The notes under the pieces: model-generated
The model's database searches: none
The model's input: only the letters and a program-made list of their open reading frames with translations
Told to the model about the DNA's origin: nothing
Translations under genes and position numbers: made by a program
NCBI RefSeq assembly: GCF_003129465.1
Contig: NZ_QFFF01000001.1
Span: 2,217,501-2,281,500, forward strand
Reading direction: 5' to 3'
Length of the DNA stretch: 64,000 nt
Origin: Sphingosinicella humi
GTDB taxonomy: Bacteria > Pseudomonadota > Alphaproteobacteria > Sphingomonadales > Sphingomonadaceae
Part shown: one piece after another, positions 1 to 64,000 of the stretch
How positions within the stretch are numbered: position 1 is the stretch's first letter
Layout of the letters: each line of letters starts with the position of its first letter

Positions 1-1185
1 CATTTCGCGGAGCGACTCCTGCTCGCCTGGCGGTCGCTCCTGCCCGCCGTCCGCCATGTCAGCATCGGCGTCGGCGCCGCTGCCCAGCGCACCGCCGCAC
101 TCGCTGAAATCCCGGCCGCGCCGGAGCCGACTTCCGAAGCCGATGAAGGGGACGGGCTCTATTCGGCATCGCTGGAATCCCGCTATCGGTTCGACACCTT
201 CGTCGTCGGCAAGGCCAACGAAGTCGCCTTCAACGCCGCCCGCACCCTCGCCACGGCAGAGAATGTCGCCTTCAATCCGCTGTTCCTTCACGGCGGCACC
301 GGTCGCGGCAAGACGCACCTGCTGCATGCCATCGGGCATGAGTTTCGCGCGCGCCGGCCGGGCGCCAAGGTCGTCTACATGTCGGCCGAGAAGTTCATGG
401 TCGAATTCGTTGCGGCCCTGCGCGCCAACGAGACGATCCAGTTCAAGCAGCAGCTCCGCTCCGCCGACCTGCTGATGATCGACGACGTCCAGTTCATCGC
501 CGGCAAGGAATCGACCCAGGAAGAATTCTTCCACACGATGAACGAGATCATCTCGGCCGGACGGCGGCTGGTGATCAGCTCCGATCGCGCACCTCAGGAT
601 CTGGACGGCATCGAGCCGCGCATCCTCTCGCGCCTCTCCTGGGGTCTCGTCGCCGACATCAACGCGGCCGACCTCGAGCTTCGCCTCAACATCATCATCA
701 AGAAGCTGGAATCGCTTCCGGGCGTCGCGGTGCCGCAGGAAGTGGTGATGTTCCTCGCCAAGAGGATCAGCTCCAACGTCCGCGAGCTGGAGGGCGCGCT
801 CAACCGGATCGCCGCCTATGCGATGATGAGCGGCCGGACGATCGATCTCGATTTCTGCAACGAGGTGCTTGCCAATATCCTGCGCGCCCATCAGCGCCGC
901 ATCTCGATCGACGAGATCCAGACCCGCGTGTCCGATCATTATCGTATCCGCAAGGCGGAGATGACTTCGGCTCGCCGCGCCCGCGAGGTCGCCCGGCCGC
1001 GCCAGGTGGCGATGTACTTATCCAAACAGTTGACACCTCGGTCGCTGCCCGAAATTGGACGGCGCTTCGGCGGGCGCGATCACACGACCGTGATCCACGC
1101 CGTCCGCCAGATCGAGAAATTGCGGCAGAGCGATGCCGAGCTCGACGCCGATATCCGCCTTCTGACGCGCCAGTTGGAAAGTTAG
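1..1185 (+). CDS. dnaA: Chromosomal replication initiator DnaA, 5' end outside window
   Basis: Initiates replication by ATP-dependent binding to DnaA boxes and unwinding of oriC. The frame is open from base 1, so the N-terminal domain I is cut off; 394 codons are present. Visible are an AAA+ Walker A at 292-315 (GGTGRGKT, with Arg where Leu is usual), Walker B (LLMIDDVQF, about 469-495) and the domain IV DNA-binding signature GRDHTTVIHA near 1072-1101. The C-terminus is complete. A strong terminator follows. Whether oriC lies nearby cannot be seen because the upstream region is outside the window. Confidence 0.97.
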   Translation, partial: HFAERLLLAWRSLLPAVRHVSIGVGAAAQRTAALAEIPAAPEPTSEADEGDGLYSASLESRYRFDTFVVGKANEVAFNAARTLATAENVAFNPLFLHGGTGRGKTHLLHAIGHEFRARRPGAKVVYMSAEKFMVEFVAALRANETIQFKQQLRSADLLMIDDVQFIAGKESTQEEFFHTMNEIISAGRRLVISSDRAPQDLDGIEPRILSRLSWGLVADINAADLELRLNIIIKKLESLPGVAVPQEVVMFLAKRISSNVRELEGALNRIAAYAMMSGRTIDLDFCNEVLANILRAHQRRISIDEIQTRVSDHYRIRKAEMTSARRAREVARPRQVAMYLSKQLTPRSLPEIGRRFGGRDHTTVIHAVRQIEKLRQSDAELDADIRLLTRQLES

Positions 1186-1202
1186 GGCGGGGGGCCCAAT
1201 GG

Positions 1203-1241
1203 GAAGGGGAGGGACGGTCGCCCGTTCCTCCCCTTCTTTTT
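1203..1241 (+). terminator. Rho-independent terminator of dnaA
   Basis: A 13-bp stem: arm 1203-1215 pairs with 1224-1236, with one G-T pair and an 8-nt loop. It is followed at once by five T residues (1237-1241), 18 bases after the dnaA stop codon. Confidence 0.85.
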
Positions 1242-1261
1242 GTCAGGAAGAAAATAGCCCT

Positions 1262-1339
1262 CGTCATTGCGAGGAGCGAAGTGACGAAGCAACCCAGTTC
1301 TGCGCCGGTCTGGATTGCTTCGCTTCGCTCGCAATGACG
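1262..1339. repeat. Palindromic repeat, family B (CGTCATTGCGAGG type)
   Basis: Left arm 1262-1292 (starting CGTCATTGCGAGGAGCGAAG) and inverted right arm 1315-1339 (ending CGCAATGACG). It lies between the converging dnaA and DUF4136 genes. The same family recurs at 53239-53307 and 58486-58561. Confidence 0.85.
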
Positions 1340-1346
1340 ATGGCGG

Positions 1347-2006
1347 TCAGCGGTCTTGGGGCGGCGGAACGGTGATCTTCACCGTTTCGCCCGAACGGCC
1401 CGGGAAGCCCGTGAACATCGCCTCGACGAGGTTCGGGACGAGCACAGGCAGTTCGTTCGTGCGGGAGCGCGCCTGGGCCGTTCCCTCGAACACCGACTGG
1501 CCGTCGGCGGTGCGCCTTATGTCCATGTCCACGAAGCTCGTATAGACGGTATAGGTGTCCACGTCATAGGCGAGCGGCCGATACCAGAAGGGGTCGTGCC
1601 ACCCATAATAGAAGGGATGGGCACGATGGCCGAAATAGCCCCAGCGCGAATAGAAGGGATCGTAGAAGCCGCCATAGCCGAAGCGGCTTGATGGGTAGGT
1701 GCGAACCGCCGTGCGGCCATTGTCGACGCCGTAATCGAGCGTCACGAGCAGCGTGGCGGCATCGGGTGAGGGCGCCTCGCTATAGCCCTCGGCAAGGAGA
1801 TTACGACGAACCAGGTCGGCATATTGCGAGAACTCCAGCCCGCCCCGGTCCTCCGGATTGGCGGCCTGGATGACGAAGCTCTGCCCTTGCGGCGCCGGCA
1901 TTGCCTGGAAGCGCGAGACCTGGGCGGGAAAGCCGGTCGCGCAGGCGCTCAGCGTCAGCAGCGCCACGGGCGCGGCGAGGGCGAGGAATTTCTTGGAAAG
2001 CGACAT
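1347..2006 (-). CDS. DUF4136-type lipoprotein
   Basis: A 219-residue protein with a lipoprotein signal peptide: basic N-terminus, hydrophobic stretch, lipobox LTLSAC with Cys near residue 21. It is expected to be lipid-anchored in the cell envelope. The body resembles the DUF4136 family, with the terms FSQYADLVRRNL and TLLVTLDYGVDNGR, and a Tyr/Phe/Gly-rich segment in the middle. Function unknown. It converges on dnaA and stands alone. The family call is from general pattern, not a search. Confidence 0.75.
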   Translation of the reverse strand: MSLSKKFLALAAPVALLTLSACATGFPAQVSRFQAMPAPQGQSFVIQAANPEDRGGLEFSQYADLVRRNLLAEGYSEAPSPDAATLLVTLDYGVDNGRTAVRTYPSSRFGYGGFYDPFYSRWGYFGHRAHPFYYGWHDPFWYRPLAYDVDTYTVYTSFVDMDIRRTADGQSVFEGTAQARSRTNELPVLVPNLVEAMFTGFPGRSGETVKITVPPPQDR

Positions 2007-2101
2007 TGAAGGGGCGCCTTTCGGAACAAGGATTACACTTTACACAAGCGCTTGCCTTATCACCACGCCGCTGAACGGTTGCTGAAGGGCGACAAGCGGT
2101 G

Positions 2102-3100
2102 TCAGCGTTTGTTGGGCAATCCCAATGCCTTATAGGCGCCGTCCAGAGTCGGTTGCGCCAGTGATGCCGCGCGGGTCGACCCCTGTTCCAGTATCCTATC
2201 GATCTCTTGCGGATGAGCCATCAGCTCGTCCAGCCGCGCCTTGATCGGACGCAGCGTCTCGACCGTCAGCTCCGCCAGCGCCGGCTTGAAGGCGCCGAAG
2301 CCCTGGCCGGCAAATTCCTGGAGGACGTCCTTCATGTCGCGCCCGGCGAGAGCCGCATAGATGCCGACGAGGTTGCGCGCCTCGGGCCGGGCTTCGAGTC
2401 CATCGACGGTATCCGGAAGCGGCTCCGGGTCGGTCTTCGCCTTGCGGATCTTCTGGGCGACCGTGTCGCTGTCGTCGATGAGATTGATCCGGCTCATGTC
2501 CGAGGGATCGGACTTGGACATTTTCGCCGAGCCGTCGCGAAGCGACATGATCCGCGCCGCGGTATCGCCGATCAGCGGCTCGGGCAGCGTGAAGAGATCG
2601 ACGCCATAGTCGGTGTTGAATTTCGTCGCGATGTCGCGGGCCAGCTCCAGATGTTGCTTCTGGTCCTCGCCGACCGGAACGTGGGTCGCCTGGTAGAGGA
2701 GGACGTCGGCCGCTTGCAGCACCGGATAGGCGTAGAGACCGACGCTCGCGCCCTCGCGGTTCTTGCCCGATTTCTCCTTGAATTGCGTCATCCGGTTGAG
2801 CCAGCCGACCCTTGCCGTGCAGTTGAGGAGCCAGGCGAGCTCGGCGTGTGCGGGAATGCGCGCCTGATTGAACAGAATGGCCTTGTCGGGATCGATGCCG
2901 CAGGCGATCAGGGTCGCCGCCGCCTCGCGGATGGTCGCGGCGAGCTGCGCCGGCTCGTTATAGACGGTGATCGCGTGGAGATCGGCGAGGAAGATCAGGC
3001 ACTCGGACTCGTGCTGCATCTCGGTCCAGCGCTTGATGGCGCCAAGATAGTTGCCGAGATGCGGATTGCCTGTCGGCTGGATACCAGAAACGACGCGCAT
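2102..3100 (-). CDS. trpS: Tryptophanyl-tRNA synthetase
   Basis: Charges tRNA-Trp. It is a class I synthetase: the N-terminus contains [12 protein letters not shown], with the HIGH-type motif as PHLGN, and KMSKSD is present in the C-terminal half. Length is 332 residues, as usual for bacterial TrpS. The start chosen is the ATG at 3100 because the protein there begins [11 protein letters not shown], the conserved family N-terminus. That ATG shares one base with the murJ stop (TGATG), so the two are translationally coupled in a secB-murJ-trpS operon. Confidence 0.96.
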
Positions 3101-4674
3101 CAGGCGGTCGCCTTTCGACGCTTGAACATGGCAATTTTCTCCTTGTCGATGGCGCCGATCATCAAGGCGACTCCGAAATAGACCAGGGCGCCGGTGCCGA
3201 TCAGGGCGCCTATGGCGAGCGTGCGCTCCGGGATCGAGCCCGAGAACCAGGGCCACAGCCATTGGCGCAGCGGCCACAGCGCGGCCACCATCGCCGCCGT
3301 GGCGGCGACCTGGCGAAGCAGCCGGCCGCCGAGCACAGGATCGATCCTATAATGGTCGCGCCGGACCAGTATCGCATAAAGAACGAGGCTGTTGAGCCAG
3401 GCGCCGGCCGCCGTCGCGCCGGCGAGGCCGACAATGCCGAACCGCTCGATGAAGACGAGGTTGAACAGGATGAAGACGAGCAGCGCCGCCACCGCGGCCC
3501 AAACCGGCGTTCTCGTATCCTTGCGGGCGAAATAGGCGGGGGTGAGGACCTTGATCAGCACATAGGCGGGCAGACCGGCGACCAGCGCCACCACGACGCT
3601 GGCGGTGATGCTGGCATCGAGCGCGCTGAAGCGGCCGCCGAGGAAGAAGGCGTTGACGAAGGGGCCCGCACACACCGCGAGCGCGGCGGCGGCGGGAAGG
3701 GTCAACAGCATCGCCAACTCGATGGCATTGGATTGGATCCGGTCCGCACCCTTGCGATCCTCGGTCCCGATATAGCGCGAGAGCATGGGAAGGATGGCGG
3801 TGCCGAGCGCAATGCCGATGATGCCGAGTGGAAGCTGGTTCAGCCGGTCGGCGAAGTTCAGGTAGCTCAGGGAGCCGTTCGGCAGCCGCGTCACGAAGAA
3901 GAGCTGGACGAACTGGTTCACCTGGTAAACGCCCGCGCCGAACACGGCGGGAAGGATGATGATGCCGAGCTCCTTCACCTCGGGCGTAAGCTTCGGACGC
4001 CGGATGCGGAGGCGAACGCCGGCCCGGTGCGTCCAGACCCACAGCCAGAGGAGCTGAAGGATCCCGCCGCCTGCGACCGCGAACGCCAATATGTAGGCGA
4101 CGAGCGCGTCGTTGCCCGTCTCGCCGCGCATCTGATCGCCGAGGAGCAGGCCCACGATCAGCGCCAGGTTGAGCAGGATCGGAAAGGACGCGCCGGGCGC
4201 AAAGCGCGACAGCGAGTTGAGGATGCCGGTCAGCAGGGAAACCAGGCTGATGAGCAGGATGTAGGGAAAGGTGATCCGCGTCAGCGCGACGGTGAGATCG
4301 AACTTGCCGGGAATCTCCTGATATTCGCTCGCCATCACCCAGATGACGCCCGGCATGGCGATTTCGAACAGGGCGGTGAAGATGATCAGCAGCGGCACGA
4401 ACACCGACAACACGTCGCTGCTGAATTCCTCGGCCGATGCCTGGCCGTCTTCGCTATGGAGCCGGCGGCTGAACATCGGCACGAAGGCCGCGGAAAAGGC
4501 GCCTTCCGCGAAAAGCCGGCGGAAGATGTTGGGAAGCTGGAGCGCGAGCAGGAACGCATCCGACGCGACGCCGGGACCCAGGATGCGGGCCAGCATCATG
4601 TCGCGGACAAAACCCGCGACGCGGCTCACCATCGTCAGCCCGCCGATCGTCCCGGTGGCTTTGATAAGGCTCAT
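3100..4674 (-). CDS. murJ: Lipid II flippase MurJ (MviN family)
   Basis: Moves the peptidoglycan precursor lipid II across the inner membrane. It has 524 residues with about 14 predicted hydrophobic helices. The N-terminal signature is typical: [16 protein letters not shown], followed by [22 protein letters not shown]. The family length is 510-530, so it is complete. It lies 28 nt after secB and overlaps trpS by one base, which suggests one transcript. Confidence 0.95.
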
Positions 4675-4702
4675 GGCGCCTCAGCCCCCGCTTCGGTTGG
4701 GT

Positions 4703-5224
4703 TCAGGCCTGACCGACGACGTCCCCGGACAAACCCCCGACCGTATCCGACTGCAGTTGCGCCGCACGCTGCATGTAGAGCGCGCCGAAATCGATCGGAT
4801 CGAGCATCAATGGCGGGAAACCGCCGTCCACGGCGGCGTCCGAGATGATGCGGCGGGCGAAGGGGAAGAGAAGGCGCGGCGCCTCGGCCAGCAGGAAGGG
4901 TTGCAGCTGCTCCTCGGGGATGTTGCGGAGGTGGAAAAGGCCGGCATAGACCAGTTCCACCTGGAAGGCGCTGCGCTCCTCCGCCTGGGCAGTGACCTCG
5001 ATCTTGAGGACCACCTCGTGAACGTCCTCGCCCACTTTCTGGGTGCCGATATTGAACTGGACGTCGATCTTGGGCTGGCCCTGCCACTGGTAGACCGCCG
5101 GAGCATTGGGGTTCTCGAAGGAGAGATCCTTCACATATTGGGAGACGATGCCGACCTGCGGGGTCTTGTCGCCGCCATTTGCAGCCTGATCCTGCCCGCC
5201 CACAACGCCTTCTTGTCCGGCCAT
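4703..5224 (-). CDS. secB: Protein-export chaperone SecB
   Basis: Cytosolic tetrameric chaperone that keeps preproteins unfolded and delivers them to SecA. It has 173 residues with the characteristic core: VKDLSFENPNAP near residues 31-42, then a beta-rich middle and LLFPFARRIISDA. The C-terminus is long and Gly/Val-rich. It is first in the minus-strand unit with murJ and trpS and diverges from the Tim44-domain gene. An AAGG Shine-Dalgarno lies a few bases upstream of the ATG. Confidence 0.96.
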   Translation of the reverse strand: MAGQEGVVGGQDQAANGGDKTPQVGIVSQYVKDLSFENPNAPAVYQWQGQPKIDVQFNIGTQKVGEDVHEVVLKIEVTAQAEERSAFQVELVYAGLFHLRNIPEEQLQPFLLAEAPRLLFPFARRIISDAAVDGGFPPLMLDPIDFGALYMQRAAQLQSDTVGGLSGDVVGQA

Positions 5225-5351
5225 TTTTTTGTTACCTTTACGGATATGAGGAAGCGCCGGACTCGAAGGCCTCGGCCGTTGGCGCGCGGGTAGCAGGCGC
5301 GGGGCGTCCGTGCAACATGGGGCTGTTGGCGAAGACGGTCGGACGCGGCAT

Positions 5352-5380
5352 TTGAATCGCGGACCCTTCGGCCCTATGTA
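5352..5380 (+). promoter_or_regulatory. Candidate sigma-70-like promoter for the Tim44-domain gene
   Basis: TTGAAT (5352-5357), a 17-bp spacer and TATGTA (5375-5380) lie about 27 bases upstream of the start codon in the divergent secB/Tim44 spacer. The -10 match is weak; this is inference from spacing and position only. Confidence 0.35.
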
Positions 5381-5406
5381 GGCGTTGATTTACTGGAGAG
5401 ACATGA

Positions 5407-6054
5407 GTGACGGTGGAGATTGTCCTGCTGGCGTTGGTGGCCTTGTTCGTGGGCCTGCGCCTCTATGCCGTCCTCGGTCGCCGCACCGGCCATGAGCAGC
5501 AGCCGGTGACGCGGCCTGAAACGGTGCCCGGCACCGACCAGCCCGCTCCCGTCACGGATATCTCGCCGGATCGCAACCGGGCGAGCGGCCTCGTCTATGA
5601 GGAGTCTGCGGCCGGCGGCATTCGCGCCATCGTTGCCGCCGATCCCTCATTCGACGTCGCCCGCTTCCTCGAGGGCGCGCAGGCAGCCTATCGCATGATT
5701 CTCGAGGCCTTCTGGAAAGGCGACCAGGACACTCTCGTCGAGCTCGTCGGTGATGATGTCCGCGCGTCCTTCGCCGAAGCTATCGCCGAGCGGGAGGCGG
5801 CGGGTTACAGGCTCGACAATCGCCTGATCACGATCGAGCGGGCGATGATCGAGGAAGCCCGGCTCGACGGCCGCGCGGCCAGCCTCACGGTCCGCTTCGA
5901 TGCCGACATCGCGGCGGTGACGCGCAACCAGGAAGGCGAGGTGATCGCCGGTTCAATGAGCGACGCCGTCGAGACGCACGACATCTGGACCTTCCGGCGT
6001 ACATTGGGTTCGGACGATCCCAACTGGCTGCTCGTCGAGACCGACGAAGCTTAA
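5407..6054 (+). CDS. Tim44-domain (TimA-like) membrane-anchored protein
   Basis: A 215-residue protein with one N-terminal membrane anchor (residues 3-22, VEIVLLALVALFVGLRLYAV), a Pro/Thr-rich linker, and a C-terminal Tim44-like domain from about residue 80 (FLEGAQAAYRMILEAFWKGD) to the end. Alphaproteobacterial Tim44-like proteins are the relatives of the mitochondrial import motor adaptor; their bacterial role is poorly settled. The GTG at 5407 is chosen because GGAGAG lies about 8 bases upstream and the anchor starts there. It diverges from secB, a protein-export gene. Confidence 0.85.
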   Translation: MTVEIVLLALVALFVGLRLYAVLGRRTGHEQQPVTRPETVPGTDQPAPVTDISPDRNRASGLVYEESAAGGIRAIVAADPSFDVARFLEGAQAAYRMILEAFWKGDQDTLVELVGDDVRASFAEAIAEREAAGYRLDNRLITIERAMIEEARLDGRAASLTVRFDADIAAVTRNQEGEVIAGSMSDAVETHDIWTFRRTLGSDDPNWLLVETDEA

Positions 6055-6135
6055 GGGCCACTTCGCGGCGCCCGTGGCGCCCGCAATTCCAGCTTCTCCT
6101 TTCCTCGACCGGAACCCCGCGGTTATAGTCGCCCG

Positions 6136-7338
6136 GTGCGGGATTCGGGCTTCATAGACAAGTTCAGGCGGAAGGCGCGTTTTTCGGCCTTGGGCGCGGC
6201 CCTGCTCGCGCTCGCCAGTTGCGCGCCGACCGTCATTCCGCCGTCCCGGCAGCCCGCTCCGCCAGCGCCGCCGCCGGCCGATACCGCCCTTTCCGCGGGC
6301 GTGAGCGCCGGCCCCGCCCTTTCCGGGCTCGGCATCACGCCGACTTCGGCCGGCAACGCCCTCGTCGCCTTCCGGATCAGCTGCCCGTCGCTGATGAAGC
6401 GGAGCGACGCGTCCGGCCTCACCCGGCCGGAAGACTGGTCGGCGGCCTGCGCCGCGGCGGAGCAGTGGCCGACGGCCCAGGCCGAGGCTTTCTTCCAGGG
6501 CTATTTCGAGGCTGCGGAGGTCGGCGCCGGGGAAGCCTTCGCCACCGGTTATTTCGAGCCGCAGATCCTCGGTTCGCGTGAGCGCAGGCCGGGCTACGAT
6601 GTGCCCATCTATGCCAAGCCCGATGATCTTCTCGACGCCAATCCCTTCACCGGAGAGACGGGGCGCGGCCGAGTCGATGGCGACGACTATGTGCTTTATT
6701 ATGAGCGCGCCGAGATATTGGACGGCGCTCTCGCCGGGCGGGGGCTGGAGATCGCCTGGGCGGCCGATCCGATCGACCTCTTCTTCCTCCATATTCAGGG
6801 TTCCGGCCGGCTGCTGCTGCCCGACGGCGGCGTGATGCGGATCGGCTATGCCGGCCAGAATGGCCGCGAATATGTCGCCATCGGCCGTATGATGAAGGAA
6901 CGGGGGCTTCTCGGCCCGGGCCAGACGAGCATGCAGGGTATCGTCGCCTGGCTGCGGGAGCATCCCGAGGAAGGCCGCGCCATCATGCGCGAGAACAAGA
7001 GCTATATCTTCTTCCGCGAACTGACCGGTCCAGGCCCGATCGGAGCGATGGGGCATCCGGTGACGCCGCGGGCGACCGTCGCCGCGGACCCGAAATTCGT
7101 GCCGCTCGGCGCGCCCGTCTTTCTGGCGGTCGACAAGCCGGAGGCGTCGGGCCTGTGGATCGCTCAGGATACGGGCGGCGCGATTAAGGGCGCCAATCGC
7201 TTCGACACTTTCTGGGGCGCGGGCGAAGAGGCGAAGCGCATTGCCGGCGGCATGCAGGCAAATGGCGAGGCCTATGTGCTGCTCCCCAAGGGAACGGTGG
7301 CGCGACTGAACACAGAATATGCGGCGTCTCAACGCTGA
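6136..7338 (+). CDS. mltA: Membrane-bound lytic murein transglycosylase A
   Basis: Cleaves peptidoglycan glycan strands to 1,6-anhydro products from the outer membrane side. It has 400 residues with a lipoprotein signal (LLALASC, Cys near residue 30), a Pro-rich linker, then the MltA domain (YFEPQILGSRERRPGYDVPI) and the C-terminal 3D domain (AQDTGGAIKGANRFDTFWG), whose conserved Asp residues are the catalytic and structural acids of the family. GTG start. It overlaps the Smr gene by 20 bases. Confidence 0.93.
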   Translation: MRDSGFIDKFRRKARFSALGAALLALASCAPTVIPPSRQPAPPAPPPADTALSAGVSAGPALSGLGITPTSAGNALVAFRISCPSLMKRSDASGLTRPEDWSAACAAAEQWPTAQAEAFFQGYFEAAEVGAGEAFATGYFEPQILGSRERRPGYDVPIYAKPDDLLDANPFTGETGRGRVDGDDYVLYYERAEILDGALAGRGLEIAWAADPIDLFFLHIQGSGRLLLPDGGVMRIGYAGQNGREYVAIGRMMKERGLLGPGQTSMQGIVAWLREHPEEGRAIMRENKSYIFFRELTGPGPIGAMGHPVTPRATVAADPKFVPLGAPVFLAVDKPEASGLWIAQDTGGAIKGANRFDTFWGAGEEAKRIAGGMQANGEAYVLLPKGTVARLNTEYAASQR

Positions 7339-7858
7339 CGAGCGGGCGCTGTGGGAGAAGGTGGTCGCGAGCGTTCGTCCCATCCATTCTCACGGCGCGG
7401 CCACCTCGGCGGAGGATGAACCGCCGTCGGCCGCGTCGCCGCCGGCGCAATCGGCTCCTCGCCAGCGGCCGCGGCCCGCTCCCCCGGCCCGGCCGTCCAC
7501 AACAGGACCGGGCGTCACCCTCGACAACTCGTGGGACCGGCGTCTCGGCCGCGGGCTGGTGCAGCCCGACATCACCGTCGATCTCCACGGCCACAACCTC
7601 GCCACCGCCTATCATCTGCTCGACCTGAAGCTCGAGCAGGCGCTGGCAATGGGCGCGCGAGTGATGCTGCTGATCACGGGCAAGCCGCCGTCGGAGCCTG
7701 TTCGGCCGGTGGCCCGCGGCGCGATCCGTGCGGCGGTGGGCGATTGGCTGGGGGCCTCGCGCCATGCCGGCGACATTGCCGCTGTCCGCAATGCGCATCC
7801 CCGCCACGGCGGCGCCGGCGCGCTCTACATCATCCTTCGCCGCCGCAAGGTCCGATAG
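7319..7858 (+). CDS. Smr-domain protein
   Basis: A 179-residue protein with a Pro/Ala-rich, poorly conserved N-terminal half and a C-terminal Smr domain (from about residue 79) carrying the DLHGH motif and the closing HGGAGALYIILRR segment. Smr domains are nuclease-like or nucleic-acid-binding modules related to the MutS2 C-terminus; a stand-alone protein of this kind has no firm role. The start overlaps the end of mltA, so the two are probably cotranscribed and coupled. Confidence 0.88.
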   Translation: MRRLNADERALWEKVVASVRPIHSHGAATSAEDEPPSAASPPAQSAPRQRPRPAPPARPSTTGPGVTLDNSWDRRLGRGLVQPDITVDLHGHNLATAYHLLDLKLEQALAMGARVMLLITGKPPSEPVRPVARGAIRAAVGDWLGASRHAGDIAAVRNAHPRHGGAGALYIILRRRKVR

Positions 7859-7949
7859 ACGGAACGTTAAGGCTCGCTCACTAAGCTGGTGGATGCGCCA
7901 TCCACTATTTCGGATGCGCAACGGACCGGGGCGGATTGTGTGGGGGGCG

Positions 7950-9638
7950 ATGAAGGACAGGCTGGAGCGAATCAGTAACTTCATGGTCTCGCTGTTCGCG
8001 GGAATCGCCTCCTTTGTGTTTACGCTGGTCGCCGTCATCATGCTGCGCGACCTCGACGAACAGATTGCGGCGTCGCTCACCATGGGGCTGTTCGCGCTGC
8101 TCATCGTCTGGGTGGCGTCGGAACGGCCCAACAGTGGGCATGCCCGCGCCGTCAGCGCGCTGATCGACCGCCTGCTTGCCGTCGACAAGGGCGATCTCAC
8201 CTCTCCCGCGCCGGCGGTGGTCCGCCATGAGATGCCAGCCCTTGCCTCCGCGGTCGACAATCTGTTCGCCCAGGTGCGCTCCAACCTCGACAACGTCCAT
8301 GTGATGGCCCTCTACGATCCCGTCACCGCGCTCCCCAACCGCATTCATTTCAAGGGCGAGGCCGACCGCATCCTCAAGACGCGTGGACCTGGTGAGCGGG
8401 TTGCCCTGCTGTTCATCGACTTGGACGGCTTCAAGGAAGTGAACGACAATCTCGGCCACGCCCTGGGGGATCATGTTCTGACGATGGTCGCCAATCGGCT
8501 GCGCGAGGTGGTGAAGGCCGAAGCGCGCCCGGCGCACGAGCCGCAGCCGCTCCTCGCTCGGCTCGCGGGCGACGAGTTCACCTTGCTCCTGCCCGCCGTG
8601 GAGGACGCGCAGGAGGCCGAACGGATCGCCGGCCTGGCTCTCGCTGCCATCGGCCAGCCCTATAGCGCCGCCGAGCACTCCGTCGACATGGGCGCCTCGA
8701 TCGGAGTCGCCATCTGCCCGCGCCACGGCGAGGATCTCACCAGCCTGATGAAGGCGGCGGATACCGCCATGTACGACGCCAAGGCCAAGGGACGTTCCCG
8801 GGTCTCGCTCTATCGCCCCGAAATGGCGGCGGCCGTCGAGCAGAAGATCATGACGGAAAAGGCCCTGCGACAGGCCCTCGCGCGCGGCGAGTTCGAGCTT
8901 GCCTTCCAGCCGCAGATCTGCGCGCGCACGGGCTCGGTGCTGGCGGCCGAGGCGCTGCTGCGCTGGAACCACCCGACCGAGGGCATGCGGCTTCCCGGCA
9001 GCTTCATCGCCGTCGCCGAGGAAAGCAGCCTCATGGTCGACATCGGCGACTGGGTGATCGATGCCGCCGCGGCGACGCTTCAGCGCTGGCGCGCGGCCGG
9101 CATGACTCAGCGGCTGACCTTCAACGTCAGCCCCCGTCAGCTGGAGCGCCCGGACTTCTTCAAGCGCCTGCGCGAAACCCTCGCCCACACCTGCGCTCCC
9201 CCTTGGCTGCTCGAGCTTGAGTTCACCGAGAGCCTCGCCATGAAATGCGACGAAGCCGCGCTTTGCGAACTGGCGGCGCTGCGCGAGGAAGGCGCCTCCG
9301 TCGCCATCGACGATTTCGGCTCCGGCTATTCGAACCTGTCGCGTCTCAACGACATGCCGTTGGACCGCATCAAGCTGGATCAGGGGTTGGTCCAGGGGGT
9401 CGACGTATCGGACGGGGCCCGTACGATCGTCTCGGCTGTCATCCATCTCATCCACGGCCTCGGCTGCGAGGCCGTAGCCGAAGGGGTGGAGCGGACCGAG
9501 CAGCGCGACGTGCTGCGGGCGATCGGCTGCGACCTCCTCCAGGGCTTCGCCTTCGCCGAGCCGATGGGCGAGGCGGAATTCGTCGCCTGGATCGGTGATC
9601 ACATGCTGCCGCCGGCGCGGCTGCCGAGGATCGCCTAG
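7950..9638 (+). CDS. Membrane-anchored GGDEF-EAL cyclic-di-GMP protein
   Basis: About 562 residues. There are two N-terminal membrane helices (about 11-32 and 40-56), a short HAMP-like linker, a GGDEF domain whose signature reads AGDEF, then an EAL domain with EALLRW, NVSPRQ, LEFTES, DDFGSGYSNL, IKLD and EGVE. All of the usual metal and catalytic residues of the phosphodiesterase seem present, so c-di-GMP hydrolysis is likely; AGDEF can still support cyclase activity in some proteins. The start is uncertain: ATG 7950 fits the membrane topology, but GTG 7938 and ATG 7914 are in frame. It converges on dapE. Confidence 0.9.
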   Translation: MKDRLERISNFMVSLFAGIASFVFTLVAVIMLRDLDEQIAASLTMGLFALLIVWVASERPNSGHARAVSALIDRLLAVDKGDLTSPAPAVVRHEMPALASAVDNLFAQVRSNLDNVHVMALYDPVTALPNRIHFKGEADRILKTRGPGERVALLFIDLDGFKEVNDNLGHALGDHVLTMVANRLREVVKAEARPAHEPQPLLARLAGDEFTLLLPAVEDAQEAERIAGLALAAIGQPYSAAEHSVDMGASIGVAICPRHGEDLTSLMKAADTAMYDAKAKGRSRVSLYRPEMAAAVEQKIMTEKALRQALARGEFELAFQPQICARTGSVLAAEALLRWNHPTEGMRLPGSFIAVAEESSLMVDIGDWVIDAAAATLQRWRAAGMTQRLTFNVSPRQLERPDFFKRLRETLAHTCAPPWLLELEFTESLAMKCDEAALCELAALREEGASVAIDDFGSGYSNLSRLNDMPLDRIKLDQGLVQGVDVSDGARTIVSAVIHLIHGLGCEAVAEGVERTEQRDVLRAIGCDLLQGFAFAEPMGEAEFVAWIGDHMLPPARLPRIA

Positions 9639-10771
9639 CCGGCGCCCAAGGCCGACTCGATCATCCGCCTGTAAATGGCGCGGAGGGTCCTCAGATCGTC
9701 GACCGCGACGGCCTCATCCAGCTTGTGCATCGTCGCGTTCGGAAGGCCGAATTCGATCAAGGGACAAAGCCGGGTGAGGAAGCGCGCGTCGGACGTGCCG
9801 CCGCTGGTCGAAAGGACCGGCGTCAGGCCGGTTTCAGCGCGGATGGCGTCGGTCATCATGTCGGAGAGCGGCCCCGGCTCGTTCAGGAAAGCCTCGCCCG
9901 AGATCTTCGCCTCGAACCGCGCGCCGGGCGCATGCGCCTCGACGATGTCGCGCACGCGTTCGACCAGTTCGGGTCCGCGCTGCCGGTCATTGAAGCGGAT
10001 GTTGAGACGCGCATGGGCCTCGCCCGGGATGACGTTGCAGGCGGGATTGTCGACCCTGAGGTCGGTGATTTCGAGGTTGGACGGCTGGAACCACTCGGTG
10101 CCGTCATCCAGCGGCATGGCTTCGAGCGTGGCGAGGATGCGGGCGAGGCGCGCGATCGGGTTGTCGGCGAGATGCGGGTAGGCGACGTGACCTTGGGTGC
10201 CGGGGACGTCGATCCAGATGTTCACCGAGCCACGGCGGCCGATCTTCGCCATGTCGCCGAGACGATGCTCCGACGTCGGCTCGCCGATCAGGATCATGTC
10301 GGGGCGGATCGAGCGTTCCGCCATCCATTCCATGATTGCGGCGGTGCCGAAGACGGCGGGGCCTTCCTCGTCGCCGGTGATGATGAAGCTTAGCGTCCCT
10401 CGGTGGGTCGGCACGTCCGCCGCCGCCGCGACGAAGGCGGCGATGGCGCCCTTCATGTCCACTGCGCCCCGACCGTAGAGGAGGTCGCCGCGTATCTGGG
10501 GCGTAAAGGCGTCGGACGTCCAGCCGTTGCCCGCGGGAACGACGTCGATGTGACCGGCGAAAGCGAAATGGGGCGAGCCGCTGCCGCGCGAGGCGAAGAG
10601 ATTCTCGACCGGTCCGTCCGGCGCGCTGCCGGAGAGGAAGCGATGTACCTCGAAACCGAGTTCCTGCAGCGCCTCACCCAATATGGTGAGAGCGCCCGCT
10701 TCCTGCGGCGTGATGCTGGGGCAGGCGATGAGGCGGGAGGCGAGGTCAACGGGGTCGATTGCAGCGGTCAT
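9635..10771 (-). CDS. dapE: Succinyl-diaminopimelate desuccinylase
   Basis: Hydrolyses N-succinyl-L,L-diaminopimelate in the lysine and peptidoglycan-precursor pathway, using two Zn ions. It has 378 residues of the M20 family: FAGHIDVVPAG, YGRGAVDMKG and ITGDEEGPA carry the metal ligands and catalytic acid, and STSGGTSDARF is the DapE-type C-terminal signature. The length is normal. The 3' end overlaps the 3' end of the GGDEF-EAL gene by 4 bases. Confidence 0.95.
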   Translation of the reverse strand: MTAAIDPVDLASRLIACPSITPQEAGALTILGEALQELGFEVHRFLSGSAPDGPVENLFASRGSGSPHFAFAGHIDVVPAGNGWTSDAFTPQIRGDLLYGRGAVDMKGAIAAFVAAAADVPTHRGTLSFIITGDEEGPAVFGTAAIMEWMAERSIRPDMILIGEPTSEHRLGDMAKIGRRGSVNIWIDVPGTQGHVAYPHLADNPIARLARILATLEAMPLDDGTEWFQPSNLEITDLRVDNPACNVIPGEAHARLNIRFNDRQRGPELVERVRDIVEAHAPGARFEAKISGEAFLNEPGPLSDMMTDAIRAETGLTPVLSTSGGTSDARFLTRLCPLIEFGLPNATMHKLDEAVAVDDLRTLRAIYRRMIESALGAG

Positions 10772-10819
10772 GCACGCGGCCTAGCAAGGGGACCACGCCT
10801 TGCCCAGCGGAGTAATGCG

Positions 10820-11284
10820 ATGCCGAAGATCGACCTCGACTCGATCGAACTCACCAACCGGACCGGCTATCCGGCGCCGTTCGCGCAAGACGTGGCCGGC
10901 CGCTGGTATCGACGCCTCGCGCCGGCCGCGGGGCTTACCGATTTCGGCGCAAGCCACGTGACGCTGAGGCCCGGCGCGATGTCGAGCCAGCGGCACTGGC
11001 ACGAGGGCGAGGACGAGCTCGTCATCCTCCTTGCCGGGGAGGCCGTGCTGGTCGAGGAGGATGGCGAGACCGTGATGCGGCCCGGCGACGTCGCCGCCTT
11101 TCCAAAGGCGAGGGCGAACGGCCATCATCTGGTCAACCGCAGCGACAGGGACTGCGTCTTCGTCGCCGTCGGCAAGGCGGCGAGGAGCGATTGCCACTAT
11201 CCCGACATCGATCTGCATCTCGATGCCAAGAGCGGCGGCTACACGCATAAGGACGGGAAGCCCTACGTCGCCGGAACCTCATAA
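10820..11284 (+). CDS. Cupin-domain protein
   Basis: A 154-residue single-domain cupin. The metal-binding motif 1 is visible as HWHEGEDELVILLAGE, followed by MRPGDVAAFPK and a second His pair in NGHHLVN. Such proteins are often annotated as transcriptional regulators or small dioxygenases, but the substrate is unknown here. The ATG at 10820 has GGAG 9 bases upstream. The 3' end overlaps the converging GST gene by 22 bases. Confidence 0.85.
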   Translation: MPKIDLDSIELTNRTGYPAPFAQDVAGRWYRRLAPAAGLTDFGASHVTLRPGAMSSQRHWHEGEDELVILLAGEAVLVEEDGETVMRPGDVAAFPKARANGHHLVNRSDRDCVFVAVGKAARSDCHYPDIDLHLDAKSGGYTHKDGKPYVAGTS

Positions 11285-11928
11285 TTTTCGATGATCCAAG
11301 GCTCGTCCTGGGCCGCCTGGATCCATTCCCGCATCCAGGGATGGTCGAGGATCGCTGCCATATAGGCGGCGGCGAAGCGGGGCACCGGGATGGAATAGGT
11401 GGCGAAGCGGGTGACGACGGGCGCGAACATGATGTCGACGGCGCCGAAGGTCCCGAACAGATACGGGCCACCCCTGCCGTGCAGTGCCCGTGCCTGAGCC
11501 CATAGCTCCATGATCCGGACGATCTCGGCCCGAACATCCTCAGACAGCTCCGTCGGCGGGAACTGCTTTCGAACATTCATCGCATAGTCGCGCCGGAGAT
11601 TCTGGTAGCTGGAATGCATTTCGGCGGCCATCGACCGGGCCATCCCGCGGGCAGCGTCGTCGGTCGGCCAGTAGCGGTCACGGCCGGTCTTGTCGGCGAG
11701 CCATTCAATGATGGCGAGGCTGTCCCAGATGACGGTCTTGTCGTCCCACAGGATCGGCACCTTGCCGCCCGACGGCGCGAACTCGTCGCCCTCGCGTCGG
11801 CGATTCCATTCCTCGTCGAACATGGGAACGGTGATTTCCTCGAAGGGCAGGCCGGACTGCTTGACCGCCAGCCAGCCCCTCAACGACCAGGAGGAATAAG
11901 CCTTGTTGCCGATGATGAGCTTGAGCAT
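11263..11928 (-). CDS. Glutathione S-transferase family protein
   Basis: A 221-residue protein with an N-terminal thioredoxin-like domain beginning MLKLIIGNKAYSSWSLRGW (YSSWS is the active-site region of the zeta/maleylacetoacetate-isomerase-like group), GKVPIL for the cis-Pro, and an all-helical C-terminal half. The start at 11928 is supported by GGAGG about 4 bases upstream; the longer open frame upstream runs into a palindromic repeat and is not conserved-looking. Substrate unknown. Confidence 0.87.
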   Translation of the reverse strand: MLKLIIGNKAYSSWSLRGWLAVKQSGLPFEEITVPMFDEEWNRRREGDEFAPSGGKVPILWDDKTVIWDSLAIIEWLADKTGRDRYWPTDDAARGMARSMAAEMHSSYQNLRRDYAMNVRKQFPPTELSEDVRAEIVRIMELWAQARALHGRGGPYLFGTFGAVDIMFAPVVTRFATYSIPVPRFAAAYMAAILDHPWMREWIQAAQDEPWIIENYEVPAT

Positions 11929-11941
11929 CTTTCCTCCAATC

Positions 11942-12010
11942 GTCATCCGGAACTTGACGCGGGATCCATGAACACAGGTTGAGCCGGTTCGACCGGCGAT
12001 GTTCATGGAC
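11942..12010. repeat. Diverged palindromic repeat, family A
   Basis: Begins with GTCATCCGGA and contains the inverted pair 11965-11974 (TCCATGAACA) and 12000-12009. The inner part resembles that of the copy at 52787-52879. It occupies most of the spacer between the GST and engB genes. Confidence 0.55.
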
Positions 12011-12040
12011 GCTGAATCAGCCCAACATGACGGCCGCTCG

Positions 12041-12679
12041 TCAGCCTATCGCCTCCACGACCGCGCGTCTCAACCGATCAATGCCCAGCCCGGTTTCGCT
12101 CGAGGTGGTGACGATCTCCGGATGAGCCGCCGGATGCTTGCGCGCTTCCTCGGCCGTCCGCTTCTCGACCTCCTGAAGCTCGCTCGCCTTCACCTTGTCC
12201 GCCTTGGTGAGGACGAGGTGATAGCTGACCGCCGCATCGTCGAGCATCTTCATGACCTCGCGGTCGATGTCCTTGAGCCCATGGCGGCTGTCGACGAGGA
12301 CCAGCGCCCGCTTCAGCACCTGCCGCCCGCGAAGATAGTCGTTGACGAGAAAGCGCCATTTTCGCGCCACCTCTTTCGGGGCCTTGGCGAAGCCGTAGCC
12401 GGGCATATCCACCAGTCGGAAGCGCAGCGGCTGGCCGACATCGAAGAAATTGAGCTCCTGCGTCCGCCCGGGCGTGTTGGACGTGCGGGCGAGATCGCGG
12501 CGGTTGGTGAGCTTGTTGAGCAGCGACGACTTGCCGACGTTGGAGCGGCCGGCGAAGGCGATCTCCTCCACTTCCGGTTCGGGCAGGAACTGGAGCGAGG
12601 GCGCCGATTTCAGGAAAGCGATCGGCCCGGAAAAAAGCTTCCGGGCCGTCTCGTCGAGGTCGTCCGTCGCCTCGCTCAT
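12041..12679 (-). CDS. engB: Ribosome biogenesis GTPase YsxC/EngB
   Basis: A GTPase required for large ribosomal subunit assembly. It has 212 residues: G1 loop GRSNVGKSS, G2 region ARTSNTPGRTQ, G3 VDMPGYGF, G4 TKAD. The ATG at 12679 overlaps the yidC stop by four bases (ATGA), placing it last in the rpmH-rnpA-yidD-yidC-engB operon, an arrangement common in alphaproteobacteria. Confidence 0.95.
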   Translation of the reverse strand: MSEATDDLDETARKLFSGPIAFLKSAPSLQFLPEPEVEEIAFAGRSNVGKSSLLNKLTNRRDLARTSNTPGRTQELNFFDVGQPLRFRLVDMPGYGFAKAPKEVARKWRFLVNDYLRGRQVLKRALVLVDSRHGLKDIDREVMKMLDDAAVSYHLVLTKADKVKASELQEVEKRTAEEARKHPAAHPEIVTTSSETGLGIDRLRRAVVEAIG

Positions 12680-14382
12680 TTCGCCTCGGCCGCTTCCTTC
12701 ATCTGCGGATGGCGGCTGTAGAGCCACTTCTGCTGCGCGATGGTGAGGATGTTCGACACCGTCCAGTAGAGCTGCAGGCCCGCCGCGAAGGGCGCCATGA
12801 TGAACATGAACACCCAGGGCATGATGGAGAAGACCTGCTTCTGCACCGGGTCCATCGGCTGCGGATTGAGCTTGAACTGTAGCCACATGGTGATGCCGAG
12901 CAGGATCGGCAGGATGCCGAGCGCGAGGAAGGCCGGCGGCGTGAAGTCGAGATAGCCGAACAGGTTGACCGGGGTCATCGGATCGGGCGCGGAGAGGTCC
13001 TTGATCCACAGGATGAAGGGCTCGTGCCGCATCTCGACCGCCAGCATCAGCACCTTGTAGAGCGCGTAGAAGATCGGGATCTGAAGCAGGATGGGGAGGC
13101 AGCCCGCCATCGGGTTCACCTTCTCCTCTTGATAAAGCTTCAGCATCTCCTGCTGCATGCGCGGCTTGTCGTCCTTCCAGCGCTCCTGGATGGCCTTCAT
13201 CTTGGGCTGCACGATGCGCATCGCGGCCATCGACTTGAACTGCTTCTGGGCGATCGGGAAGAGCAGCAGGCGGACGATGAGCGTGAGACAGATGATCGCC
13301 AGGCCGAAATTGCCGAGCGCGTGGAACAGCCAGTTCAGCAGGGCGAAGATCGGCTTCATGAACCATTCGAACCAGCCCCAGTCGATGGCCTTGTCGAATT
13401 TCGCGATGCCCAGATCGTCCTCATAATGGGCGAGCAACTCCACCTCCTTGGCGCCGGCGAACAGCCGTGACTGGTGCGTCGCCGCCTGGCCCGGGGCGAT
13501 GATCGTGGGCTCGACGGTGTAATTGGCCTGGAATCCGCCATTGGCGCCGCGCCGGAAGGCGGCGGAGATGTCGGCGGGCTGAGGCGGTACCAGTGCCGTC
13601 AGCCAATATTTGTCGGAGAAGCCGAGCCAGCCGCCGGTGCTGGAGAAGCGCTGGTCGCCTTCCTCGGCAATGTCCTCATAGCTCCAGTCGTAATTGGCGG
13701 CGTCGTTGAATACGCCGATGGGCCCGACATGCATCGTCCAGCTGTCGGGATCCTCGGACTCCTCCGCCCGGCTGATGAGGGCGTAGGGACGCGCCGCAAC
13801 GGCGCCGGTGCCGCTGTTGCTCACCCTCTGGTCGGCGGTGAACATATAGCCGTCATCGACCGAGAGGCGGATGTCGAAACGCTGCCCCTGGCCATTGTCC
13901 CAGCTCAACGTCACGGGATTGCCGGGGGCGAGGCGGGTGCTGCTCGCCGTCCAGACGGTGTCGGGGCCGGGGAGCGTCATGCCTTCGCCGGTCCAGCCGA
14001 AGCTCGCGAAATAGGCCTGGGACGTGCCGGACGGGGAGAGCAGGCGGATGAACGGCGAATCCTCGGCCAGGCTCTGGCGGTAATCGGTGAGGACGAGATC
14101 GTCGACCCGGGCGCCGCGAAGATTGATCGAGCCCCTGAGACGCGGGCTTTCGATCGCCACGCGCGGCGTTTCCGCCAGCACCACGGCGCGGTCGCGGATG
14201 GCGGCCGGGGCGTCCGCGGCGGGATCCTCGCCTGGCTGCGGGATCGGCACCTGCTTGCCTTCGACGATCTTGGTGGACGGCTCGCTCGCCGTCGGGAAGT
14301 AACGATCCGAAATGAAGCTCCAGCCCAGGAGCACGATCGCCGAAAGGACGATCGCCAGGATCATGTTGCGGTTGTCGCTCAC
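12676..14382 (-). CDS. yidC: Membrane protein insertase YidC
   Basis: Inserts inner-membrane proteins alone or with SecYEG. It has 568 residues: an N-terminal membrane helix (residues 7-26), a large periplasmic beta-rich domain (about 60-330), then the conserved five-helix core from about residue 345, with the cytoplasmic hairpin (MRIVQPKMKAIQERWKDD) and the hydrophobic C-terminal helices. Size and architecture are those of the Gram-negative form. It is coupled to engB by an ATGA overlap and follows yidD after 10 bases. Confidence 0.96.
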   Translation of the reverse strand: MSDNRNMILAIVLSAIVLLGWSFISDRYFPTASEPSTKIVEGKQVPIPQPGEDPAADAPAAIRDRAVVLAETPRVAIESPRLRGSINLRGARVDDLVLTDYRQSLAEDSPFIRLLSPSGTSQAYFASFGWTGEGMTLPGPDTVWTASSTRLAPGNPVTLSWDNGQGQRFDIRLSVDDGYMFTADQRVSNSGTGAVAARPYALISRAEESEDPDSWTMHVGPIGVFNDAANYDWSYEDIAEEGDQRFSSTGGWLGFSDKYWLTALVPPQPADISAAFRRGANGGFQANYTVEPTIIAPGQAATHQSRLFAGAKEVELLAHYEDDLGIAKFDKAIDWGWFEWFMKPIFALLNWLFHALGNFGLAIICLTLIVRLLLFPIAQKQFKSMAAMRIVQPKMKAIQERWKDDKPRMQQEMLKLYQEEKVNPMAGCLPILLQIPIFYALYKVLMLAVEMRHEPFILWIKDLSAPDPMTPVNLFGYLDFTPPAFLALGILPILLGITMWLQFKLNPQPMDPVQKQVFSIMPWVFMFIMAPFAAGLQLYWTVSNILTIAQQKWLYSRHPQMKEAAEAK

Positions 14383-14392
14383 TTACTTCCCC

Positions 14393-14605
14393 TCAAGGTA
14401 CTGGGTCATAGCCGGATCCCCCCCAGGGATGGCATCGGGACAGGCGCTTGGCGGCCATCCAGCCGCCGCGCAGCGCCCCATAGCGTTCAATGGCGGTGAT
14501 TGCATAGGCCGAGCAGCTGGGCGTGTATCGGCACGAAGGCGGCAGGATCAGCGACGGCCCAAGCTGCCACCCTCGCGCGATCAGGATGAGGAACTTGCCG
14601 ATCAT
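14393..14605 (-). CDS. yidD: Membrane protein insertion efficiency factor YidD
   Basis: A 70-residue membrane-associated protein. The diagnostic segment [19 protein letters not shown] with three Cys/Ser positions is present, followed by [10 protein letters not shown]. It assists YidC-dependent insertion. The start overlaps the rnpA stop by four bases. Confidence 0.95.
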
Positions 14606-15204
14606 TGGCTCGCCCCAGTTTCAGCCCCACCCGTTCGGGCCGAGCTTGTCGAAGCCCTCTCCTTCTCCTCTTCAGCGCCAGAAGTGGAAGCGAGCCCTCC
14701 GACAGGCTCAGGGCGAACGGGAGAGGGGGCAATTTTCTTCAGGGCTTTTCTGAGCTCAGCCCGAAGCAGGCCGAAATCCCGCTCGATACCGCCGGCCCGA
14801 CCGATCAGGATATGATCCGCCCCGGCGATTCCCTCTGTCGGCAACAGCTCCCGGGCGAGGGCGCGAAAACGGCGCTTCATCCGGTTGCGGACGACAGCGC
14901 CGCCGATCTTCTTGGTGACGGTGATGCCGAGCCGCATGGCGGAATCGCCATCTTCGCGCTCGCGCACCAGCAGGACAAATCCCGGCATGGGCGCGCGGCG
15001 GCCGCGATTCGCCGCGAGGAAATCCGCGCGGCGGCTGATCGTCCGGATGTCGCCCGGAGCGCTTACGCCGACAGGGTCTTGCGGCCGCGGGCGCGGCGGG
15101 CGGCCAGGACCTTGCGGCCGCCGACGGTCGCCTTGCGGGCGCGGAAGCCGTGACGCCGCTTGCGCACGAGTTTGCTCGGCTGGAAGGTGCGCTTCATCGC
15201 TCAT
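14602..15204 (-). CDS. rnpA: RNase P protein component; start codon unresolved
   Basis: Protein subunit of RNase P, which matures tRNA 5' ends. The conserved part begins near 15030 ([11 protein letters not shown]) and includes [20 protein letters not shown], the RNR signature. Between the rpmH stop and this core there is no ATG, GTG or TTG in any frame on this strand. The rnpA frame instead stays open through all of rpmH to an ATG at 15204, seven bases before the rpmH ATG; the coordinates given use that ATG and yield about 200 residues. An ATC start (15048 or 15039) is the alternative. The last ~40 residues are encoded by a palindromic repeat and are not normal RnpA sequence. It overlaps yidD. 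Confidence 0.8.
14631..14720. repeat. Palindromic repeat inside the 3' end of rnpA (family C-like)
   Basis: Left arm 14631-14656 (CCGTTCGGGCCGAGCTTGTC and on) and inverted right arm 14697-14720 pair imperfectly. The repeat is read in frame as the C-terminal tail of RnpA, just before the rnpA stop and yidD start. Confidence 0.75.
15063..15197 (-). CDS. rpmH: 50S ribosomal protein L34
   Basis: A 44-residue, highly basic protein beginning [20 protein letters not shown] and ending KTLSA, the exact family length. GAGG lies 8 bases upstream of the ATG. It heads the operon with rnpA, yidD, yidC and engB, and it lies wholly within the open rnpA frame. Confidence 0.97.
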
Positions 15205-15214
15205 ACCTCGAAAG

Positions 15215-15246
15215 AAATTAAAAGGGCCGCCGGTTAGGTGGCGGCC
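15215..15246 (-). promoter_or_regulatory. Terminator-like hairpin in the rpmH leader
   Basis: On the minus strand GGCCGCC (15246-15240) pairs with GGCGGCC (15231-15225) around an 8-nt loop and is followed by CTTTTAATTT. It lies between the candidate promoter and rpmH, where it could act as an attenuator or a 5' stability hairpin. Confidence 0.5.
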
Positions 15247-15258
15247 TCGTTGGGGGCG

Positions 15259-15287
15259 CGGATATGCAAAAGTGGGGCGCAAGTCAA
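15259..15287 (-). promoter_or_regulatory. Candidate promoter of the rpmH operon
   Basis: Reading on the minus strand: TTGACT (15287-15282), a 17-bp spacer, then TATCCG (15264-15259), about 60 bases upstream of rpmH. The -35 is close to consensus, and its position overlaps the 3' end of the neighbouring gene. Confidence 0.5.
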
Positions 15288-15598
15288 TCATCGAGCGCGC
15301 GCAATTGCCGCTCCTTGCGCAGCCTTTCACGGCGTCGGGCGCTCGGCCGGCGCAATCCCCAGTCCGCCCAGGCGCCTTTCTTGGGGTGCCGCCGTTTGAA
15401 CTGCACATAGCGCCGCTTCGCCCATTCGCTATATTTGAGCACCAGCGCCAGTCCGGTCGCGAAGACGATGACGCCTCCTGGTCCAGGCACGACGCCCACC
15501 AGCGGTGCCGACACGATCAAAAGCAGGCCCAGCACGAACAGGCTCGTGCGGACCGCAGGCACCTTGCCGAGCGCTATCCATTTGCGGCGCAGCTTCAT
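15284..15598 (-). CDS. PGPGW-type small transmembrane protein
   Basis: A 104-residue inner-membrane protein with two hydrophobic helices (about 17-36 and 42-56) separated by a turn containing PGPGG, and a strongly basic cytoplasmic C-terminus rich in Arg and Lys. This pattern fits the PGPGW family of unknown function. It sits upstream of rpmH on the same strand, but the rpmH promoter appears to be separate. Confidence 0.65.
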   Translation of the reverse strand: MKLRRKWIALGKVPAVRTSLFVLGLLLIVSAPLVGVVPGPGGVIVFATGLALVLKYSEWAKRRYVQFKRRHPKKGAWADWGLRRPSARRRERLRKERQLRALDD

Positions 15599-15659
15599 GG
15601 CCGCTCATGTGGGTGGGGCCGGTTCCCGGCTCAAGGCAGACGAAAGCAAAGGATCGACA

Positions 15660-16133
15660 ATGACAGACGACAAGGCGTTCATCGAGGAAGCGATCCAACT
15701 GGCGCGCGAGAATGTGGCAAAGGGGGGACGCCCCTTCGGTGCGGTCGTTGTGAAGGACGGCGCCGTGATCGCATCGGGCGTCAACGAAATGCTGGCGAGC
15801 GGCGACCCGACCTCGCATGCGGAGCTGAACGCCGTGCGCGCCGCCGCCCACGCGCTTGCGTCGCCGCGCCTGGACGGGTGCCGCGTCTATGCGAGCGGTC
15901 ATCCGTGCCCGATGTGCCTCGCCGCCATGTACATGACCGGCATCCGCGACGTCGCCTACGCCTACTCCAACGAGGAGGGGGAGCCTTATGGATTGTCGAC
16001 TTCGACCATCTACGAGGACCTGGGAAGGCCGTTGCCGGAGATGCCTCTCAATCTGGTTCATGTGCCGGTGCCATCGGAGCCGGGTGAGGGGCTGTACGAC
16101 GATTGGGCCCGCATCCGGCGCGAAGCCGGCTGA
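15660..16133 (+). CDS. Nucleoside/guanine deaminase family protein
   Basis: A 157-residue zinc-dependent deaminase of the cytidine/deoxycytidylate superfamily. SHAELNAVRAA holds the His ligand and catalytic Glu; HPCPMCLAAMYM holds the two Cys ligands. Length and the C-terminal DWARIR segment resemble guanine deaminase or tRNA-adenosine-deaminase-like small enzymes; the exact substrate is not decidable. The ATG has AAGGA 7 bases upstream. It lies just upstream of comM. Confidence 0.88.
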   Translation: MTDDKAFIEEAIQLARENVAKGGRPFGAVVVKDGAVIASGVNEMLASGDPTSHAELNAVRAAAHALASPRLDGCRVYASGHPCPMCLAAMYMTGIRDVAYAYSNEEGEPYGLSTSTIYEDLGRPLPEMPLNLVHVPVPSEPGEGLYDDWARIRREAG

Positions 16134-16187
16134 CTCGACTCGGCGGCGGTGTGACGCCAGAGTGTAGGCCGTCAGGGGGGAGTTCGC

Positions 16188-16828
16188 ATGGTCGCGCATG
16201 TCGCCACGGTGGCGTTTCTGGGGCTCGAGGCGCGCGCCGTCGAGGTGCAGGTCCAGATTGCGAGCGGCCTGCCGAAATTCGTCGTCGTAGGTCTCCCGGA
16301 CAAGGCGGTCGCCGAGAGCCGGGAGCGGGTGCATGCGGCGCTCGCCGCCATCGGCCTCTCGCTTACGCCCAAGCGCATCACCGTCAACCTGTCGCCGGCC
16401 GATCTCCCTAAGGAGGGGTCGCATTACGATCTTCCGATCGCGCTCGGCCTGCTCGCGGCCATGGGCGCGGTCGATGCCGAGATGCTGGCCGGCTATGTCG
16501 TCATTGGCGAGCTCGGGCTCGACGGCCGGCTGGCGCCGTCGCCGGGAGTGCTGCTCGCGGCGATGCACGCCTCGTCGCGCAGCCTCGGGCTCATCTGCCC
16601 GGCGGCGCAAGGATCCGAAGCCGCCTGGGCGGGCGACATCGAGGTGCTCGCCGCGCCCGACCTCATCGCGCTTCTCAACCATTTCCGCGGAAGCGCGGCT
16701 TTATCGCCGCCCACGCCGGGCGAGGCCGATCCGCCGGGGTTCGGCCCCGACCTCGCTCAGGTGAAGGGGCAGGAGACCGCCAAGCGGGCGTTGGAGATCG
16801 CCGCGGCAGGTGGTCACAATCTCCTCAT
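16188..16828 (+). pseudogene. comM: comM, N-terminal fragment (interrupted)
   Basis: First part (about 214 residues) of the Mg-chelatase-like ATPase ComM, the hexameric helicase that drives branch migration during natural transformation. The protein begins MVAHVATVAFLGLEARAVEV and keeps the ComM N-domain through GQETAKRALEIAAAGGHNLL, then stops matching at the element boundary. Read-through into the element gives 45 unrelated residues before a stop at 16967. The missing ATPase half resumes at 23915. Together the halves make about 505 residues, the normal ComM size. Confidence 0.92.
16815..16828 (+). other. Left attachment site (attL) core
   Basis: CACAATCTCCTCAT, coding comM residues HNLL, is matched at 9 of 14 positions by the right-junction sequence in the same register. 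Serine integrases need only a 2-bp identical core, so the exact crossover cannot be fixed. Confidence 0.55.
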
Positions 16829-16841
16829 ATTGTGTATTCAA

Positions 16842-16861
16842 GACCCCTCTAGACATCTGAG
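16842..16861 (+). repeat. Left terminal inverted repeat of the element
   Basis: GACCCCTCTAGACATCTGAG resembles the inverse of the sequence at 23882-23901 (read on the minus strand as GACCCTCTAACTTCTAAGAG), allowing small gaps. These may be recombinase-binding arms. Confidence 0.4.
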
Positions 16862-16893
16862 TCTGAGCACCTCAGGATGGGCAAGGGGTTCAT

Positions 16894-17799
16894 ATGAAAC
16901 GAATCGTTGGGGTTTGGGTGTTCGCGGCGGGGTTGGCTGCGTGCCAGTCCTCAGATTCGCCGCGTAGCGCATCGGAGGCGCGGCCATCGACGCCAGCCGA
17001 CACTGTCGCTGTTAGCGAGCCGCCAGTCCCTTCTGTCGATGTGCTTCTGGGGACGACGCCGTTGCCTACCTCCGACTGGATAGACGGAAAAGCTCGGATG
17101 GGATTGGCGTATTGCACCTCCGACACCGGGGCTGCCGTTGTAGATGCCAGTTGTGGTTGGCCCCCGGAGGCGCGATGGGCGAGTGCCACGACAACGGCGA
17201 CCGCCGCATTTGCAGACGCGGATGTCGCGGCTCCATTTCTCCCTTGGCCCCCTCCCCAACCGAGTAGCATGGACAGCCTTACGGGTCGGGTGAGCCTGAA
17301 GGGGCGGCTGGGTGACGTTGCTCAGCGATTGCGCTCCAAACTCGATGGGAAAGGCTATGACAAAGTCCTCTATTTTGGAGTGGAGGGCGGGTTCGCAATG
17401 GCCACCGAACTTGAGCGATTTGCCGCTGACGGGAGCCCTGTCGCGGAGAAGCGGTTTTCGACGGGTAAGATAGGGGGATGGCTTGGTGCCTTCGACTACT
17501 TCAAAAGGCTTGTCTGGGGAGAGGATGGGCGCTTCCGAGTTTTTGTGTTCGTCGTGACCAATCGAGCTTTTACGCCTGCTTCGTACGCCGCGACTGAAAC
17601 CGATTTGGGTCGCTGGCGGTCCACCGGAAGCTTGATACTGCCCCCTCGGGTGTCGACCACGCCTGTTCCGTCGGGTACGACCGTCACTCTCCTGGTGTAC
17701 GAATTTCAGGCCGATAAGGGTCGGGAGGGGAGGCTGGTCGCCGAGAACGAGCGACTTCCGTTCGCAATTCACGCGAAATCCCTTGGATTTGCATCATGA
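16894..17799 (+). CDS. Element cargo: predicted lipoprotein of unknown function
   Basis: A 301-residue protein, not recognised. The N-terminus is a clear lipoprotein signal (MKRIVGVWVFAAGLAAC, Cys at 17), followed by a Ser/Pro/Thr-rich spacer to about residue 50. It then has a first region with two Cys (CTSDTG, SCGW), a Pro-rich stretch (PWPPPQPSS, about 115-123) and a C-terminal domain with FGVEGGFAMATELERF and FRVFVFVVTNRAF. The ATG is followed after 905 bases by a stop that overlaps the next gene (ATGA), so the lipoprotein and a four-helix membrane protein are probably made together. No family can be named. Confidence 0.75.
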   Translation: MKRIVGVWVFAAGLAACQSSDSPRSASEARPSTPADTVAVSEPPVPSVDVLLGTTPLPTSDWIDGKARMGLAYCTSDTGAAVVDASCGWPPEARWASATTTATAAFADADVAAPFLPWPPPQPSSMDSLTGRVSLKGRLGDVAQRLRSKLDGKGYDKVLYFGVEGGFAMATELERFAADGSPVAEKRFSTGKIGGWLGAFDYFKRLVWGEDGRFRVFVFVVTNRAFTPASYAATETDLGRWRSTGSLILPPRVSTTPVPSGTTVTLLVYEFQADKGREGRLVAENERLPFAIHAKSLGFAS

Positions 17800-18206
17800 C
17801 GCGTGAGGAAGCCCTCCAGCGGGTACTGTATGTGTGGCTCGGTGTCGCACCACTTCTTGGATTGCTGATTTTGGCCCAGGCCGTAGCAGGGAAATATGGC
17901 GACGACGCTTCCTCGGCTTGGAGCTGGTATCTGGCGCTTATAGTCCCTCCAGTATCCATTCTAGTGACTGCGGCCTTGGTGGACCCTAAAGCTAGCTGGA
18001 GAAACGCCGCAGCTCATGCCTTTAAGTATCGATTGGCATTTTGGGGAAGCGGGGCGCTCCTCTTCATTGCGTTCACCTTGTTACTGGCGGAGCCGGGTAT
18101 GGAGGCAGCGCCCTACCAATTGTTTGAGCAATCGGCGATATTGCTCACGGTCCTTCAAGGTATAGTTCTAGCAGCCATCGGAGCTGTGGTGTTCGACCGC
18201 CGTTGA
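17796..18206 (+). CDS. Element cargo: small four-helix membrane protein
   Basis: A 136-residue protein with four hydrophobic segments at about 12-31, 43-62, 80-98 and 112-131 and a short charged N-terminus (MTREEALQR). Not recognised. The start overlaps the stop of the upstream lipoprotein gene by four bases, so the two are translationally coupled and may act as an envelope pair. Confidence 0.72.
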   Translation: MTREEALQRVLYVWLGVAPLLGLLILAQAVAGKYGDDASSAWSWYLALIVPPVSILVTAALVDPKASWRNAAAHAFKYRLAFWGSGALLFIAFTLLLAEPGMEAAPYQLFEQSAILLTVLQGIVLAAIGAVVFDRR

Positions 18207-18359
18207 GCGGGGGCTGTACGCTTCTTTCTGTTTCGATGTCTTTCTGGCACACCCGCGATAGCTATGCTCCGCACAACCCGCAGCCTAACCCGCTGAAACA
18301 TAAACATCTATTCGAAGCTGCCGAGGCGGGTCAACGACCGGAAAAGCCATATTATCCAG

Positions 18360-19142
18360 ATGGCGATGCCTAGCTCGCGCCTCTATACCGCATGTGCAAA
18401 TTGTACACCTGTATCCTCGGAGAGTCCCATTTCAGCTCCTGATATTCAGCGCCTCAGATGGCGCCAAGCATCCCTCGGCGTTTCAATCATTAAGCTAGAT
18501 AGGCGATTTCAACCGCGAGACACCCTGAGTGAGAACACAGTTGCTCGATACAAAGCGGCGATGCTGCGTGGTGATGCGTTCCCGCCAATCTCTGTAGCCC
18601 GTATCGGAAGGGAGCTGTTCGTTGTTGATGGCTTTCATCGTTTGGAAGCCGCCCGGGCAGCGGGACTTGAGACCGTTGAGGCTCGCGTAGCAAACATGCA
18701 GGAGGATACCGCAGTAGCCGTTGCAATCGAGGCTAATGCTACCCACGGGCTCTCATTGAGCCGAAGCGACAAGCGTCGATGCTTCGCCCTGTATGTCGAA
18801 GCGGGAAGGCATTTACGCCTGGACGGCACCGTTAAATCTCTTCGACAAATCCGACGAGAACTCGCCAACATAGCTTGGCCGAATACAATTTCCCGTTGGT
18901 TGCGCGATGCCAATATCCAGCCAACGATTGAAGATGATGGTCCGGTCGTCTCCTGGGTAGACAATGATATTACACAGGGCGAGGGTCTCGACAACGAGCG
19001 GCTCTCTGAACTCCAGGCATTCGTGGACTCCGCAGACTACCTGTATCAGCAGCTCGAAGATGCAGAGAGTCGACTGGTCGCGCGTGAGTGGATTAAGAGG
19101 CTGTGGTCCCGAGTAGAGGCCCACGATGCCCTGGAGATTTGA
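18360..19142 (+). CDS. Element cargo: ParB-like (ParB/Srx N-domain) protein
   Basis: A 260-residue protein. The ParB-type fold is indicated by IIKLDRRFQPRDTLSENTVARYK, PPISV and VDGFHRLEAARAAG (DGFHR in place of the GERR motif), then EANATHGLSLSRSDKRR. A helix-turn-helix-like stretch follows (NTISRWLRDANIQPT) and an acidic C-terminus. It could be a DNA-binding regulator or CTPase-type protein of the element; there is no ParA next to it, so plasmid-style partition is not implied. The start is uncertain between ATG 18360 and ATG 18366. Confidence 0.78.
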   Translation: MAMPSSRLYTACANCTPVSSESPISAPDIQRLRWRQASLGVSIIKLDRRFQPRDTLSENTVARYKAAMLRGDAFPPISVARIGRELFVVDGFHRLEAARAAGLETVEARVANMQEDTAVAVAIEANATHGLSLSRSDKRRCFALYVEAGRHLRLDGTVKSLRQIRRELANIAWPNTISRWLRDANIQPTIEDDGPVVSWVDNDITQGEGLDNERLSELQAFVDSADYLYQQLEDAESRLVAREWIKRLWSRVEAHDALEI

Positions 19143-19241
19143 ATGTAACTCGACGCAAATGGCGGGCAATTAACATCCCCAGAATGCCAGGGGGCAGGGG
19201 AGAATGTTAGCGCGCGAGGCGCATTGGGGGGAGGAATGCAT

Positions 19242-19610
19242 GTGAAAGCAATCTTTATAATTGGCTGCCTTGGGGCACTTGCAGCTTGCGCGAACAACGA
19301 TGGGCCGACTGAGGATGAACTCTTGTCGCAAATTGCCCGCCTGGAAAACGAAAACGCGGAGTTGGCGCGGCAGCTTGAGGATGCGCAAACAACCATCGAG
19401 GACGCTCAAGCGAGCTTATCGGAAGTCGAAGCTGCTGTTGCCTCCGTACAGAATGCTCATTCTGAATTAGACCATATAGCTGCACGCTTCGACTACGACG
19501 ATTGGAGGTATGTAGTTCCTGATTTGGACGAGGCAGTTAGCGAGTTGGAATCCGCAGAATCTCAGGTGTCCCAAAGCCTATCAGAGACAGCCTCGGTCCT
19601 TGAGAATTGA
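19242..19610 (+). CDS. Element cargo: small coiled-coil lipoprotein
   Basis: About 122 residues. A lipoprotein signal (MKAIFIIGCLGALAACANN, Cys about 16) is followed by a heptad-rich coiled coil (EDELLSQIARLENENAELAR and on) to about residue 85, then a short acidic tail. The architecture is like Lpp or phage-spanin-type small envelope lipoproteins, but no family is recognised. GTG 19242 is chosen for its 7-base spacing to GGAGG; ATG 19236 and 19224 are in frame. Confidence 0.65.
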   Translation: MKAIFIIGCLGALAACANNDGPTEDELLSQIARLENENAELARQLEDAQTTIEDAQASLSEVEAAVASVQNAHSELDHIAARFDYDDWRYVVPDLDEAVSELESAESQVSQSLSETASVLEN

Positions 19611-19644
19611 CGCTAGAGCCAGCGTTCACAGCTAGGTCCATGCC

Positions 19645-20301
19645 TCACAGAACCCTGAGCACCTGAGTTGCCGTCCAGTTTCCTCCCCGTCGCGTCCGAA
19701 TGCCTTTTTCGTTCAATGAACGTGCCAACGCCGACGCGCTAACGATACCTTCGGCCTTTAACGTCTGAAAGACAGGAGCAATCCTCTGGCGGAATTCCTC
19801 AGCCGCCTTCCGCTTGGCTTCCCGCCCCTGCGCTGGGTCCACCTTCACACCCCGGAAGCCACCTAGCTTCACGCCCCGTGCCTTCGCCGCCGCAAGAGCT
19901 GCCTTGGTCCGCTGAGAGGTAAGTCCTGCCTCCAGCTCAGCTACAGCCGCCATCTGAGTCAGAATGAAGCGCCCCATCGCTCCCTCGACTTGCGGCAGGT
20001 CCCCGAATGCCACGTCCACTCCGCTGTCAATCAAGGTGAGGAGGAATTTAGTGTCTCGCGATAGACGGTCTAGCTTCGCTACAAGGAGCGTTGCCCGCGT
20101 GAGTTTCGCGTGGGCCAGCGCCTTAGCCAACTCCGGTCTATCGCCTCGCCTCCCACTCTCTACTTCCACGTATGTAGGAGAAAGCAGCGAGTCCCCCGGT
20201 TTCAGGAATTGCCGGATAGCTTCCTCCTGAGCCTCTAGGCCCAATCCTGAGCGACCTTGCTTGGCCGTGGAGACGCGGACGTATGGAACATAGGCGGTCA
20301 T
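19645..20301 (-). CDS. Small serine recombinase (resolvase/invertase type)
   Basis: A 218-residue site-specific recombinase. The N-terminal catalytic domain has YVRVSTAKQGRSGLGLEAQ with the nucleophile Ser near residue 11, AKLDRLSRD, and the long E helix region (FILTQMAAVAELEAGLTSQR). The C-terminus holds a helix-turn-helix-like DNA-binding part (LKAEGIVSASALARSLNEKG). It could resolve, invert or regulate within the element. A 36-bp inverted repeat lies just upstream of its start codon. Confidence 0.93.
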   Translation of the reverse strand: MTAYVPYVRVSTAKQGRSGLGLEAQEEAIRQFLKPGDSLLSPTYVEVESGRRGDRPELAKALAHAKLTRATLLVAKLDRLSRDTKFLLTLIDSGVDVAFGDLPQVEGAMGRFILTQMAAVAELEAGLTSQRTKAALAAAKARGVKLGGFRGVKVDPAQGREAKRKAAEEFRQRIAPVFQTLKAEGIVSASALARSLNEKGIRTRRGGNWTATQVLRVL

Positions 20302-20312
20302 AGCTGAGGCCT

Positions 20313-20348
20313 TTACATACCAGTGAACGGACGTTGACTAGTATGTAA
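20313..20348. promoter_or_regulatory. 36-bp inverted repeat, candidate resolvase site or operator
   Basis: Arms TTACATACCAGT (20313-20324) and ACTAGTATGTAA (20337-20348) match at 11 of 12 positions around a 12-bp spacer. It sits 11 bases upstream of the small recombinase start codon. The layout suits binding of a recombinase dimer or autoregulation. Confidence 0.55.
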
Positions 20349-20441
20349 CATGCTAATGCCTACCTGTGAATCCCCTTTTGTGCGGAAGCTGGTGGGCTCA
20401 CGGTGCATATGTCGGCCGGTCGTTAGGTATGATGGGGGCGA

Positions 20442-20624
20442 GTGAGCTTGGCCGGGGAGGGGCGGTTCCATTTTCGGCGGGTCGCCTTTGCTTTCGGCTG
20501 GGACTCCTACGGGTCCCATTTCCTCCGCGTCTCGGGTCCCCCTGGCATTGCAATTAGACGTTTCAAAAAAGCCGTTAAAGCCTCGGCCACGGTTGTTGTT
20601 GTTCCCATCGTTGCGTCACAGTAA
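20442..20624 (+). CDS. Possible small protein in the element (weak)
   Basis: The 306-base stretch 20349-20654 has no clear gene. It holds one open frame of 60 codons with a GTG start preceded by GGGGG, ending VVVVPIVASQ. The composition is plausible for a short basic protein, but nothing is recognised; it may simply be leader sequence for the membrane-protein gene downstream. Confidence 0.25.
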   Translation: MSLAGEGRFHFRRVAFAFGWDSYGSHFLRVSGPPGIAIRRFKKAVKASATVVVVPIVASQ

Positions 20625-20654
20625 GGTTTCGGAAAATTCAGGGGGAGAGAGGGG

Positions 20655-20972
20655 ATGGGGGCTGTTGTCAGTGCATTTCACGCGACTTTCGTTTTGGCCG
20701 CGACGTGGCTTGTCTTGTTGCCCATTGGGGTCCTGAGAGCCTTTATCATTTGCGACATGTGGGCTTGGTTTGTCGTTCCGTTGGGCCTGCCTCAAATTGG
20801 CGTCTTACATGCCTTCGGGTTGTCGCTATTCATCGGCTTGTTTATGGACCCGTCACTCTCAGCAATGCTTGCGCGTGAGGACAAAGAAGCATCGCTACAG
20901 GTATTCGCTCAAAGCGTATTCGGCTGGCTGTTCACATGGGCGGCGGGCGCGGCTATCGCCGTGATGCTGTGA
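20655..20972 (+). CDS. Element cargo: small membrane protein
   Basis: A 105-residue protein with three hydrophobic segments at about 5-30, 35-62 and 85-104. Not recognised. A strong Shine-Dalgarno (GGGGGAGAGGGG) lies directly upstream of the ATG. The next gene starts 15 bases after its stop, so the two are likely cotranscribed. Confidence 0.68.
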   Translation: MGAVVSAFHATFVLAATWLVLLPIGVLRAFIICDMWAWFVVPLGLPQIGVLHAFGLSLFIGLFMDPSLSAMLAREDKEASLQVFAQSVFGWLFTWAAGAAIAVML

Positions 20973-20986
20973 CGGGGGTTGCCTCA

Positions 20987-21595
20987 GTGAAATACCGGGA
21001 GTTCTATAACAGCTTACTGCGCACCATCTACGAGGCCGCGGAAGTGCATGGGCCTGAGTATTTCACCATCGGAGAGATGGCAAAGGTGGCTGAATTGCCG
21101 CTGCGCGACAATTGGATTGCCCGCTTTTCAGATGAGACCGCTACGAACGGTCACGCCCAGGTATCGGGGCACATGGGACCGCGCGAGACATGGAAGGTCC
21201 GTATTCGGGCTCCCGGCTCAGCATTCGTCGAAGAACATATCGAACGGGATAGAGGATGGGGGTTCGCCGTCCCTAGCGGCGATGAAGCGCAGCCTCCCCG
21301 CGAGTTGGGAAGCGTAGCGAATAGTCGCTCCGCCTCGTCCGCCCGCGCATCGCTCCCGCACGAAAGCCAGGAATTGCTTGTCTCCGCATTAAAAGAAGCT
21401 GAGGACGCGCTAGATAGTCTTCGTATGGGCAACAGTGAGAAGTCCCAGGCGCGAGCCTATATAGTTGCGGCACTCAGCTTGGCCGAATCACCTGAGCCGC
21501 CGGCCGACTTGATATGGGAAATCGTCAATCGGGCGAGCCAAATCTCGGGCATCGCTGCTCTTTTCGTCTCCATCGTCGCTCTATTCGTGCAATGA
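20987..21595 (+). CDS. Element cargo: winged-helix-like, C-terminally anchored protein
   Basis: About 202 residues, not recognised. The N-terminal part (residues 1-75) looks like a small helical, winged-helix-type module (YNSLLRTIYEAAEVHGPEYF, then TIGEMAKVAEL). A charged linker follows, then a helical segment (SQELLVSALKEAEDALDSLR) and one C-terminal hydrophobic helix (ISGIAALFVSIVALFVQ) that ends the protein, as in tail-anchored proteins. The GTG at 20987 has GGGGG 8 bases upstream; GTG 20969, overlapping the previous stop, is the alternative. Its neighbour is a three-helix membrane protein. Confidence 0.65.
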   Translation: MKYREFYNSLLRTIYEAAEVHGPEYFTIGEMAKVAELPLRDNWIARFSDETATNGHAQVSGHMGPRETWKVRIRAPGSAFVEEHIERDRGWGFAVPSGDEAQPPRELGSVANSRSASSARASLPHESQELLVSALKEAEDALDSLRMGNSEKSQARAYIVAALSLAESPEPPADLIWEIVNRASQISGIAALFVSIVALFVQ

Positions 21596-21600
21596 GTCCT

Positions 21601-22302
21601 TTAACCGGACCGAGAAGAAATATCTTGTTCACACAATGAAGTGATGACAGGTATTAGGTCGGAAACTTTCTTTTGCCAGTGTAGAACACCGGCGAGTGCT
21701 CCGGCGACGCTGTGAAGTCCGATTAGGACCCTCACTTTATAGCGGTCCGTTTCAGTCCCGAAGTGGGTTAGTATTTGTTCCCGGTCCACGGTGGAGAAGG
21801 CGCCACAGGTTCCATCCCAATTCGGGTGAGCTACTTCGCAAAGTTGCTCATACTGGCCGAGTAGGCCGGGAGCGTCTTTGTCGGCGCCTTTTAACATGGC
21901 CATCACATTGACGGCTTGGGGCATCGCCTCATCATTCCTGCTGCCCAGTAATAGCTGCATGACTGTCTCATCAAAATTTGCCTCCAGTCCTCCCTCTACT
22001 TGTCGTTGAAGGAGTCTATGGAGGTGGCCCATGGCGGCTGCTACTTCTACTAAAGCCCTCGCAAGGACGTTTCCCGCGATAGCGTCGCCTCGCGCTAATG
22101 AGGCATATCCGGACCGGGAGAGCTCGTTCGCTCGCCACAGGAGACCCTGTCGGTAGCAGGCGACTTTGTAGGGAGTTTTCGCTGTGAAGGAGATTTCGGC
22201 TGGGTCGACCGCAGGCATCAAGAGCTTCGCTAGGGTATCGCGCTGCTCGGCTATTTCATTTAGCAGCTCCTCAATACGCTTTTCTCGCGCAACTTCCTCC
22301 AT
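21601..22302 (-). CDS. Element cargo: unknown helical protein beside the integrase
   Basis: A 233-residue, mostly helical soluble protein. Not firmly recognised. Features: a coiled N-terminus (EEVAREKRIEELLNEIAEQR), a middle with LARALVEVAAAMGHLHRLLQ, and a segment EQLCEVAHPNWDGTCGAF. The ARxxVE plus HPxxxG pattern is loosely like HEPN or DUF5677-type domains found in some defence and toxin genes; this is a weak resemblance. It lies 15 bases downstream of the large recombinase on the same strand, so it is probably cotranscribed with it. Confidence 0.65.
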   Translation of the reverse strand: MEEVAREKRIEELLNEIAEQRDTLAKLLMPAVDPAEISFTAKTPYKVACYRQGLLWRANELSRSGYASLARGDAIAGNVLARALVEVAAAMGHLHRLLQRQVEGGLEANFDETVMQLLLGSRNDEAMPQAVNVMAMLKGADKDAPGLLGQYEQLCEVAHPNWDGTCGAFSTVDREQILTHFGTETDRYKVRVLIGLHSVAGALAGVLHWQKKVSDLIPVITSLCEQDISSRSG

Positions 22303-22317
22303 TCTCCCTCCGATGCT

Positions 22318-23874
22318 CTAGAGACTAGTTAGGTGGCTCTCGTTGGGCCACATAAACGGGACCTCGCACGTCCCGCCGTGAGTCCACTCAAAAACCAGTT
22401 CTCCGTGCGGATAGTTGATAACTACGCGCGAAAAGACGCTCCGCATGGCGTGATTAGCTGCCTCACGGTCCAGCGACGCTGCCTCCAAGGCCTCCAGAAG
22501 CCTCTCCACCCTTTGCCCGACAAGAGGGCCCGACGCGGCCGAACGCCTGTCCAGCAAGTCATCCCTAGCGGCTGTAAGCTCCACTAGCTCCGCCTCTAGA
22601 GTCTTGAGCTTTGAAGCGAGGGCAGGGGAGTGAGAAAACGTAAGGTTGCCCACCGCCGTTTTGATTTGGTCCCTAAGCACGTCTAGTTGAGCTTCCACGC
22701 TCGCGAGTGCGTCGTCCAGCTCTCCAGTTCCGCCCCCCGCCGGAGTGTCCCTGAGACGCGAAGGCAGACGCTCTATGATGGCTTGCTCTACCCACTCGTA
22801 GCGGACGGATTTGTAGCTACACCCAGCTCCGGCCTTCGCCCGCGCACAGACGAAAGACGGAACACTCCGCTTGCCCTTGTTCACGCGAGTGGCGGTCCCC
22901 CCGCACGTGGGGCAGGTTGCAAGACCAGCTAAGATATTACTGATTGCGCTCCTCGCGTGGCGTCCGCGCGTGGGCGCTCTTTGGCTCGCCTGGAGAGCTT
23001 GAACCTCTTTCCAAAGAGCCTCCGGAACAGCGGCGGGAAAGTAGCCCTGCACCGGCTCCAGGGGCTTCCGAACCTTCCGATTGTCCTCATACTCCAGTGT
23101 TTGGGGCTGGAACGTCCCAATGACGGCCGGATTGCTGAGTATCTTGGCAATGTATGACCTGTGCCAATGCTTCCCGCGCCCCCATGGCGCGAGACCTTCA
23201 CGGTTGAACGTCTCCGCTATCTTGTGTTGCCCCAAGCCTTCTATGGTCAGCTCGAATATCCGCCGCACTAGTTTTGCGCGTTCGGGTATAAGACGAAGAA
23301 CGTTGCTTTGCCGGTCCAGCGTTATCCAAGCCGGGACGCGGCTGGTTAGCGGTCGCTCCGCCAGATTGGCCCTCTTGTTCTCCCAAGCCTGTTTGAGGCG
23401 CCGCGCCTTGGTCACGCTCTCCTCATTGGCGCGCATGAACACCATTATGGAGACCAGGAGGTCTATCGGGTCATCAAGTGACTCCGGGGAATACTCGCGT
23501 CCATCGTTCAGCGTCACGATAGAGATTCCGGCTTCCAGAATGTCCTCCAGTATTCTCCTCGCCAAGCGGGGAGTGAGACGACTGAGCCGGTCCAATTGCT
23601 CGATTAGTAAGAGCGACCCTTTCGGAACCAAGCCGGTATGGACGGCTTCAAGAAAGTAGGCGAGGCGGCCCCCCGCAGCGTTCTGCCCTCGAAATGCCGA
23701 AACCCCTAAGTCGTGAAAGGTGAGGGTTTCGTCCAATTCTAGATTGTGTCGCCGCGCGTAATCTCGTGCCATCGACATTTGTCGGCGGAGGCTGTCTCCC
23801 TTCATTTGCTCCGGCGTTGAGAAACGCAGGTAGGAGTAGGCCTTTCTGAACGCACGGGAGGGATTGCTGGACAT
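22318..23874 (-). CDS. Large serine recombinase (integrase of the element)
   Basis: A 518-residue recombinase that likely inserted the element into comM. Domains in order: resolvase catalytic domain (residues 10-160; YSYLRFSTPEQMKGDSLRRQ with the nucleophile Ser19, and EQLDRLSR), recombinase domain (about 175-280; KIAETFNREGLAPWGRGKHW), zinc ribbon (about 315-360; CPTCGG then two more Cys), a coiled coil (about 375-430) and a C-terminal tail. The start codon lies 35 bases inside the right end of the element, the usual place for an integrase next to its att site. Confidence 0.93.
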   Translation of the reverse strand: MSSNPSRAFRKAYSYLRFSTPEQMKGDSLRRQMSMARDYARRHNLELDETLTFHDLGVSAFRGQNAAGGRLAYFLEAVHTGLVPKGSLLLIEQLDRLSRLTPRLARRILEDILEAGISIVTLNDGREYSPESLDDPIDLLVSIMVFMRANEESVTKARRLKQAWENKRANLAERPLTSRVPAWITLDRQSNVLRLIPERAKLVRRIFELTIEGLGQHKIAETFNREGLAPWGRGKHWHRSYIAKILSNPAVIGTFQPQTLEYEDNRKVRKPLEPVQGYFPAAVPEALWKEVQALQASQRAPTRGRHARSAISNILAGLATCPTCGGTATRVNKGKRSVPSFVCARAKAGAGCSYKSVRYEWVEQAIIERLPSRLRDTPAGGGTGELDDALASVEAQLDVLRDQIKTAVGNLTFSHSPALASKLKTLEAELVELTAARDDLLDRRSAASGPLVGQRVERLLEALEAASLDREAANHAMRSVFSRVVINYPHGELVFEWTHGGTCEVPFMWPNESHLTSL

Positions 23875-23881
23875 GTAAGGG

Positions 23882-23901
23882 CTCTTAGAAGTTAGAGGGT
23901 C
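23882..23901 (-). repeat. Right terminal inverted repeat of the element
   Basis: Read on the minus strand this is GACCCTCTAACTTCTAAGAG, an imperfect inverse of the left end sequence at 16842-16861. It lies between the integrase start and the right junction. Confidence 0.4.
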
Positions 23902-23908
23902 CTAAGTC

Positions 23909-23922
23909 CATAACGTGCTGAT
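23909..23922 (+). other. Right attachment site (attR) core
   Basis: CATAACGTGCTGAT is in the same comM reading register as the left core (HNVL against HNLL) and matches it at 9 of 14 bases. Confidence 0.55.
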
Positions 23923-24790
23923 GAGCGGCCCGCCTGGCGCCGGCAAGTCGCTGCTCGCCGCTTGCCTCCCCGGCATATTGCCTGAGCTGACGCCGTCCGA
24001 AGCGCTCGAAGTGTCGATGGTCGCGAGCGTCGCCGGTTCGCTCGTGGACGGTCGGCTGATGCGCAAGCGTCCCTTTCGTGCCCCGCATCATTCGGCGTCG
24101 ATGGCGGCCCTCGTCGGCGGCGGTCTCAAGGTCCGCCCAGGCGAGGTCAGCCTTGCCCATCTCGGCGTGCTCTTCCTCGACGAGCTTCCCGAGTTTCAGC
24201 GCTCGGTGCTCGATTCGCTTCGTCAGCCGCTGGAGACCGGCACCGTCAGCGTCGCCCGCGCCAACAGCCATGTCACCTTTCCGGCGCGCGTCCAGCTCAT
24301 CGCTGCGATGAATCCCTGTCGCTGCGGTCATCTCGGCGATCCCGCGCTCGCCTGCTCCCGCGCGCCGCGCTGTGCCGCCGATTATCAGGCGAAGGTGTCC
24401 GGCCCGCTTCTAGATCGCATCGATCTTCACTGTGATGTCGCCGCCGTCTCCGCCGCCTACCTGGTCCTGCCACCGCCCGCGGAAGGGTCGGCGGAAGTCG
24501 CCGCTCGCGTAAAGGCCGCGCGCGACGCCCAGACCAACCGCTACAATGGCAGCGGCGTCCGCACCAATGCCGAGGCCGACGGCGACCTGCTCGACGAGGT
24601 CGCGTCGCCCGACGAGCCGGGGCGGAAGCTCCTGGCGCAGGCGGCCGAGGCGATGCGGCTCTCGGCCCGTGGCTTCCACCGCGTCCTCCGCGTCGCCCGG
24701 ACCGTGGCCGATCTCGCCGGCAGCGAGCGCGTCACCCGCGTCCATGTCGCCGAGGCCCTGAGCTATCGGCGGCAGGCGCCGCGCAATTGA
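23915..24790 (+). pseudogene. comM: comM, C-terminal ATPase fragment
   Basis: The remaining 291 residues of ComM. It opens with the Walker A loop (LMSGPPGAGKSLLAACLPGI), then RPFRAPHHSAS, Walker B (LGVLFLDELPEF), the sensor region (QLIAAMNPCRCG) and the C-terminal Mg-chelatase domain ending ALSYRRQAPRN. The sequence itself looks intact and under normal codon use, so disruption is by the insertion alone. A GTG at 23915 could in principle give a separate ATPase-only polypeptide, but no Shine-Dalgarno is evident. Confidence 0.92.
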
Positions 24791-24863
24791 CGGTCGCCGC
24801 GATCCATTGGATGCAGTGCCATCAATGAATCGCCCGTAATCGGGCGAGGGGAGGGAGTTCATA

Positions 24864-26708
24864 ATGGATCGTCGGTCATTCATCCTGTCGGCAAGCACCG
24901 TTTCCGCCATCGCGCTGATGGGCGGCGGCGTCGCGCGCGCGGCGTTCGCTCAAGGCGGAACGCAGGCATCGCCGGCCGAAGCGAAACTCGCCTCGGTGAT
25001 GGATCGCATGTTCTACAATTTCATCGATACGACGCCGGAATTCGCCACCGTGCTCGGCCTCGACAAGGGCCCGCGCGCCGCGCTGAAGTCGAAGCTTTCC
25101 GATTATTCCAAGGCCGAGGCTGCGCGGCAGCTGGCGGTGGCCAAGGGCTTCCAGACGGAGCTGAAGGCGATCGACCGCGGCAGCCTGTCGGAGGCGAGCC
25201 GGCTCCATTATGATTGCGTCACCTATCTCGGAAACAACATCGTCGAAGGCGGCGAGCGGTTTCCCTATGGCAATAACGGCATTGGCTACACGCCCTTCGT
25301 CATCAGTCAGCAGGACGGCGCCTATCAGGGCGTTCCGGATTTCCTCGATTCGCAGCACGCGATCCGCGACAAGGCGGATGCGGACGCCTATCTGGCCCGC
25401 CTCTCCGCTTTCTCCACGGTGCTGGACCAGAATAGCGAGAGAGCGCGTGCCGATGCGGCACTCGGCGCCATTGCCCCCTCCTTCTGTCTCGACACGGCGC
25501 TCGACCAGCTGAAGGCGCTGCGCAACCAGCCGGCGGCCGAGACGGTGCTCGTCGCCTCCATCGCCCGCCGGGCCAAGGAGGCGAATGTCGCCGGCGATCA
25601 CGCCGCCCAGGCCGAGAAGATCGTCAGCGAAAAGGTCTTCGCGGCGCTCGACCGTCAGATCGCGCTGGTCGAGGAGATGCGCGCGAAGGCCACCGACGAC
25701 GCGGGCGTCTGGAGGCTTCCCGACGGCGCGGAATATTATGCGGCGTCGGTGCGCGCCTCGACGACGACTAGCATGACTCCCGAGGAGGTCCATCAGCTTG
25801 GCGTCGACCAGGTGGCGGATATCAGCGGACGCATCGACACGATCCTCAAGGAGCAGGGCATGTCGTCGGGCACTGTCGGCGAGCGGATGGTCGCGCTCAA
25901 CAAGGACCCGAAGCAGCTCTATCCCAACACCGACGAGGGCAGGGCGGCCCTGCTCGCCAGCCTCAACGAGCAGATGAAGGAGCTCGACGCCATGCTTCCG
26001 CGGGCGTTCGCGACGCTGCCCAAGGCCGATATCGAGGTCGTGCGCGTGCCCGAGTTCATCCAGGACGGCGCCTCCAACGGCTATTACAACAGCGCCGCGC
26101 TCGATGGGTCGCGCCCGGCTTATTATTATATCAACCTCAAGGACACGCACGACTGGCCGAAATACACGCTGCCGTCCCTGACCTATCACGAGGCGTCGCC
26201 CGGCCATCACCTTCAGATCAGCCTGGCCATGGAAAGCCCGGCGACGCCAATGCTGCTGAAGCTCAGCCCGTTTGGCGCCTATACCGAAGGGTGGGGCCTT
26301 TATGCCGAAACCCTGGCCGACGAGATGGGCGCCTATGAGGGCGATCCGCTCGGCCGCGTCGGCATGCTCCAGTCGCTGCTGTTCCGGGCCGCGCGCCTGG
26401 TGGTCGACACCGGCATCCACCACAAGCGCTGGGGCCGTGATCAGGCGGTCGATTACATGGTCTCGACCATCGGCTTCCCGCGCCCGCGCACGATCCGCGA
26501 GATCGACCGCTACTGCGTCTCGCCCGGCCAGGCGACGAGCTACAAGGTCGGTCACACGATGTGGACGAAAGTGCGCGGGAAAGCCGAAGCGGCGCTTGGG
26601 CCACGCTTCGACATCCGGCAATATCACCAGATCCTGCTCAAGGGCGCGATGCCGCTGACCGTGCTCGAGCGCGAGGTCGACGATTGGGTGCGGACGCAGA
26701 TAGCCTGA
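24864..26708 (+). CDS. DUF885 family protein, Tat-exported
   Basis: A 614-residue protein. The N-terminus is a twin-arginine signal (MDRRSFILSASTVSAIALMG, cleavage near AFAQG), so it is likely periplasmic. The DUF885 domain follows, with the metallopeptidase-like motif YHEASPGHHLQ near residue 441 and a later EGWGLYAE, a pair typical of carboxypeptidase-like DUF885 proteins. Substrate unknown. GGGAGGGAG lies upstream of the ATG. A short perfect hairpin at 24830-24847 lies in the leader. Confidence 0.88.
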   Translation: MDRRSFILSASTVSAIALMGGGVARAAFAQGGTQASPAEAKLASVMDRMFYNFIDTTPEFATVLGLDKGPRAALKSKLSDYSKAEAARQLAVAKGFQTELKAIDRGSLSEASRLHYDCVTYLGNNIVEGGERFPYGNNGIGYTPFVISQQDGAYQGVPDFLDSQHAIRDKADADAYLARLSAFSTVLDQNSERARADAALGAIAPSFCLDTALDQLKALRNQPAAETVLVASIARRAKEANVAGDHAAQAEKIVSEKVFAALDRQIALVEEMRAKATDDAGVWRLPDGAEYYAASVRASTTTSMTPEEVHQLGVDQVADISGRIDTILKEQGMSSGTVGERMVALNKDPKQLYPNTDEGRAALLASLNEQMKELDAMLPRAFATLPKADIEVVRVPEFIQDGASNGYYNSAALDGSRPAYYYINLKDTHDWPKYTLPSLTYHEASPGHHLQISLAMESPATPMLLKLSPFGAYTEGWGLYAETLADEMGAYEGDPLGRVGMLQSLLFRAARLVVDTGIHHKRWGRDQAVDYMVSTIGFPRPRTIREIDRYCVSPGQATSYKVGHTMWTKVRGKAEAALGPRFDIRQYHQILLKGAMPLTVLEREVDDWVRTQIA

Positions 26709-26804
26709 GGATCGCAGCCGGAGGGATCGGATCGAATGGAGTTTCGGGGGGCTGTGTTAGCGGTTGCTCCCCACCGGCCGCTCCACTAGAGGGCGGCCTT
26801 GCGT

Positions 26805-26889
26805 GCCCCTGTGGCGGAATTGGTAGACGCGCTCGACTCAAAATCGAGTTCCGAAAGGAGTGCCCGTTCGACTCGGGCCAGGGGCACCA
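26805..26889 (+). tRNA. tRNA-Leu (anticodon CAA)
   Basis: Acceptor arms GCCCCTG and CAGGGGC pair, with A as discriminator and an encoded CCA. The anticodon stem CTCGA/TCGAG encloses CTCAAAA, giving anticodon CAA. A long variable arm and 85-nt length fit a class II tRNA-Leu. The GTTCGACTC T-arm is present. Confidence 0.95.
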
Positions 26890-27021
26890 ATTCCCGTTTT
26901 CCTACAGCCCGGCTTTGGGGCATGATGCCTCCATGGTTCTCAGCCCCGTCTTCGCTATTGTCTCCGGCACCCGCACCGGTGCTGAAAATATTGGCCTTTC
27001 GGCCGAAGCCGGAGCGTTGGC

Positions 27022-28206
27022 ATGAACAAGCCTGAGCGGCCTATCGCTGGCGAGGACGCCCTGCACGACGTGACCGAGGCCGCCTATCGCCGCGACCGGT
27101 TGCTGGCCGCGCTCGCTCTCATGGCCGGTTGTGGCCTTGCGCTGGCGCTTCCTTTCGCGCTTCGGGCGGGCGCGGAATTCTTCCTCCCAGTGACCGCGGC
27201 CCTTGTGATCGCGATCGCCCTGGTGCCGCTGCTCGAATGGTTCGAACGACGGCGAATCCCTTCCGCTTTGTCCGCGCTCATCTGCGTTCTTCTCTTCATC
27301 GCCGCCGCCAATATCGCGGTCGCCTCGATCGTTCTTCCGGCGACGGAATGGGTGATGCTCCTGCCGGATCGCATCGGGCGCATTCGGGAGACGCTCGCCC
27401 CGATCCTCGACGTCTATGCGAGCCTGGAGCGCTTCATGGACGACATCGTCCGCGAGTTCGGCAGCCGCGCCGGCGCCGAGCAGCGAGTGACGGTGGAAAC
27501 GCCCAATTCGATGCTCGACCTCATCGCCACGTCGGCGCCCTATGCGGCCATCCAGATGTTCTTCGCCCTTCTCGTCATCTTCTTCTTCCTGGCCGGATGG
27601 ACGCGGATGCGGAAGCGGACGATCGTCACCCGGGCGAGCTTCGACGGCGCGATGACGACGGCGCGGGTGATCCAGCAGGTCGTGGACGCGACGTCCACCT
27701 ATCTCGGCACCATCACGCTGGTGAACGTCTCGATGGGGCTGGTGGTGGCGCTGGTCCTGTGGATGCTCGAGATGCCGACGCCGCTGATGTGGGGCGGCAT
27801 CGTCGCGGTGCTGAACTACATTCCCTATCTGGGGCCGATCGCCTCGACGCTGCTGCTGGCGCTCGGCGGTCTGATGGCGTTCGCCGATCCTTTTTACGCC
27901 TTCCTGCCCGCGATCAGTTTCGCCGTCATCCATCTGATCGAGGCCAACATCATCACGCCCTCCGTCGTTGGGCGGCGGCTCACGATCAACCCGCTGCTGA
28001 TCCTGGTCGCCTTGAGCTTCTGGGCCTGGGTCTGGGGCACGACCGGTGCCTTGCTGGCCGTCCCGCTGCTCATCATCCTGAAGACGGTGCTCGACGCCGC
28101 CGGCAAGCCGGACATCGCCGGATTCCTGTTCGAGGAGGGGACGTTGACCGGCAGTCACCACGAGGATGTCGACGAGGATGTCGGGCCCCTCAAAAATAGG
28201 CGGTAG
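27022..28206 (+). CDS. AI-2E family transporter (TqsA/PerM-like)
   Basis: A 394-residue inner-membrane protein with about eight hydrophobic segments, two of them close to the N-terminus (about 36-56 and 60-75). Conserved parts of the family are visible: NYIPYLGPIAS near residue 270, and EANIITPSVVGRRLTINPLL near 310. Members include the AI-2 exporter TqsA and putative permeases of unknown substrate, so transport of a signal is possible but not shown. GGAG lies upstream of the ATG. It sits between two tRNA genes. Confidence 0.9.
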   Translation: MNKPERPIAGEDALHDVTEAAYRRDRLLAALALMAGCGLALALPFALRAGAEFFLPVTAALVIAIALVPLLEWFERRRIPSALSALICVLLFIAAANIAVASIVLPATEWVMLLPDRIGRIRETLAPILDVYASLERFMDDIVREFGSRAGAEQRVTVETPNSMLDLIATSAPYAAIQMFFALLVIFFFLAGWTRMRKRTIVTRASFDGAMTTARVIQQVVDATSTYLGTITLVNVSMGLVVALVLWMLEMPTPLMWGGIVAVLNYIPYLGPIASTLLLALGGLMAFADPFYAFLPAISFAVIHLIEANIITPSVVGRRLTINPLLILVALSFWAWVWGTTGALLAVPLLIILKTVLDAAGKPDIAGFLFEEGTLTGSHHEDVDEDVGPLKNRR

Positions 28207-28258
28207 CCTTGCTTGACAGCCATGGGGCGCTCGCCTAGTTCGCGCCCCACACCAGAAC

Positions 28259-28335
<77 letters not shown>

Positions 28336-28542
28336 TTTCCTTGATCATCATCTCCCAGCCCTTCAGCTGCGGCCTCATCGCGGCTGGCGCTCGACCTTAT
28401 CTGTTGCAATAAAGCGGCGCCGTTCGGCCGAAGCGTAGCGGCGGGCACGAAAATCGTGTAATTACCTCATTTGGGGGATGCGTAGTCCGGCTGACCCCGT
28501 CTAGACACACTTCCGGACTAGTTGAGCTAAGGATTGATAATA

Positions 28543-28782
28543 ATGAAGAAAATAATCGCAGCGGTCAGCGCGGCCGCTCTTCTTGCTTCCGCTCCGGCGG
28601 TTGCGCAGGCCGCGACCGCTCCGGCTCCGGCCACGGAATCGGTCGGCAGCAAGGGCGCGAACGCTCAGTTCGCGGAGATGGGACCCGCTGCCTGGATCGT
28701 CGGCGCGATCGTGGTCGGCCTGGCCATTTGGGGCATTGTCGAGCTCGTTGACGACGACAATGACGAGCCGGTCAGCCCGTAA
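28543..28782 (+). CDS. Small predicted membrane or secreted protein
   Basis: A 79-residue protein: Lys-rich N-terminus, signal-peptide-like hydrophobic run ending AVAQA (about residue 22), an Ala/Pro/Thr linker, one membrane helix (WIVGAIVVGLAIWGIVELV) and an acidic tail (DDDNDEP). Function unknown. The ATG at 28543 has AAGGA 9 bases upstream, better than the TTG nine bases earlier. A clear terminator follows, so it is a monocistronic unit. Confidence 0.78.
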   Translation: MKKIIAAVSAAALLASAPAVAQAATAPAPATESVGSKGANAQFAEMGPAAWIVGAIVVGLAIWGIVELVDDDNDEPVSP

Positions 28783-28818
28783 CGGCTAACGCCTTTCCGA
28801 CAAGGAGGGGTTATTTAG

Positions 28819-28849
28819 GGAGCGCCTGCCATCGGTGGGCGCTCCTTTT
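28819..28849 (+). terminator. Rho-independent terminator
   Basis: Stem GGAGCGCC (28819-28826) with GGCGCTCC (28838-28845), loop 11 nt, then TTTT. It ends the small membrane-protein gene. Confidence 0.8.
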
Positions 28850-28879
28850 CGTTGGCCAAGGCGGCGCCTCAGGCCGGCA

Positions 28880-29092
28880 TCAAGCGCGCCACTTTCCCGT
28901 TTCCATCCATCTAAGAAGCGGCTTCAGCGGCAGGATCCAAACGATTCCCGCCACCGTGTAGTAGAGCGCGTGCACTGGCCAGGGCAGACCGTCCAGCAGT
29001 CCTGCCAGGCTCACCACGATGATCGACCAAACCAGGATCAGCAGCAGGATCAGGAACATCCCGAAGGGTTTGCGCCAGCTTGGGTTGGTCAT
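28880..29092 (-). CDS. DUF2842 small membrane protein
   Basis: A 70-residue protein with two membrane helices (about 10-30 and 38-58) starting MTNPSWRKPFGM and ending LLRWMETGKWRA; this pattern matches DUF2842, found in alphaproteobacteria, with no known role. The ATG at 29092 overlaps the 5-FCL stop by four bases, so it is the last gene of the zapA locus transcript. Confidence 0.82.
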   Translation of the reverse strand: MTNPSWRKPFGMFLILLLILVWSIIVVSLAGLLDGLPWPVHALYYTVAGIVWILPLKPLLRWMETGKWRA

Positions 29093-29664
29093 TCGCAATC
29101 TATCCATTCGGTGGGCGTGGCGATCGCATCGAGGCGCATGTCCCACGGATCGGCCGGAATGGGCCTGTCGCTGATCTGCATATCCCAGGCAAGGCCGATC
29201 GCCAGGATCGGGGAGGCCTCCTTGAGGTGGGATAGCGCGCGGTCATAATGGCCCTTGCCGTGGCCGATCCGGACGCCACCACGATCTGCCATCACGAGCG
29301 GCACCAGCACGATGTCCGGAGCGACCGCCGGGCGGTCGGCCGAGGGCTGCAACACGCCCCAGGGCGCCGGCTCTACGGCGGGGCCCTGGCGGAAGGTCAT
29401 TCGGGAATCGCGCCCGGCGAACCAGGGAAAGGCCGCGGCCTGGCCGTTCCCCAGCGCTTCCAGGACCGGATAGGGACTGATCTCGTCCTTCAGCGGGTGG
29501 TAGCCGGCGACGATCCGTGCGCCGATGAGCCGCGGCAGCACGATCGGAACGAGCTTCGCCTCCAGCTCCGCCCGGAGCGAGGCGTTCAGCGATCGCGCGA
29601 ACGCCCGCCGCTCGGCAAGGGCATGGGTGCGCATATCGCTCTTGGAAGGTGACGGGACCGCCAT
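29089..29664 (-). CDS. 5-formyltetrahydrofolate cyclo-ligase
   Basis: Converts 5-formyl-THF to 5,10-methenyl-THF using ATP. It has 191 residues with the family features: Arg/Lys-rich N-terminal helix (RTHALAERRAFARSL), AAFPWF in the middle and the ATP-binding segment GGVRIGHGKGHYDRAL near residue 130, then IGLAWDMQI. It follows the 6S RNA gene and zapA, the same order as zapA-ssrS-ygfA in Escherichia coli. Confidence 0.92.
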   Translation of the reverse strand: MAVPSPSKSDMRTHALAERRAFARSLNASLRAELEAKLVPIVLPRLIGARIVAGYHPLKDEISPYPVLEALGNGQAAAFPWFAGRDSRMTFRQGPAVEPAPWGVLQPSADRPAVAPDIVLVPLVMADRGGVRIGHGKGHYDRALSHLKEASPILAIGLAWDMQISDRPIPADPWDMRLDAIATPTEWIDCE

Positions 29665-29667
29665 GGC

Positions 29668-29800
29668 CGTTTGCTGGAATATCCTCTGACGCCAGAACGT
29701 CAGGTGGGAGCCATGTACGTCGGACCAGGGTCCGGGCAGGGACAGCCCCCGAGGATGTCTTATCGCCTCAGGGATGTTCTCGAAAGCTCGTACCGGGCAG
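29668..29800 (-). ncRNA. ssrS: 6S RNA (approximate ends)
   Basis: The 154-base gap between zapA and the cyclo-ligase gene is the standard 6S RNA position. On the minus strand it contains CCCTGAGGCGATAAG, close to the CCCUGAGCCGAUA of E. coli 6S RNA, and the ends can form a closing stem: GAACATCC (29779-29772) with GGATATTC (29685-29678), continued by CTGAGGC with GCGTCAG. 6S RNA binds the housekeeping RNA polymerase in stationary phase. The exact 5' and 3' ends are estimates. Confidence 0.7.
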
Positions 29801-29818
29801 TACCCGTCGCGCTTCTAT

Positions 29819-30142
29819 TTAGGAGTTGTGAGCGTCCGCCTCAAGCCGGGAGGCGAGGGTTTCCATCCGCTCCGCCAGCCGCTCCAGCGCATCGGCGATG
29901 GCGGGGTCGGGCTCCGCCTCAATGGGGCCGCCGCCGCCTTCGCGCCGTTCCTTAAGTTCGTCGGCGAGGAGCAGGGACGCGTAAAGGAGCTGCCGGGATT
30001 CGCCGAGACTGCCGAGCGCGCCGGTCGCATCGCGCGCCTTGCGATCGACGATGGCGGCGACGGAGCGCAGGCGCTCTTCCTCGCCGTCGCGGCAGGCGAC
30101 GGCATATTTGCGCGTGGCGATCTCGACCTCGACGGACGCCAT
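29819..30142 (-). CDS. zapA: Cell division protein ZapA
   Basis: A 107-residue FtsZ-ring associated protein that bundles FtsZ filaments. It has the N-terminal beta part (VEVEIATRKYAVACRDGEEERL), the helix with AAIVDRKARDA, and the C-terminal coiled coil (ALERLAERMETLASRLEA). It precedes the 6S RNA gene and follows a small coiled-coil gene by 1 base. Confidence 0.9.
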   Translation of the reverse strand: MASVEVEIATRKYAVACRDGEEERLRSVAAIVDRKARDATGALGSLGESRQLLYASLLLADELKERREGGGGPIEAEPDPAIADALERLAERMETLASRLEADAHNS

Positions 30143-30143
30143 C

Positions 30144-30350
30144 CTATCCTCCCTGACTCGCCAGCAGGCGGTCTATCTGTCCGATGGCGCCTTCGACCTT
30201 GTTGCGTAGCGCCTGATGGGTTTGGCGAAGCTCGATCAGCTCGCCACCGTCGCTTCGTGCGCCCTGCGCCGCCGCCTGGGAGGCGGCTTCGATGCGGCCC
30301 AGCGCCCGCTCGATCCTCTCGATTGCCGTCATCGCCCGTTCGTCCGCCAT
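30144..30350 (-). CDS. Small coiled-coil protein upstream of zapA (ZauP-like)
   Basis: A 68-residue all-helical protein (AIERIERALGRIEAASQAAA, then HQALRNKVEGAIGQIDRLLA). In Caulobacter a coiled-coil partner of ZapA, ZauP, is encoded immediately upstream of zapA; position, size and coiled-coil nature agree here, but sequence identity was not tested. Confidence 0.72.
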   Translation of the reverse strand: MADERAMTAIERIERALGRIEAASQAAAQGARSDGGELIELRQTHQALRNKVEGAIGQIDRLLASQGG

Positions 30351-30405
30351 GACGCCAGCAATAGCATGACCTTTCGCCGCGGCAAACGCCTCAGGGGTGC
30401 TGGAG

Positions 30406-30433
30406 TTGACGAGCGCGCCCCCGCCTCTAAAGG
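30406..30433 (+). promoter_or_regulatory. Candidate promoter upstream of tkt
   Basis: TTGACG (30406-30411), a 16-bp spacer and TAAAGG (30428-30433) lie about 60 bases upstream of the tkt ATG, in the spacer that diverges from the zapA locus. The -10 is weak. Confidence 0.35.
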
Positions 30434-30495
30434 AACCTGCAGTGGGAGCGCCACGAGTCGCCTAGCGCCGCCGTCTCCATCTTAAAAGGAAGCTC

Positions 30496-32475
30496 ATGCC
30501 CGCCGAACCGAGATTGCTCGCCAATGCCATTCGCGCACTGGCCATGGATGCCGTGCAGGCGGCGAACAGCGGCCATCCCGGGATGCCGATGGGCATGGCG
30601 GACGTCGCGACCGTGCTCTTCACGGAATATCTGAAGTACGATCCGCAAGCCCCTGATTGGCATGACCGGGACCGCTTCGTCCTGTCGGCCGGCCATGGCT
30701 CGATGCTGATCTACGCGCTGCTCCATCTGACCGGCTACGAGAAGCCGACGATGGAGGACATCCGCAACTTCCGCCAGATGAGTTCGCCCTGCGCGGGCCA
30801 TCCCGAGAATTTCATGCTGCCGGGCGTGGAGGCGACCACGGGGCCGCTCGGGCAGGGATTCGCGATGGCCGTCGGCATAGCGATCGCGGAGCGGCACCTC
30901 AATGCGACGTTCGGCGACGATCTGGTCGATCACCGCACCTGGGCGATCGCCGGCGACGGCTGCCTGATGGAAGGCATCAACCACGAGGCGGTGGGTCTCG
31001 CCGGGCACCTGAAGCTCGGCCGGCTCAACGTCCTGTGGGACAATAACAAGATTACCATCGACGGATCGATCGATCTGTCGTCGTCGGAGGATATCCTTGC
31101 CCGCTACCGCGCGTCGGGCTGGCATACCGTCTCCTGCGACGGGCATGATTTCGCCGATATTCGCCGGGCCATCGACGAGGCACTCGCCGATCCGCGGCCG
31201 TCGCTGATCGATTGCCGCACCATCATCGGTTACGGCGCGCCCAACAAGCAGGGCACCTCGGCCACCCACGGCGCGGCGCTCGGCCCGGACGAGGTCGCCG
31301 CCGCGCGCGAACATCTGGTCTGGGCGCACGAGCCGTTCGAGCTTCCCGCCGACGTCCTCGACGCCTGGCGCGAGGCGGGACGGCGCAGCGCCGGCGCCCA
31401 TGGCGAGTGGCGCGGCCGCCTTGCAGGCAGCGCGGAGCGTGACGAGTTCGTCCGCCGCATGGAAGGGCGTCTGCCGGAAGGCTTCTCGCTCGACGCCTAT
31501 CTCGGCGACCTCATCGCCAATCCGCAGAAGGTCGCGACGCGCAAGGCGTCCGAGATGGCGCTCGGCGCGATCAACGACCTGCTGCCGGAGACGATCGGCG
31601 GCTCGGCCGACCTCACCGGCTCCAACAACACCAAGACCAAGGCGACCCAGCCTCTGACGGCCGACGATTATTCGGGCCGCTACATCTATTACGGCATCCG
31701 CGAGTTCGGCATGGCCGCGGCGATGAACGGCATGGCGCTGCATGGTGGCATCATTCCCTATGGCGGGACCTTCCTGGTCTTCTCCGATTATTGCCGTCCG
31801 GCGATCCGGCTCTCGGCGCTGCAGAATGTGCGCTCCATCTACGTGATGACGCACGATTCGATCGGCCTCGGCGAGGACGGCCCGACCCATCAGCCGGTCG
31901 AGCATGTGATGAGCCTGCGCATGATCCCGAACCTCGCCGTCTTCCGCCCCGCGGACGCGGTCGAGACGGCGGAATGCTGGGCGCTGTCGCTGGAGAAGCA
32001 GGACGGGCCGTCGCTCCTCTGCCTCACCCGCCAGAACCTGCCGCAGGTCCGCAGCGATGCGAGCGAGAATCTCTGCGCGAAGGGCGCCTATCGCCTGCGG
32101 GCGGCGAGCGCGGCCCGCAAAGTCGTGCTGCTCGCCACCGGATCGGAAGTCGAGACCGCGCTGGCCGCCGCCGCCGCACTCGAAGGGCAGGGGATCGGCG
32201 CCGACGTCGTCTCGATGCCGGCCTGGCATCTTTTCGACGCGCAGGACGCCGCCTACCGGGCGGACATCCTCGGCGGTGCGGACGTGCTGCGCGTGTCGAT
32301 CGAAGCCGGCACCACGCTCGGCTGGGAACGCTATACCGGTTCGCACGGCCTCAATATCGGCCTCGACCGCTTCGGCGCCTCCGCGCCGGCGGAAGACCTT
32401 TTCAAGCGCTTCGGCTTCACCGCCGAAGCCATCGTGCCGCAGATCGTCGCGGCGCTTCAGCAAGGAGATCAATGA
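30496..32475 (+). CDS. tkt: Transketolase
   Basis: Transfers two-carbon units in the pentose phosphate pathway with thiamine diphosphate. It has 659 residues: N-terminal [23 protein letters not shown]-binding [13 protein letters not shown], the middle domain with [12 protein letters not shown] and [17 protein letters not shown], then the C-terminal domain. This is the normal full length. It starts a plus-strand cluster with gap, pgk and fda; gap begins 1 base after its stop. Confidence 0.97.
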
Positions 32476-32476
32476 C

Positions 32477-33487
32477 ATGGCGACCAGAGTTGCAATCAAC
32501 GGTTTCGGGCGGATCGGCCGCCTCGTGGCGCGCGCGATCCTCGAGCGGCCGGATTGCGGGCTTGAGCTGGTCGCCATCAACGACCTCGCCGACGCCAAGT
32601 CGAACGCAATGCTCTTCAAGCGCGACAGCGTCCACGGCCCCTATCCGGGCGAGGTGAAGGCCGACGGCAACGACCTCATCATCGACGGCAAGCGCATCAA
32701 GGTTACTGCCGAGCGCGACCCGGCCAAGCTGCCGCACGCCGAGAACCAGATCGACATCGCGATCGAATCGACGGGCTTCTTCACCGATCGCGCGTCGGCC
32801 CAGAAGCATATCGATGCCGGCGCCAAGCGCGTGCTCATCTCGGCCCCCGCCAAGGGCGTCGACCTCACCGTCGTCTACGGCGTCAATCATGACAAGCTGA
32901 CCGCCGAGCACACGATCGTCTCGAACGCGTCCTGCACCACCAACTGCCTGGCGCCGGTCGCCAAGGTCATGCACGAGGCGATCGGCATCGAGCGCGGCCT
33001 GATGACCACGATCCACGCCTACACCAACGACCAGAAGATTCTCGACCAGATCCATCCGGACATGCGCCGCGCCCGCGCCGCCGCCATGTCGATGATCCCG
33101 ACGACCACGGGCGCCGCCCGCGCCGTCGCCGAGGTGCTTCCGGAGCTGAAGGGCAAGCTGGACGGATCGGCGATCCGCGTCCCGACGCCGAACGTCAGCC
33201 TCGTCGACCTCACCTTCACGCCGTCGCGCGACACGACGCTCGAGGAAGTGAACGGAGCGTTGAAGGCGGCCTCCGAAAGCGGTCCGCTGAAGGGCATCCT
33301 CGCCTTCACCGACGAGCCTTTGGTCTCGATCGACCTCAACCACAATCCGGCCTCGTCGACCGTGGACAGCCTCGAGACGGCGGTGCTGGAGGGCAAGCTC
33401 GTCCGCGTCGTCTCCTGGTACGACAACGAGTGGGGCTTCTCGAACCGCATGGTCGACACGGCCGCTGCGATCGCGAAGCTGATCTGA
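32477..33487 (+). CDS. gap: Glyceraldehyde-3-phosphate dehydrogenase, type I
   Basis: Oxidises glyceraldehyde-3-phosphate to 1,3-bisphosphoglycerate. It has 336 residues: NAD-binding INGFGRIGR at the N-terminus and active site [12 protein letters not shown] with Cys153. AAGGAG lies 9 bases upstream of the ATG at 32477. It follows tkt directly; a palindromic repeat separates it from pgk. Confidence 0.97.
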
Positions 33488-33492
33488 TCTGC

Positions 33493-33578
33493 GTCATCCC
33501 GGCGAAAGCCGGGACCCAAGGACACGGCGTGTTTCGAGTAAGCCCGTGTTCTTGGGTTCCGGCTTTCGCCGGAATGAC
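33493..33578. repeat. Palindromic repeat, family A, between gap and pgk
   Basis: A full copy: GTCATCCCGGCGAAAGCCGG at the left, the inverted counterpart ending CGCCGGAATGAC at 33578, with inner CCCAAGGACAC/GTGTTCTTGGG arms. It starts 6 bases after the gap stop and ends 12 bases before the pgk start. Confidence 0.9.
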
Positions 33579-33590
33579 ATGAGGAAGCGA

Positions 33591-34793
33591 ATGGCGAACT
33601 TCAAAACCCTCGACGATCTAGGCGATATCGCCGGCAAGCGTGCTCTGGTGCGCGTGGACCTGAACGTCCCGATGGCGGACGGCGCGGTGACCGACGATAC
33701 GCGGCTGCTCGCCACGTTGCCGACGGTGACCGAGCTCGCTGATCGCGGCGTGATCGTGTTGCTGCTGGCGCATTTCGGCAGGCCGAAGGGTGTGCAGCGG
33801 CCGGATATGTCGCTGTCGCTGGTGACGCGGGCTTATGGCGACGTGCTTGGCCGGCCGGTGCGCTTCGTCGAGGATTGCCAGGGCGACGGCGCCAAGGCGG
33901 CCGTGGCGACGATGAACCCGGGCGATGTCGCCATCCTCGACAATACCCGCTTCCACCCGGGCGAGGAGAAGAACGATCCGGCGCTCGCCGCGGCGATGGC
34001 CGAGCTCGGCGATTTCTACGTCAACGACGCCTTCTCGGCCGCCCACCGCGCCCATGCCTCGACCGAGGGCCTCGCCCATCTGCTTCCGGCCTATGCCGGG
34101 CGCGCGATGGAGAAGGAGCTGAAGGCGCTCGAAGCGGCGCTTGGCAACCCCGAGCGGCCGGTCGCGGCCGTCGTTGGCGGGGCCAAGGTCTCGACCAAAC
34201 TCGACGTGCTGAAGAACCTGGTCGCCAAGGTCGATCACCTGATCATCGGTGGCGGCATGGCCAACACCTTCCTGGCCGCGCGCGGCGTCGATGTCGGCAA
34301 GTCGCTGTGCGAGCACGACCTCAAGGATACGGCGCTCGCCATCCTCGACGCGGCCGACGCCGCCAATTGCACCGTGCACCTGCCCTATGACGTGGTGGTC
34401 GCGAAGGAATTCGCGGCCAATCCGCCGAGCCTGCGCACCTGCAACGTCCATGAAGTCGCGGCCGACGAGATGATCCTCGACGTCGGCCCGGCTGCCGTGG
34501 AGGCTCTGGCGGATGCGCTGAAGACCTGCCGCACGCTCGTCTGGAACGGCCCGCTCGGCGCCTTCGAGACGCCGCCTTTCGACCGCGCGACCGTCCAGCT
34601 CGCCCAGACCGCGGCCGCGTTGACCCAGGGCGGATCGCTCGTCTCGGTGGCCGGCGGCGGCGACACGGTGGCGGCGCTCAATTATGCCGGGGTGGCGGAC
34701 GACTTCACCTTCGTCTCGACGGCGGGCGGAGCCTTCCTCGAGTGGATGGAGGGCAAGGAACTGCCGGGGGTGAAAGCACTGGAGCGGGCATGA
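33591..34793 (+). CDS. pgk: Phosphoglycerate kinase
   Basis: Makes ATP from 1,3-bisphosphoglycerate. It has 400 residues: RVDLNVPM near the N-terminus, substrate-binding [11 protein letters not shown], and the nucleotide-binding [11 protein letters not shown] near the C-terminus. The start at 33591 is chosen because GAGGAAG lies 4-10 bases upstream and [10 protein letters not shown] fits the family; an ATG 12 bases earlier lies next to the repeat. The stop overlaps the VOC gene by four bases. Confidence 0.96.
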
Positions 34794-35209
34794 TCACGAT
34801 CCAGGCCATCGACCATGTCGTGCTGCGCGTCGTCGACCTGGAGAGGGTGGCCAATTTCTACATCGACGTGCTCGGCGCCCGTTGGGAAAAGAAGCAGGAA
34901 GCGATCGGACTTTACCAACTTCGGACCGGCTCCGCGCTGGTCGATCTCGTGCCGGTCGACGGAAAGCTCGGCGCCATGGGCGGCGCTGCGCCGGGGGCTG
35001 AAGGCCGCAACGTCGACCATATCTGCTTCCGCGTCATGCCGTGGGATGGGGAGGCGATCCTGGCCGAGCTCAAATCCCACGGTATCGAGGCCGAGATAGT
35101 CTCGCGCTACGGCGCGGAGGGCGACGGCCCATCCATTTACCTTTCGGATCCGGAGGGAAATAATCTGGAGCTGAAAGGTCCACCCTGGGCACCCGTGCCC
35201 ACCCGCTGA
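34790..35209 (+). CDS. VOC family (glyoxalase-like) protein
   Basis: A 139-residue single VOC domain with metal-ligand pattern: [20 protein letters not shown] at the start, VDHICFRV in the middle, and [12 protein letters not shown] at the end. Members range from glyoxalase to dioxygenases and antibiotic-resistance proteins; the substrate is unknown here. It is embedded between pgk and fda with an ATGA overlap, suggesting a role tied to sugar-phosphate or methylglyoxal metabolism, which is inference. Confidence 0.87.
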
Positions 35210-35229
35210 TTCTAACTGAGGATATTTCG

Positions 35230-36123
35230 ATGCAGAATTCCGAGATGTTGTCGAAAATTGGGAACGGCAAAGGCTTCATCGCCGCGCTGGACCAGAGCGG
35301 CGGTTCTACGCCCAAGGCGCTGAAGGGCTACGGCATCGAAGAGGGTGCCTGGTCTAATGAGGAAGAGATGTTCGGCCTCATCCACCAGATGCGCTCGCGC
35401 ATCATCACCTCGCCCGCCTTCAGCGGCGACAAGGTGATCGGTGCCATCCTGTTCGAGCGCACCATGGACGGCCAGGTTGATGGCAAGCCGGTGCCTGAGG
35501 TGCTGAAGGAACGCGGCGTCGTTCCCTTCATCAAGATCGACAAGGGCCTCGAAGCCGAGGCGAACGGCGTCCAGATGATGAAGCCGATGCCGGAGCTCGA
35601 CGCGCTGCTGACCCGCGCCAAGAGCCTGGGCGTTTTCGGCACCAAGGAGCGTTCGGTCATCAACCTCGCCAACCGCGAGGGCATCGCCGCCGTCGTCCGC
35701 CAGCAGTTCGAGGTGGGGCGGCAGGTGCTCGCCGCCGGCCTCGTCCCGATCATCGAGCCCGAGGTCAACATCAAGAGCCCGGAGCGTACCGAGGCCGATC
35801 AAATCCTGCTGGAAGAGCTGACCAAGGCGCTCGACGCGCTGCCCGGCGACGACAAGGTGATGCTGAAGCTGTCGATCCCGGTCCAGGCCAACCTGTTCAA
35901 GCCGCTCGTCGATCACCCGCGCGTGCTGCGGGTCGTGGCGCTTTCTGGCGGCTACTCGCGCGCGGACGCCTGCCGCGAGCTGGCGAAGAATGACGGCATG
36001 ATCGCCAGCTTCTCGCGCGCCCTGCTCGAGGATCTCCGCCACCAGATGAGCGACGAGGAGTTCGATCGTTCGCTTGGGCAGGCGATCGACGAGATCCATC
36101 AGGCCTCGACGGCAAAGGAATAA
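35230..36123 (+). CDS. fda: Fructose-bisphosphate aldolase, class I
   Basis: Cleaves fructose-1,6-bisphosphate through a Schiff base. It has 297 residues beginning MQNSEMLSKIGNGKGFIAAL, with DQSGGSTPKALKGYG (phosphate/substrate loop), PFIKIDKGL and the Schiff-base Lys region VMLKLSIPVQANL. This is the bacterial class I type, without zinc ligands. It completes a gap-pgk-aldolase cluster. Confidence 0.95.
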   Translation: MQNSEMLSKIGNGKGFIAALDQSGGSTPKALKGYGIEEGAWSNEEEMFGLIHQMRSRIITSPAFSGDKVIGAILFERTMDGQVDGKPVPEVLKERGVVPFIKIDKGLEAEANGVQMMKPMPELDALLTRAKSLGVFGTKERSVINLANREGIAAVVRQQFEVGRQVLAAGLVPIIEPEVNIKSPERTEADQILLEELTKALDALPGDDKVMLKLSIPVQANLFKPLVDHPRVLRVVALSGGYSRADACRELAKNDGMIASFSRALLEDLRHQMSDEEFDRSLGQAIDEIHQASTAKE

Positions 36124-36125
36124 CG

Positions 36126-36764
36126 CTGTCCTTCGTCCATCGCTTCCTGGCCCGGCAGTTCGCTTGCCCGAGCGGCTGGGCCGGGCATTGGTGGATGGGC
36201 CCATGGCTCAACCGCATCGGCCGGAAGATGAACCGGGTGACCCTGGAGCAGCTCGACCTCCAGCCGCATGATAGCGTGCTGGAGGTCGGGTTCGGCGGCG
36301 GCGAACTGCTGGCGATGATCCTCGCCGCCACCTCGGGCGAGGTTCACGGCGTCGACATCTCCAAGCCGATGGTGGCCCGCGCCCGCCGACGCTTTCGCCG
36401 CCATGAGCGCCTGCACCTCCATCGGGCATCCGCCGAGGCCCTGCCGCTGCCCGACGCAGCCTTCGACAAGGCGTGCAGCGTCAACAACATCTACTTCTGG
36501 TCCGATCCCGCCGCGGTGATGGCGGAGTTCGCACGGGTGCTCCGGCCCGGCGGTCGCCTCGCCATTTGTTTCGAGCCGGCCTACGAGCTTCGCAAATGGC
36601 CCGGGCACGAACATGGCTTCAGGCTCTATGAAGGCCATGATGTGCAGCGGCTGTTCGCCGAGGCGGGGTTCGGGAAGGTCAGGGGCCGCTGGGGCAGCGG
36701 CCGCAAGCCTGACCGCTTTCTCTGCTTGAGCGCGGCCCGGCTTGGTGCTGAGAGGGACGCATGA
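36126..36764 (+). CDS. Class I SAM-dependent methyltransferase
   Basis: About 212 residues with a Rossmann methyltransferase core: LEVGFGGGELLAMIL (motif I), VHGVDISKPMV (motif II), ALPLPDAAFDKACSVNNIYF (post-I) and LRPGGRLAICFEP. Substrate unknown. The first ATG in frame is 36195, but the upstream codons read SFVHRFLARQFACPSGWAGH, which resembles the N-terminus of related proteins, and AAGGA lies 6 bases before a CTG at 36126. I therefore place the start there, with 36195 as the conservative alternative. It overlaps thiE by four bases. Confidence 0.82.
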   Translation: MSFVHRFLARQFACPSGWAGHWWMGPWLNRIGRKMNRVTLEQLDLQPHDSVLEVGFGGGELLAMILAATSGEVHGVDISKPMVARARRRFRRHERLHLHRASAEALPLPDAAFDKACSVNNIYFWSDPAAVMAEFARVLRPGGRLAICFEPAYELRKWPGHEHGFRLYEGHDVQRLFAEAGFGKVRGRWGSGRKPDRFLCLSAARLGAERDA

Positions 36765-37447
36765 CCGACGAAGACGATCTGCTGCTGGATCCCGAATTCG
36801 CCGCGCGCTTCGAAGGCGGGGCACGTGCGCCGTGCCAGCTCTACCTGATCTCGCCGCTCGAGGTGGGCGGCGACTTTCCGGATCGGCTCTCCGCCGCCCT
36901 GGACGGAGGCCCAGTCGCCGCCTTCCAGTTCCGGGTGAAGGACGTCGACCAGCATCAGGCGGCGCGTCTCGCCGAGCCGCTCCAGCGCATCTGCGCGGAG
37001 CATGACGTCGCCTTCATCGTCAACGACGACATGGCGCTGGCGAAGCGCCTGGGTGCCGACGGCGTCCACCTCGGCCAGAGCGACGGCGACCCGCGCGAGG
37101 CGAGGGCGCTGCTCGGCCCCTCGGCCCAGATCGGCGTCACCTGCCACGACAGCCGGCACCTGGCCATGGAAGCGGGGGAGGCGGGGGCCGACTATGTCGC
37201 GTTCGGCGCGTTCTTCCCCACCCGCACCAAGGAGACCATCCACCGCCCTGACCCGTCGATCCTCGGCTGGTGGTCGACCTTGTTCGAAATCCCCTGCGTC
37301 GCCATCGGCGGCATTACGCCGGAAAATGGGCGCATATTGGTCGAGGCGGGAGCGGACTTCCTGGCGGTTTGCGGTTCGGTGTGGGGGCATGCGAAGGGAC
37401 CGGCGTCCGCAATCAAGCAATTCCAAGACATACTGACGCGCAAGTAG
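36761..37447 (+). CDS. thiE: Thiamine-phosphate synthase
   Basis: Joins the pyrimidine and thiazole halves of thiamine. It has 228 residues with the TIM-barrel features: FQFRVKDVD, IVNDDMALAKRLGADGVHLGQSD (diphosphate/Mg binding), YVAFGAFFPTRTKE and AIGGITPENGRIL. There is an N-terminal extension of about 25 residues compared with E. coli ThiE. Presence next to tkt, a TPP enzyme, is noted but may be chance. Confidence 0.9.
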   Translation: MTDEDDLLLDPEFAARFEGGARAPCQLYLISPLEVGGDFPDRLSAALDGGPVAAFQFRVKDVDQHQAARLAEPLQRICAEHDVAFIVNDDMALAKRLGADGVHLGQSDGDPREARALLGPSAQIGVTCHDSRHLAMEAGEAGADYVAFGAFFPTRTKETIHRPDPSILGWWSTLFEIPCVAIGGITPENGRILVEAGADFLAVCGSVWGHAKGPASAIKQFQDILTRK

Positions 37448-37454
37448 GAGTGTC

Positions 37455-37531
37455 CGTTCCTCCCGAGCGAAGTCGAGGGGCATATGTGATGACTCCGTGC
37501 CAGCGCCCCTCGACTTCGCTCGGGACGAACG
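37455..37531. repeat. Palindromic repeat, family C (77 bp)
   Basis: Left arm 37455-37481 (CGTTCCTCCCGAGCGAAGTC and on), right arm 37505-37531. The loop GTGATGACTCCGTGCCAGC is shared with the copies at 40694-40770 and 50323-50399, all 77 bp long. It lies between converging thiE and DUF72 genes and could serve as a bidirectional terminator. Confidence 0.9.
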
Positions 37532-37545
37532 AGTCTACGACTTGT

Positions 37546-38288
37546 TCACCCTGTGGCCTGCTTCACCATCGCGCGCAGCGTGAGTGCGTCGTGGATGGCG
37601 TGGGCGTCGATGTCGTTGTTGAAATAGCACCAGACTGAGCGGCCGCCTTTCGCCTGCTCCACGATCCAGTCGGTCCAGCCGAGCAGGCCCTCATCAGAAT
37701 AGCGCCCCCAATATTTGCCCTCGCTGCCGTGGAAGCGGACATAGGTGATCGGCCCGATCGCCCAGCGCGGGGTCGCCGAGCCGGGCATGTCGTGGGCGCA
37801 GAAGGAGGCGCCGTGCCGGCCGAGCAGCCCCAGCACCTCCTCGGTAAGCCAGCTTTTCTCGCGAAACTCAAAAACGTTGATCACGTCCTTGGGCACCAAG
37901 CTGAGAAACTCGTCGAGCCGTTCGAGATTGGCGCGGAAGCGCGGCGGTAGCTGGTAGAGGATCGGGCCGAGGCGGTCGCCTAGGTGCCGAAAGGGCGTCA
38001 TCATCCGCTCCAGCGGCTCGGCGCAGTCCTTCAGTTTCTTCGCCTGGGTCAGGAAACGGTTCGCTTTCACGGCATAGCAGAAGCCGTCCGGAGCCTGCTC
38101 GCGCCATTTGTCGAAAGTTTCCGCCGTCGGCAGGCGATAGAAGCTGTTGTTGATCTCGACCGTGTCGAAGGTCGCCGCATAATGTTCGAACCAGCGCTTC
38201 TGCGGCAGTCCTTCGGGATAGAAGCGGCCGCGCCAATGCTTGTAGTTCAACCCGAGCAGCCGATCCTGATCTCGCCACGCTTTGCCAT
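37546..38288 (-). CDS. DUF72 family protein, probably frameshifted near the N-terminus
   Basis: A DUF72 (YecE-like) TIM-barrel protein of unknown function: NYKHWRGRFYPEGLPQKRWF, TVEINNSFYRLP, YAVKANRFLTQAKKL, YVRFHGSEGKYWGRYS. The body runs 37546-38250. Its usual N-terminus, with IRIGCSGW, is present upstream as MAKRGEIRIGCSG from an ATG at 38288, but in another frame: the Trp codon reads TTGA where TTGGA is expected, so one base is missing near 38248. This is either a real frameshift or a sequencing error; a TTG start at 38250 would give a protein lacking the first strand. Confidence 0.8.
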
Positions 38289-38367
38289 AACTCCGGCCGA
38301 ACGGCGGTTCGGGGAAAGAAGTTTCGCTTCCGACGTTGAACGCCGCAAACCAGGATGGAGTGATTGC

Positions 38368-39402
38368 GTGCGTGACAGAAAATTACTGGCGGCGCTGCTG
38401 TGCTCGCTGGCCGTAGTAGCCGCGGCTCCTTTGGCCGGCGCGGCGGTTGCCCAGAACGAAACAGGCGGGTCGCCGCAGCGCGAGGACGGCGGCATCGATG
38501 GCACGATTTTTCATGCCCAGGTCCTGCTCGATCGCGCCGGCTTCGCGCCCGGCGTCATCGACGGCAAGAAAGGCATGTCCTTCGAAGAGGCGGTGAAGGG
38601 CTTCCAGACGTCGCGGGGCCTCAAGGTGACGGGCGTGCTCGATACGCCCACACGGCGTGCGCTGCTCACCGACAAGGCGCCCTCCACCAGGCGCCTGCGC
38701 ATCGACGAGAGCGATGCCCAGGGGCCGTTCGTCGGCTCCATTCCCGACGATCCGGCGGAGCAGGCGAAGATGGAGCGGCTCGGCTATCGTAATCTGCTCG
38801 AGAAGATCGCCGAGAAGTTCCACACGACGCCGGCCACCATCATCGCCCTCAACCGCCCGGACATGGTGCTCCGCGCCGGCACGGTGCTGCGCCTGCCCAA
38901 CGTCCTTCCCAGCTCTCGCGACTATGGCGAGGTGCCGGCCGAGGCGGCGAAGATGCTGAGCGACCTCAACGTCAGCGGTGACCTGCCCAAGGCCGAGCGG
39001 ATCGTCGTCGACAAGTCGGACGGCGTTCTCCGCCTCTATGGCGAAGGCGATCGGCTGCTCGCGCAGTTCCCCGCGACCATGGGCAGCACCCACGACCCGC
39101 TGCCGCTCGGCAATTGGAAGGTGACCAGCATCGCCTATAACCCGCCCTTCCATTATCAGCCCGAGCTGTTCTGGGACGTGGCCGACGACGAGGACGAGCA
39201 GCGTCTTCCGCCCGGCCCCAACGGCCCGGTCGGCGTCGTCTGGATCGATATTTCCAAAGAAAATTATGGCATCCACGGCACCAGCGCGCCGGAAACGATC
39301 CAGCGCGCGCAGAGCCATGGCTGCGTTCGCCTGACCAATTGGGACGCGGCGCGCGTCAGCCAGATGGCCAGCGACGGCATGCCCGTGATATTCCAGGCTT
39401 GA
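38368..39402 (+). CDS. L,D-transpeptidase with peptidoglycan-binding domain
   Basis: Probably forms 3-3 cross-links or attaches proteins to peptidoglycan. It has 344 residues: signal peptide (LLAALLCSLAVVAAAPLAGA), peptidoglycan-binding helices (VLLDRAGFAPGVIDGKKGMS), a LysM-like segment (about 135-170), and the YkuD catalytic domain with IHGT...SHGCVRLTNWD, where Cys is the nucleophile. The GTG start at 38368 has GGAG about 8 bases upstream. The stop overlaps the M23 gene by one base. Confidence 0.92.
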   Translation: MRDRKLLAALLCSLAVVAAAPLAGAAVAQNETGGSPQREDGGIDGTIFHAQVLLDRAGFAPGVIDGKKGMSFEEAVKGFQTSRGLKVTGVLDTPTRRALLTDKAPSTRRLRIDESDAQGPFVGSIPDDPAEQAKMERLGYRNLLEKIAEKFHTTPATIIALNRPDMVLRAGTVLRLPNVLPSSRDYGEVPAEAAKMLSDLNVSGDLPKAERIVVDKSDGVLRLYGEGDRLLAQFPATMGSTHDPLPLGNWKVTSIAYNPPFHYQPELFWDVADDEDEQRLPPGPNGPVGVVWIDISKENYGIHGTSAPETIQRAQSHGCVRLTNWDAARVSQMASDGMPVIFQA

Positions 39403-40031
39403 TGAGGTTCAAGCTCTGGGCGAGCAATATCGCCACCGCCATCATCGTCTGCCTCCTCACCAGCGCTTTCTGGATCATCGCCTACAGCAATGCGGGGGAC
39501 GGCGAGGATGTCGAGGCGGCCGGCGATACGGCAGTGGTCAAGACGGAGCGGGGCGGCGAGGTCGAGATTGCCGAAGGTCTGGTCGTCGGCCCCACGGGGC
39601 TCGCCATTCCGGTCGCCGGTGTAAAGCCGAACCAGCTCGTCGATACCTACACCCAGGCGAGGGCCGGCGGCGCTCGTGTCCATGATGCGATCGACATCAT
39701 GGCAGACCAGGGCACCCCCGTGGTCGCGGCCGCGCCCGGAACCGTCGAGAAGCTATTCTTCAGCGACGGGGGCGGCGGCATCACCGTCTATGTGCGCTCT
39801 CCGGACAAGCGCTGGATGTATTATTATGCACACCTCGCCGGCTATGCGCCCGGCCTGAGGGAGGGCCAGCAGGTGAAGCGCGGCACGCCCATCGGCCGGG
39901 TCGGCAGCACCGGCAACGCCAATCCGGAAGGCCCGCACCTCCACTTCGCCATTCACCGCATGCAGCCGGGCGACGGCTGGTGGGAGGGCTCGGCCATCAA
40001 TCCCTATCCGTTGTTGGCCGGGGAAGGTTGA
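39402..40031 (+). CDS. M23 family metallopeptidase, membrane-anchored
   Basis: A 209-residue protein with one N-terminal membrane helix (about 8-28) and a C-terminal M23 (LytM) domain: HDAIDIMADQGTPVVAA has the first His and Asp ligands, and GPHLHFAIH the HxH motif, so it is likely catalytically active as a peptidoglycan endopeptidase. It is translationally coupled (TGATG) to the L,D-transpeptidase, giving a cell-wall remodelling pair. Confidence 0.9.
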   Translation: MRFKLWASNIATAIIVCLLTSAFWIIAYSNAGDGEDVEAAGDTAVVKTERGGEVEIAEGLVVGPTGLAIPVAGVKPNQLVDTYTQARAGGARVHDAIDIMADQGTPVVAAAPGTVEKLFFSDGGGGITVYVRSPDKRWMYYYAHLAGYAPGLREGQQVKRGTPIGRVGSTGNANPEGPHLHFAIHRMQPGDGWWEGSAINPYPLLAGEG

Positions 40032-40115
40032 AATGGCGCTGGCAAACAATTGAATAAGTGGAACGCTCTCGCTAAAGCCCGCCTTCCGGCTCTTTTTCAA
40101 AATCGTGAGACATCC

Positions 40116-40679
40116 ATGAAGATCAGCGGCGTGGACATTCGTCCCGGCAACATCATCGAATATGAAGGCGGCATCTGGCGCGCCGTGAAGATCCAGCACA
40201 CCCAGCCCGGCAAGGGCGGCGCCTATATGCAGGTGGAGCTGAAGAACCTCATCGACGGCCGCAAGAACAACGTTCGCTTCCGCTCGGCCGAGACGGTGGA
40301 GCGCGTGCGCCTCGACACCAAGGATTTCCAATATCTCTATGCCGAGGGCGACCAACTCGTCTTCATGGACAAGGACACCTACGAACAGGTGCACCTGCCC
40401 AAGGACCTGATCGGCGAGCCCGCGGCCTTCCTCCAGGATGGCATGGACGTGATCATGGAGCTTCACGAGGAGCGGCCCATCTCGGTCCAGCTCCCCGACC
40501 AGATCGAGGCGACGATCGTCGAGGCCGACGCCGTGGTGAAGGGGCAGACCGCCTCCTCCAGCTACAAGCCCGCGATCCTCGACAATGGCGTCCGCGTGAT
40601 GGTCCCGCCGCACATCACCAGCGGAACCCGCATCGTCGTCGACGTTTACGAACAGACCTACGTCCGCCGCGCGGACTAA
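40116..40679 (+). CDS. efp: Elongation factor P
   Basis: Relieves ribosome stalling at polyproline. It has 187 residues: [19 protein letters not shown] and the loop QPGKGGAY, with Lys33 at the site that is modified in Lys-type EF-P. KOW, OB and C-terminal domains are all present ([15 protein letters not shown]). The preceding open frame upstream of 40116 is not conserved-looking. Confidence 0.96.
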
Positions 40680-40693
40680 GCAGTCGCAAAGAT

Positions 40694-40770
40694 CGTTCGT
40701 CCTGAGCGAAGTCGAGGGGCGCACGTGACGAGTCAGTGCCAGCGCCCCTCGACTGCGCTCGGGACGAACG
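40694..40770. repeat. Palindromic repeat, family C (77 bp)
   Basis: Arms CGTTCGTCCTGAGCGAAGTC (from 40694) and its inverse ending GGGACGAACG at 40770, with the conserved loop containing GAGTCAGTGCCAGC. It ends about 10 bases before the suhB start. Confidence 0.9.
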
Positions 40771-40780
40771 GAGAGTTTTG

Positions 40781-41599
40781 TTGGTTAGCCACTCTGGATT
40801 GATCACCGTCATGCAGCGCGCCGCCCGCAAGGCGGCGCCGCGCATCCGCCGCGATTTCGGCGAGGTCGAGCAGCTGCAGGTGAGCCGCAAGGGGCCCGCC
40901 GACTTCGTCTCCATGGCCGACAAGCGCGCCGAGCAGACGGTGATGGAAGAGCTCCGCCACGCCCGGCCGGATTGGGGCTTCTACATGGAGGAGGGCGGCA
41001 CGATCGAGGGCGATCCGCGCAAGCCGCGCTGGATCGTCGACCCGATCGACGGCACGTCCAACTTCCTCCACGGCATCCCGCATTTTGCGATCTCCATCGC
41101 TGTTCAGGAGCCGAAGCTCGGCGGCGGCTGGGGCGAAGTGACCCAGGGACTCGTTTACCAGCCGCTCACCGACGAGAGCTTCTGGGCGGAGAAGGGCCGA
41201 GGAGCCTGGCTCAACGAGCGGCGCCTGCGCGTCTCCTCGCGCCGGGACCTTTCCGATGCGCTCATCGCCACCGGCATCCCCTATAAGGGCCATGGCGACA
41301 TCGACCGCTTCGACAAGATCCTCGCCGCCGTCGCGCCGGAAGTGGCCGGCATCCGCCGCTTCGGCTCCGCGGCCCTCGATCTCGCCTGGGTTGCCGCCGG
41401 CCGCTATGACGGTTTCTGGGAAGAGAATCTCGAGGAATGGGACGTCGCCGCGGGCATCCTGCTGGTCCGCGAGGCGGGCGGCTTCGTCACGGATTTCCGC
41501 GGCGGCGACAAGGTGATCGAGCGCGACGAGTTCCTGGCCGCGAACGACCAGCTCCATTCCAAGCTCCACAAGCTCATCGCGAAGGCAGTGCGCGCCTGA
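40781..41599 (+). CDS. suhB: Inositol-1-monophosphatase family protein
   Basis: A Mg-dependent phosphatase of about 272 residues: EEGG (metal), WIVDPIDGTSNFLHGIPHF and WDVAAGILLVREAGG near the C-terminus. SuhB homologues also act on rRNA transcription in E. coli. The TTG at 40781 is the likely start (GGAGAG 5 bases upstream; protein begins VSHSGLITVMQRAARK); ATG 40811 is possible but would drop conserved residues. The upstream repeat supplies the spacer. Confidence 0.9.
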   Translation: MVSHSGLITVMQRAARKAAPRIRRDFGEVEQLQVSRKGPADFVSMADKRAEQTVMEELRHARPDWGFYMEEGGTIEGDPRKPRWIVDPIDGTSNFLHGIPHFAISIAVQEPKLGGGWGEVTQGLVYQPLTDESFWAEKGRGAWLNERRLRVSSRRDLSDALIATGIPYKGHGDIDRFDKILAAVAPEVAGIRRFGSAALDLAWVAAGRYDGFWEENLEEWDVAAGILLVREAGGFVTDFRGGDKVIERDEFLAANDQLHSKLHKLIAKAVRA

Positions 41600-41659
41600 T
41601 TCCGCTTCGTCGACAGTGAGGACTGGCTCAACGCCGCCGCTTCTCCTACCGTCACGGGC

Positions 41660-42265
41660 ATGGCTCATGGCTACGACGCGGCGACCTTGCGCTTCTACGC
41701 AGATGAGGCGCCCGTCTATGTATCCAGCGGCCCCGGCGGCATTAGCCGCCACCTGATCGGATTTCTGGATCGGCTGGAGCCTGGTGCCTCAATTCTTGAG
41801 CTGGGTTGCGGCGGTGGTCGCGATGCCGAATGGATGCTGGCACAAGGTTTCGACGTCGACCCGACCGATGGGGTGCTGGAGATGGCGGCCAAGGCGGAGG
41901 CGCGTGTCGGTCGCCCCGTACGATTAATGCGGTTCGACGAGATTGATGTCATAGGGCGCTACGACGCGGTTTGGGCCAATGCCAGCCTGCTGCATGTCCC
42001 CCGATCCGGTCTGCCGGCCATACTCACTTCTGTCATGCGGGCGCTCAAACCCGGCGGTCTCCATTTCGCGAGCTACAAAGGTGGCGGAGCCGAAGGTCGC
42101 GACCGCTTCGGCCGCTATTTCAATTATCTGTCGCTCGACGACATGCTCAAAGCCTATCGCCGATCAGGCGATTGGCGGATCATCTCCACTGTTGAATATG
42201 AGGGCGGCGGATATGAAGGAGGCAACGGGCCTTGGGTTGCCATCACCGCTGCCGCTCCGGAATAA
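41660..42265 (+). CDS. Class I SAM-dependent methyltransferase
   Basis: A 201-residue methyltransferase: ILELGCGGGRDAEWMLAQGF (motif I), VDPTDGVLEMA (motif II), YDAVWANASLLHVP (post-I) and LKPGGLHFASYKGG. It resembles small Tehb-like or UbiE-like enzymes. Substrate unknown. The small gene downstream starts 6 bases after its stop and is probably cotranscribed. Confidence 0.88.
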   Translation: MAHGYDAATLRFYADEAPVYVSSGPGGISRHLIGFLDRLEPGASILELGCGGGRDAEWMLAQGFDVDPTDGVLEMAAKAEARVGRPVRLMRFDEIDVIGRYDAVWANASLLHVPRSGLPAILTSVMRALKPGGLHFASYKGGGAEGRDRFGRYFNYLSLDDMLKAYRRSGDWRIISTVEYEGGGYEGGNGPWVAITAAAPE

Positions 42266-42271
42266 GAGCCC

Positions 42272-42571
42272 ATGGGCTTCGCCGTCATCTATCGCTGGAC
42301 CGTCGCCGAGGAGCATCATGCGGCGTTCCGTGCTCGCTGGCGTAAGGCCACTATTCATCTTCGGGAGCATGGCTCGCTCGGTTCCTTGCTCTCGCGCGAC
42401 GAGTCAGGCGACTTCGTGGCGATCGCGCTTTGGCCAAGCGAGGCCGTCCGCCAAGCAGCCTTCGGCGCCGGCAGCCTAGAGGAGCCTTGGCCGCCGGTCG
42501 AACGGTTCGAGGAAACCCGGCTTGAGATCGAAGACGACCTGTGGGTGTCCTCCCCCTTCGCGTCATTCTGA
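42272..42571 (+). CDS. Small ABM-like (dimeric alpha-beta barrel) protein
   Basis: A 99-residue protein (FAVIYRWTVAEEHHAAFRAR, then GSLGSLLSRDESGDFVAIALWPSEAVR). The pattern of an antibiotic-biosynthesis-monooxygenase-like fold is present; no substrate can be assigned. It follows the methyltransferase by 6 bases. Confidence 0.7.
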   Translation: MGFAVIYRWTVAEEHHAAFRARWRKATIHLREHGSLGSLLSRDESGDFVAIALWPSEAVRQAAFGAGSLEEPWPPVERFEETRLEIEDDLWVSSPFASF

Positions 42572-42779
42572 ACTTATTGCGGTACCCAAGTTAAGCTGTG
42601 GCTAGAGGCGGAGGTGACCCCGAACGCGTTTGCTGGTGACGATTTCGCCCCCGCCGCTGCGTGACATGAGGCGCTAAGCCTAAGTCTCCGTTCTTGCGAG
42701 CGATTCTCATTCTGCAAGCCTTGCCTCTTCGCGGCACGGGTCCTAGAAGCCGCGGCAACCCAAGACCTGGAGAATCTCG

Positions 42780-43157
42780 ATGGCGTCCGTCGCCGCCGGT
42801 TATCTGCCTATCCTGTTGTTCCTCGGCGTGGCGCTGGTGCTGTCGTTCGCCTTCGTCGTGCTGCCGATGATCGCCTCGCGGTTCACCGGCACGCACAATC
42901 CCTATCCCGACAAGGTCGCCGAATATGAATGCGGCTTTCCCGCCTTCGAGGACAGCCGCTCGATGTTCGACGTGCGCTTCTACCTCGTCGCCATCCTCTT
43001 CATCATCTTCGACCTCGAGGCCGCTTTCCTCTTTCCCTGGGCGGTTTCTCTGGGTTCCATCGGCTTCGCCGGCTGGCTGGCGATGATGATCTTCCTCGCC
43101 GAGCTGACGGTCGGCCTCGCCTATGCCTGGAAGAAAGGAGCGCTCGAATGGGAGTGA
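42780..43157 (+). CDS. nuoA: NADH-quinone oxidoreductase subunit A
   Basis: First membrane subunit of complex I. It has 125 residues with three membrane helices (about 10-32, 63-85, 92-115) and the conserved loop [24 protein letters not shown] with the Cys typical of NuoA/ND3. GGAGA lies before the ATG. It overlaps nuoB by 10 bases. The preceding 208 bases hold no gene and probably the operon promoter, which I could not locate. Confidence 0.96.
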
Positions 43158-43702
43158 TCCTAGACCCGCGACATGAGAATCCGCATCCCGCCGACCTCCA
43201 GGCGCCGGATCCGGAATATTTCAACCAGCTCCAGGCGGAAGTCTCGGACAAGGGCTTCCTCGTCACCTCGACCGAGGAGCTGTTCCAGTGGGCGCGCACC
43301 GGTTCGCTGTGGTGGATGACCTTCGGCCTCGCCTGCTGCGCGGTCGAGATGATCCATGTGAACATGCCGCGCTATGACCTTGAAAGATTTGGCGCCGCGC
43401 CGCGCGCCTCTCCGCGTCAGTCGGACGTGATGATCGTCGCCGGCACGCTCTGCAACAAGATGGCGCCGGCGCTCCGTCGCGTCTACGACCAGATGTCGGA
43501 GCCGCGCTACGTCATCTCGATGGGGTCGTGCGCCAATGGCGGCGGCTATTATCATTACAGCTACAGCGTCGTGCGTGGCTGCGATCGCATCGTGCCGGTC
43601 GACATCTATGTCCCCGGCTGCCCGCCGACGGCCGAGGCCCTCCTCTACGGGATCATGCAGCTGCAGCGGAAGATTCGCCGCGTCGGCACGATAGAGCGCT
43701 GA
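43148..43702 (+). CDS. nuoB: NADH-quinone oxidoreductase subunit B
   Basis: Carries Fe-S cluster N2, the last in the electron path. It has 184 residues: LACCAVEM with the Cys pair, then [21 protein letters not shown] and [15 protein letters not shown] with the remaining Cys ligands. The ATG at 43148 lies within the end of nuoA. Confidence 0.97.
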
Positions 43703-43706
43703 GACG

Positions 43707-44381
43707 ATGAACAATTCGGCACCAAGGATCGCGCCCCGCGAAGGGCTTATCGACGAGGTGAAGGCTGCGCTCGGCGAGGCTTTCCTGTCGGCCAGGGACG
43801 CGGTCGGCGAAGTCTCCATCGACGTGCGCCGCGAAGCGCTGGTCGAAGCGATGACGACCCTTCGCGACCGCTTCGATTATCAGCAGCTGATGGAAATCGC
43901 CGGCGTCGACTATCCGGGCCGCGAGGAGCGGTTCGAGGTCGTCTACCACCTGCTTTCGGTCACGAAGAACCACCGCCTTCGGGTGCGGGTCTCGACCGAC
44001 GAGGAGAAGCCGGTTCCCTCCGTCACCGGCCTTTGGCCCGTCGCCGGCTGGCTGGAGCGTGAAGTGTTCGACATGTACGGCGTCCTCTTCGAGGGCAATC
44101 CGGACCTGCGCCGCATTCTCACCGATTACGGCTTCCGCGGCTTCCCGCAGCGCAAGGACTTCCCGCTCACCGGCTATGTCGAGCTGCGTTACTCCGAAGA
44201 GCAGAAAAGGGTCGTCTACGAGCCCGTTCGCCTCGCCCAGGACTTCCGCAATTTCGACTTCATGAGCCCGTGGGAAGGGGCCGAATATATTCTTCCGGGC
44301 GACGAGAAGGTTCAGCCGCAGCAGGCTGGCGCCCCGAGCCCGGTGAAGGCGGACGAGAAGGCCGCCGAGGTGAAGAAATGA
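43707..44381 (+). CDS. nuoC: NADH-quinone oxidoreductase subunit C
   Basis: Peripheral-arm subunit of 224 residues: FDYQQLMEIAGVDYPGREE, ERFEVVYHLLSV, then WLEREVFDMYGVLFEGNPDLRR and DYGFRGFPQRKDFPL, the NuoC signature. The C-terminus has a Lys/Glu/Ala-rich tail. It is not fused to nuoD, unlike in E. coli. Confidence 0.96.
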   Translation: MNNSAPRIAPREGLIDEVKAALGEAFLSARDAVGEVSIDVRREALVEAMTTLRDRFDYQQLMEIAGVDYPGREERFEVVYHLLSVTKNHRLRVRVSTDEEKPVPSVTGLWPVAGWLEREVFDMYGVLFEGNPDLRRILTDYGFRGFPQRKDFPLTGYVELRYSEEQKRVVYEPVRLAQDFRNFDFMSPWEGAEYILPGDEKVQPQQAGAPSPVKADEKAAEVKK

Positions 44382-44407
44382 TGGTGCGCGGCATTACGCT
44401 ATTGGGC

Positions 44408-44433
44408 GTCACCCCGGCTTCTGCCGGAATGAC
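44408..44433. repeat. Minimal palindromic unit, family A, between nuoC and nuoD
   Basis: GTCACCCCGGC, 4-nt loop, then GCCGGAATGAC: a single 26-bp hairpin, the shortest member of family A in the window. It ends 17 bases before the nuoD start. Confidence 0.7.
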
Positions 44434-44450
44434 GGGAGAGGAGTCGTCAC

Positions 44451-45686
44451 GTGACTGACACCCGCACCGAGATCTGGACCGAGAAGGAAGCGGCGACCGA
44501 GGGCGCGACTGCCTCCGAGATCGCGAACTACACGATCAACTTCGGCCCGCAGCATCCCGCCGCCCACGGCGTGCTCCGCCTCGTCCTCGAACTGGACGGC
44601 GAGATCGTGGAGCGTGTCGACCCGCATGTCGGCCTGCTTCACCGCGGCACCGAGAAGCTGTGCGAATACAAGACCTACCTCCAGGCGCTCCCTTATATGG
44701 ACCGCCTCGATTACGTCTCGCCGATGAGCCAGGAGCACAGCTATGTGCTCGCCATCGAGAAGCTGCTCGACCTGGAGGTGCCGCTTCGCGCCCAGTATCT
44801 GCGTGTCCTGTTCGCCGAGCTGACCCGCATCTCCAATCACCTGCTCAACATCGGCTCCCACATCATGGACGTCGGCGCGATGACGCCGAACCTTTGGCTG
44901 TTCGAGCTGCGCGAGGATCTCGTCAATTTCTACGAGCGGGCGTCGGGCGCGCGCATGCACGCCGCCTGGTTCCGCCCGGGCGGCGTCCATCAGGACGTGC
45001 CGCTGAAGCTCCTCGCCGACATCGGCGATTGGCTCGACAACCGCCTGCCCCGCCTGTTCGAGGACAGCCTCTCGCTCGTCATCGACAACCGCATCTTCAA
45101 GCAGCGCAACGTCGACATCGCCGTTGTCTCCAAGGAGGATGCGCTCGCCTGGGGCTTCTCCGGCCCGATGATCCGCGCCGCCGGCCTGCCCTGGGACATC
45201 CGCAAGTCGCAGCCCTACGACGTCTACGATCGGATGGAATTCGACATCCCCGTCGGCACCAAGGGCGACTGCTACGACCGCATGATGGTCCGCTGCGAGG
45301 AAGTGCGTCAGTCGGCGCGCATCATGAAGCAGTGCCTTCAGCAGATGCCGGAAGGCCCGGTCCAGACGCTCGACCGCAAGGTCGCTCCGCCCAAGCGGGC
45401 CGAGATGAAGCAGTCGATGGAAGCGCTCATCCACCACTTCAAGCTCTATACCGAGGGCTTCCACGTGCCCGCCGGCGAAGTCTATGTCGCGACCGAAAGC
45501 CCCAAGGGCGAGTTCGGCATCTACCTGGTCTCGGACGGCAGCAACAAGCCGTACCGCGTCAAGATCCGCCCGACCGCCTTCAGCCACCTCCAGGCGATGG
45601 ACTTCATGACCAAGGGCCACATGCTCGCCGACGTCACCGCCATCCTCGGCGCCATGGATATAGTCTTCGGGGAGTGCGACCGCTAA
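44451..45686 (+). CDS. nuoD: NADH-quinone oxidoreductase subunit D
   Basis: The 49-kDa subunit that forms the quinone site with NuoB. It has 411 residues: [45 protein letters not shown] and the C-terminal end [11 protein letters not shown] start with GGGAGAGGAG upstream. The stop shares one base with the nuoE ATG. Confidence 0.97.
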
Positions 45687-46354
45687 TGGCCGACGTCAAG
45701 AGAATGCCCGCCACCGAGGAAATCCGCGCCCGCTGGGGCGGTTTCGCCTGGACGGCCGAGAATGAACGCCAAGCCAAGGTCGTGATCGGCCGCTATCCGC
45801 CGGGGCGGCAGCATAGCGCGATCATTCCGCTGCTCGACCTCGCCCAGCGGCAGGTGGGGGCGGAGAACGAGACGCAGGGTTGGCTGCCCATTCCGGTGAT
45901 CGAATATGTCGCCCGCTATCTCGATATGCCCTATATGCGGGCCTACGAGGTCGCGACCTTCTATACCATGTTCAACCTGGCGCCGCTCGGCCGCCACCAT
46001 ATCCAGGTCTGCGGCACCACGCCCTGCATGCTGCGCGGCTCCGACGACGTGCTCGACGCCTGCTACAAGAAGGGCCTGAAGAAGGGCGCGACGACGCCGG
46101 ACGGCCTCTTCACCCTGAGCGAGGTCGAGTGCCTCGGCGCCTGCGCCAACGCGCCGATGGTCCAGATCAACGACGACAATTACGAGGACCTGACGTTCGA
46201 GAGCATGACCGCGATCCTCGAAGCCCTGGCGCGCGGCGAGGCGCCCAAGCCCGGCCCGCAGATCGAGCGCCAGACGAGCTGCCCCCAAGGCGGCCCGACG
46301 ACGCTGCCGGAGATGGTCGGCGAAAACCATGATTATCGGGGAGAATGGGCATGA
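45686..46354 (+). CDS. nuoE: NADH-quinone oxidoreductase subunit E
   Basis: The 24-kDa thioredoxin-like subunit with a [2Fe-2S] cluster. It has 222 residues: [18 protein letters not shown] and the ligands [10 protein letters not shown] and [14 protein letters not shown]-terminal extension of about 40 residues ([17 protein letters not shown]) is typical of alphaproteobacteria. Confidence 0.96.
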
Positions 46355-47658
46355 CCGTCGCTCCGCTCGCCGACAAGGACCGCATCTTCACCAACGTCTA
46401 TGGGTTCCAGCCCTGGAACCTGAAGGCGGCGCAGAAGCGCGGGGACTGGGACGATACCAAGACGCTGATGGCCATCGGCCAGGACGAGATCATCGAAGCG
46501 GTCAAGGCCTCGGGCCTGCGCGGCCGCGGCGGCGCCGGCTTCCCGACCGGCATGAAGTGGAGCTTCATGCCCAAGGAGCCGAGCGAGGGCCGGCCGAATT
46601 TCCTGGTCATCAACGCCGACGAGTCCGAGCCCGGCTCCTGCAAGGACCGCGAGATCATCCGCCACGATCCGCACAAGCTGATCGAAGGCGCGCTGATCGC
46701 CGGCTACGCCATGCGGGCGCGGGCCGCCTATATCTACATACGCGGCGAATTCATCCGCGAGGCGGAGACGCTCTTCGCCGCCGTGCAGGAAGCCTATGAT
46801 TACGGCCTCCTCGGCAAGAACGCCGCCAAGTCCGGCTACGATTTCGACGTCTTCGTCCACCGCGGCGCCGGCGCCTATATCTGCGGCGAGGAAACCGCCT
46901 TGCTGGAGAGCTTGGAAGGCAAGCCGGGCAAGCCGCGCCTGAAGCCGCCTTTCCCGGCCGGCGCGGGCCTCTATGGCTGCCCGACCACGGTCAACAACGT
47001 CGAATCCATTGCCGTCGTCCCGACCATCCTCCGCCGCGGCGCGACCTGGTTCGCCAGCTTCGGCCGCGAGAAGAACGAGGGCACCAAGCTCTTCCAGATC
47101 TCCGGTCATGTGAACAAGCCCTGCGTGGTCGAGGAGTGCATGGGCATTCCCTTCCGCGAGCTGATCGACCGTCATGCGGGCGGCATCCGTGGCGGCTGGG
47201 ACAACCTGCTCGCCGTCATCCCCGGAGGCTCCTCGGTCCCGCTCGTGCCCGCGCACGAGATCATGGACGCGCCGATGGACTTTGACGGCCTGCGCGACTT
47301 GAAGTCCGGCCTGGGCACCGCCGCCGTCATCGTCATGGACAAGTCGACCGACATCGTCCGCGCGATCAGCCGCATCTCCTATTTCTACAAGCACGAGAGT
47401 TGCGGCCAGTGCACGCCCTGCCGCGAGGGCACGGGCTGGATGTGGCGCGTGATGGAGCGCCTGCGCGAAGGCAATGCCGAGATCGGCGAGATCGACACCC
47501 TCCTCGATGTCACCAAGCAGGTCGAAGGCCACACCATCTGCGCCCTCGGCGACGCCGCCGCCTGGCCGATCCAAGGCCTCATCCGCCATTTCCGGCCGGA
47601 GATCGAGCGGCGCATCAACGAGAAGAACGGCGCCTCCATGATGGAGGCCGCGGAGTGA
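46351..47658 (+). CDS. nuoF: NADH-quinone oxidoreductase subunit F
   Basis: Binds NADH, FMN and a [4Fe-4S] cluster. It has 435 residues: [69 protein letters not shown] 46351 is preferred because GGGGAG lies 7 bases upstream and the ATGA overlaps the nuoE stop; ATG 46345 is too close to the ribosome binding site. Confidence 0.96.
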
Positions 47659-48290
47659 TGTTGATCTCGCTCGCCATGGCGCTCCTTATGAGCCAGGCTC
47701 AGCCGGGGACGATGCCCGTGGACGTCGAGGCAATTGACGAGGCGATCGATTGCGCGATTGATGCCAACGGCCCCGCAGTCGTGCATCTTGCAGGAAGCAT
47801 CCCGAACTCGCCAGCCGAATTGGCGGCCTACGGAACTCTGGACGACGTTATTTCGGGATGTTTTCAAGATAGCGGACTGCCGGATACCCCGCGTACCCGC
47901 TCGCTATTCGCTGGACAGGCCGCGGAGCAATTGTACCGCAACCTTGGCTATCGCTTTAGCAGCCGGACTACTTACGAGAATTTGACGACGATCTCCTTGG
48001 CTCAGGCTATTGGAAGGCGAACTGAAGGTTGGCCACTCGCTGCGGCCATGGCGGAATGCATCGTTGCTCACTCTCCTAAGGATGTTGAAAAGCTGATGCG
48101 AACCCGCGCTGGATCGAAATCGGAAGACCGCGCGATCAAGGCGATCACAGCCGTTTTCCCAACCTGCGTTGATACAGGAAATCAGCTGAGTTTGGATCGC
48201 GCGGGGCTCCGCGCGGAGCTTGCGCGGGCCTTCTTTCGGTATCTTTCCCTTCCGACGGCTCTGCTTGAGGCCGCGGTGGAGACAAACTGA
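47658..48290 (+). CDS. Unknown exported protein inserted between nuoF and nuoG
   Basis: A 210-residue protein, not recognised. The N-terminus looks like a signal peptide ([15 protein letters not shown]). The mature part has four Cys, at positions suited to two disulfides (DCAI, GCFQ, ECIV, TCVD), and no obvious domain. Codon use is clearly less GC-rich than in the flanking nuo genes. Its ATG overlaps the nuoF stop (TGATG) and it ends 3 bases before nuoG, so it is expressed within the operon. It is not a standard complex I subunit; a supernumerary or assembly role is only a guess. Confidence 0.8.
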   Translation: MLISLAMALLMSQAQPGTMPVDVEAIDEAIDCAIDANGPAVVHLAGSIPNSPAELAAYGTLDDVISGCFQDSGLPDTPRTRSLFAGQAAEQLYRNLGYRFSSRTTYENLTTISLAQAIGRRTEGWPLAAAMAECIVAHSPKDVEKLMRTRAGSKSEDRAIKAITAVFPTCVDTGNQLSLDRAGLRAELARAFFRYLSLPTALLEAAVETN

Positions 48291-48293
48291 ATT

Positions 48294-50300
48294 ATGCCTA
48301 AGGTCAAAGTAGACGGCGTCGAGATAGAGGTTCCGCAGGGCGCGACCGTGCTGCAGGCTTGCGAGCTTGCCGGCAAGGAAATTCCACGCTTTTGCTATCA
48401 TGAGCGGCTGTCGATCGCCGGCAACTGCCGCATGTGCCTCGTCGAGGTGAAGCCGGGCCCGCCCAAGCCGCAGGCGTCCTGCGCGCTGCCCGCCAGCGAG
48501 GGCCAGGAAATCTTCACCATGACTCCGGGCGTCAAGAAGGCGCGCGAGGGGGTGATGGAGTTCCTGCTCATCAACCACCCGCTCGATTGCCCGATCTGCG
48601 ACCAGGGCGGCGAGTGCGACCTCCAGGACCAGGCCATGGCCTATGGCCGCGGCCATTCGCGCTTCCAGGAGAATAAGCGCGCGGTCACCGAGAAATATAT
48701 GGGCCCCGTGGTCAAGACGATCATGACGCGGTGCATTCAGTGCACGCGCTGTGTGCGGTTCGCCCAGGAAGTCGCCGGGGTCGAGGAGATCGGGATCATC
48801 GGGCGCGGCGAGAATGAGGAGATCACCTCCTATCTCGAAGGCACCCTCACCAGCGAGCTTTCGGGCAACGTCGTCGATCTCTGCCCGGTCGGCGCGCTCG
48901 TCTCCAAGCCGTACAGCTTCGAGGCGCGGCCCTGGGAGCTGCGCAAGATCCCGGCCATCGACGTGATGGACGCGGTCGGCACCAACATCCGCCTCGACGC
49001 CCGCATGCGCGAGGTGATGCGCGCGCTGCCGCGGATCAACGAGGACGTCAACGAGGAGTGGGCGCACGACAAGACCCGCCACGCCGTCGACGGTCTCTTG
49101 CGCAACCGGCTCGACCGGCCGTGGGTGCGCAAGGGCGGCAAGCTCCAGCCCGCGACCTGGGAAGAGGCGTTCGCCGTCATCGCCAAGCAGATGAAGGGCG
49201 CGAAGGGCGACCAGGTCGCCGCCATCGCCGGCGATCTCCAGGATCTCGAAAGCGTCTACGCGACGCAGGCGCTGCTCGGCGCCTATGGCTCCAACCTGCA
49301 CGAATGCCGTCAGGACGGCGCCCTCTACGACGTGTCGAGCCCTACCGCCTATCGGCTCAACTCCACCATCGCCGGACTGGAGGAGGCGAGGGCGATCCTC
49401 CTCGTCGGCACCAATCCGCGCTGGGAAGCGCCCCTGGTCAACACGCGCATCCGCAAGGCGATCAAGCGCGGCGCCAAGGTCTTTGCCATCGGGCCGGAGG
49501 TGGACCTCACCTATCCGGTGACTTGGCTGGGCAACGACCTGTCGCTCCTCGCCAAGCTGCCCAAGGAAATCTCGGAAGGCTTCAAGGGCGCGGCCAATCC
49601 GGCGGTCATCGTCGGCATGGGGGCCCTGGTGCATGAAGGCGCTTATGAAGGGGCGCGCGCCGCTGCGGCTTCGCTGGGCGCCACCTTCAACCTGCTCCAC
49701 ACCGCCGCTTCCCGCGTCGGTGCGCTCGACCTCAATTTCGTCACCAATGGCGGCGTCAGCGCCATTCGCGAGCGGGCAGGGGCGCTGAAGGCGCTGTTCC
49801 TGCTGGGCGTGGACGAGATGGACCTTTCCGCCTTCGCGGATACCTTCACCGTCTATATCGGCAGCCATGGCGATGCCGGCGTCAAGGTGGCCGACGTCAT
49901 TCTCCCGGCCGCGACCTATTCCGAAAAGCACGGCACTTACGTGAACACGGAAGGGCGGGTGCAGCTCTCCGAGCCGGCGGTGAACCCGCCGGGCGAGGCC
50001 CGTGAGGATTGGACGATCCTTCGCGCGCTGTCCGACGTCCTCGGCAAGACGCTGCCGTTCGACAACCTCCGGCAGCTTCGTGCCGCCATCGGCGCCACAA
50101 GGCCGCATCTGACGGTGTCCGGGCTGACCGCGTTCGATCCGCTGCCCGCGCCGGGGAAGGCGCCGAAGCTGTCGGGCGAGATCGTCTATCCGATTGCGGA
50201 CTTCTACCTCACCAACCCGATCGCCCGCTCCTCGCCCACGCTCCAGCGTTGCTCGGCCGAGATCCTCCACGGCGTGCAGTATGAAGAGGCGGCGGAGTGA
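48294..50300 (+). CDS. nuoG: NADH-quinone oxidoreductase subunit G
   Basis: The 75-kDa Fe-S subunit of the peripheral arm. It has 668 residues: an N-terminal 2Fe-2S ferredoxin domain (RFCYHERLSIAGNCRMCLVE), HPLDCPICDQGGECDLQDQ, RCIQCTRCVRF and a molybdopterin-oxidoreductase-like C-terminal part. The length is in the alphaproteobacterial range (shorter than the ~900 of E. coli). Confidence 0.97.
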   Translation: MPKVKVDGVEIEVPQGATVLQACELAGKEIPRFCYHERLSIAGNCRMCLVEVKPGPPKPQASCALPASEGQEIFTMTPGVKKAREGVMEFLLINHPLDCPICDQGGECDLQDQAMAYGRGHSRFQENKRAVTEKYMGPVVKTIMTRCIQCTRCVRFAQEVAGVEEIGIIGRGENEEITSYLEGTLTSELSGNVVDLCPVGALVSKPYSFEARPWELRKIPAIDVMDAVGTNIRLDARMREVMRALPRINEDVNEEWAHDKTRHAVDGLLRNRLDRPWVRKGGKLQPATWEEAFAVIAKQMKGAKGDQVAAIAGDLQDLESVYATQALLGAYGSNLHECRQDGALYDVSSPTAYRLNSTIAGLEEARAILLVGTNPRWEAPLVNTRIRKAIKRGAKVFAIGPEVDLTYPVTWLGNDLSLLAKLPKEISEGFKGAANPAVIVGMGALVHEGAYEGARAAAASLGATFNLLHTAASRVGALDLNFVTNGGVSAIRERAGALKALFLLGVDEMDLSAFADTFTVYIGSHGDAGVKVADVILPAATYSEKHGTYVNTEGRVQLSEPAVNPPGEAREDWTILRALSDVLGKTLPFDNLRQLRAAIGATRPHLTVSGLTAFDPLPAPGKAPKLSGEIVYPIADFYLTNPIARSSPTLQRCSAEILHGVQYEEAAE

Positions 50301-50322
50301 GGATTTTGAGCCGCAATAACCT

Positions 50323-50399
50323 CGTTCGTCCCGAGCGTAGTCGAGGGGCGTATGTGATGACTCAGTGCCAGCGCCCCTCGACTTCGCTCGGGACGAACG
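50323..50399. repeat. Palindromic repeat, family C (77 bp), between nuoG and nuoH
   Basis: Arms CGTTCGTCCCGAGCGTAGTC (from 50323) and the inverse ending at 50399, with loop GTGATGACTCAGTGCCAGC as in the other full copies. Confidence 0.9.
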
Positions 50400-50424
50400 G
50401 CTCTGATGTCCGGAGCAATTGCAA

Positions 50425-51576
50425 ATGACCGAATGGTTCCAGGGCACGCTCGGATACGGCTTCGGCTGGTTCGTCGCGACGCTCATCCTTATCCTGATGA
50501 TCGCGCTGCCGCTGATGCTGGCGGTCGCCATGATCATCTATGCCGATCGCAAGATCTGGGCGGCGATGGCGCTGCGCCGGGGCCCGAACGTCGTCGGCCC
50601 ATGGGGTCTGCTGCAGAGCTTCGCCGACGGCCTGAAGGTCTTCCTCCAGGAGACGATCATTCCCTCGGCGGCGAACCGGGGGCTCTTCCTCCTGGCCCCG
50701 ATCATTACCTTCACCGTCGCGCTGATCGGCTGGGCGGTGATCCCGTTCGGGCCGGGCATGGTGCTCGCCGACATCAATGTCGGCCTGCTCTACATTCTCG
50801 CCGCCTCGTCGCTTGGCGTCTACGGCGTGATCATCGCCGGCTGGTCGTCCAACTCCAAATATCCCTTCTACTCGGCGATGCGCGCTGCCGCGCAGATGGT
50901 GAGCTACGAAGTCTCCATCGGCTTCATTCTCATCTCCGTCATCCTCTGGGCCGGGACGTTCAACCTCTCCGGCATCATCGAGGCGCAGCGCAGCCACGTC
51001 TTCTTCCTGAACGGCTTCGGCTTCAATCCGCTGCTGTTCCCGATGGCGGTGATCTTCCTGATCTCCGCCATGGCGGAGACGGCACGCACGCCCTTCGACC
51101 TTACCGAGGCGGAGAGCGAACTCGTCGCCGGATACCAGACCGAATATAGCTCGATGAGCTTCGCCCTCTACTGGCTGGGCGAATATGCCAACGTCCTCTT
51201 GATGTGCGCGCTCAACGCCATCCTCTTCTGGGGCGGCTGGCTGCCCCCGATCGACTGGGCGCCGCTCTATCTCGTGCCGGGCATCCTGTGGTTCTTCCTC
51301 AAGATCTTCGTCTTCTTCTTCATCTTCTCCTGGGTGAAGGCGACCGTGCCGCGCTTCCGCTACGACCAGCTGATGCGGCTCGGCTGGAAGGTCTTCCTGC
51401 CGATCTCGCTCACCTGGGTGTTCCTGGTATCCGGCTATCTAATGCTGACCAAGGAACCGTGCCCGGCGCCCGGCACCGTCATCTCGCGGGATAATGCCGG
51501 CCTCTACATGCCGTCCTGCTCCTCCAGGACGCTGACCACCAACCAGGGCCTCGACGCGGCCGGAGCCACTTCATGA
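50425..51576 (+). CDS. nuoH: NADH-quinone oxidoreductase subunit H
   Basis: Membrane subunit at the quinone-channel interface. It has 383 residues with about eight to nine helices: [50 protein letters not shown] and [14 protein letters not shown] 50425 is preferred over the TTG six bases earlier, given CCGGAG at 50410. The stop overlaps nuoI (ATGA). Confidence 0.97.
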
Positions 51577-52055
51577 TCGCGCATTGGATCAAATCCTTCA
51601 CCCTCTGGGAGTTCGTGAAGGCGCATTGGCTGACCCTGAGATATTTCTTCAGGCCCAAGGCGACGATCAACTACCCTTACGAGAAGAACCCGATCTCGCC
51701 CCGCTTCCGCGGCGAGCATGCGCTGCGCCGTTATCCCAACGGCGAGGAGCGCTGCATCGCGTGCAAGCTGTGCGAGGCGGTGTGCCCGGCGCTGGCGATC
51801 ACGATCGAGGCCGAACCGCGCGAGGACGGCAGCCGCCGCACCACGCGCTACGACATCGACATGACCAAGTGCATCTACTGCGGCTTCTGCCAGGAAGCCT
51901 GCCCGGTGGATGCCATCGTCGAGGGGCCGAACTTCGAATTTTCGACCGAAACGCGCGAGGAGCTGCTCTACGACAAGGCGAAGCTGCTCGCCAACGGCGA
52001 CAAGTGGGAGCGGGCGATTGCGGCGAACCTTGCCGCCGATGCGCCCTACCGTTAA
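51573..52055 (+). CDS. nuoI: NADH-quinone oxidoreductase subunit I
   Basis: Two [4Fe-4S] clusters (N6a, N6b). It has 160 residues: [19 protein letters not shown] and [19 protein letters not shown] supply eight Cys. The usual NuoI length. Confidence 0.97.
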
Positions 52056-52075
52056 TGGCCCTGGCGTCCCGATTC

Positions 52076-52142
52076 CGTTCGGTCCGAGCGAAGTCGAGGA
52101 CCGCCTGCGCCCAACGTCTCTCGACTTCGCTCGAGACGAACG
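52076..52142. repeat. Palindromic repeat, family C variant, between nuoI and nuoJ
   Basis: Arms CGTTCGGTCCGAGCGAAGTC (from 52076) and the inverse ending CGAGACGAACG at 52142, with a shorter and unrelated loop. Confidence 0.8.
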
Positions 52143-52160
52143 AGAACTGAGACAGAGACC

Positions 52161-52772
52161 TTGATCCAGACGCTAGTCTTCTATCTGTTTGCGACCATCG
52201 TCATCGCCGCGGGCGTGATGACGATCGCGAGCCGGAATCCGGTGCACAGCGTGCTCTGGCTGATCCTCGCCTTCTTCAACGCGGCGGGGCTGATGCTGCT
52301 GGTCGGCGCCGAGTTCATCGCGATGCTGCTCGTCATCGTCTATGTCGGCGCGGTCGCCGTACTCTTCCTGTTCGTCGTGATGATGCTCGACATCGATTTC
52401 GCCGAGCTTCGCGCCGGGTTCGCCAAATATCTGCCGTTCGGCACGCTGCTGGCCCTCGTCCTTCTTGCCGAGATCATCTTCGCCGTCGCGGCGTGGAACG
52501 CGGGTGGCATCGAGGTCTCCGCCAAGGCGGCGCCGACCGACCCGAACGTGCCCAATATCGAGTTGCTCGGCACCGTTCTCTACACCCGCTATCTCTACGT
52601 TTTCGAAGGTGCGGGCCTCGTCCTGCTGGTCGCGATGGTCGGCGCCATCGTTCTCACTCAGCGCACGCGCCGCGGCACCCGCCCGCAGAACATCTCGGCT
52701 CAGAACCGCCGCCGGCCCGAGGACGCGATACGCAATATCGAACAGCCCGTGGGGCAGGGGGTGGAGCTGTGA
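52161..52772 (+). CDS. nuoJ: NADH-quinone oxidoreductase subunit J
   Basis: Membrane subunit of 203 residues with five helices: ASRNPVHSVLWLILAFFNAA and VGAEFIAMLLVIVYVGAVAV (the pi-bulge helix), then a C-terminal cytoplasmic tail. TTG start at 52161, 19 bases after a palindromic repeat. Confidence 0.95.
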   Translation: MIQTLVFYLFATIVIAAGVMTIASRNPVHSVLWLILAFFNAAGLMLLVGAEFIAMLLVIVYVGAVAVLFLFVVMMLDIDFAELRAGFAKYLPFGTLLALVLLAEIIFAVAAWNAGGIEVSAKAAPTDPNVPNIELLGTVLYTRYLYVFEGAGLVLLVAMVGAIVLTQRTRRGTRPQNISAQNRRRPEDAIRNIEQPVGQGVEL

Positions 52773-52786
52773 TCGAGGCGCTCACC

Positions 52787-52879
52787 GTCACCCCGGACTT
52801 GATCCGGGGTCCAGGATCACCGGCGGGGAAAGCTGGTCTCGAGCAGTGTTCATGGATGCCGGATCAAGTCCGGCATGAC
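52787..52879. repeat. Palindromic repeat, family A variant, between nuoJ and nuoK
   Basis: Left end GTCACCCCGGACTTGATCCG, right end TGCCGGATCAAGTCCGGCATG followed by AC at 52879, with an inner GATCACC/GTGTTCATGGA portion like the diverged copy at 11942-12010. Confidence 0.8.
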
Positions 52880-52902
52880 GAGCCTGGCAGGGAGTCCCGC
52901 TC

Positions 52903-53208
52903 ATGATCGGTCTCGGTCATTTCCTCGCGGTCGGCGCGATCCTGTTCGTGCTCGGCGTGTTCGGCATCTTCCTCAACCGAAAGAACGTCATCATCATCCT
53001 GATGGCGATCGAGCTCATCCTGCTCGCCGTGAACATCAACCTCGTCGCCTTCTCGGCCTATCTCGGCGACATGGTCGGCCAGGTGTTCGCCATGTTCGTG
53101 CTGACCGTGGCGGCGGGCGAGGCGGCGATCGGCCTCGCCATCCTCGTCATCTACTTCCGCGGCCGCGGCACGATCGCGGTCGACGACATTCATCAGATGA
53201 AGGGGTGA
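52903..53208 (+). CDS. nuoK: NADH-quinone oxidoreductase subunit K
   Basis: Proton-pathway membrane subunit of 101 residues with three helices: [40 protein letters not shown] (with the key Glu) and [17 protein letters not shown] (second Glu). Normal length. Confidence 0.96.
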
Positions 53209-53238
53209 TGATGATGAACCCCCACACGTCCTCAACGC

Positions 53239-53307
53239 CGTCATTGCGAGCGAAGCGAAGCAATCCAGATTCTGGATCGCCGCGTCGCTGCGCTCCTCGC
53301 GATGACG
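53239..53307. repeat. Palindromic repeat, family B, between nuoK and nuoL
   Basis: CGTCATTGCGAGCGAAGCGA at the left and the inverted CGCGATGACG end at 53307. It fills most of the spacer before nuoL. Confidence 0.85.
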
Positions 53308-53332
53308 GCCGCTTCATCTGCGTGATTCCGGC

Positions 53333-55384
53333 ATGATAAAACTCATCGTCTTCCTGCCGCTTCTGGCGGCGATCGTCGCTGGACTGGGCAATCGGGCGCT
53401 CGGCAACACGCTCGCCAAGCTCATCACGACGGGCGCGCTGTTCGTGTCGTGCGCGCTCTCCTGGCCGATCTTCATCGGCTTCTTGAGCGGCAGCCTCACC
53501 GAATATGTCGAGCCGGTCCTGACGTTCATTCGCTCCGGCGACCTGGTCGTCGACTGGGCGCTGCGGGTCGACGCGCTGACCGCGGTGATGCTGGTCGTCG
53601 TCACCACCGTCTCCAGCCTCGTCCACCTCTACAGCTGGGGCTACATGGCGGAGGACGACAGCCAGCCGCGCTTCTTCGCCTATCTCTCGCTGTTCACCTT
53701 CGCGATGCTGATGCTGGTGACCGCCGACAATCTCGTCCAGATGTTCTTCGGCTGGGAAGGCGTCGGCCTCGCTTCCTACCTTCTCATCGGCTTCTGGTAC
53801 CACAAGCCTTCGGCCAACGCGGCGGCAATCAAGGCGTTCGTCGTCAACCGCGTCGGCGATTTCGGCTTCCTGCTCGGCATCCTCGGCACCTTCCTGGTGT
53901 TCGGCACGGTGTCGATCCCGGCGATCCTCGAGGCCGCGCCGGGCATGGCGGGGACGACGATCGGCTTCCTCGGCGCGCGCGTCGACACCATGACCCTGCT
54001 CTGCCTGCTGCTGTTCGTCGGCGCGATGGGCAAGTCGGCGCAGCTCGGCCTCCACACCTGGCTTCCGGACGCGATGGAGGGCCCGACCCCGGTCTCCGCC
54101 CTCATCCATGCGGCGACCATGGTCACCGCCGGCGTGTTCATGGTCTGCCGCCTCTCGCCGATGTTCGAGGCGAGCGACACCGCGCTTGCCGTCGTGACCT
54201 TCGTCGGCGCCGCCACCGCCCTGTTCGCGGCGACGGTCGGAACGGTCCAGAACGACATCAAGCGGGTCATCGCCTATTCGACCTGCTCGCAATTGGGCTA
54301 CATGTTCTTCGCGGCCGGGGTCGGCGCCTATTCGGCGGCAATGTTTCACCTCTTCACCCACGCCTTCTTCAAGGCCCTGCTGTTCCTCGGCGCCGGCTCG
54401 GTCATCCACGCGATGCACCATGAGCAGGACATGCGCTTTTACGGCGGCCTCAGGAAATCCATCCCGCTCACCTTCTGGGCGATGATGGCCGGCACCCTCG
54501 CCATCACCGGCGTGGGCGTGCTGGGCGTGTTCGGCTTCGCCGGCTTCTATTCCAAGGACGCGATCATCGAGGCGGCGTTCGCCAGCGGCACGACGGTCGG
54601 CAGCCTCGCCTTCTTCATCGGCGTGTTCGCCGCCCTTCTCACCAGCTTCTACAGCTGGCGGCTCATGTTCCTCACCTTCTGGGGCGAGCCGCGCTGGGCC
54701 GCGTCAGAGCATATCCAGCACGCGCTCCATGGCGACGAGCATGATCACCCGGACGACGAAACGGCGGGCGCCGAGCCCCATGTCGGCGATCCGGGCGCGA
54801 AGGATATCCCCACCGGCACCGGCGGCTATCATCCGCACGAGAGCCCGTGGACGATGCTGCTTCCGCTGGGCGTCCTCGCCCTCGGCGCCATCTTCGCCGG
54901 CTTCCTCTTCCACGCGCCCTTCCTGGAGCCGGTGGAAGGCGCCGCGTTCTGGGCCGGCAGCCTGGTCTTCGATGCCCACTTCATGGAGGCGCTGCACCAC
55001 GTCCCGCTGTGGGTGAAGCTCTCACCCGCCGTGGTGATGCTGCTGGGACTGCTGATCGCCTATTATGCCTATATCCGCGACACGTCGTTCCCCGCGCGCT
55101 TCGTCAGCCACTTCCGGATCCTCTACGCCTTCCTGCTGCACAAATGGTATTTCGACGAGATCTACCATTTCCTGTTCGTCCGTCCGGCCTTCTGGTTCGG
55201 CCGCCTGTTCTGGAAGAAGGGCGATGAGGGCACGATCGACCGCTTCGGCCCCGATGGCGCCGCGGCCCTGATCGTCGGCGGCAACAAGCTCACCGCCCGG
55301 CTCCAGTCCGGCTATGTCTATACCTATGCGCTGGTGATGCTCCTCGGCGTCGCCGCCGCCACCACCTGGGCGATGACCCGATGA
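53333..55384 (+). CDS. nuoL: NADH-quinone oxidoreductase subunit L
   Basis: Antiporter-like proton-pumping subunit with the long lateral helix. It has 683 residues with 14-16 helices: [51 protein letters not shown] and a His/Asp-rich loop near residues 465-500 ([18 protein letters not shown]). The C-terminal helix is present. Confidence 0.97.
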
Positions 55385-55404
55385 TCGTTAGAACCCACCA
55401 AGCC

Positions 55405-55477
55405 CGTTCGTCCCGAGCGCAGTCGAGGGGCGTTGGCACGACCGAGGGGCGCGCCTCGACTACGCTCGGCACGAATG
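55405..55477. repeat. Palindromic repeat, family C variant, between nuoL and nuoM
   Basis: Arms CGTTCGTCCCGAGCGCAGTC (from 55405) and the inverse ending CGGCACGAATG at 55477. The interior differs from the 77-bp copies. Confidence 0.8.
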
Positions 55478-55496
55478 AGGCTGGGGGCGTTTCGAA

Positions 55497-57046
55497 GTGA
55501 ACCAGCTCGGCTTCCCCATCCTTTCGCTGATGCTCGCCGTGCCGATGGTGGCGGCGATCGCCTGCCTGTTCCTCAGCGCCAAAGGCGCCCGCTGGACGGC
55601 GCTGATCGCGACTTTCATCGATCTCACGCTCGGCATCCTGCTCTGGGCGAATTACGACATTGGCGGGGCGCAGTGGCAGTTCGTCGAGCATCTCGACCTG
55701 TTCGGCCGCTTCGCCTGGGCGCTGGGCATCGACGGCATCGCCCTGATGCTGATCATGCTGACCCTGTTCCTGATGCCGATCTGCATCGGCGCGAGCTGGG
55801 TATCGATCGAGAAGCGCGTGCCCGAATATATGGCCGTCTTCATGCTGATGGAGGTGCTGATGCTCGGCGTCTTCATGGCGCAGGACATCTTCCTCTTCTA
55901 CATCTTCTTCGAGGGCGGCCTGATCCCGATGTATCTCATCATCGGCATCTGGGGCGGCAAGGACAGGATCTACGCCAGCTACAAATTCTTCCTCTACACC
56001 TTCCTCGGATCGGTGCTGATGCTGGTCGCGATGATGTGGATGGTGAACTTCGCCGGCACCCCCTACATCCCGACCCTGCTGGAGACGGATTTCCCGGTCG
56101 AGGCGCAAACCTGGCTGTGGCTCGCCTTCCTGGCCTCCTTCGCGGTCAAGCTGCCGATGTGGCCGGTCCACACCTGGCTTCCCGACGCCCACGTCCAGGC
56201 GCCGACGGCGGGCTCGGTGATCCTCGCCGGCGTGCTGCTGAAGCTCGGCGGCTACGGCTTCGTCCGCTTCTCGCTGCCGATGTTCCCGGAGGCCTCGGCC
56301 CAGTTCTTCTGGCTGGTCATGATCCTCTCGCTGATCGCGATCGTCTACACCAGCCTCGTCGCGCTGGTGCAGAAGGACATGAAGAAGCTGATCGCCTACT
56401 CGTCGGTCGCGCACATGGCCTTCGTCACGATCGGCCTGTTCGCGTTCAACCGGCAGGGGATGGAGGGCGCGCTGATCGTCATGCTCAGCCACGGCCTCGT
56501 CTCGGGCGCCTTGTTCCTCTGCGTCGGCGTCATCTACGATCGCCTGCACACGCGCGAGATCGAGCGCTATGGCGGCCTCTCCGACAATATGCCGGCCTAT
56601 GCGCTGCTGTTCCTGCTCTTCACCATGGCCTCGATCGGCCTGCCGGGCACCAGCGGCTTCGTCGGCGAGTTCCTGAGCCTGATGGGCGCTTACGAGGCGA
56701 ACAGCTGGGTGGCCTTCTTCGCCACGACCGGCATCATCCTCGGCGCCTGCTACATGCTCTATCTCTACTGGCGCATCGCCTATGGGAAACTCGACAAGCC
56801 CGACGTCGCCGCCATGCCGGACCTCAGCAAGCGGGAGTTCTTCATCCTCGCGCCGATCGCCGCCGTCGTGCTGTGGATGGGCGTCTATCCGGAAAGCTTC
56901 CTGGCGCCGATGCGCAACGACGTCGCCATCCTTCTCGACAGGATCGAGCGCGCCAACCCTCCGGGCGACGCGCAACTCGCCATGACTTCCGCCGCAGCCC
57001 CGACCGGTGACAGCGGCACCCACGATCCCGAAGCCGGAGCGCACTA

Positions 57047-57047
<1 letters not shown>
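55497..57047 (+). CDS. nuoM: NADH-quinone oxidoreductase subunit M
   Basis: Antiporter-like proton-pumping subunit of 516 residues with about 14 helices: FFEGGLIPMYLIIGIWGG, VKLPMWPVHTWLPDAHVQAP and YSSVAHMAFVTIGLFA. GTG start with a GGGGG ribosome binding site. It shares one base with nuoN. Confidence 0.97.
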
Positions 57048-58483
<1,436 letters not shown>

Positions 58484-58485
58484 GC

Positions 58486-58561
58486 CGTCATTGCGAGGAG
58501 CGGAGCGACGCGGCAATCCACCGCGCCGTCGCTGGGTTGCTTCGCTCCGCTCGCAATGACG
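58486..58561. repeat. Palindromic repeat, family B, between nuoN and birA
   Basis: CGTCATTGCGAGGAGCGGAG at the left, inverted CTCGCAATGACG at the right (to 58561). It begins 3 bases after the nuoN stop and ends 12 bases before the birA start. Confidence 0.88.
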
Positions 58562-58573
58562 ACAGGAGGAAGC

Positions 58574-59335
58574 GTGGCTGACATCCGCACCGTCTCCGAA
58601 ACCCGATCGACCAACGACGACGTGGCTGCGCTTGCTCGGGAAGGCGCGGCCGAAGGCCTGTGGCTCCGCGCCGAGCGCCAGACCGGCGGCCGCGGCCGGC
58701 AGGGGAGGGCGTGGCAATCGCCCGAAGGCAATCTCTACGTGAGCACCTTGGTGCGAGTGCGGGCGGGCGATCCTCCGGCGCCCACTCTCGCCCTAGTCGC
58801 CGCGGTTGCCTTACACGAGGTCGTTGCGGCCCTCACGCGTCACCCCGGCGAAAGCCGGGGCCCAAGCACACCGACGCCTGAGTTCTTGGGTCCCGGCTTC
58901 CGCCGGGATGACGTCGTGCAGATCAAGTGGCCCAACGACCTCCTCGTGGGGGGTACCAAATTGTCGGGCATTCTCCTCGAGCGCGCCGGCGACGCGGTGG
59001 TGATCGGCTTCGGCGTCAATCTTGCGCATCATCCCCAAGACCTCGACCGCCCCGCCATCAGCCTTGCCGCCTTGACCGGGACTGCCCCCGATTCCGCCAC
59101 CTTCCTCGAAATGCTCGCCGAAAGCTTCGCCCGCTGGCTTCAGCGCTGGCGCTTCGAAGGCATAGGCCCCATCCGCAGCCGCTGGTTGTCCGCTGCGCAT
59201 CCAATCGGCACCGCGCTCTCGACGTCCGAAGGGGACGGGTTGTTCGACGGGTTGGATGAAACCGGCGCTCTGCGTCTGAGGCTCGCGGACGGGTCCGTAC
59301 GGGTCGTTCGGGCCGGCGATGTTTTCCTGATCTAA
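58574..59335 (+). CDS. birA: Biotin-[acetyl-CoA-carboxylase] ligase, with repeat-encoded insert
   Basis: Attaches biotin to the carboxylase carrier protein. It has 253 residues, catalytic type without the N-terminal DNA-binding domain: [11 protein letters not shown] (biotinyl-AMP loop), then [20 protein letters not shown]. Between them, residues 89-113 ([20 protein letters not shown] and on to RRDD) are encoded by a family A palindromic repeat and are foreign to the family. The frame is kept and all core motifs are intact. GTG 58574 has AGGAGG 4 bases upstream. Confidence 0.93.
58839..58912. repeat. Palindromic repeat, family A, inside birA
   Basis: GTCACCCCGGCGAAAGCCGG at the left and CCCGGCTTCCGCCGGGATGA plus C at the right (58912), 74 bp, with inner CCCAAG/CTTGGG arms. 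Same design as the intergenic copy at 33493-33578. Confidence 0.92.
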
Positions 59336-59379
59336 TCGACCCTCGCCAATTCCGGCACGCGCCGCTAGGGATGCTTCAC

Positions 59380-60156
59380 ATGCTGCTCGCCATCGACGCC
59401 GGTAACACCAATGTCGTCTTCGCGCTGGTCAAGGATCGGGAGATCCGGGCGCGGTGGCGGATTGCGACGGATCCGCGGCGCACCGCCGACGAATATGCGG
59501 TGTGGCTGCATCAGCTGCTCGCCCTCGAAGGCTATGACAGCACCGACATCGCCGATGTGATCATCGCGACCGTGGTGCCGAGAGCGCTGCACAACCTTCA
59601 GGTCCTCGCTTCCAAATATTTCGGTGCCGAGGCGATCGTCGCGGGCGAGGCGCCGGCGGAATGGGGCGTCGAACTCGACGTGGTCGAGCCGAAGACGGTC
59701 GGCGCGGACCGCGCGCTCGACGCGATCGCGGCCCACGCTCTCCACGAGGGCGATCTCATCGTCATCGATTTCGGCACCGCCACGACCTTCGACGTGGTCG
59801 ACTTTACCGGCGCCTACAAGGGCGGCATCATCGCACCCGGCATCAACCTCTCGCTCGAGGCCTTGGTCACAGCCGCCGCCAAGCTGCCCCGCATCGCCAT
59901 CGAAGCGCCGGAGAGCGGCTCGGTCATCGGGCGCACGACCGAGGACCAGATGCATATCGGCATCTTCTGGGGCTATGTCGCGATGATGGAAGGGCTGGTC
60001 GCGCGGATGAAGGCGGAGATAGGGCGGCCGGTAAAGGTCATCTCGACCGGCGGGCTGGCGGTGCTCTTCGACAAGCACACCGAAATTTTCGACGCGGTCG
60101 AGCCCGATTTGACCATCCAGGGGCTGGGGCTGCTCTACGAACGAACGCGGGGTTGA
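59380..60156 (+). CDS. coaX: Type III pantothenate kinase
   Basis: First step of coenzyme A synthesis. It has 258 residues: [15 protein letters not shown] (phosphate loop), [28 protein letters not shown] and [18 protein letters not shown] 59380 fits the family N-terminus and lies 9 bases after AGGGGA; an ATG at 59371 is also in frame. Confidence 0.95.
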
Positions 60157-60165
60157 ACTTCGAGC

Positions 60166-60278
60166 GTTACCCGGCGAAAGCCGGGTCTAGTCTCGGCGCC
60201 CCATCTAGACCCCGGCGGTTCGTCGGGGGGCACGTCGCCAGGAACAGAATAGAGATTCCGGCTTCCGCCGGAATGACG
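60166..60278. repeat. Palindromic repeat, family A, between coaX and rnj
   Basis: Left end GTTACCCGGCGAAAGCCGGG, right end TTCCGGCTTCCGCCGGAATG plus AC (60278), with a longer interior than other copies, including an additional short hairpin. It ends 14 bases before rnj. Confidence 0.8.
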
Positions 60279-60292
60279 AGCATTGGAACGAC

Positions 60293-61933
60293 ATGGTGAA
60301 ACCCGGCAACGAACTTCTCTTCCTCGCGCTTGGCGGCTCGGGCGAGATCGGCATGAACGTCAATCTCTACGGCTGCCAGGGCAAGTGGGTGATGGTCGAC
60401 CTCGGCATGACCTTCGCCGATCCCGCCTATCCCGGCATCGACCTGATCCTGCCGGACCTGGCCTTCATCGAAGAGCGCAAGGCCGACCTGCTCGGCATCG
60501 TCCTTACTCACGGGCATGAGGATCATATCGGCGCCATTCCCTATCTCGCCGCCGACCTCGGAGTCCCCCTCTACGCCACGCCCTTCACCGCCGGCCTGAT
60601 CGCTGGAAAGCTGGAGGAAGAGGGGCTCACCGACGAGGTGAAGCTCAAGGTCGTCGACATGGAAGGCGACTTCCGGCTCGGCCCGTTCGGCTTCCGCTAC
60701 ATCCCGCTCGCCCATTCGATCCCGGAGGGCAATGCGCTCCTCATCGACACGCCCTACGGCCGTGTCTTTCACACCGGCGACTGGAAGCTGGACGATTCCC
60801 CGCAGCTCGGCGATCCCAGCACCGAGGCGGAATTGCGCGCCATCGGCGATGAAGGCGTGCTCGCCCTCGTCTGCGATTCCACCAACGTCTTCCAGGACCA
60901 GGCTTCGGGCTCCGAAGCGACGGTGCGCGAAGGTCTGGACGAGGTGATCTCCGCCGCCGAGGGAAGGGTGCTGGTCACCACCTTCGCCTCCAACGCAGCG
61001 CGGCTGAAGACATTGGGCCACGTCGCGCAGGACACCGGCCGCAAGGTCTGCGTTGCCGGGCGCTCGCTCGACCGTATCCTGCGCGTTTCGAAGAGCGTCG
61101 GCTATCTTACCGATTTTCCGGAGACGATCGACTTCGACGAGGCGATGCAGCTACCCCGCCGCGAGGTGATGATCATCGCCACCGGCGGTCAGGGCGAATA
61201 TCGCGCCGCGCTCGCCCGCATCGCCTTCGACCAGCACAAGCTGAAGCTAGACGCCGGCGATCTCGTCGTCTTCTCATCGAAGCAGATCCCCGGCAACGAG
61301 ATCGCCATCGGCCGCATCCAGAATGAGCTTGCCGCAAAGGGCATCGCCATGATCACCGACCGGCAGGCGGAGGTCCACGTCTCCGGCCATCCGGGCCGGC
61401 CGGAGCTCGCGTCCATGTATCAGTGGATCCGGCCCCAGATCATCGTGCCCGTCCATGGCGAGATGCGCCATATGGCCGAGCAGGCGCGGTTCGCGAGGAT
61501 GTGCCAGGTCCCGCACGGCATCGTCCAGAAGAATGGCGACCTCGTGCGGCTGGCGCCGGAGGGCCCGGAAAAGCTCGGCGAGGAGCGGGTCGGCCGCCTC
61601 GTCCTCGACGGCGATGTCATCCTCGCCGCCGACGGCTCGACGATGAACGAGCGCCGCAAGATCGCCAACAACGGCGTCATCTCCGTCGCGCTGGCGATGG
61701 ACGATAACGACCGCGTGGTAGGCGACGTCCAGATCAGCCTGGAAGGCGTGCCCGTCGAGGAGGATCGCGACGCGTTCCTGGAGGAAGCCTGCGATGCCGC
61801 TTCCGACGCCGCTCGGAAGAATAGCGGCAGCGAGTCGAAGCTTCGCGAAGGCATCCGCCTCGCGGTTCGCCGCTGCGCCACCGACTGGACCGGTAAGAAG
61901 CCGGTCGTCGACGTCCTGATCGTGAGGGTATGA
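60293..61933 (+). CDS. rnj: Ribonuclease J
   Basis: Metallo-beta-lactamase-fold endo/5'-exoribonuclease. It has 546 residues: LTHGHEDHIGAIPYL (zinc ligands), HTGDWKLDD, CDSTNVF, beta-CASP segment and VSGHPGRPEL. Widespread in alphaproteobacteria alongside RNase E. The stop overlaps the DUF1467 gene by four bases. Confidence 0.95.
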   Translation: MVKPGNELLFLALGGSGEIGMNVNLYGCQGKWVMVDLGMTFADPAYPGIDLILPDLAFIEERKADLLGIVLTHGHEDHIGAIPYLAADLGVPLYATPFTAGLIAGKLEEEGLTDEVKLKVVDMEGDFRLGPFGFRYIPLAHSIPEGNALLIDTPYGRVFHTGDWKLDDSPQLGDPSTEAELRAIGDEGVLALVCDSTNVFQDQASGSEATVREGLDEVISAAEGRVLVTTFASNAARLKTLGHVAQDTGRKVCVAGRSLDRILRVSKSVGYLTDFPETIDFDEAMQLPRREVMIIATGGQGEYRAALARIAFDQHKLKLDAGDLVVFSSKQIPGNEIAIGRIQNELAAKGIAMITDRQAEVHVSGHPGRPELASMYQWIRPQIIVPVHGEMRHMAEQARFARMCQVPHGIVQKNGDLVRLAPEGPEKLGEERVGRLVLDGDVILAADGSTMNERRKIANNGVISVALAMDDNDRVVGDVQISLEGVPVEEDRDAFLEEACDAASDAARKNSGSESKLREGIRLAVRRCATDWTGKKPVVDVLIVRV

Positions 61934-62196
61934 CCATGCAATGGGGCTCCATCGCCGCCGTCTATTTCCTGTTCCTGGTGCTGAGCTTCTTCGTCGTGCT
62001 GCCGTTCGGTGTCCGTACCAGCGAGGAGGAGGGACATGAGGTTCAACCCGGCCACGCCGACAGCGCGCCGCATCAATTCAGCTTCTGGCGGCCGCTGCTG
62101 CGCGCGGTGATCCTGTCGGTCATCCTCTTCGGCCTGTTCTACGCCAATTATGTCTATGGCTGGATCGGGATCGATGCCTTGGACTGGGCGCACTAA
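61930..62196 (+). CDS. DUF1467 small membrane protein
   Basis: An 88-residue protein with two membrane helices (about 8-27 and 57-78): FFVVLPFGVRTSEEEGHEVQ is the DUF1467 signature, common next to rnj in alphaproteobacteria. Function unknown. ATGA overlap with rnj. Confidence 0.88.
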   Translation: MTMQWGSIAAVYFLFLVLSFFVVLPFGVRTSEEEGHEVQPGHADSAPHQFSFWRPLLRAVILSVILFGLFYANYVYGWIGIDALDWAH

Positions 62197-62293
62197 TTCT
62201 CCTCCTCGGGGAGGGGCCGATGCCGAGCTTGGTGAGGGAATAGATCGCCGCGAGTTCCGCAGCGACCGACGTCGGAACAGCTGACGCCCCGTC

Positions 62294-62408
62294 GTCATCC
62301 CGGCGAAAGCCGGGATCCAAGAACACCGCTCTTTTCGGTGAAGGCGTAAATGCCGTCACCATTCCGACGATGATGGTGTTCGTGGGTCCCGGCTTTCGCC
62401 GGGATGAC
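62294..62408. repeat. Palindromic repeat, family A (long copy)
   Basis: GTCATCCCGGCGAAAGCCGG at the left, CCCGGCTTTCGCCGGGATGA plus C at the right (62408). The inner arms GAACACC/GGTGTTC enclose a further 50 bases. It sits between converging genes in the otherwise empty stretch 62197-62435. Confidence 0.9.
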
Positions 62409-62435
62409 GTGCTTACCTTATCTCCCCGGGAGGAC

Positions 62436-64000
62436 TTAGGTCCTGAAGCGCTCGATGGCCTGGGCGAGGGCGACGTAGAGCTTGCCCATGTCCGACGACA
62501 GGATCGTCACGCTCAGCGCCGAGCCGTCGGGGTCGACCAGCAGGCGCCGCAGCATCGCTTCGAAGTCGTGGATGTAGCGGTTGACCTGGTCGCGGAACTC
62601 GGGCTCGGCTTCATAATGCTGCGCGATCTCGCGCGCTTCGGTCGCGTCGAGCAGACGGACCGCCCGGCGGGTGAAGACACCGCGATCGCCCTTGAGATAG
62701 GCGGCCCAGGCACTGTCGGTGACCTCGTTGGACAATATCTTGGTGACGTCGATCGCCGTGGAGTTCAGCGATTCGATCAGCAGCGACACGCGGCGGGAAA
62801 GGGCCTCGCCCTCCTTCTCCTGCCGCTCGCGCCGAGCTTCGTCGATGCGGGCTTCGACCGCGGCGGCGCTCTCGCCGAGGGTCACCATCTGCCGCGTCAG
62901 CCGTTCCGAAGCCTGGCGCGCCGTCTCGACCGCCCGTTCGGCGACTTCGCCCAATTCGCCCATCTGCCGGCCGACCTCGTCGCCGATGGCCTCGCCGACG
63001 GCCTGGCGACTGGCTTCACCCAGCGCGGCCGCGCTTTCGGGAATGACGGCACTGATCGCCTCGCGCGCCTTCTCCGCCGCCTGGTTGGCGGTGTCGCGGA
63101 CGCGGACCAGCGCGTCGACCAGCTCGCCGGTCGTCTCGCCGACGATCTTCGCGGCCGCCTCGTCAGCTTCGCCGACGGCCAAGGCGAGCGATTGTAGCCG
63201 CGCCTCGGCACTCGCGACGTCGTCATTGATGATGGCCAGCAGCGCCTCCAGCGCCTCGCGCTGCCGCGCGATGCTGTCCTCGGCATAGGTGAGCCTTGAG
63301 GCGGCATTGTCGGCCGTGGCCTCGATCGCGGCGATCTCCGGCACCATGGACGCCGCGGCATCGCGCGTGCGGCCGGCCTGGGCCTCGACCCGCGACAGGG
63401 CGGCGGGCAGCTGGCCGTCGAGCCGGTCGCCGATGGCCGCGAGCGAACGCGCCATTTCCTCGCTGCGATCGATCAGGGCGGCGGCGCGCTCGTGGCTGCC
63501 GCCCAACTCGGCGAACAGCTGCTGCACGCAGCTCCGCACCGTCTCGAACGACCCGGTCATCAGCGCGGCGCCGCTGCTGCCGGCTTCGGTCAGGCGAACG
63601 AAGCGCTGGTCGAGTTCGGTCAATTCCCGGGCGAGCGTGGTGACCAGCGTCTGGCTGGCCGCATCCTGGGCGGCGAGATGGCCGGCGAGCTCCTGCATCT
63701 TGTGGCCGATGCTGTCGAGCCGCTGCGCCACGCTGCGCGCCGCATCCTCGCCCGTCCGCTCGAACGCCGCGCGGCTCTGCTCGAGCAGCGCCAGCATCGC
63801 CTTGCCCTGCTCCTCGATGCCGGCTCGGGCTGCGTCCACGGATTCCGCGGCGCGCGCCATGGTGCCGTCGATCGCCGCCGCCATGCCGGCCGCCGCCTCG
63901 TCGATCCGCCCCGCCGCCGACGCGGTGTTGCTTTCGATCCGGGCGAGCTGGGCGGCGAGCCGCTGCGCCGATCCGCTCGCCACTTCGTCGGCCTCGCGTC
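62436..64000 (-). CDS. Long coiled-coil protein, 5' end outside window
   Basis: At least 520 residues, open to the window edge. It is almost entirely helical with Ala/Glu/Arg-rich heptads (RLAAQLARIESNTASAAGRI and similar) for about 400 residues, followed by a compact, more conserved-looking C-terminal domain (VTKILSNEVTDSAWAAYLKG, then DRGVFTRRAVRLLDATEAR and MGKLYVALAQAIERFRT). Proteins of this type in sphingomonads are usually annotated as ATPase or hypothetical; I cannot assign a role. An N-terminal part, possibly with membrane helices, lies outside. Confidence 0.8.
   Translation of the reverse strand, partial: READEVASGSAQRLAAQLARIESNTASAAGRIDEAAAGMAAAIDGTMARAAESVDAARAGIEEQGKAMLALLEQSRAAFERTGEDAARSVAQRLDSIGHKMQELAGHLAAQDAASQTLVTTLARELTELDQRFVRLTEAGSSGAALMTGSFETVRSCVQQLFAELGGSHERAAALIDRSEEMARSLAAIGDRLDGQLPAALSRVEAQAGRTRDAAASMVPEIAAIEATADNAASRLTYAEDSIARQREALEALLAIINDDVASAEARLQSLALAVGEADEAAAKIVGETTGELVDALVRVRDTANQAAEKAREAISAVIPESAAALGEASRQAVGEAIGDEVGRQMGELGEVAERAVETARQASERLTRQMVTLGESAAAVEARIDEARRERQEKEGEALSRRVSLLIESLNSTAIDVTKILSNEVTDSAWAAYLKGDRGVFTRRAVRLLDATEAREIAQHYEAEPEFRDQVNRYIHDFEAMLRRLLVDPDGSALSVTILSSDMGKLYVALAQAIERFRT

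Follow-up and report, generated by a model that had tools for sequence, protein, structure and literature searches.

The protein ComM is reported to aid recombination across heterology (PMC11472951), and the gene that encodes it is a known site of insertion. As far as the available text of these studies goes, insertions of Tn6022 and Tsy fall in the Walker B region of comM (Faure et al., 2023, PMC10293859), and 12.4% of the site-specific large serine recombinases (LSRs) predicted by Durrant et al. (2022) target a gene described as 'magnesium chelatase/ATP-dependent protease' (PMC10083194). Protection of comM elements against replacement has already been proposed in print. Here we describe a locus of Sphingosinicella humi at which a gene of the ChlI/ComM family, the mark of that LSR target group, is disrupted. 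LSR insertion into this gene family is already known, and the locus is a well-resolved new example of it. The window, by which we mean the whole 64,000-nucleotide stretch of DNA analysed, is C1:2217501-2281500 on a 2.7-Mb contig of a 3.03-Mb genome.

The interrupted comM gene

The initial annotation proposed that comM is split in the window by a serine-recombinase element of about 7.1 kb, and the closer analysis bears this out. An insert of 7,094 bp, with an LSR gene at one end, separates an N-terminal half (16188-16825, plus strand; ComM residues 1-213, up to the crossover dinucleotide) from a C-terminal half (23918-24790, plus strand) that contains Walker A and Walker B and matches PF01078. 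Joining the flanks at their common CT gives a scripted empty site with a 502-aa frame and no internal stops; the expected rejoining thus holds for the uninterrupted frame, but the length is 502 rather than about 505 residues. The joined protein is identical at 457 of 502 positions to the intact 502-aa ComM of a genome of the same genus (G017). Comparison with comM of element-free relatives, suggested earlier as a check, places the break at the ends of the insert: blastn matches to the intact same-genus loci end at window position 16828 and restart at 23908-23916 in six of six cases. The GC content of the insert is 57%, against 66% and 65% in its two flanks.

The insertion lies just ahead of the Walker A loop, as first described. 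Its core dinucleotide forms bases 1-2 of codon 213 (Leu), three codons ahead of Walker A, and the motif GPPGAGKS begins at residue 216. Three matches to PF13541 were found in the whole genome. One is the comM N half, and the others lie in long open frames (816 and 505 aa) that presumably encode Lon and RadA; by that test, therefore, there is no second comM.

Genes and features of the element

The LSR gene (22318-23874, minus strand) is uninterrupted, starts 43 bp from the attR core and encodes a 518-aa protein in which Resolvase, Recombinase and zinc ribbon domains occur together. Directly behind it, on the same strand and 15 bp away, is an ORF of 233 aa (21601-22302, minus strand) with no Pfam hit and a predicted structure of pLDDT 43, for which tblastn found no relatives in the loci searched. 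A second, small serine recombinase of 218 aa (19645-20301, minus strand; PF00239, E 2.2e-27) is preceded by a 36-bp dyad with 17-bp arms and a 2-bp centre (20313-20348), which ends 11 bp before the start of the gene and has no second copy in the genome even when 3 mismatches are allowed.

The other ORFs are all on the plus strand. Those of 301 aa (16894-17799), 136 aa (17796-18206), 105 aa (20655-20972; hydrophobic) and 219 aa (20936-21595) have no Pfam hit, and the N terminus of the 301-aa protein presumably resembles a lipoprotein signal. An ORF of 260 aa (18360-19142) has a ParB N-terminal domain (PF02195, E 4.2e-6) and relatives in 5 other loci, and one of 128 aa (19224-19610), coiled-coil with a lipoprotein-like N terminus, gave weak matches only. 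Among these nine window ORFs Pfam matched only serine recombinase, ParB and weak coiled-coil models; it found no phage structural or packaging gene and no Tn7 transposition protein, and PADLOC returned only weak coiled-coil matches, all on the 128-aa ORF. An assignment as ICE/IME was rejected, as Pfam detected no relaxase or conjugation gene in the window ORFs. A conserved cargo gene was likewise sought and set aside: tblastn of the eight non-LSR window ORFs against the loci searched gave no relative for five of them (301, 136, 105, 219 and 233 aa). The element is compact and without recognised transfer genes.

Attachment sites, core and orientation

A short core common to attL and attR, inverted attP arms and an integrase gene beside the att site are all present in the window. 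The crossover dinucleotide is CT at both ends, at 16824-16825 (attL core) and 23918-23919 (attR core). Comparison of the junctions defines a left attP arm of 21 bp starting with GGGTC (23897-23917, plus strand) and, inverted relative to it, a right attP arm of 21 bp ending with GACCC (16826-16846, plus strand), so that the attP is nearly symmetric about its CT. Among 75 attP arms, a set drawn from mixed LSR clades and including one arm of an unclear element (L099), GGGTC is exact and in register in 24, matched at 4 of 5 positions in 5 and at 3 or fewer in 46. Position counts give a majority half-site of about GG[GT][TC][CT]nnnnGT[CA]CA[CT]AACATG, the inner part of which is similar to the adjoining comM sequence, CACAACCTG.

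All 19 elements that were parsed automatically have identical cores at both ends (15 CT, 4 TT), as do five of six elements read by hand (L069, L078, L084, L119 and G195, the last being L098/L145 with TG). The exception is L097, whose two cores are CT and TT, which brings the overall agreement to 24 of 25 elements; since the junction parser took only CT, TT or TG at the core, agreement among the parsed elements mainly tests C against T. At L105 a different dinucleotide is found on the C side.

The direction of insertion varies. Of 49 labelled rows, 35 have the LSR beside the C half, which is the arrangement of the window, and 14 have it beside the N half. Mapped on an LSR tree of 46 sufficiently long rows, L099 included, orientation changes 12 times, compared with a mean of 12.1-12.2 for shuffled labels, and is therefore not inherited with the LSR. 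The clearest pair comes from Pseudomonas (L114 and L115), where LSRs that are 84.6% identical have inserted at a CT core in opposite directions. With attP arms so close to symmetry, another 2-bp core would be enough to flip the direction; for Bxb1, orientation is said, after work by Ghosh from 2003, to be set by the central dinucleotide alone.

comM as a recurrent target of LSRs

Contigs were scanned with an alignment (A1) of the window LSR and three LSRs from relatives, two of them at comM; a query made up mostly of comM-site LSRs biases the result towards comM-site matches. The scan gave 89 LSR relatives, from which 80 loci were retained. In 46 of these, the end of a ComM match lies no more than 250 bp from the start of the LSR, and in all 46 the distance is at most 90 bp. 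The initial annotation had suggested looking for the same integrase type beside comM fragments elsewhere, and such loci are indeed frequent: ComM is broken around residues 210-215, no more than 90 bp from the LSR, in 45 of the 80, with tblastn ends that in some rows overrun or stop short by up to tens of residues. Two further loci (L076 and L085) share the break site, with the parsed start of the LSR 1.1 and 1.9 kb away, ComM lies at a distance of 5.5 kb at L072, and the scanned DNA of 31 loci contains no ComM half. Hosts of the 45 loci include alpha-, beta- and gammaproteobacteria, Geomonas and a metagenome-assembled genome (MAG) labelled Planctomycetota (L126). L085 likewise comes from a MAG, with the label Gemmatimonadetes; such labels carry less certainty. 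Complete elements measure 3.8-10.4 kb, the upper size being bounded by the 10-kb scan flanks. In the plasmid and phage collections (82 and 188 records) every LSR match is below 60% identity.

The 197 related genomes include 40 with an LSR match (E<=0.001) and 183 with a ComM match. Thirty-six genomes, mostly with short or multiple ComM matches, were chosen for reading the junctions, and at least eight (G069, G036, G064, G163, G195, G021, G179 and G029) have junctions at this comM site; the halves are on separate contigs in G064 and G029, and a single side was read in G021 and G179. The comM halves of G036 are 35 kb apart.

Breaks were also seen elsewhere in comM. At L099 (Bradyrhizobium sp. 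URHD0069, 9358-9990 and 17700-17804) an LSR lies beside a comM broken near residue 19-35, and the match of this comM piece also ends near residue 213 on its other side, so that the gene is apparently interrupted twice. Because of the position of its LSR, L099 was left out of the count for residues 210-215; it was kept in the LSR tree, the arm table and the open-element control. Several loci (L155, L163 and L164-L166, from G001, G010 and G176) have a break after about residue 346. The element ends of G001 and G010 are alike at this point, and in G176 a single N piece is accompanied by three separate C pieces that start near residue 342, as though several elements had accumulated there. At L172 and L173 (G158) the break is at about residue 302, within the Walker B motif, the region reported for Tn6022/Tsy. 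A more distant LSR, of 30% identity, lies some 60 bp from a comM N piece ending near residue 338 at L153 (G110), which may represent a second LSR type with a different comM site. Finally, L169 (G009) and L174 (G022) show comM matches in two overlapping frames with no insert, near residues 461 and 414 respectively, consistent with frameshifts or sequencing errors.

A second serine recombinase and the cargo of related elements

With a profile grown from the 218-aa protein of the window, a small serine recombinase (<400 aa) was found in 18 of 24 complete elements, window included; the far boundaries of L069, L078, L084, L097 and L119 were placed by hand. The six complete elements without it are L069, L073, L084, L094, L097 and L116. 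Leaving the window aside, the frequency is 17/23 in complete elements versus 9/18 in open ones, L099 counted among the latter. Next to LSRs that have no ComM half, the same profile matched 1 of 27 downstream stretches and 0 of 29 upstream ones, these control LSRs being more distant and their element ends undefined; it also matched 1 of 48 host-side stretches. For 17/23 versus 1/27, Fisher's test gives p = 1.5e-7 with relatedness ignored. The small recombinases of comM elements belong to several subfamilies, and in the available text of the literature searched no comM element is described as having a second, small recombinase.

The idea that the small recombinase is a comM-specific gene was discarded, as good matches occur in genomes with intact comM (e.g. 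G053 and G012); matches at E<=0.001, many of them weak, are present in 110 of the 197 related genomes. A dyad as a family-wide site is partly supported. Among 26 rows, some of them copies of one locus, 60 simple shuffles per row gave a frequency of 0.05 or less in 12, the window included, a level not reached in the other 14. Relatives of the small recombinase in other genomes (L183, L186, L189 and L192) have dyads ending 14-24 bp before their start, which suggests that the dyad accompanies the small recombinase rather than comM.

The cargo set comprised 117 ORFs from 19 elements, according to our own ORF picking. It includes 14 Resolvase-domain proteins among the best 25 of 61 Pfam families and five ParB-like proteins among the best 25 of 80 PHROGs families. 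Ten large cargo proteins were inspected singly, and two of them had no match in either library. As to cargo identified in individual elements, L114 encodes an Eco57I-type methylase, next to a PLD-nuclease-like protein that falls just short of the Pfam cut-off; L080 has a Drt2-like reverse transcriptase, L070 a Schlafen/PDC-S50 protein, L073 an arsenic pump, L076 a cytosine methylase and L116 a relaxase.

Proposed mechanism and alternative explanations

The insertion in the window very probably arose by LSR-catalysed recombination between the attP of the element and a comM attB, with the crossover at the CT of Leu codon 213. The LSR of the element itself would act on attP and attB to place it in comM, excision would require a directionality factor, and the element would presumably travel with the help of other carriers, such as transformation, phages or plasmids. 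What makes the comM site a suitable target is probably that the DNA encoding the P-loop region is conserved while the gene is non-essential and present in one copy, a combination that would open a wide host range. A more ambitious reading, which we put forward tentatively and consider rather unlikely, is that the LSR elements at this comM site form one coherent class of compact islands with two recombinases: the LSR would fix them at one base of comM, the small serine recombinase with its own upstream dyad would carry out a separate needed step (e.g. multimer resolution or cargo exchange), loss of comM would be selected, and the direction would flip freely, as a near-symmetric attP needs only a 2-bp change of core. 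Both the main reading and the two-recombinase reading are slightly weakened by the discordant cores of L097, the relaxase of L116 and the small recombinases outside comM.

Among the alternatives, the one with nearly as much in its favour as against it holds that comM is merely a convenient conserved target and that loss of ComM brings the element no benefit. Site-specific LSRs share targets unrelated to competence as well, e.g. a prolyl isomerase, but the available text of the same study reports DNA competence genes to be enriched among LSR targets (PMC10083194), and Tn7-like and Tsy elements are described as entering comM too (PMC10293859).

Regulated excision is exemplified by the comK prophages of Listeria, and a similar reversible switch, restoring comM when needed, would be possible in principle for an element whose LSR gene is uninterrupted and whose excision at the core would rebuild the full frame. 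We nevertheless consider such a switch improbable: no directionality factor was identified, and any conservative integration restores the frame, so that in-frame restoration is no evidence of regulation.

A third alternative, that a Tn7-like (AbaR/Tn6022) or tyrosine-recombinase (Tsy) mover made the insertion and the LSR is cargo, draws on the occurrence of both types in comM, as far as the available reports describe it (PMC10293859; PMC11472951), and is very improbable. Pfam matches of the nine window ORFs are limited to the serine recombinase, ParB and weak coiled-coil models, the insertion precedes Walker A instead of lying at Walker B, and an LSR stands at the element end in 45 of the 80 scan loci. 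The earlier view that the mechanism is unlike that of AbaR is upheld by the LSR-type element, the window ORFs free of Tn7 Pfam matches and the site before Walker A. That the split gene is an assembly join or chimera is scarcely credible, because the contig extends over 2.7 Mb, the same structure recurs in many unrelated assemblies, and the empty site is in frame.

Probable consequences for ComM and for the host

The first reading held that the ATPase is disabled. The Walker A motif itself is whole in the C half, which has lost the N-terminal part, the lead-in to the P-loop and the normal start, and disabling is what we infer from the gene structure. Given the parts missing from the C half, loss of ComM function through the insertion is likely. 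The proposal that the insertion would lower DNA uptake has to be withdrawn, since the role described for ComM is in recombination across heterology after uptake (PMC11472951, available text). The host genome encodes members of the ComEC and DprA families, so transformation is possible, to judge from gene content. Reduced recombination of foreign DNA may additionally shield the insert, and protection by this route is plausible.

Comparison with known systems

The window case pins the comM site to the base pair, and comM-site LSR elements are a natural source of attB/attP pairs, with CT or TT as the core, in a gene that is conserved. Two questions become testable, namely whether ComM loss aids the persistence of the element and why a second serine recombinase is present in most of the complete islands examined. 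Like the window element, the Listeria comK prophages, which carry an A118-type serine integrase, are a case of an LSR entering a competence gene; they differ in being full prophages, in occupying a regulator gene and in belonging to a different phylum.

Insertions in comM of Acinetobacter baumannii are mobile elements, some with defence genes, that interrupt comM as here, but the available text describes AbaR islands, IS, integrons and defence loci and no LSRs at this site (PMC11472951). Tn6022/AbaR and Tsy likewise insert into comM. The former uses a Tn7 transposase with TnsF and the latter a tyrosine recombinase, both at Walker B, whereas the window has an LSR before Walker A; on the available account, comM is thus a target common to unrelated movers, serine, Tn7-like and tyrosine (PMC10293859). 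The initial annotation saw a serine recombinase in comM as a different mechanism hitting the same gene; the element is of LSR type, but its presence there is not a surprise, such insertions having been published (PMC10083194). The LSR clusters of Durrant et al. (2022) are among the closest counterparts: they also disrupt this gene family, with many diverged LSRs sharing one target, and, unlike the present work, the available text gives no base position within the gene, no second recombinase and no analysis of orientation (PMC10083194).
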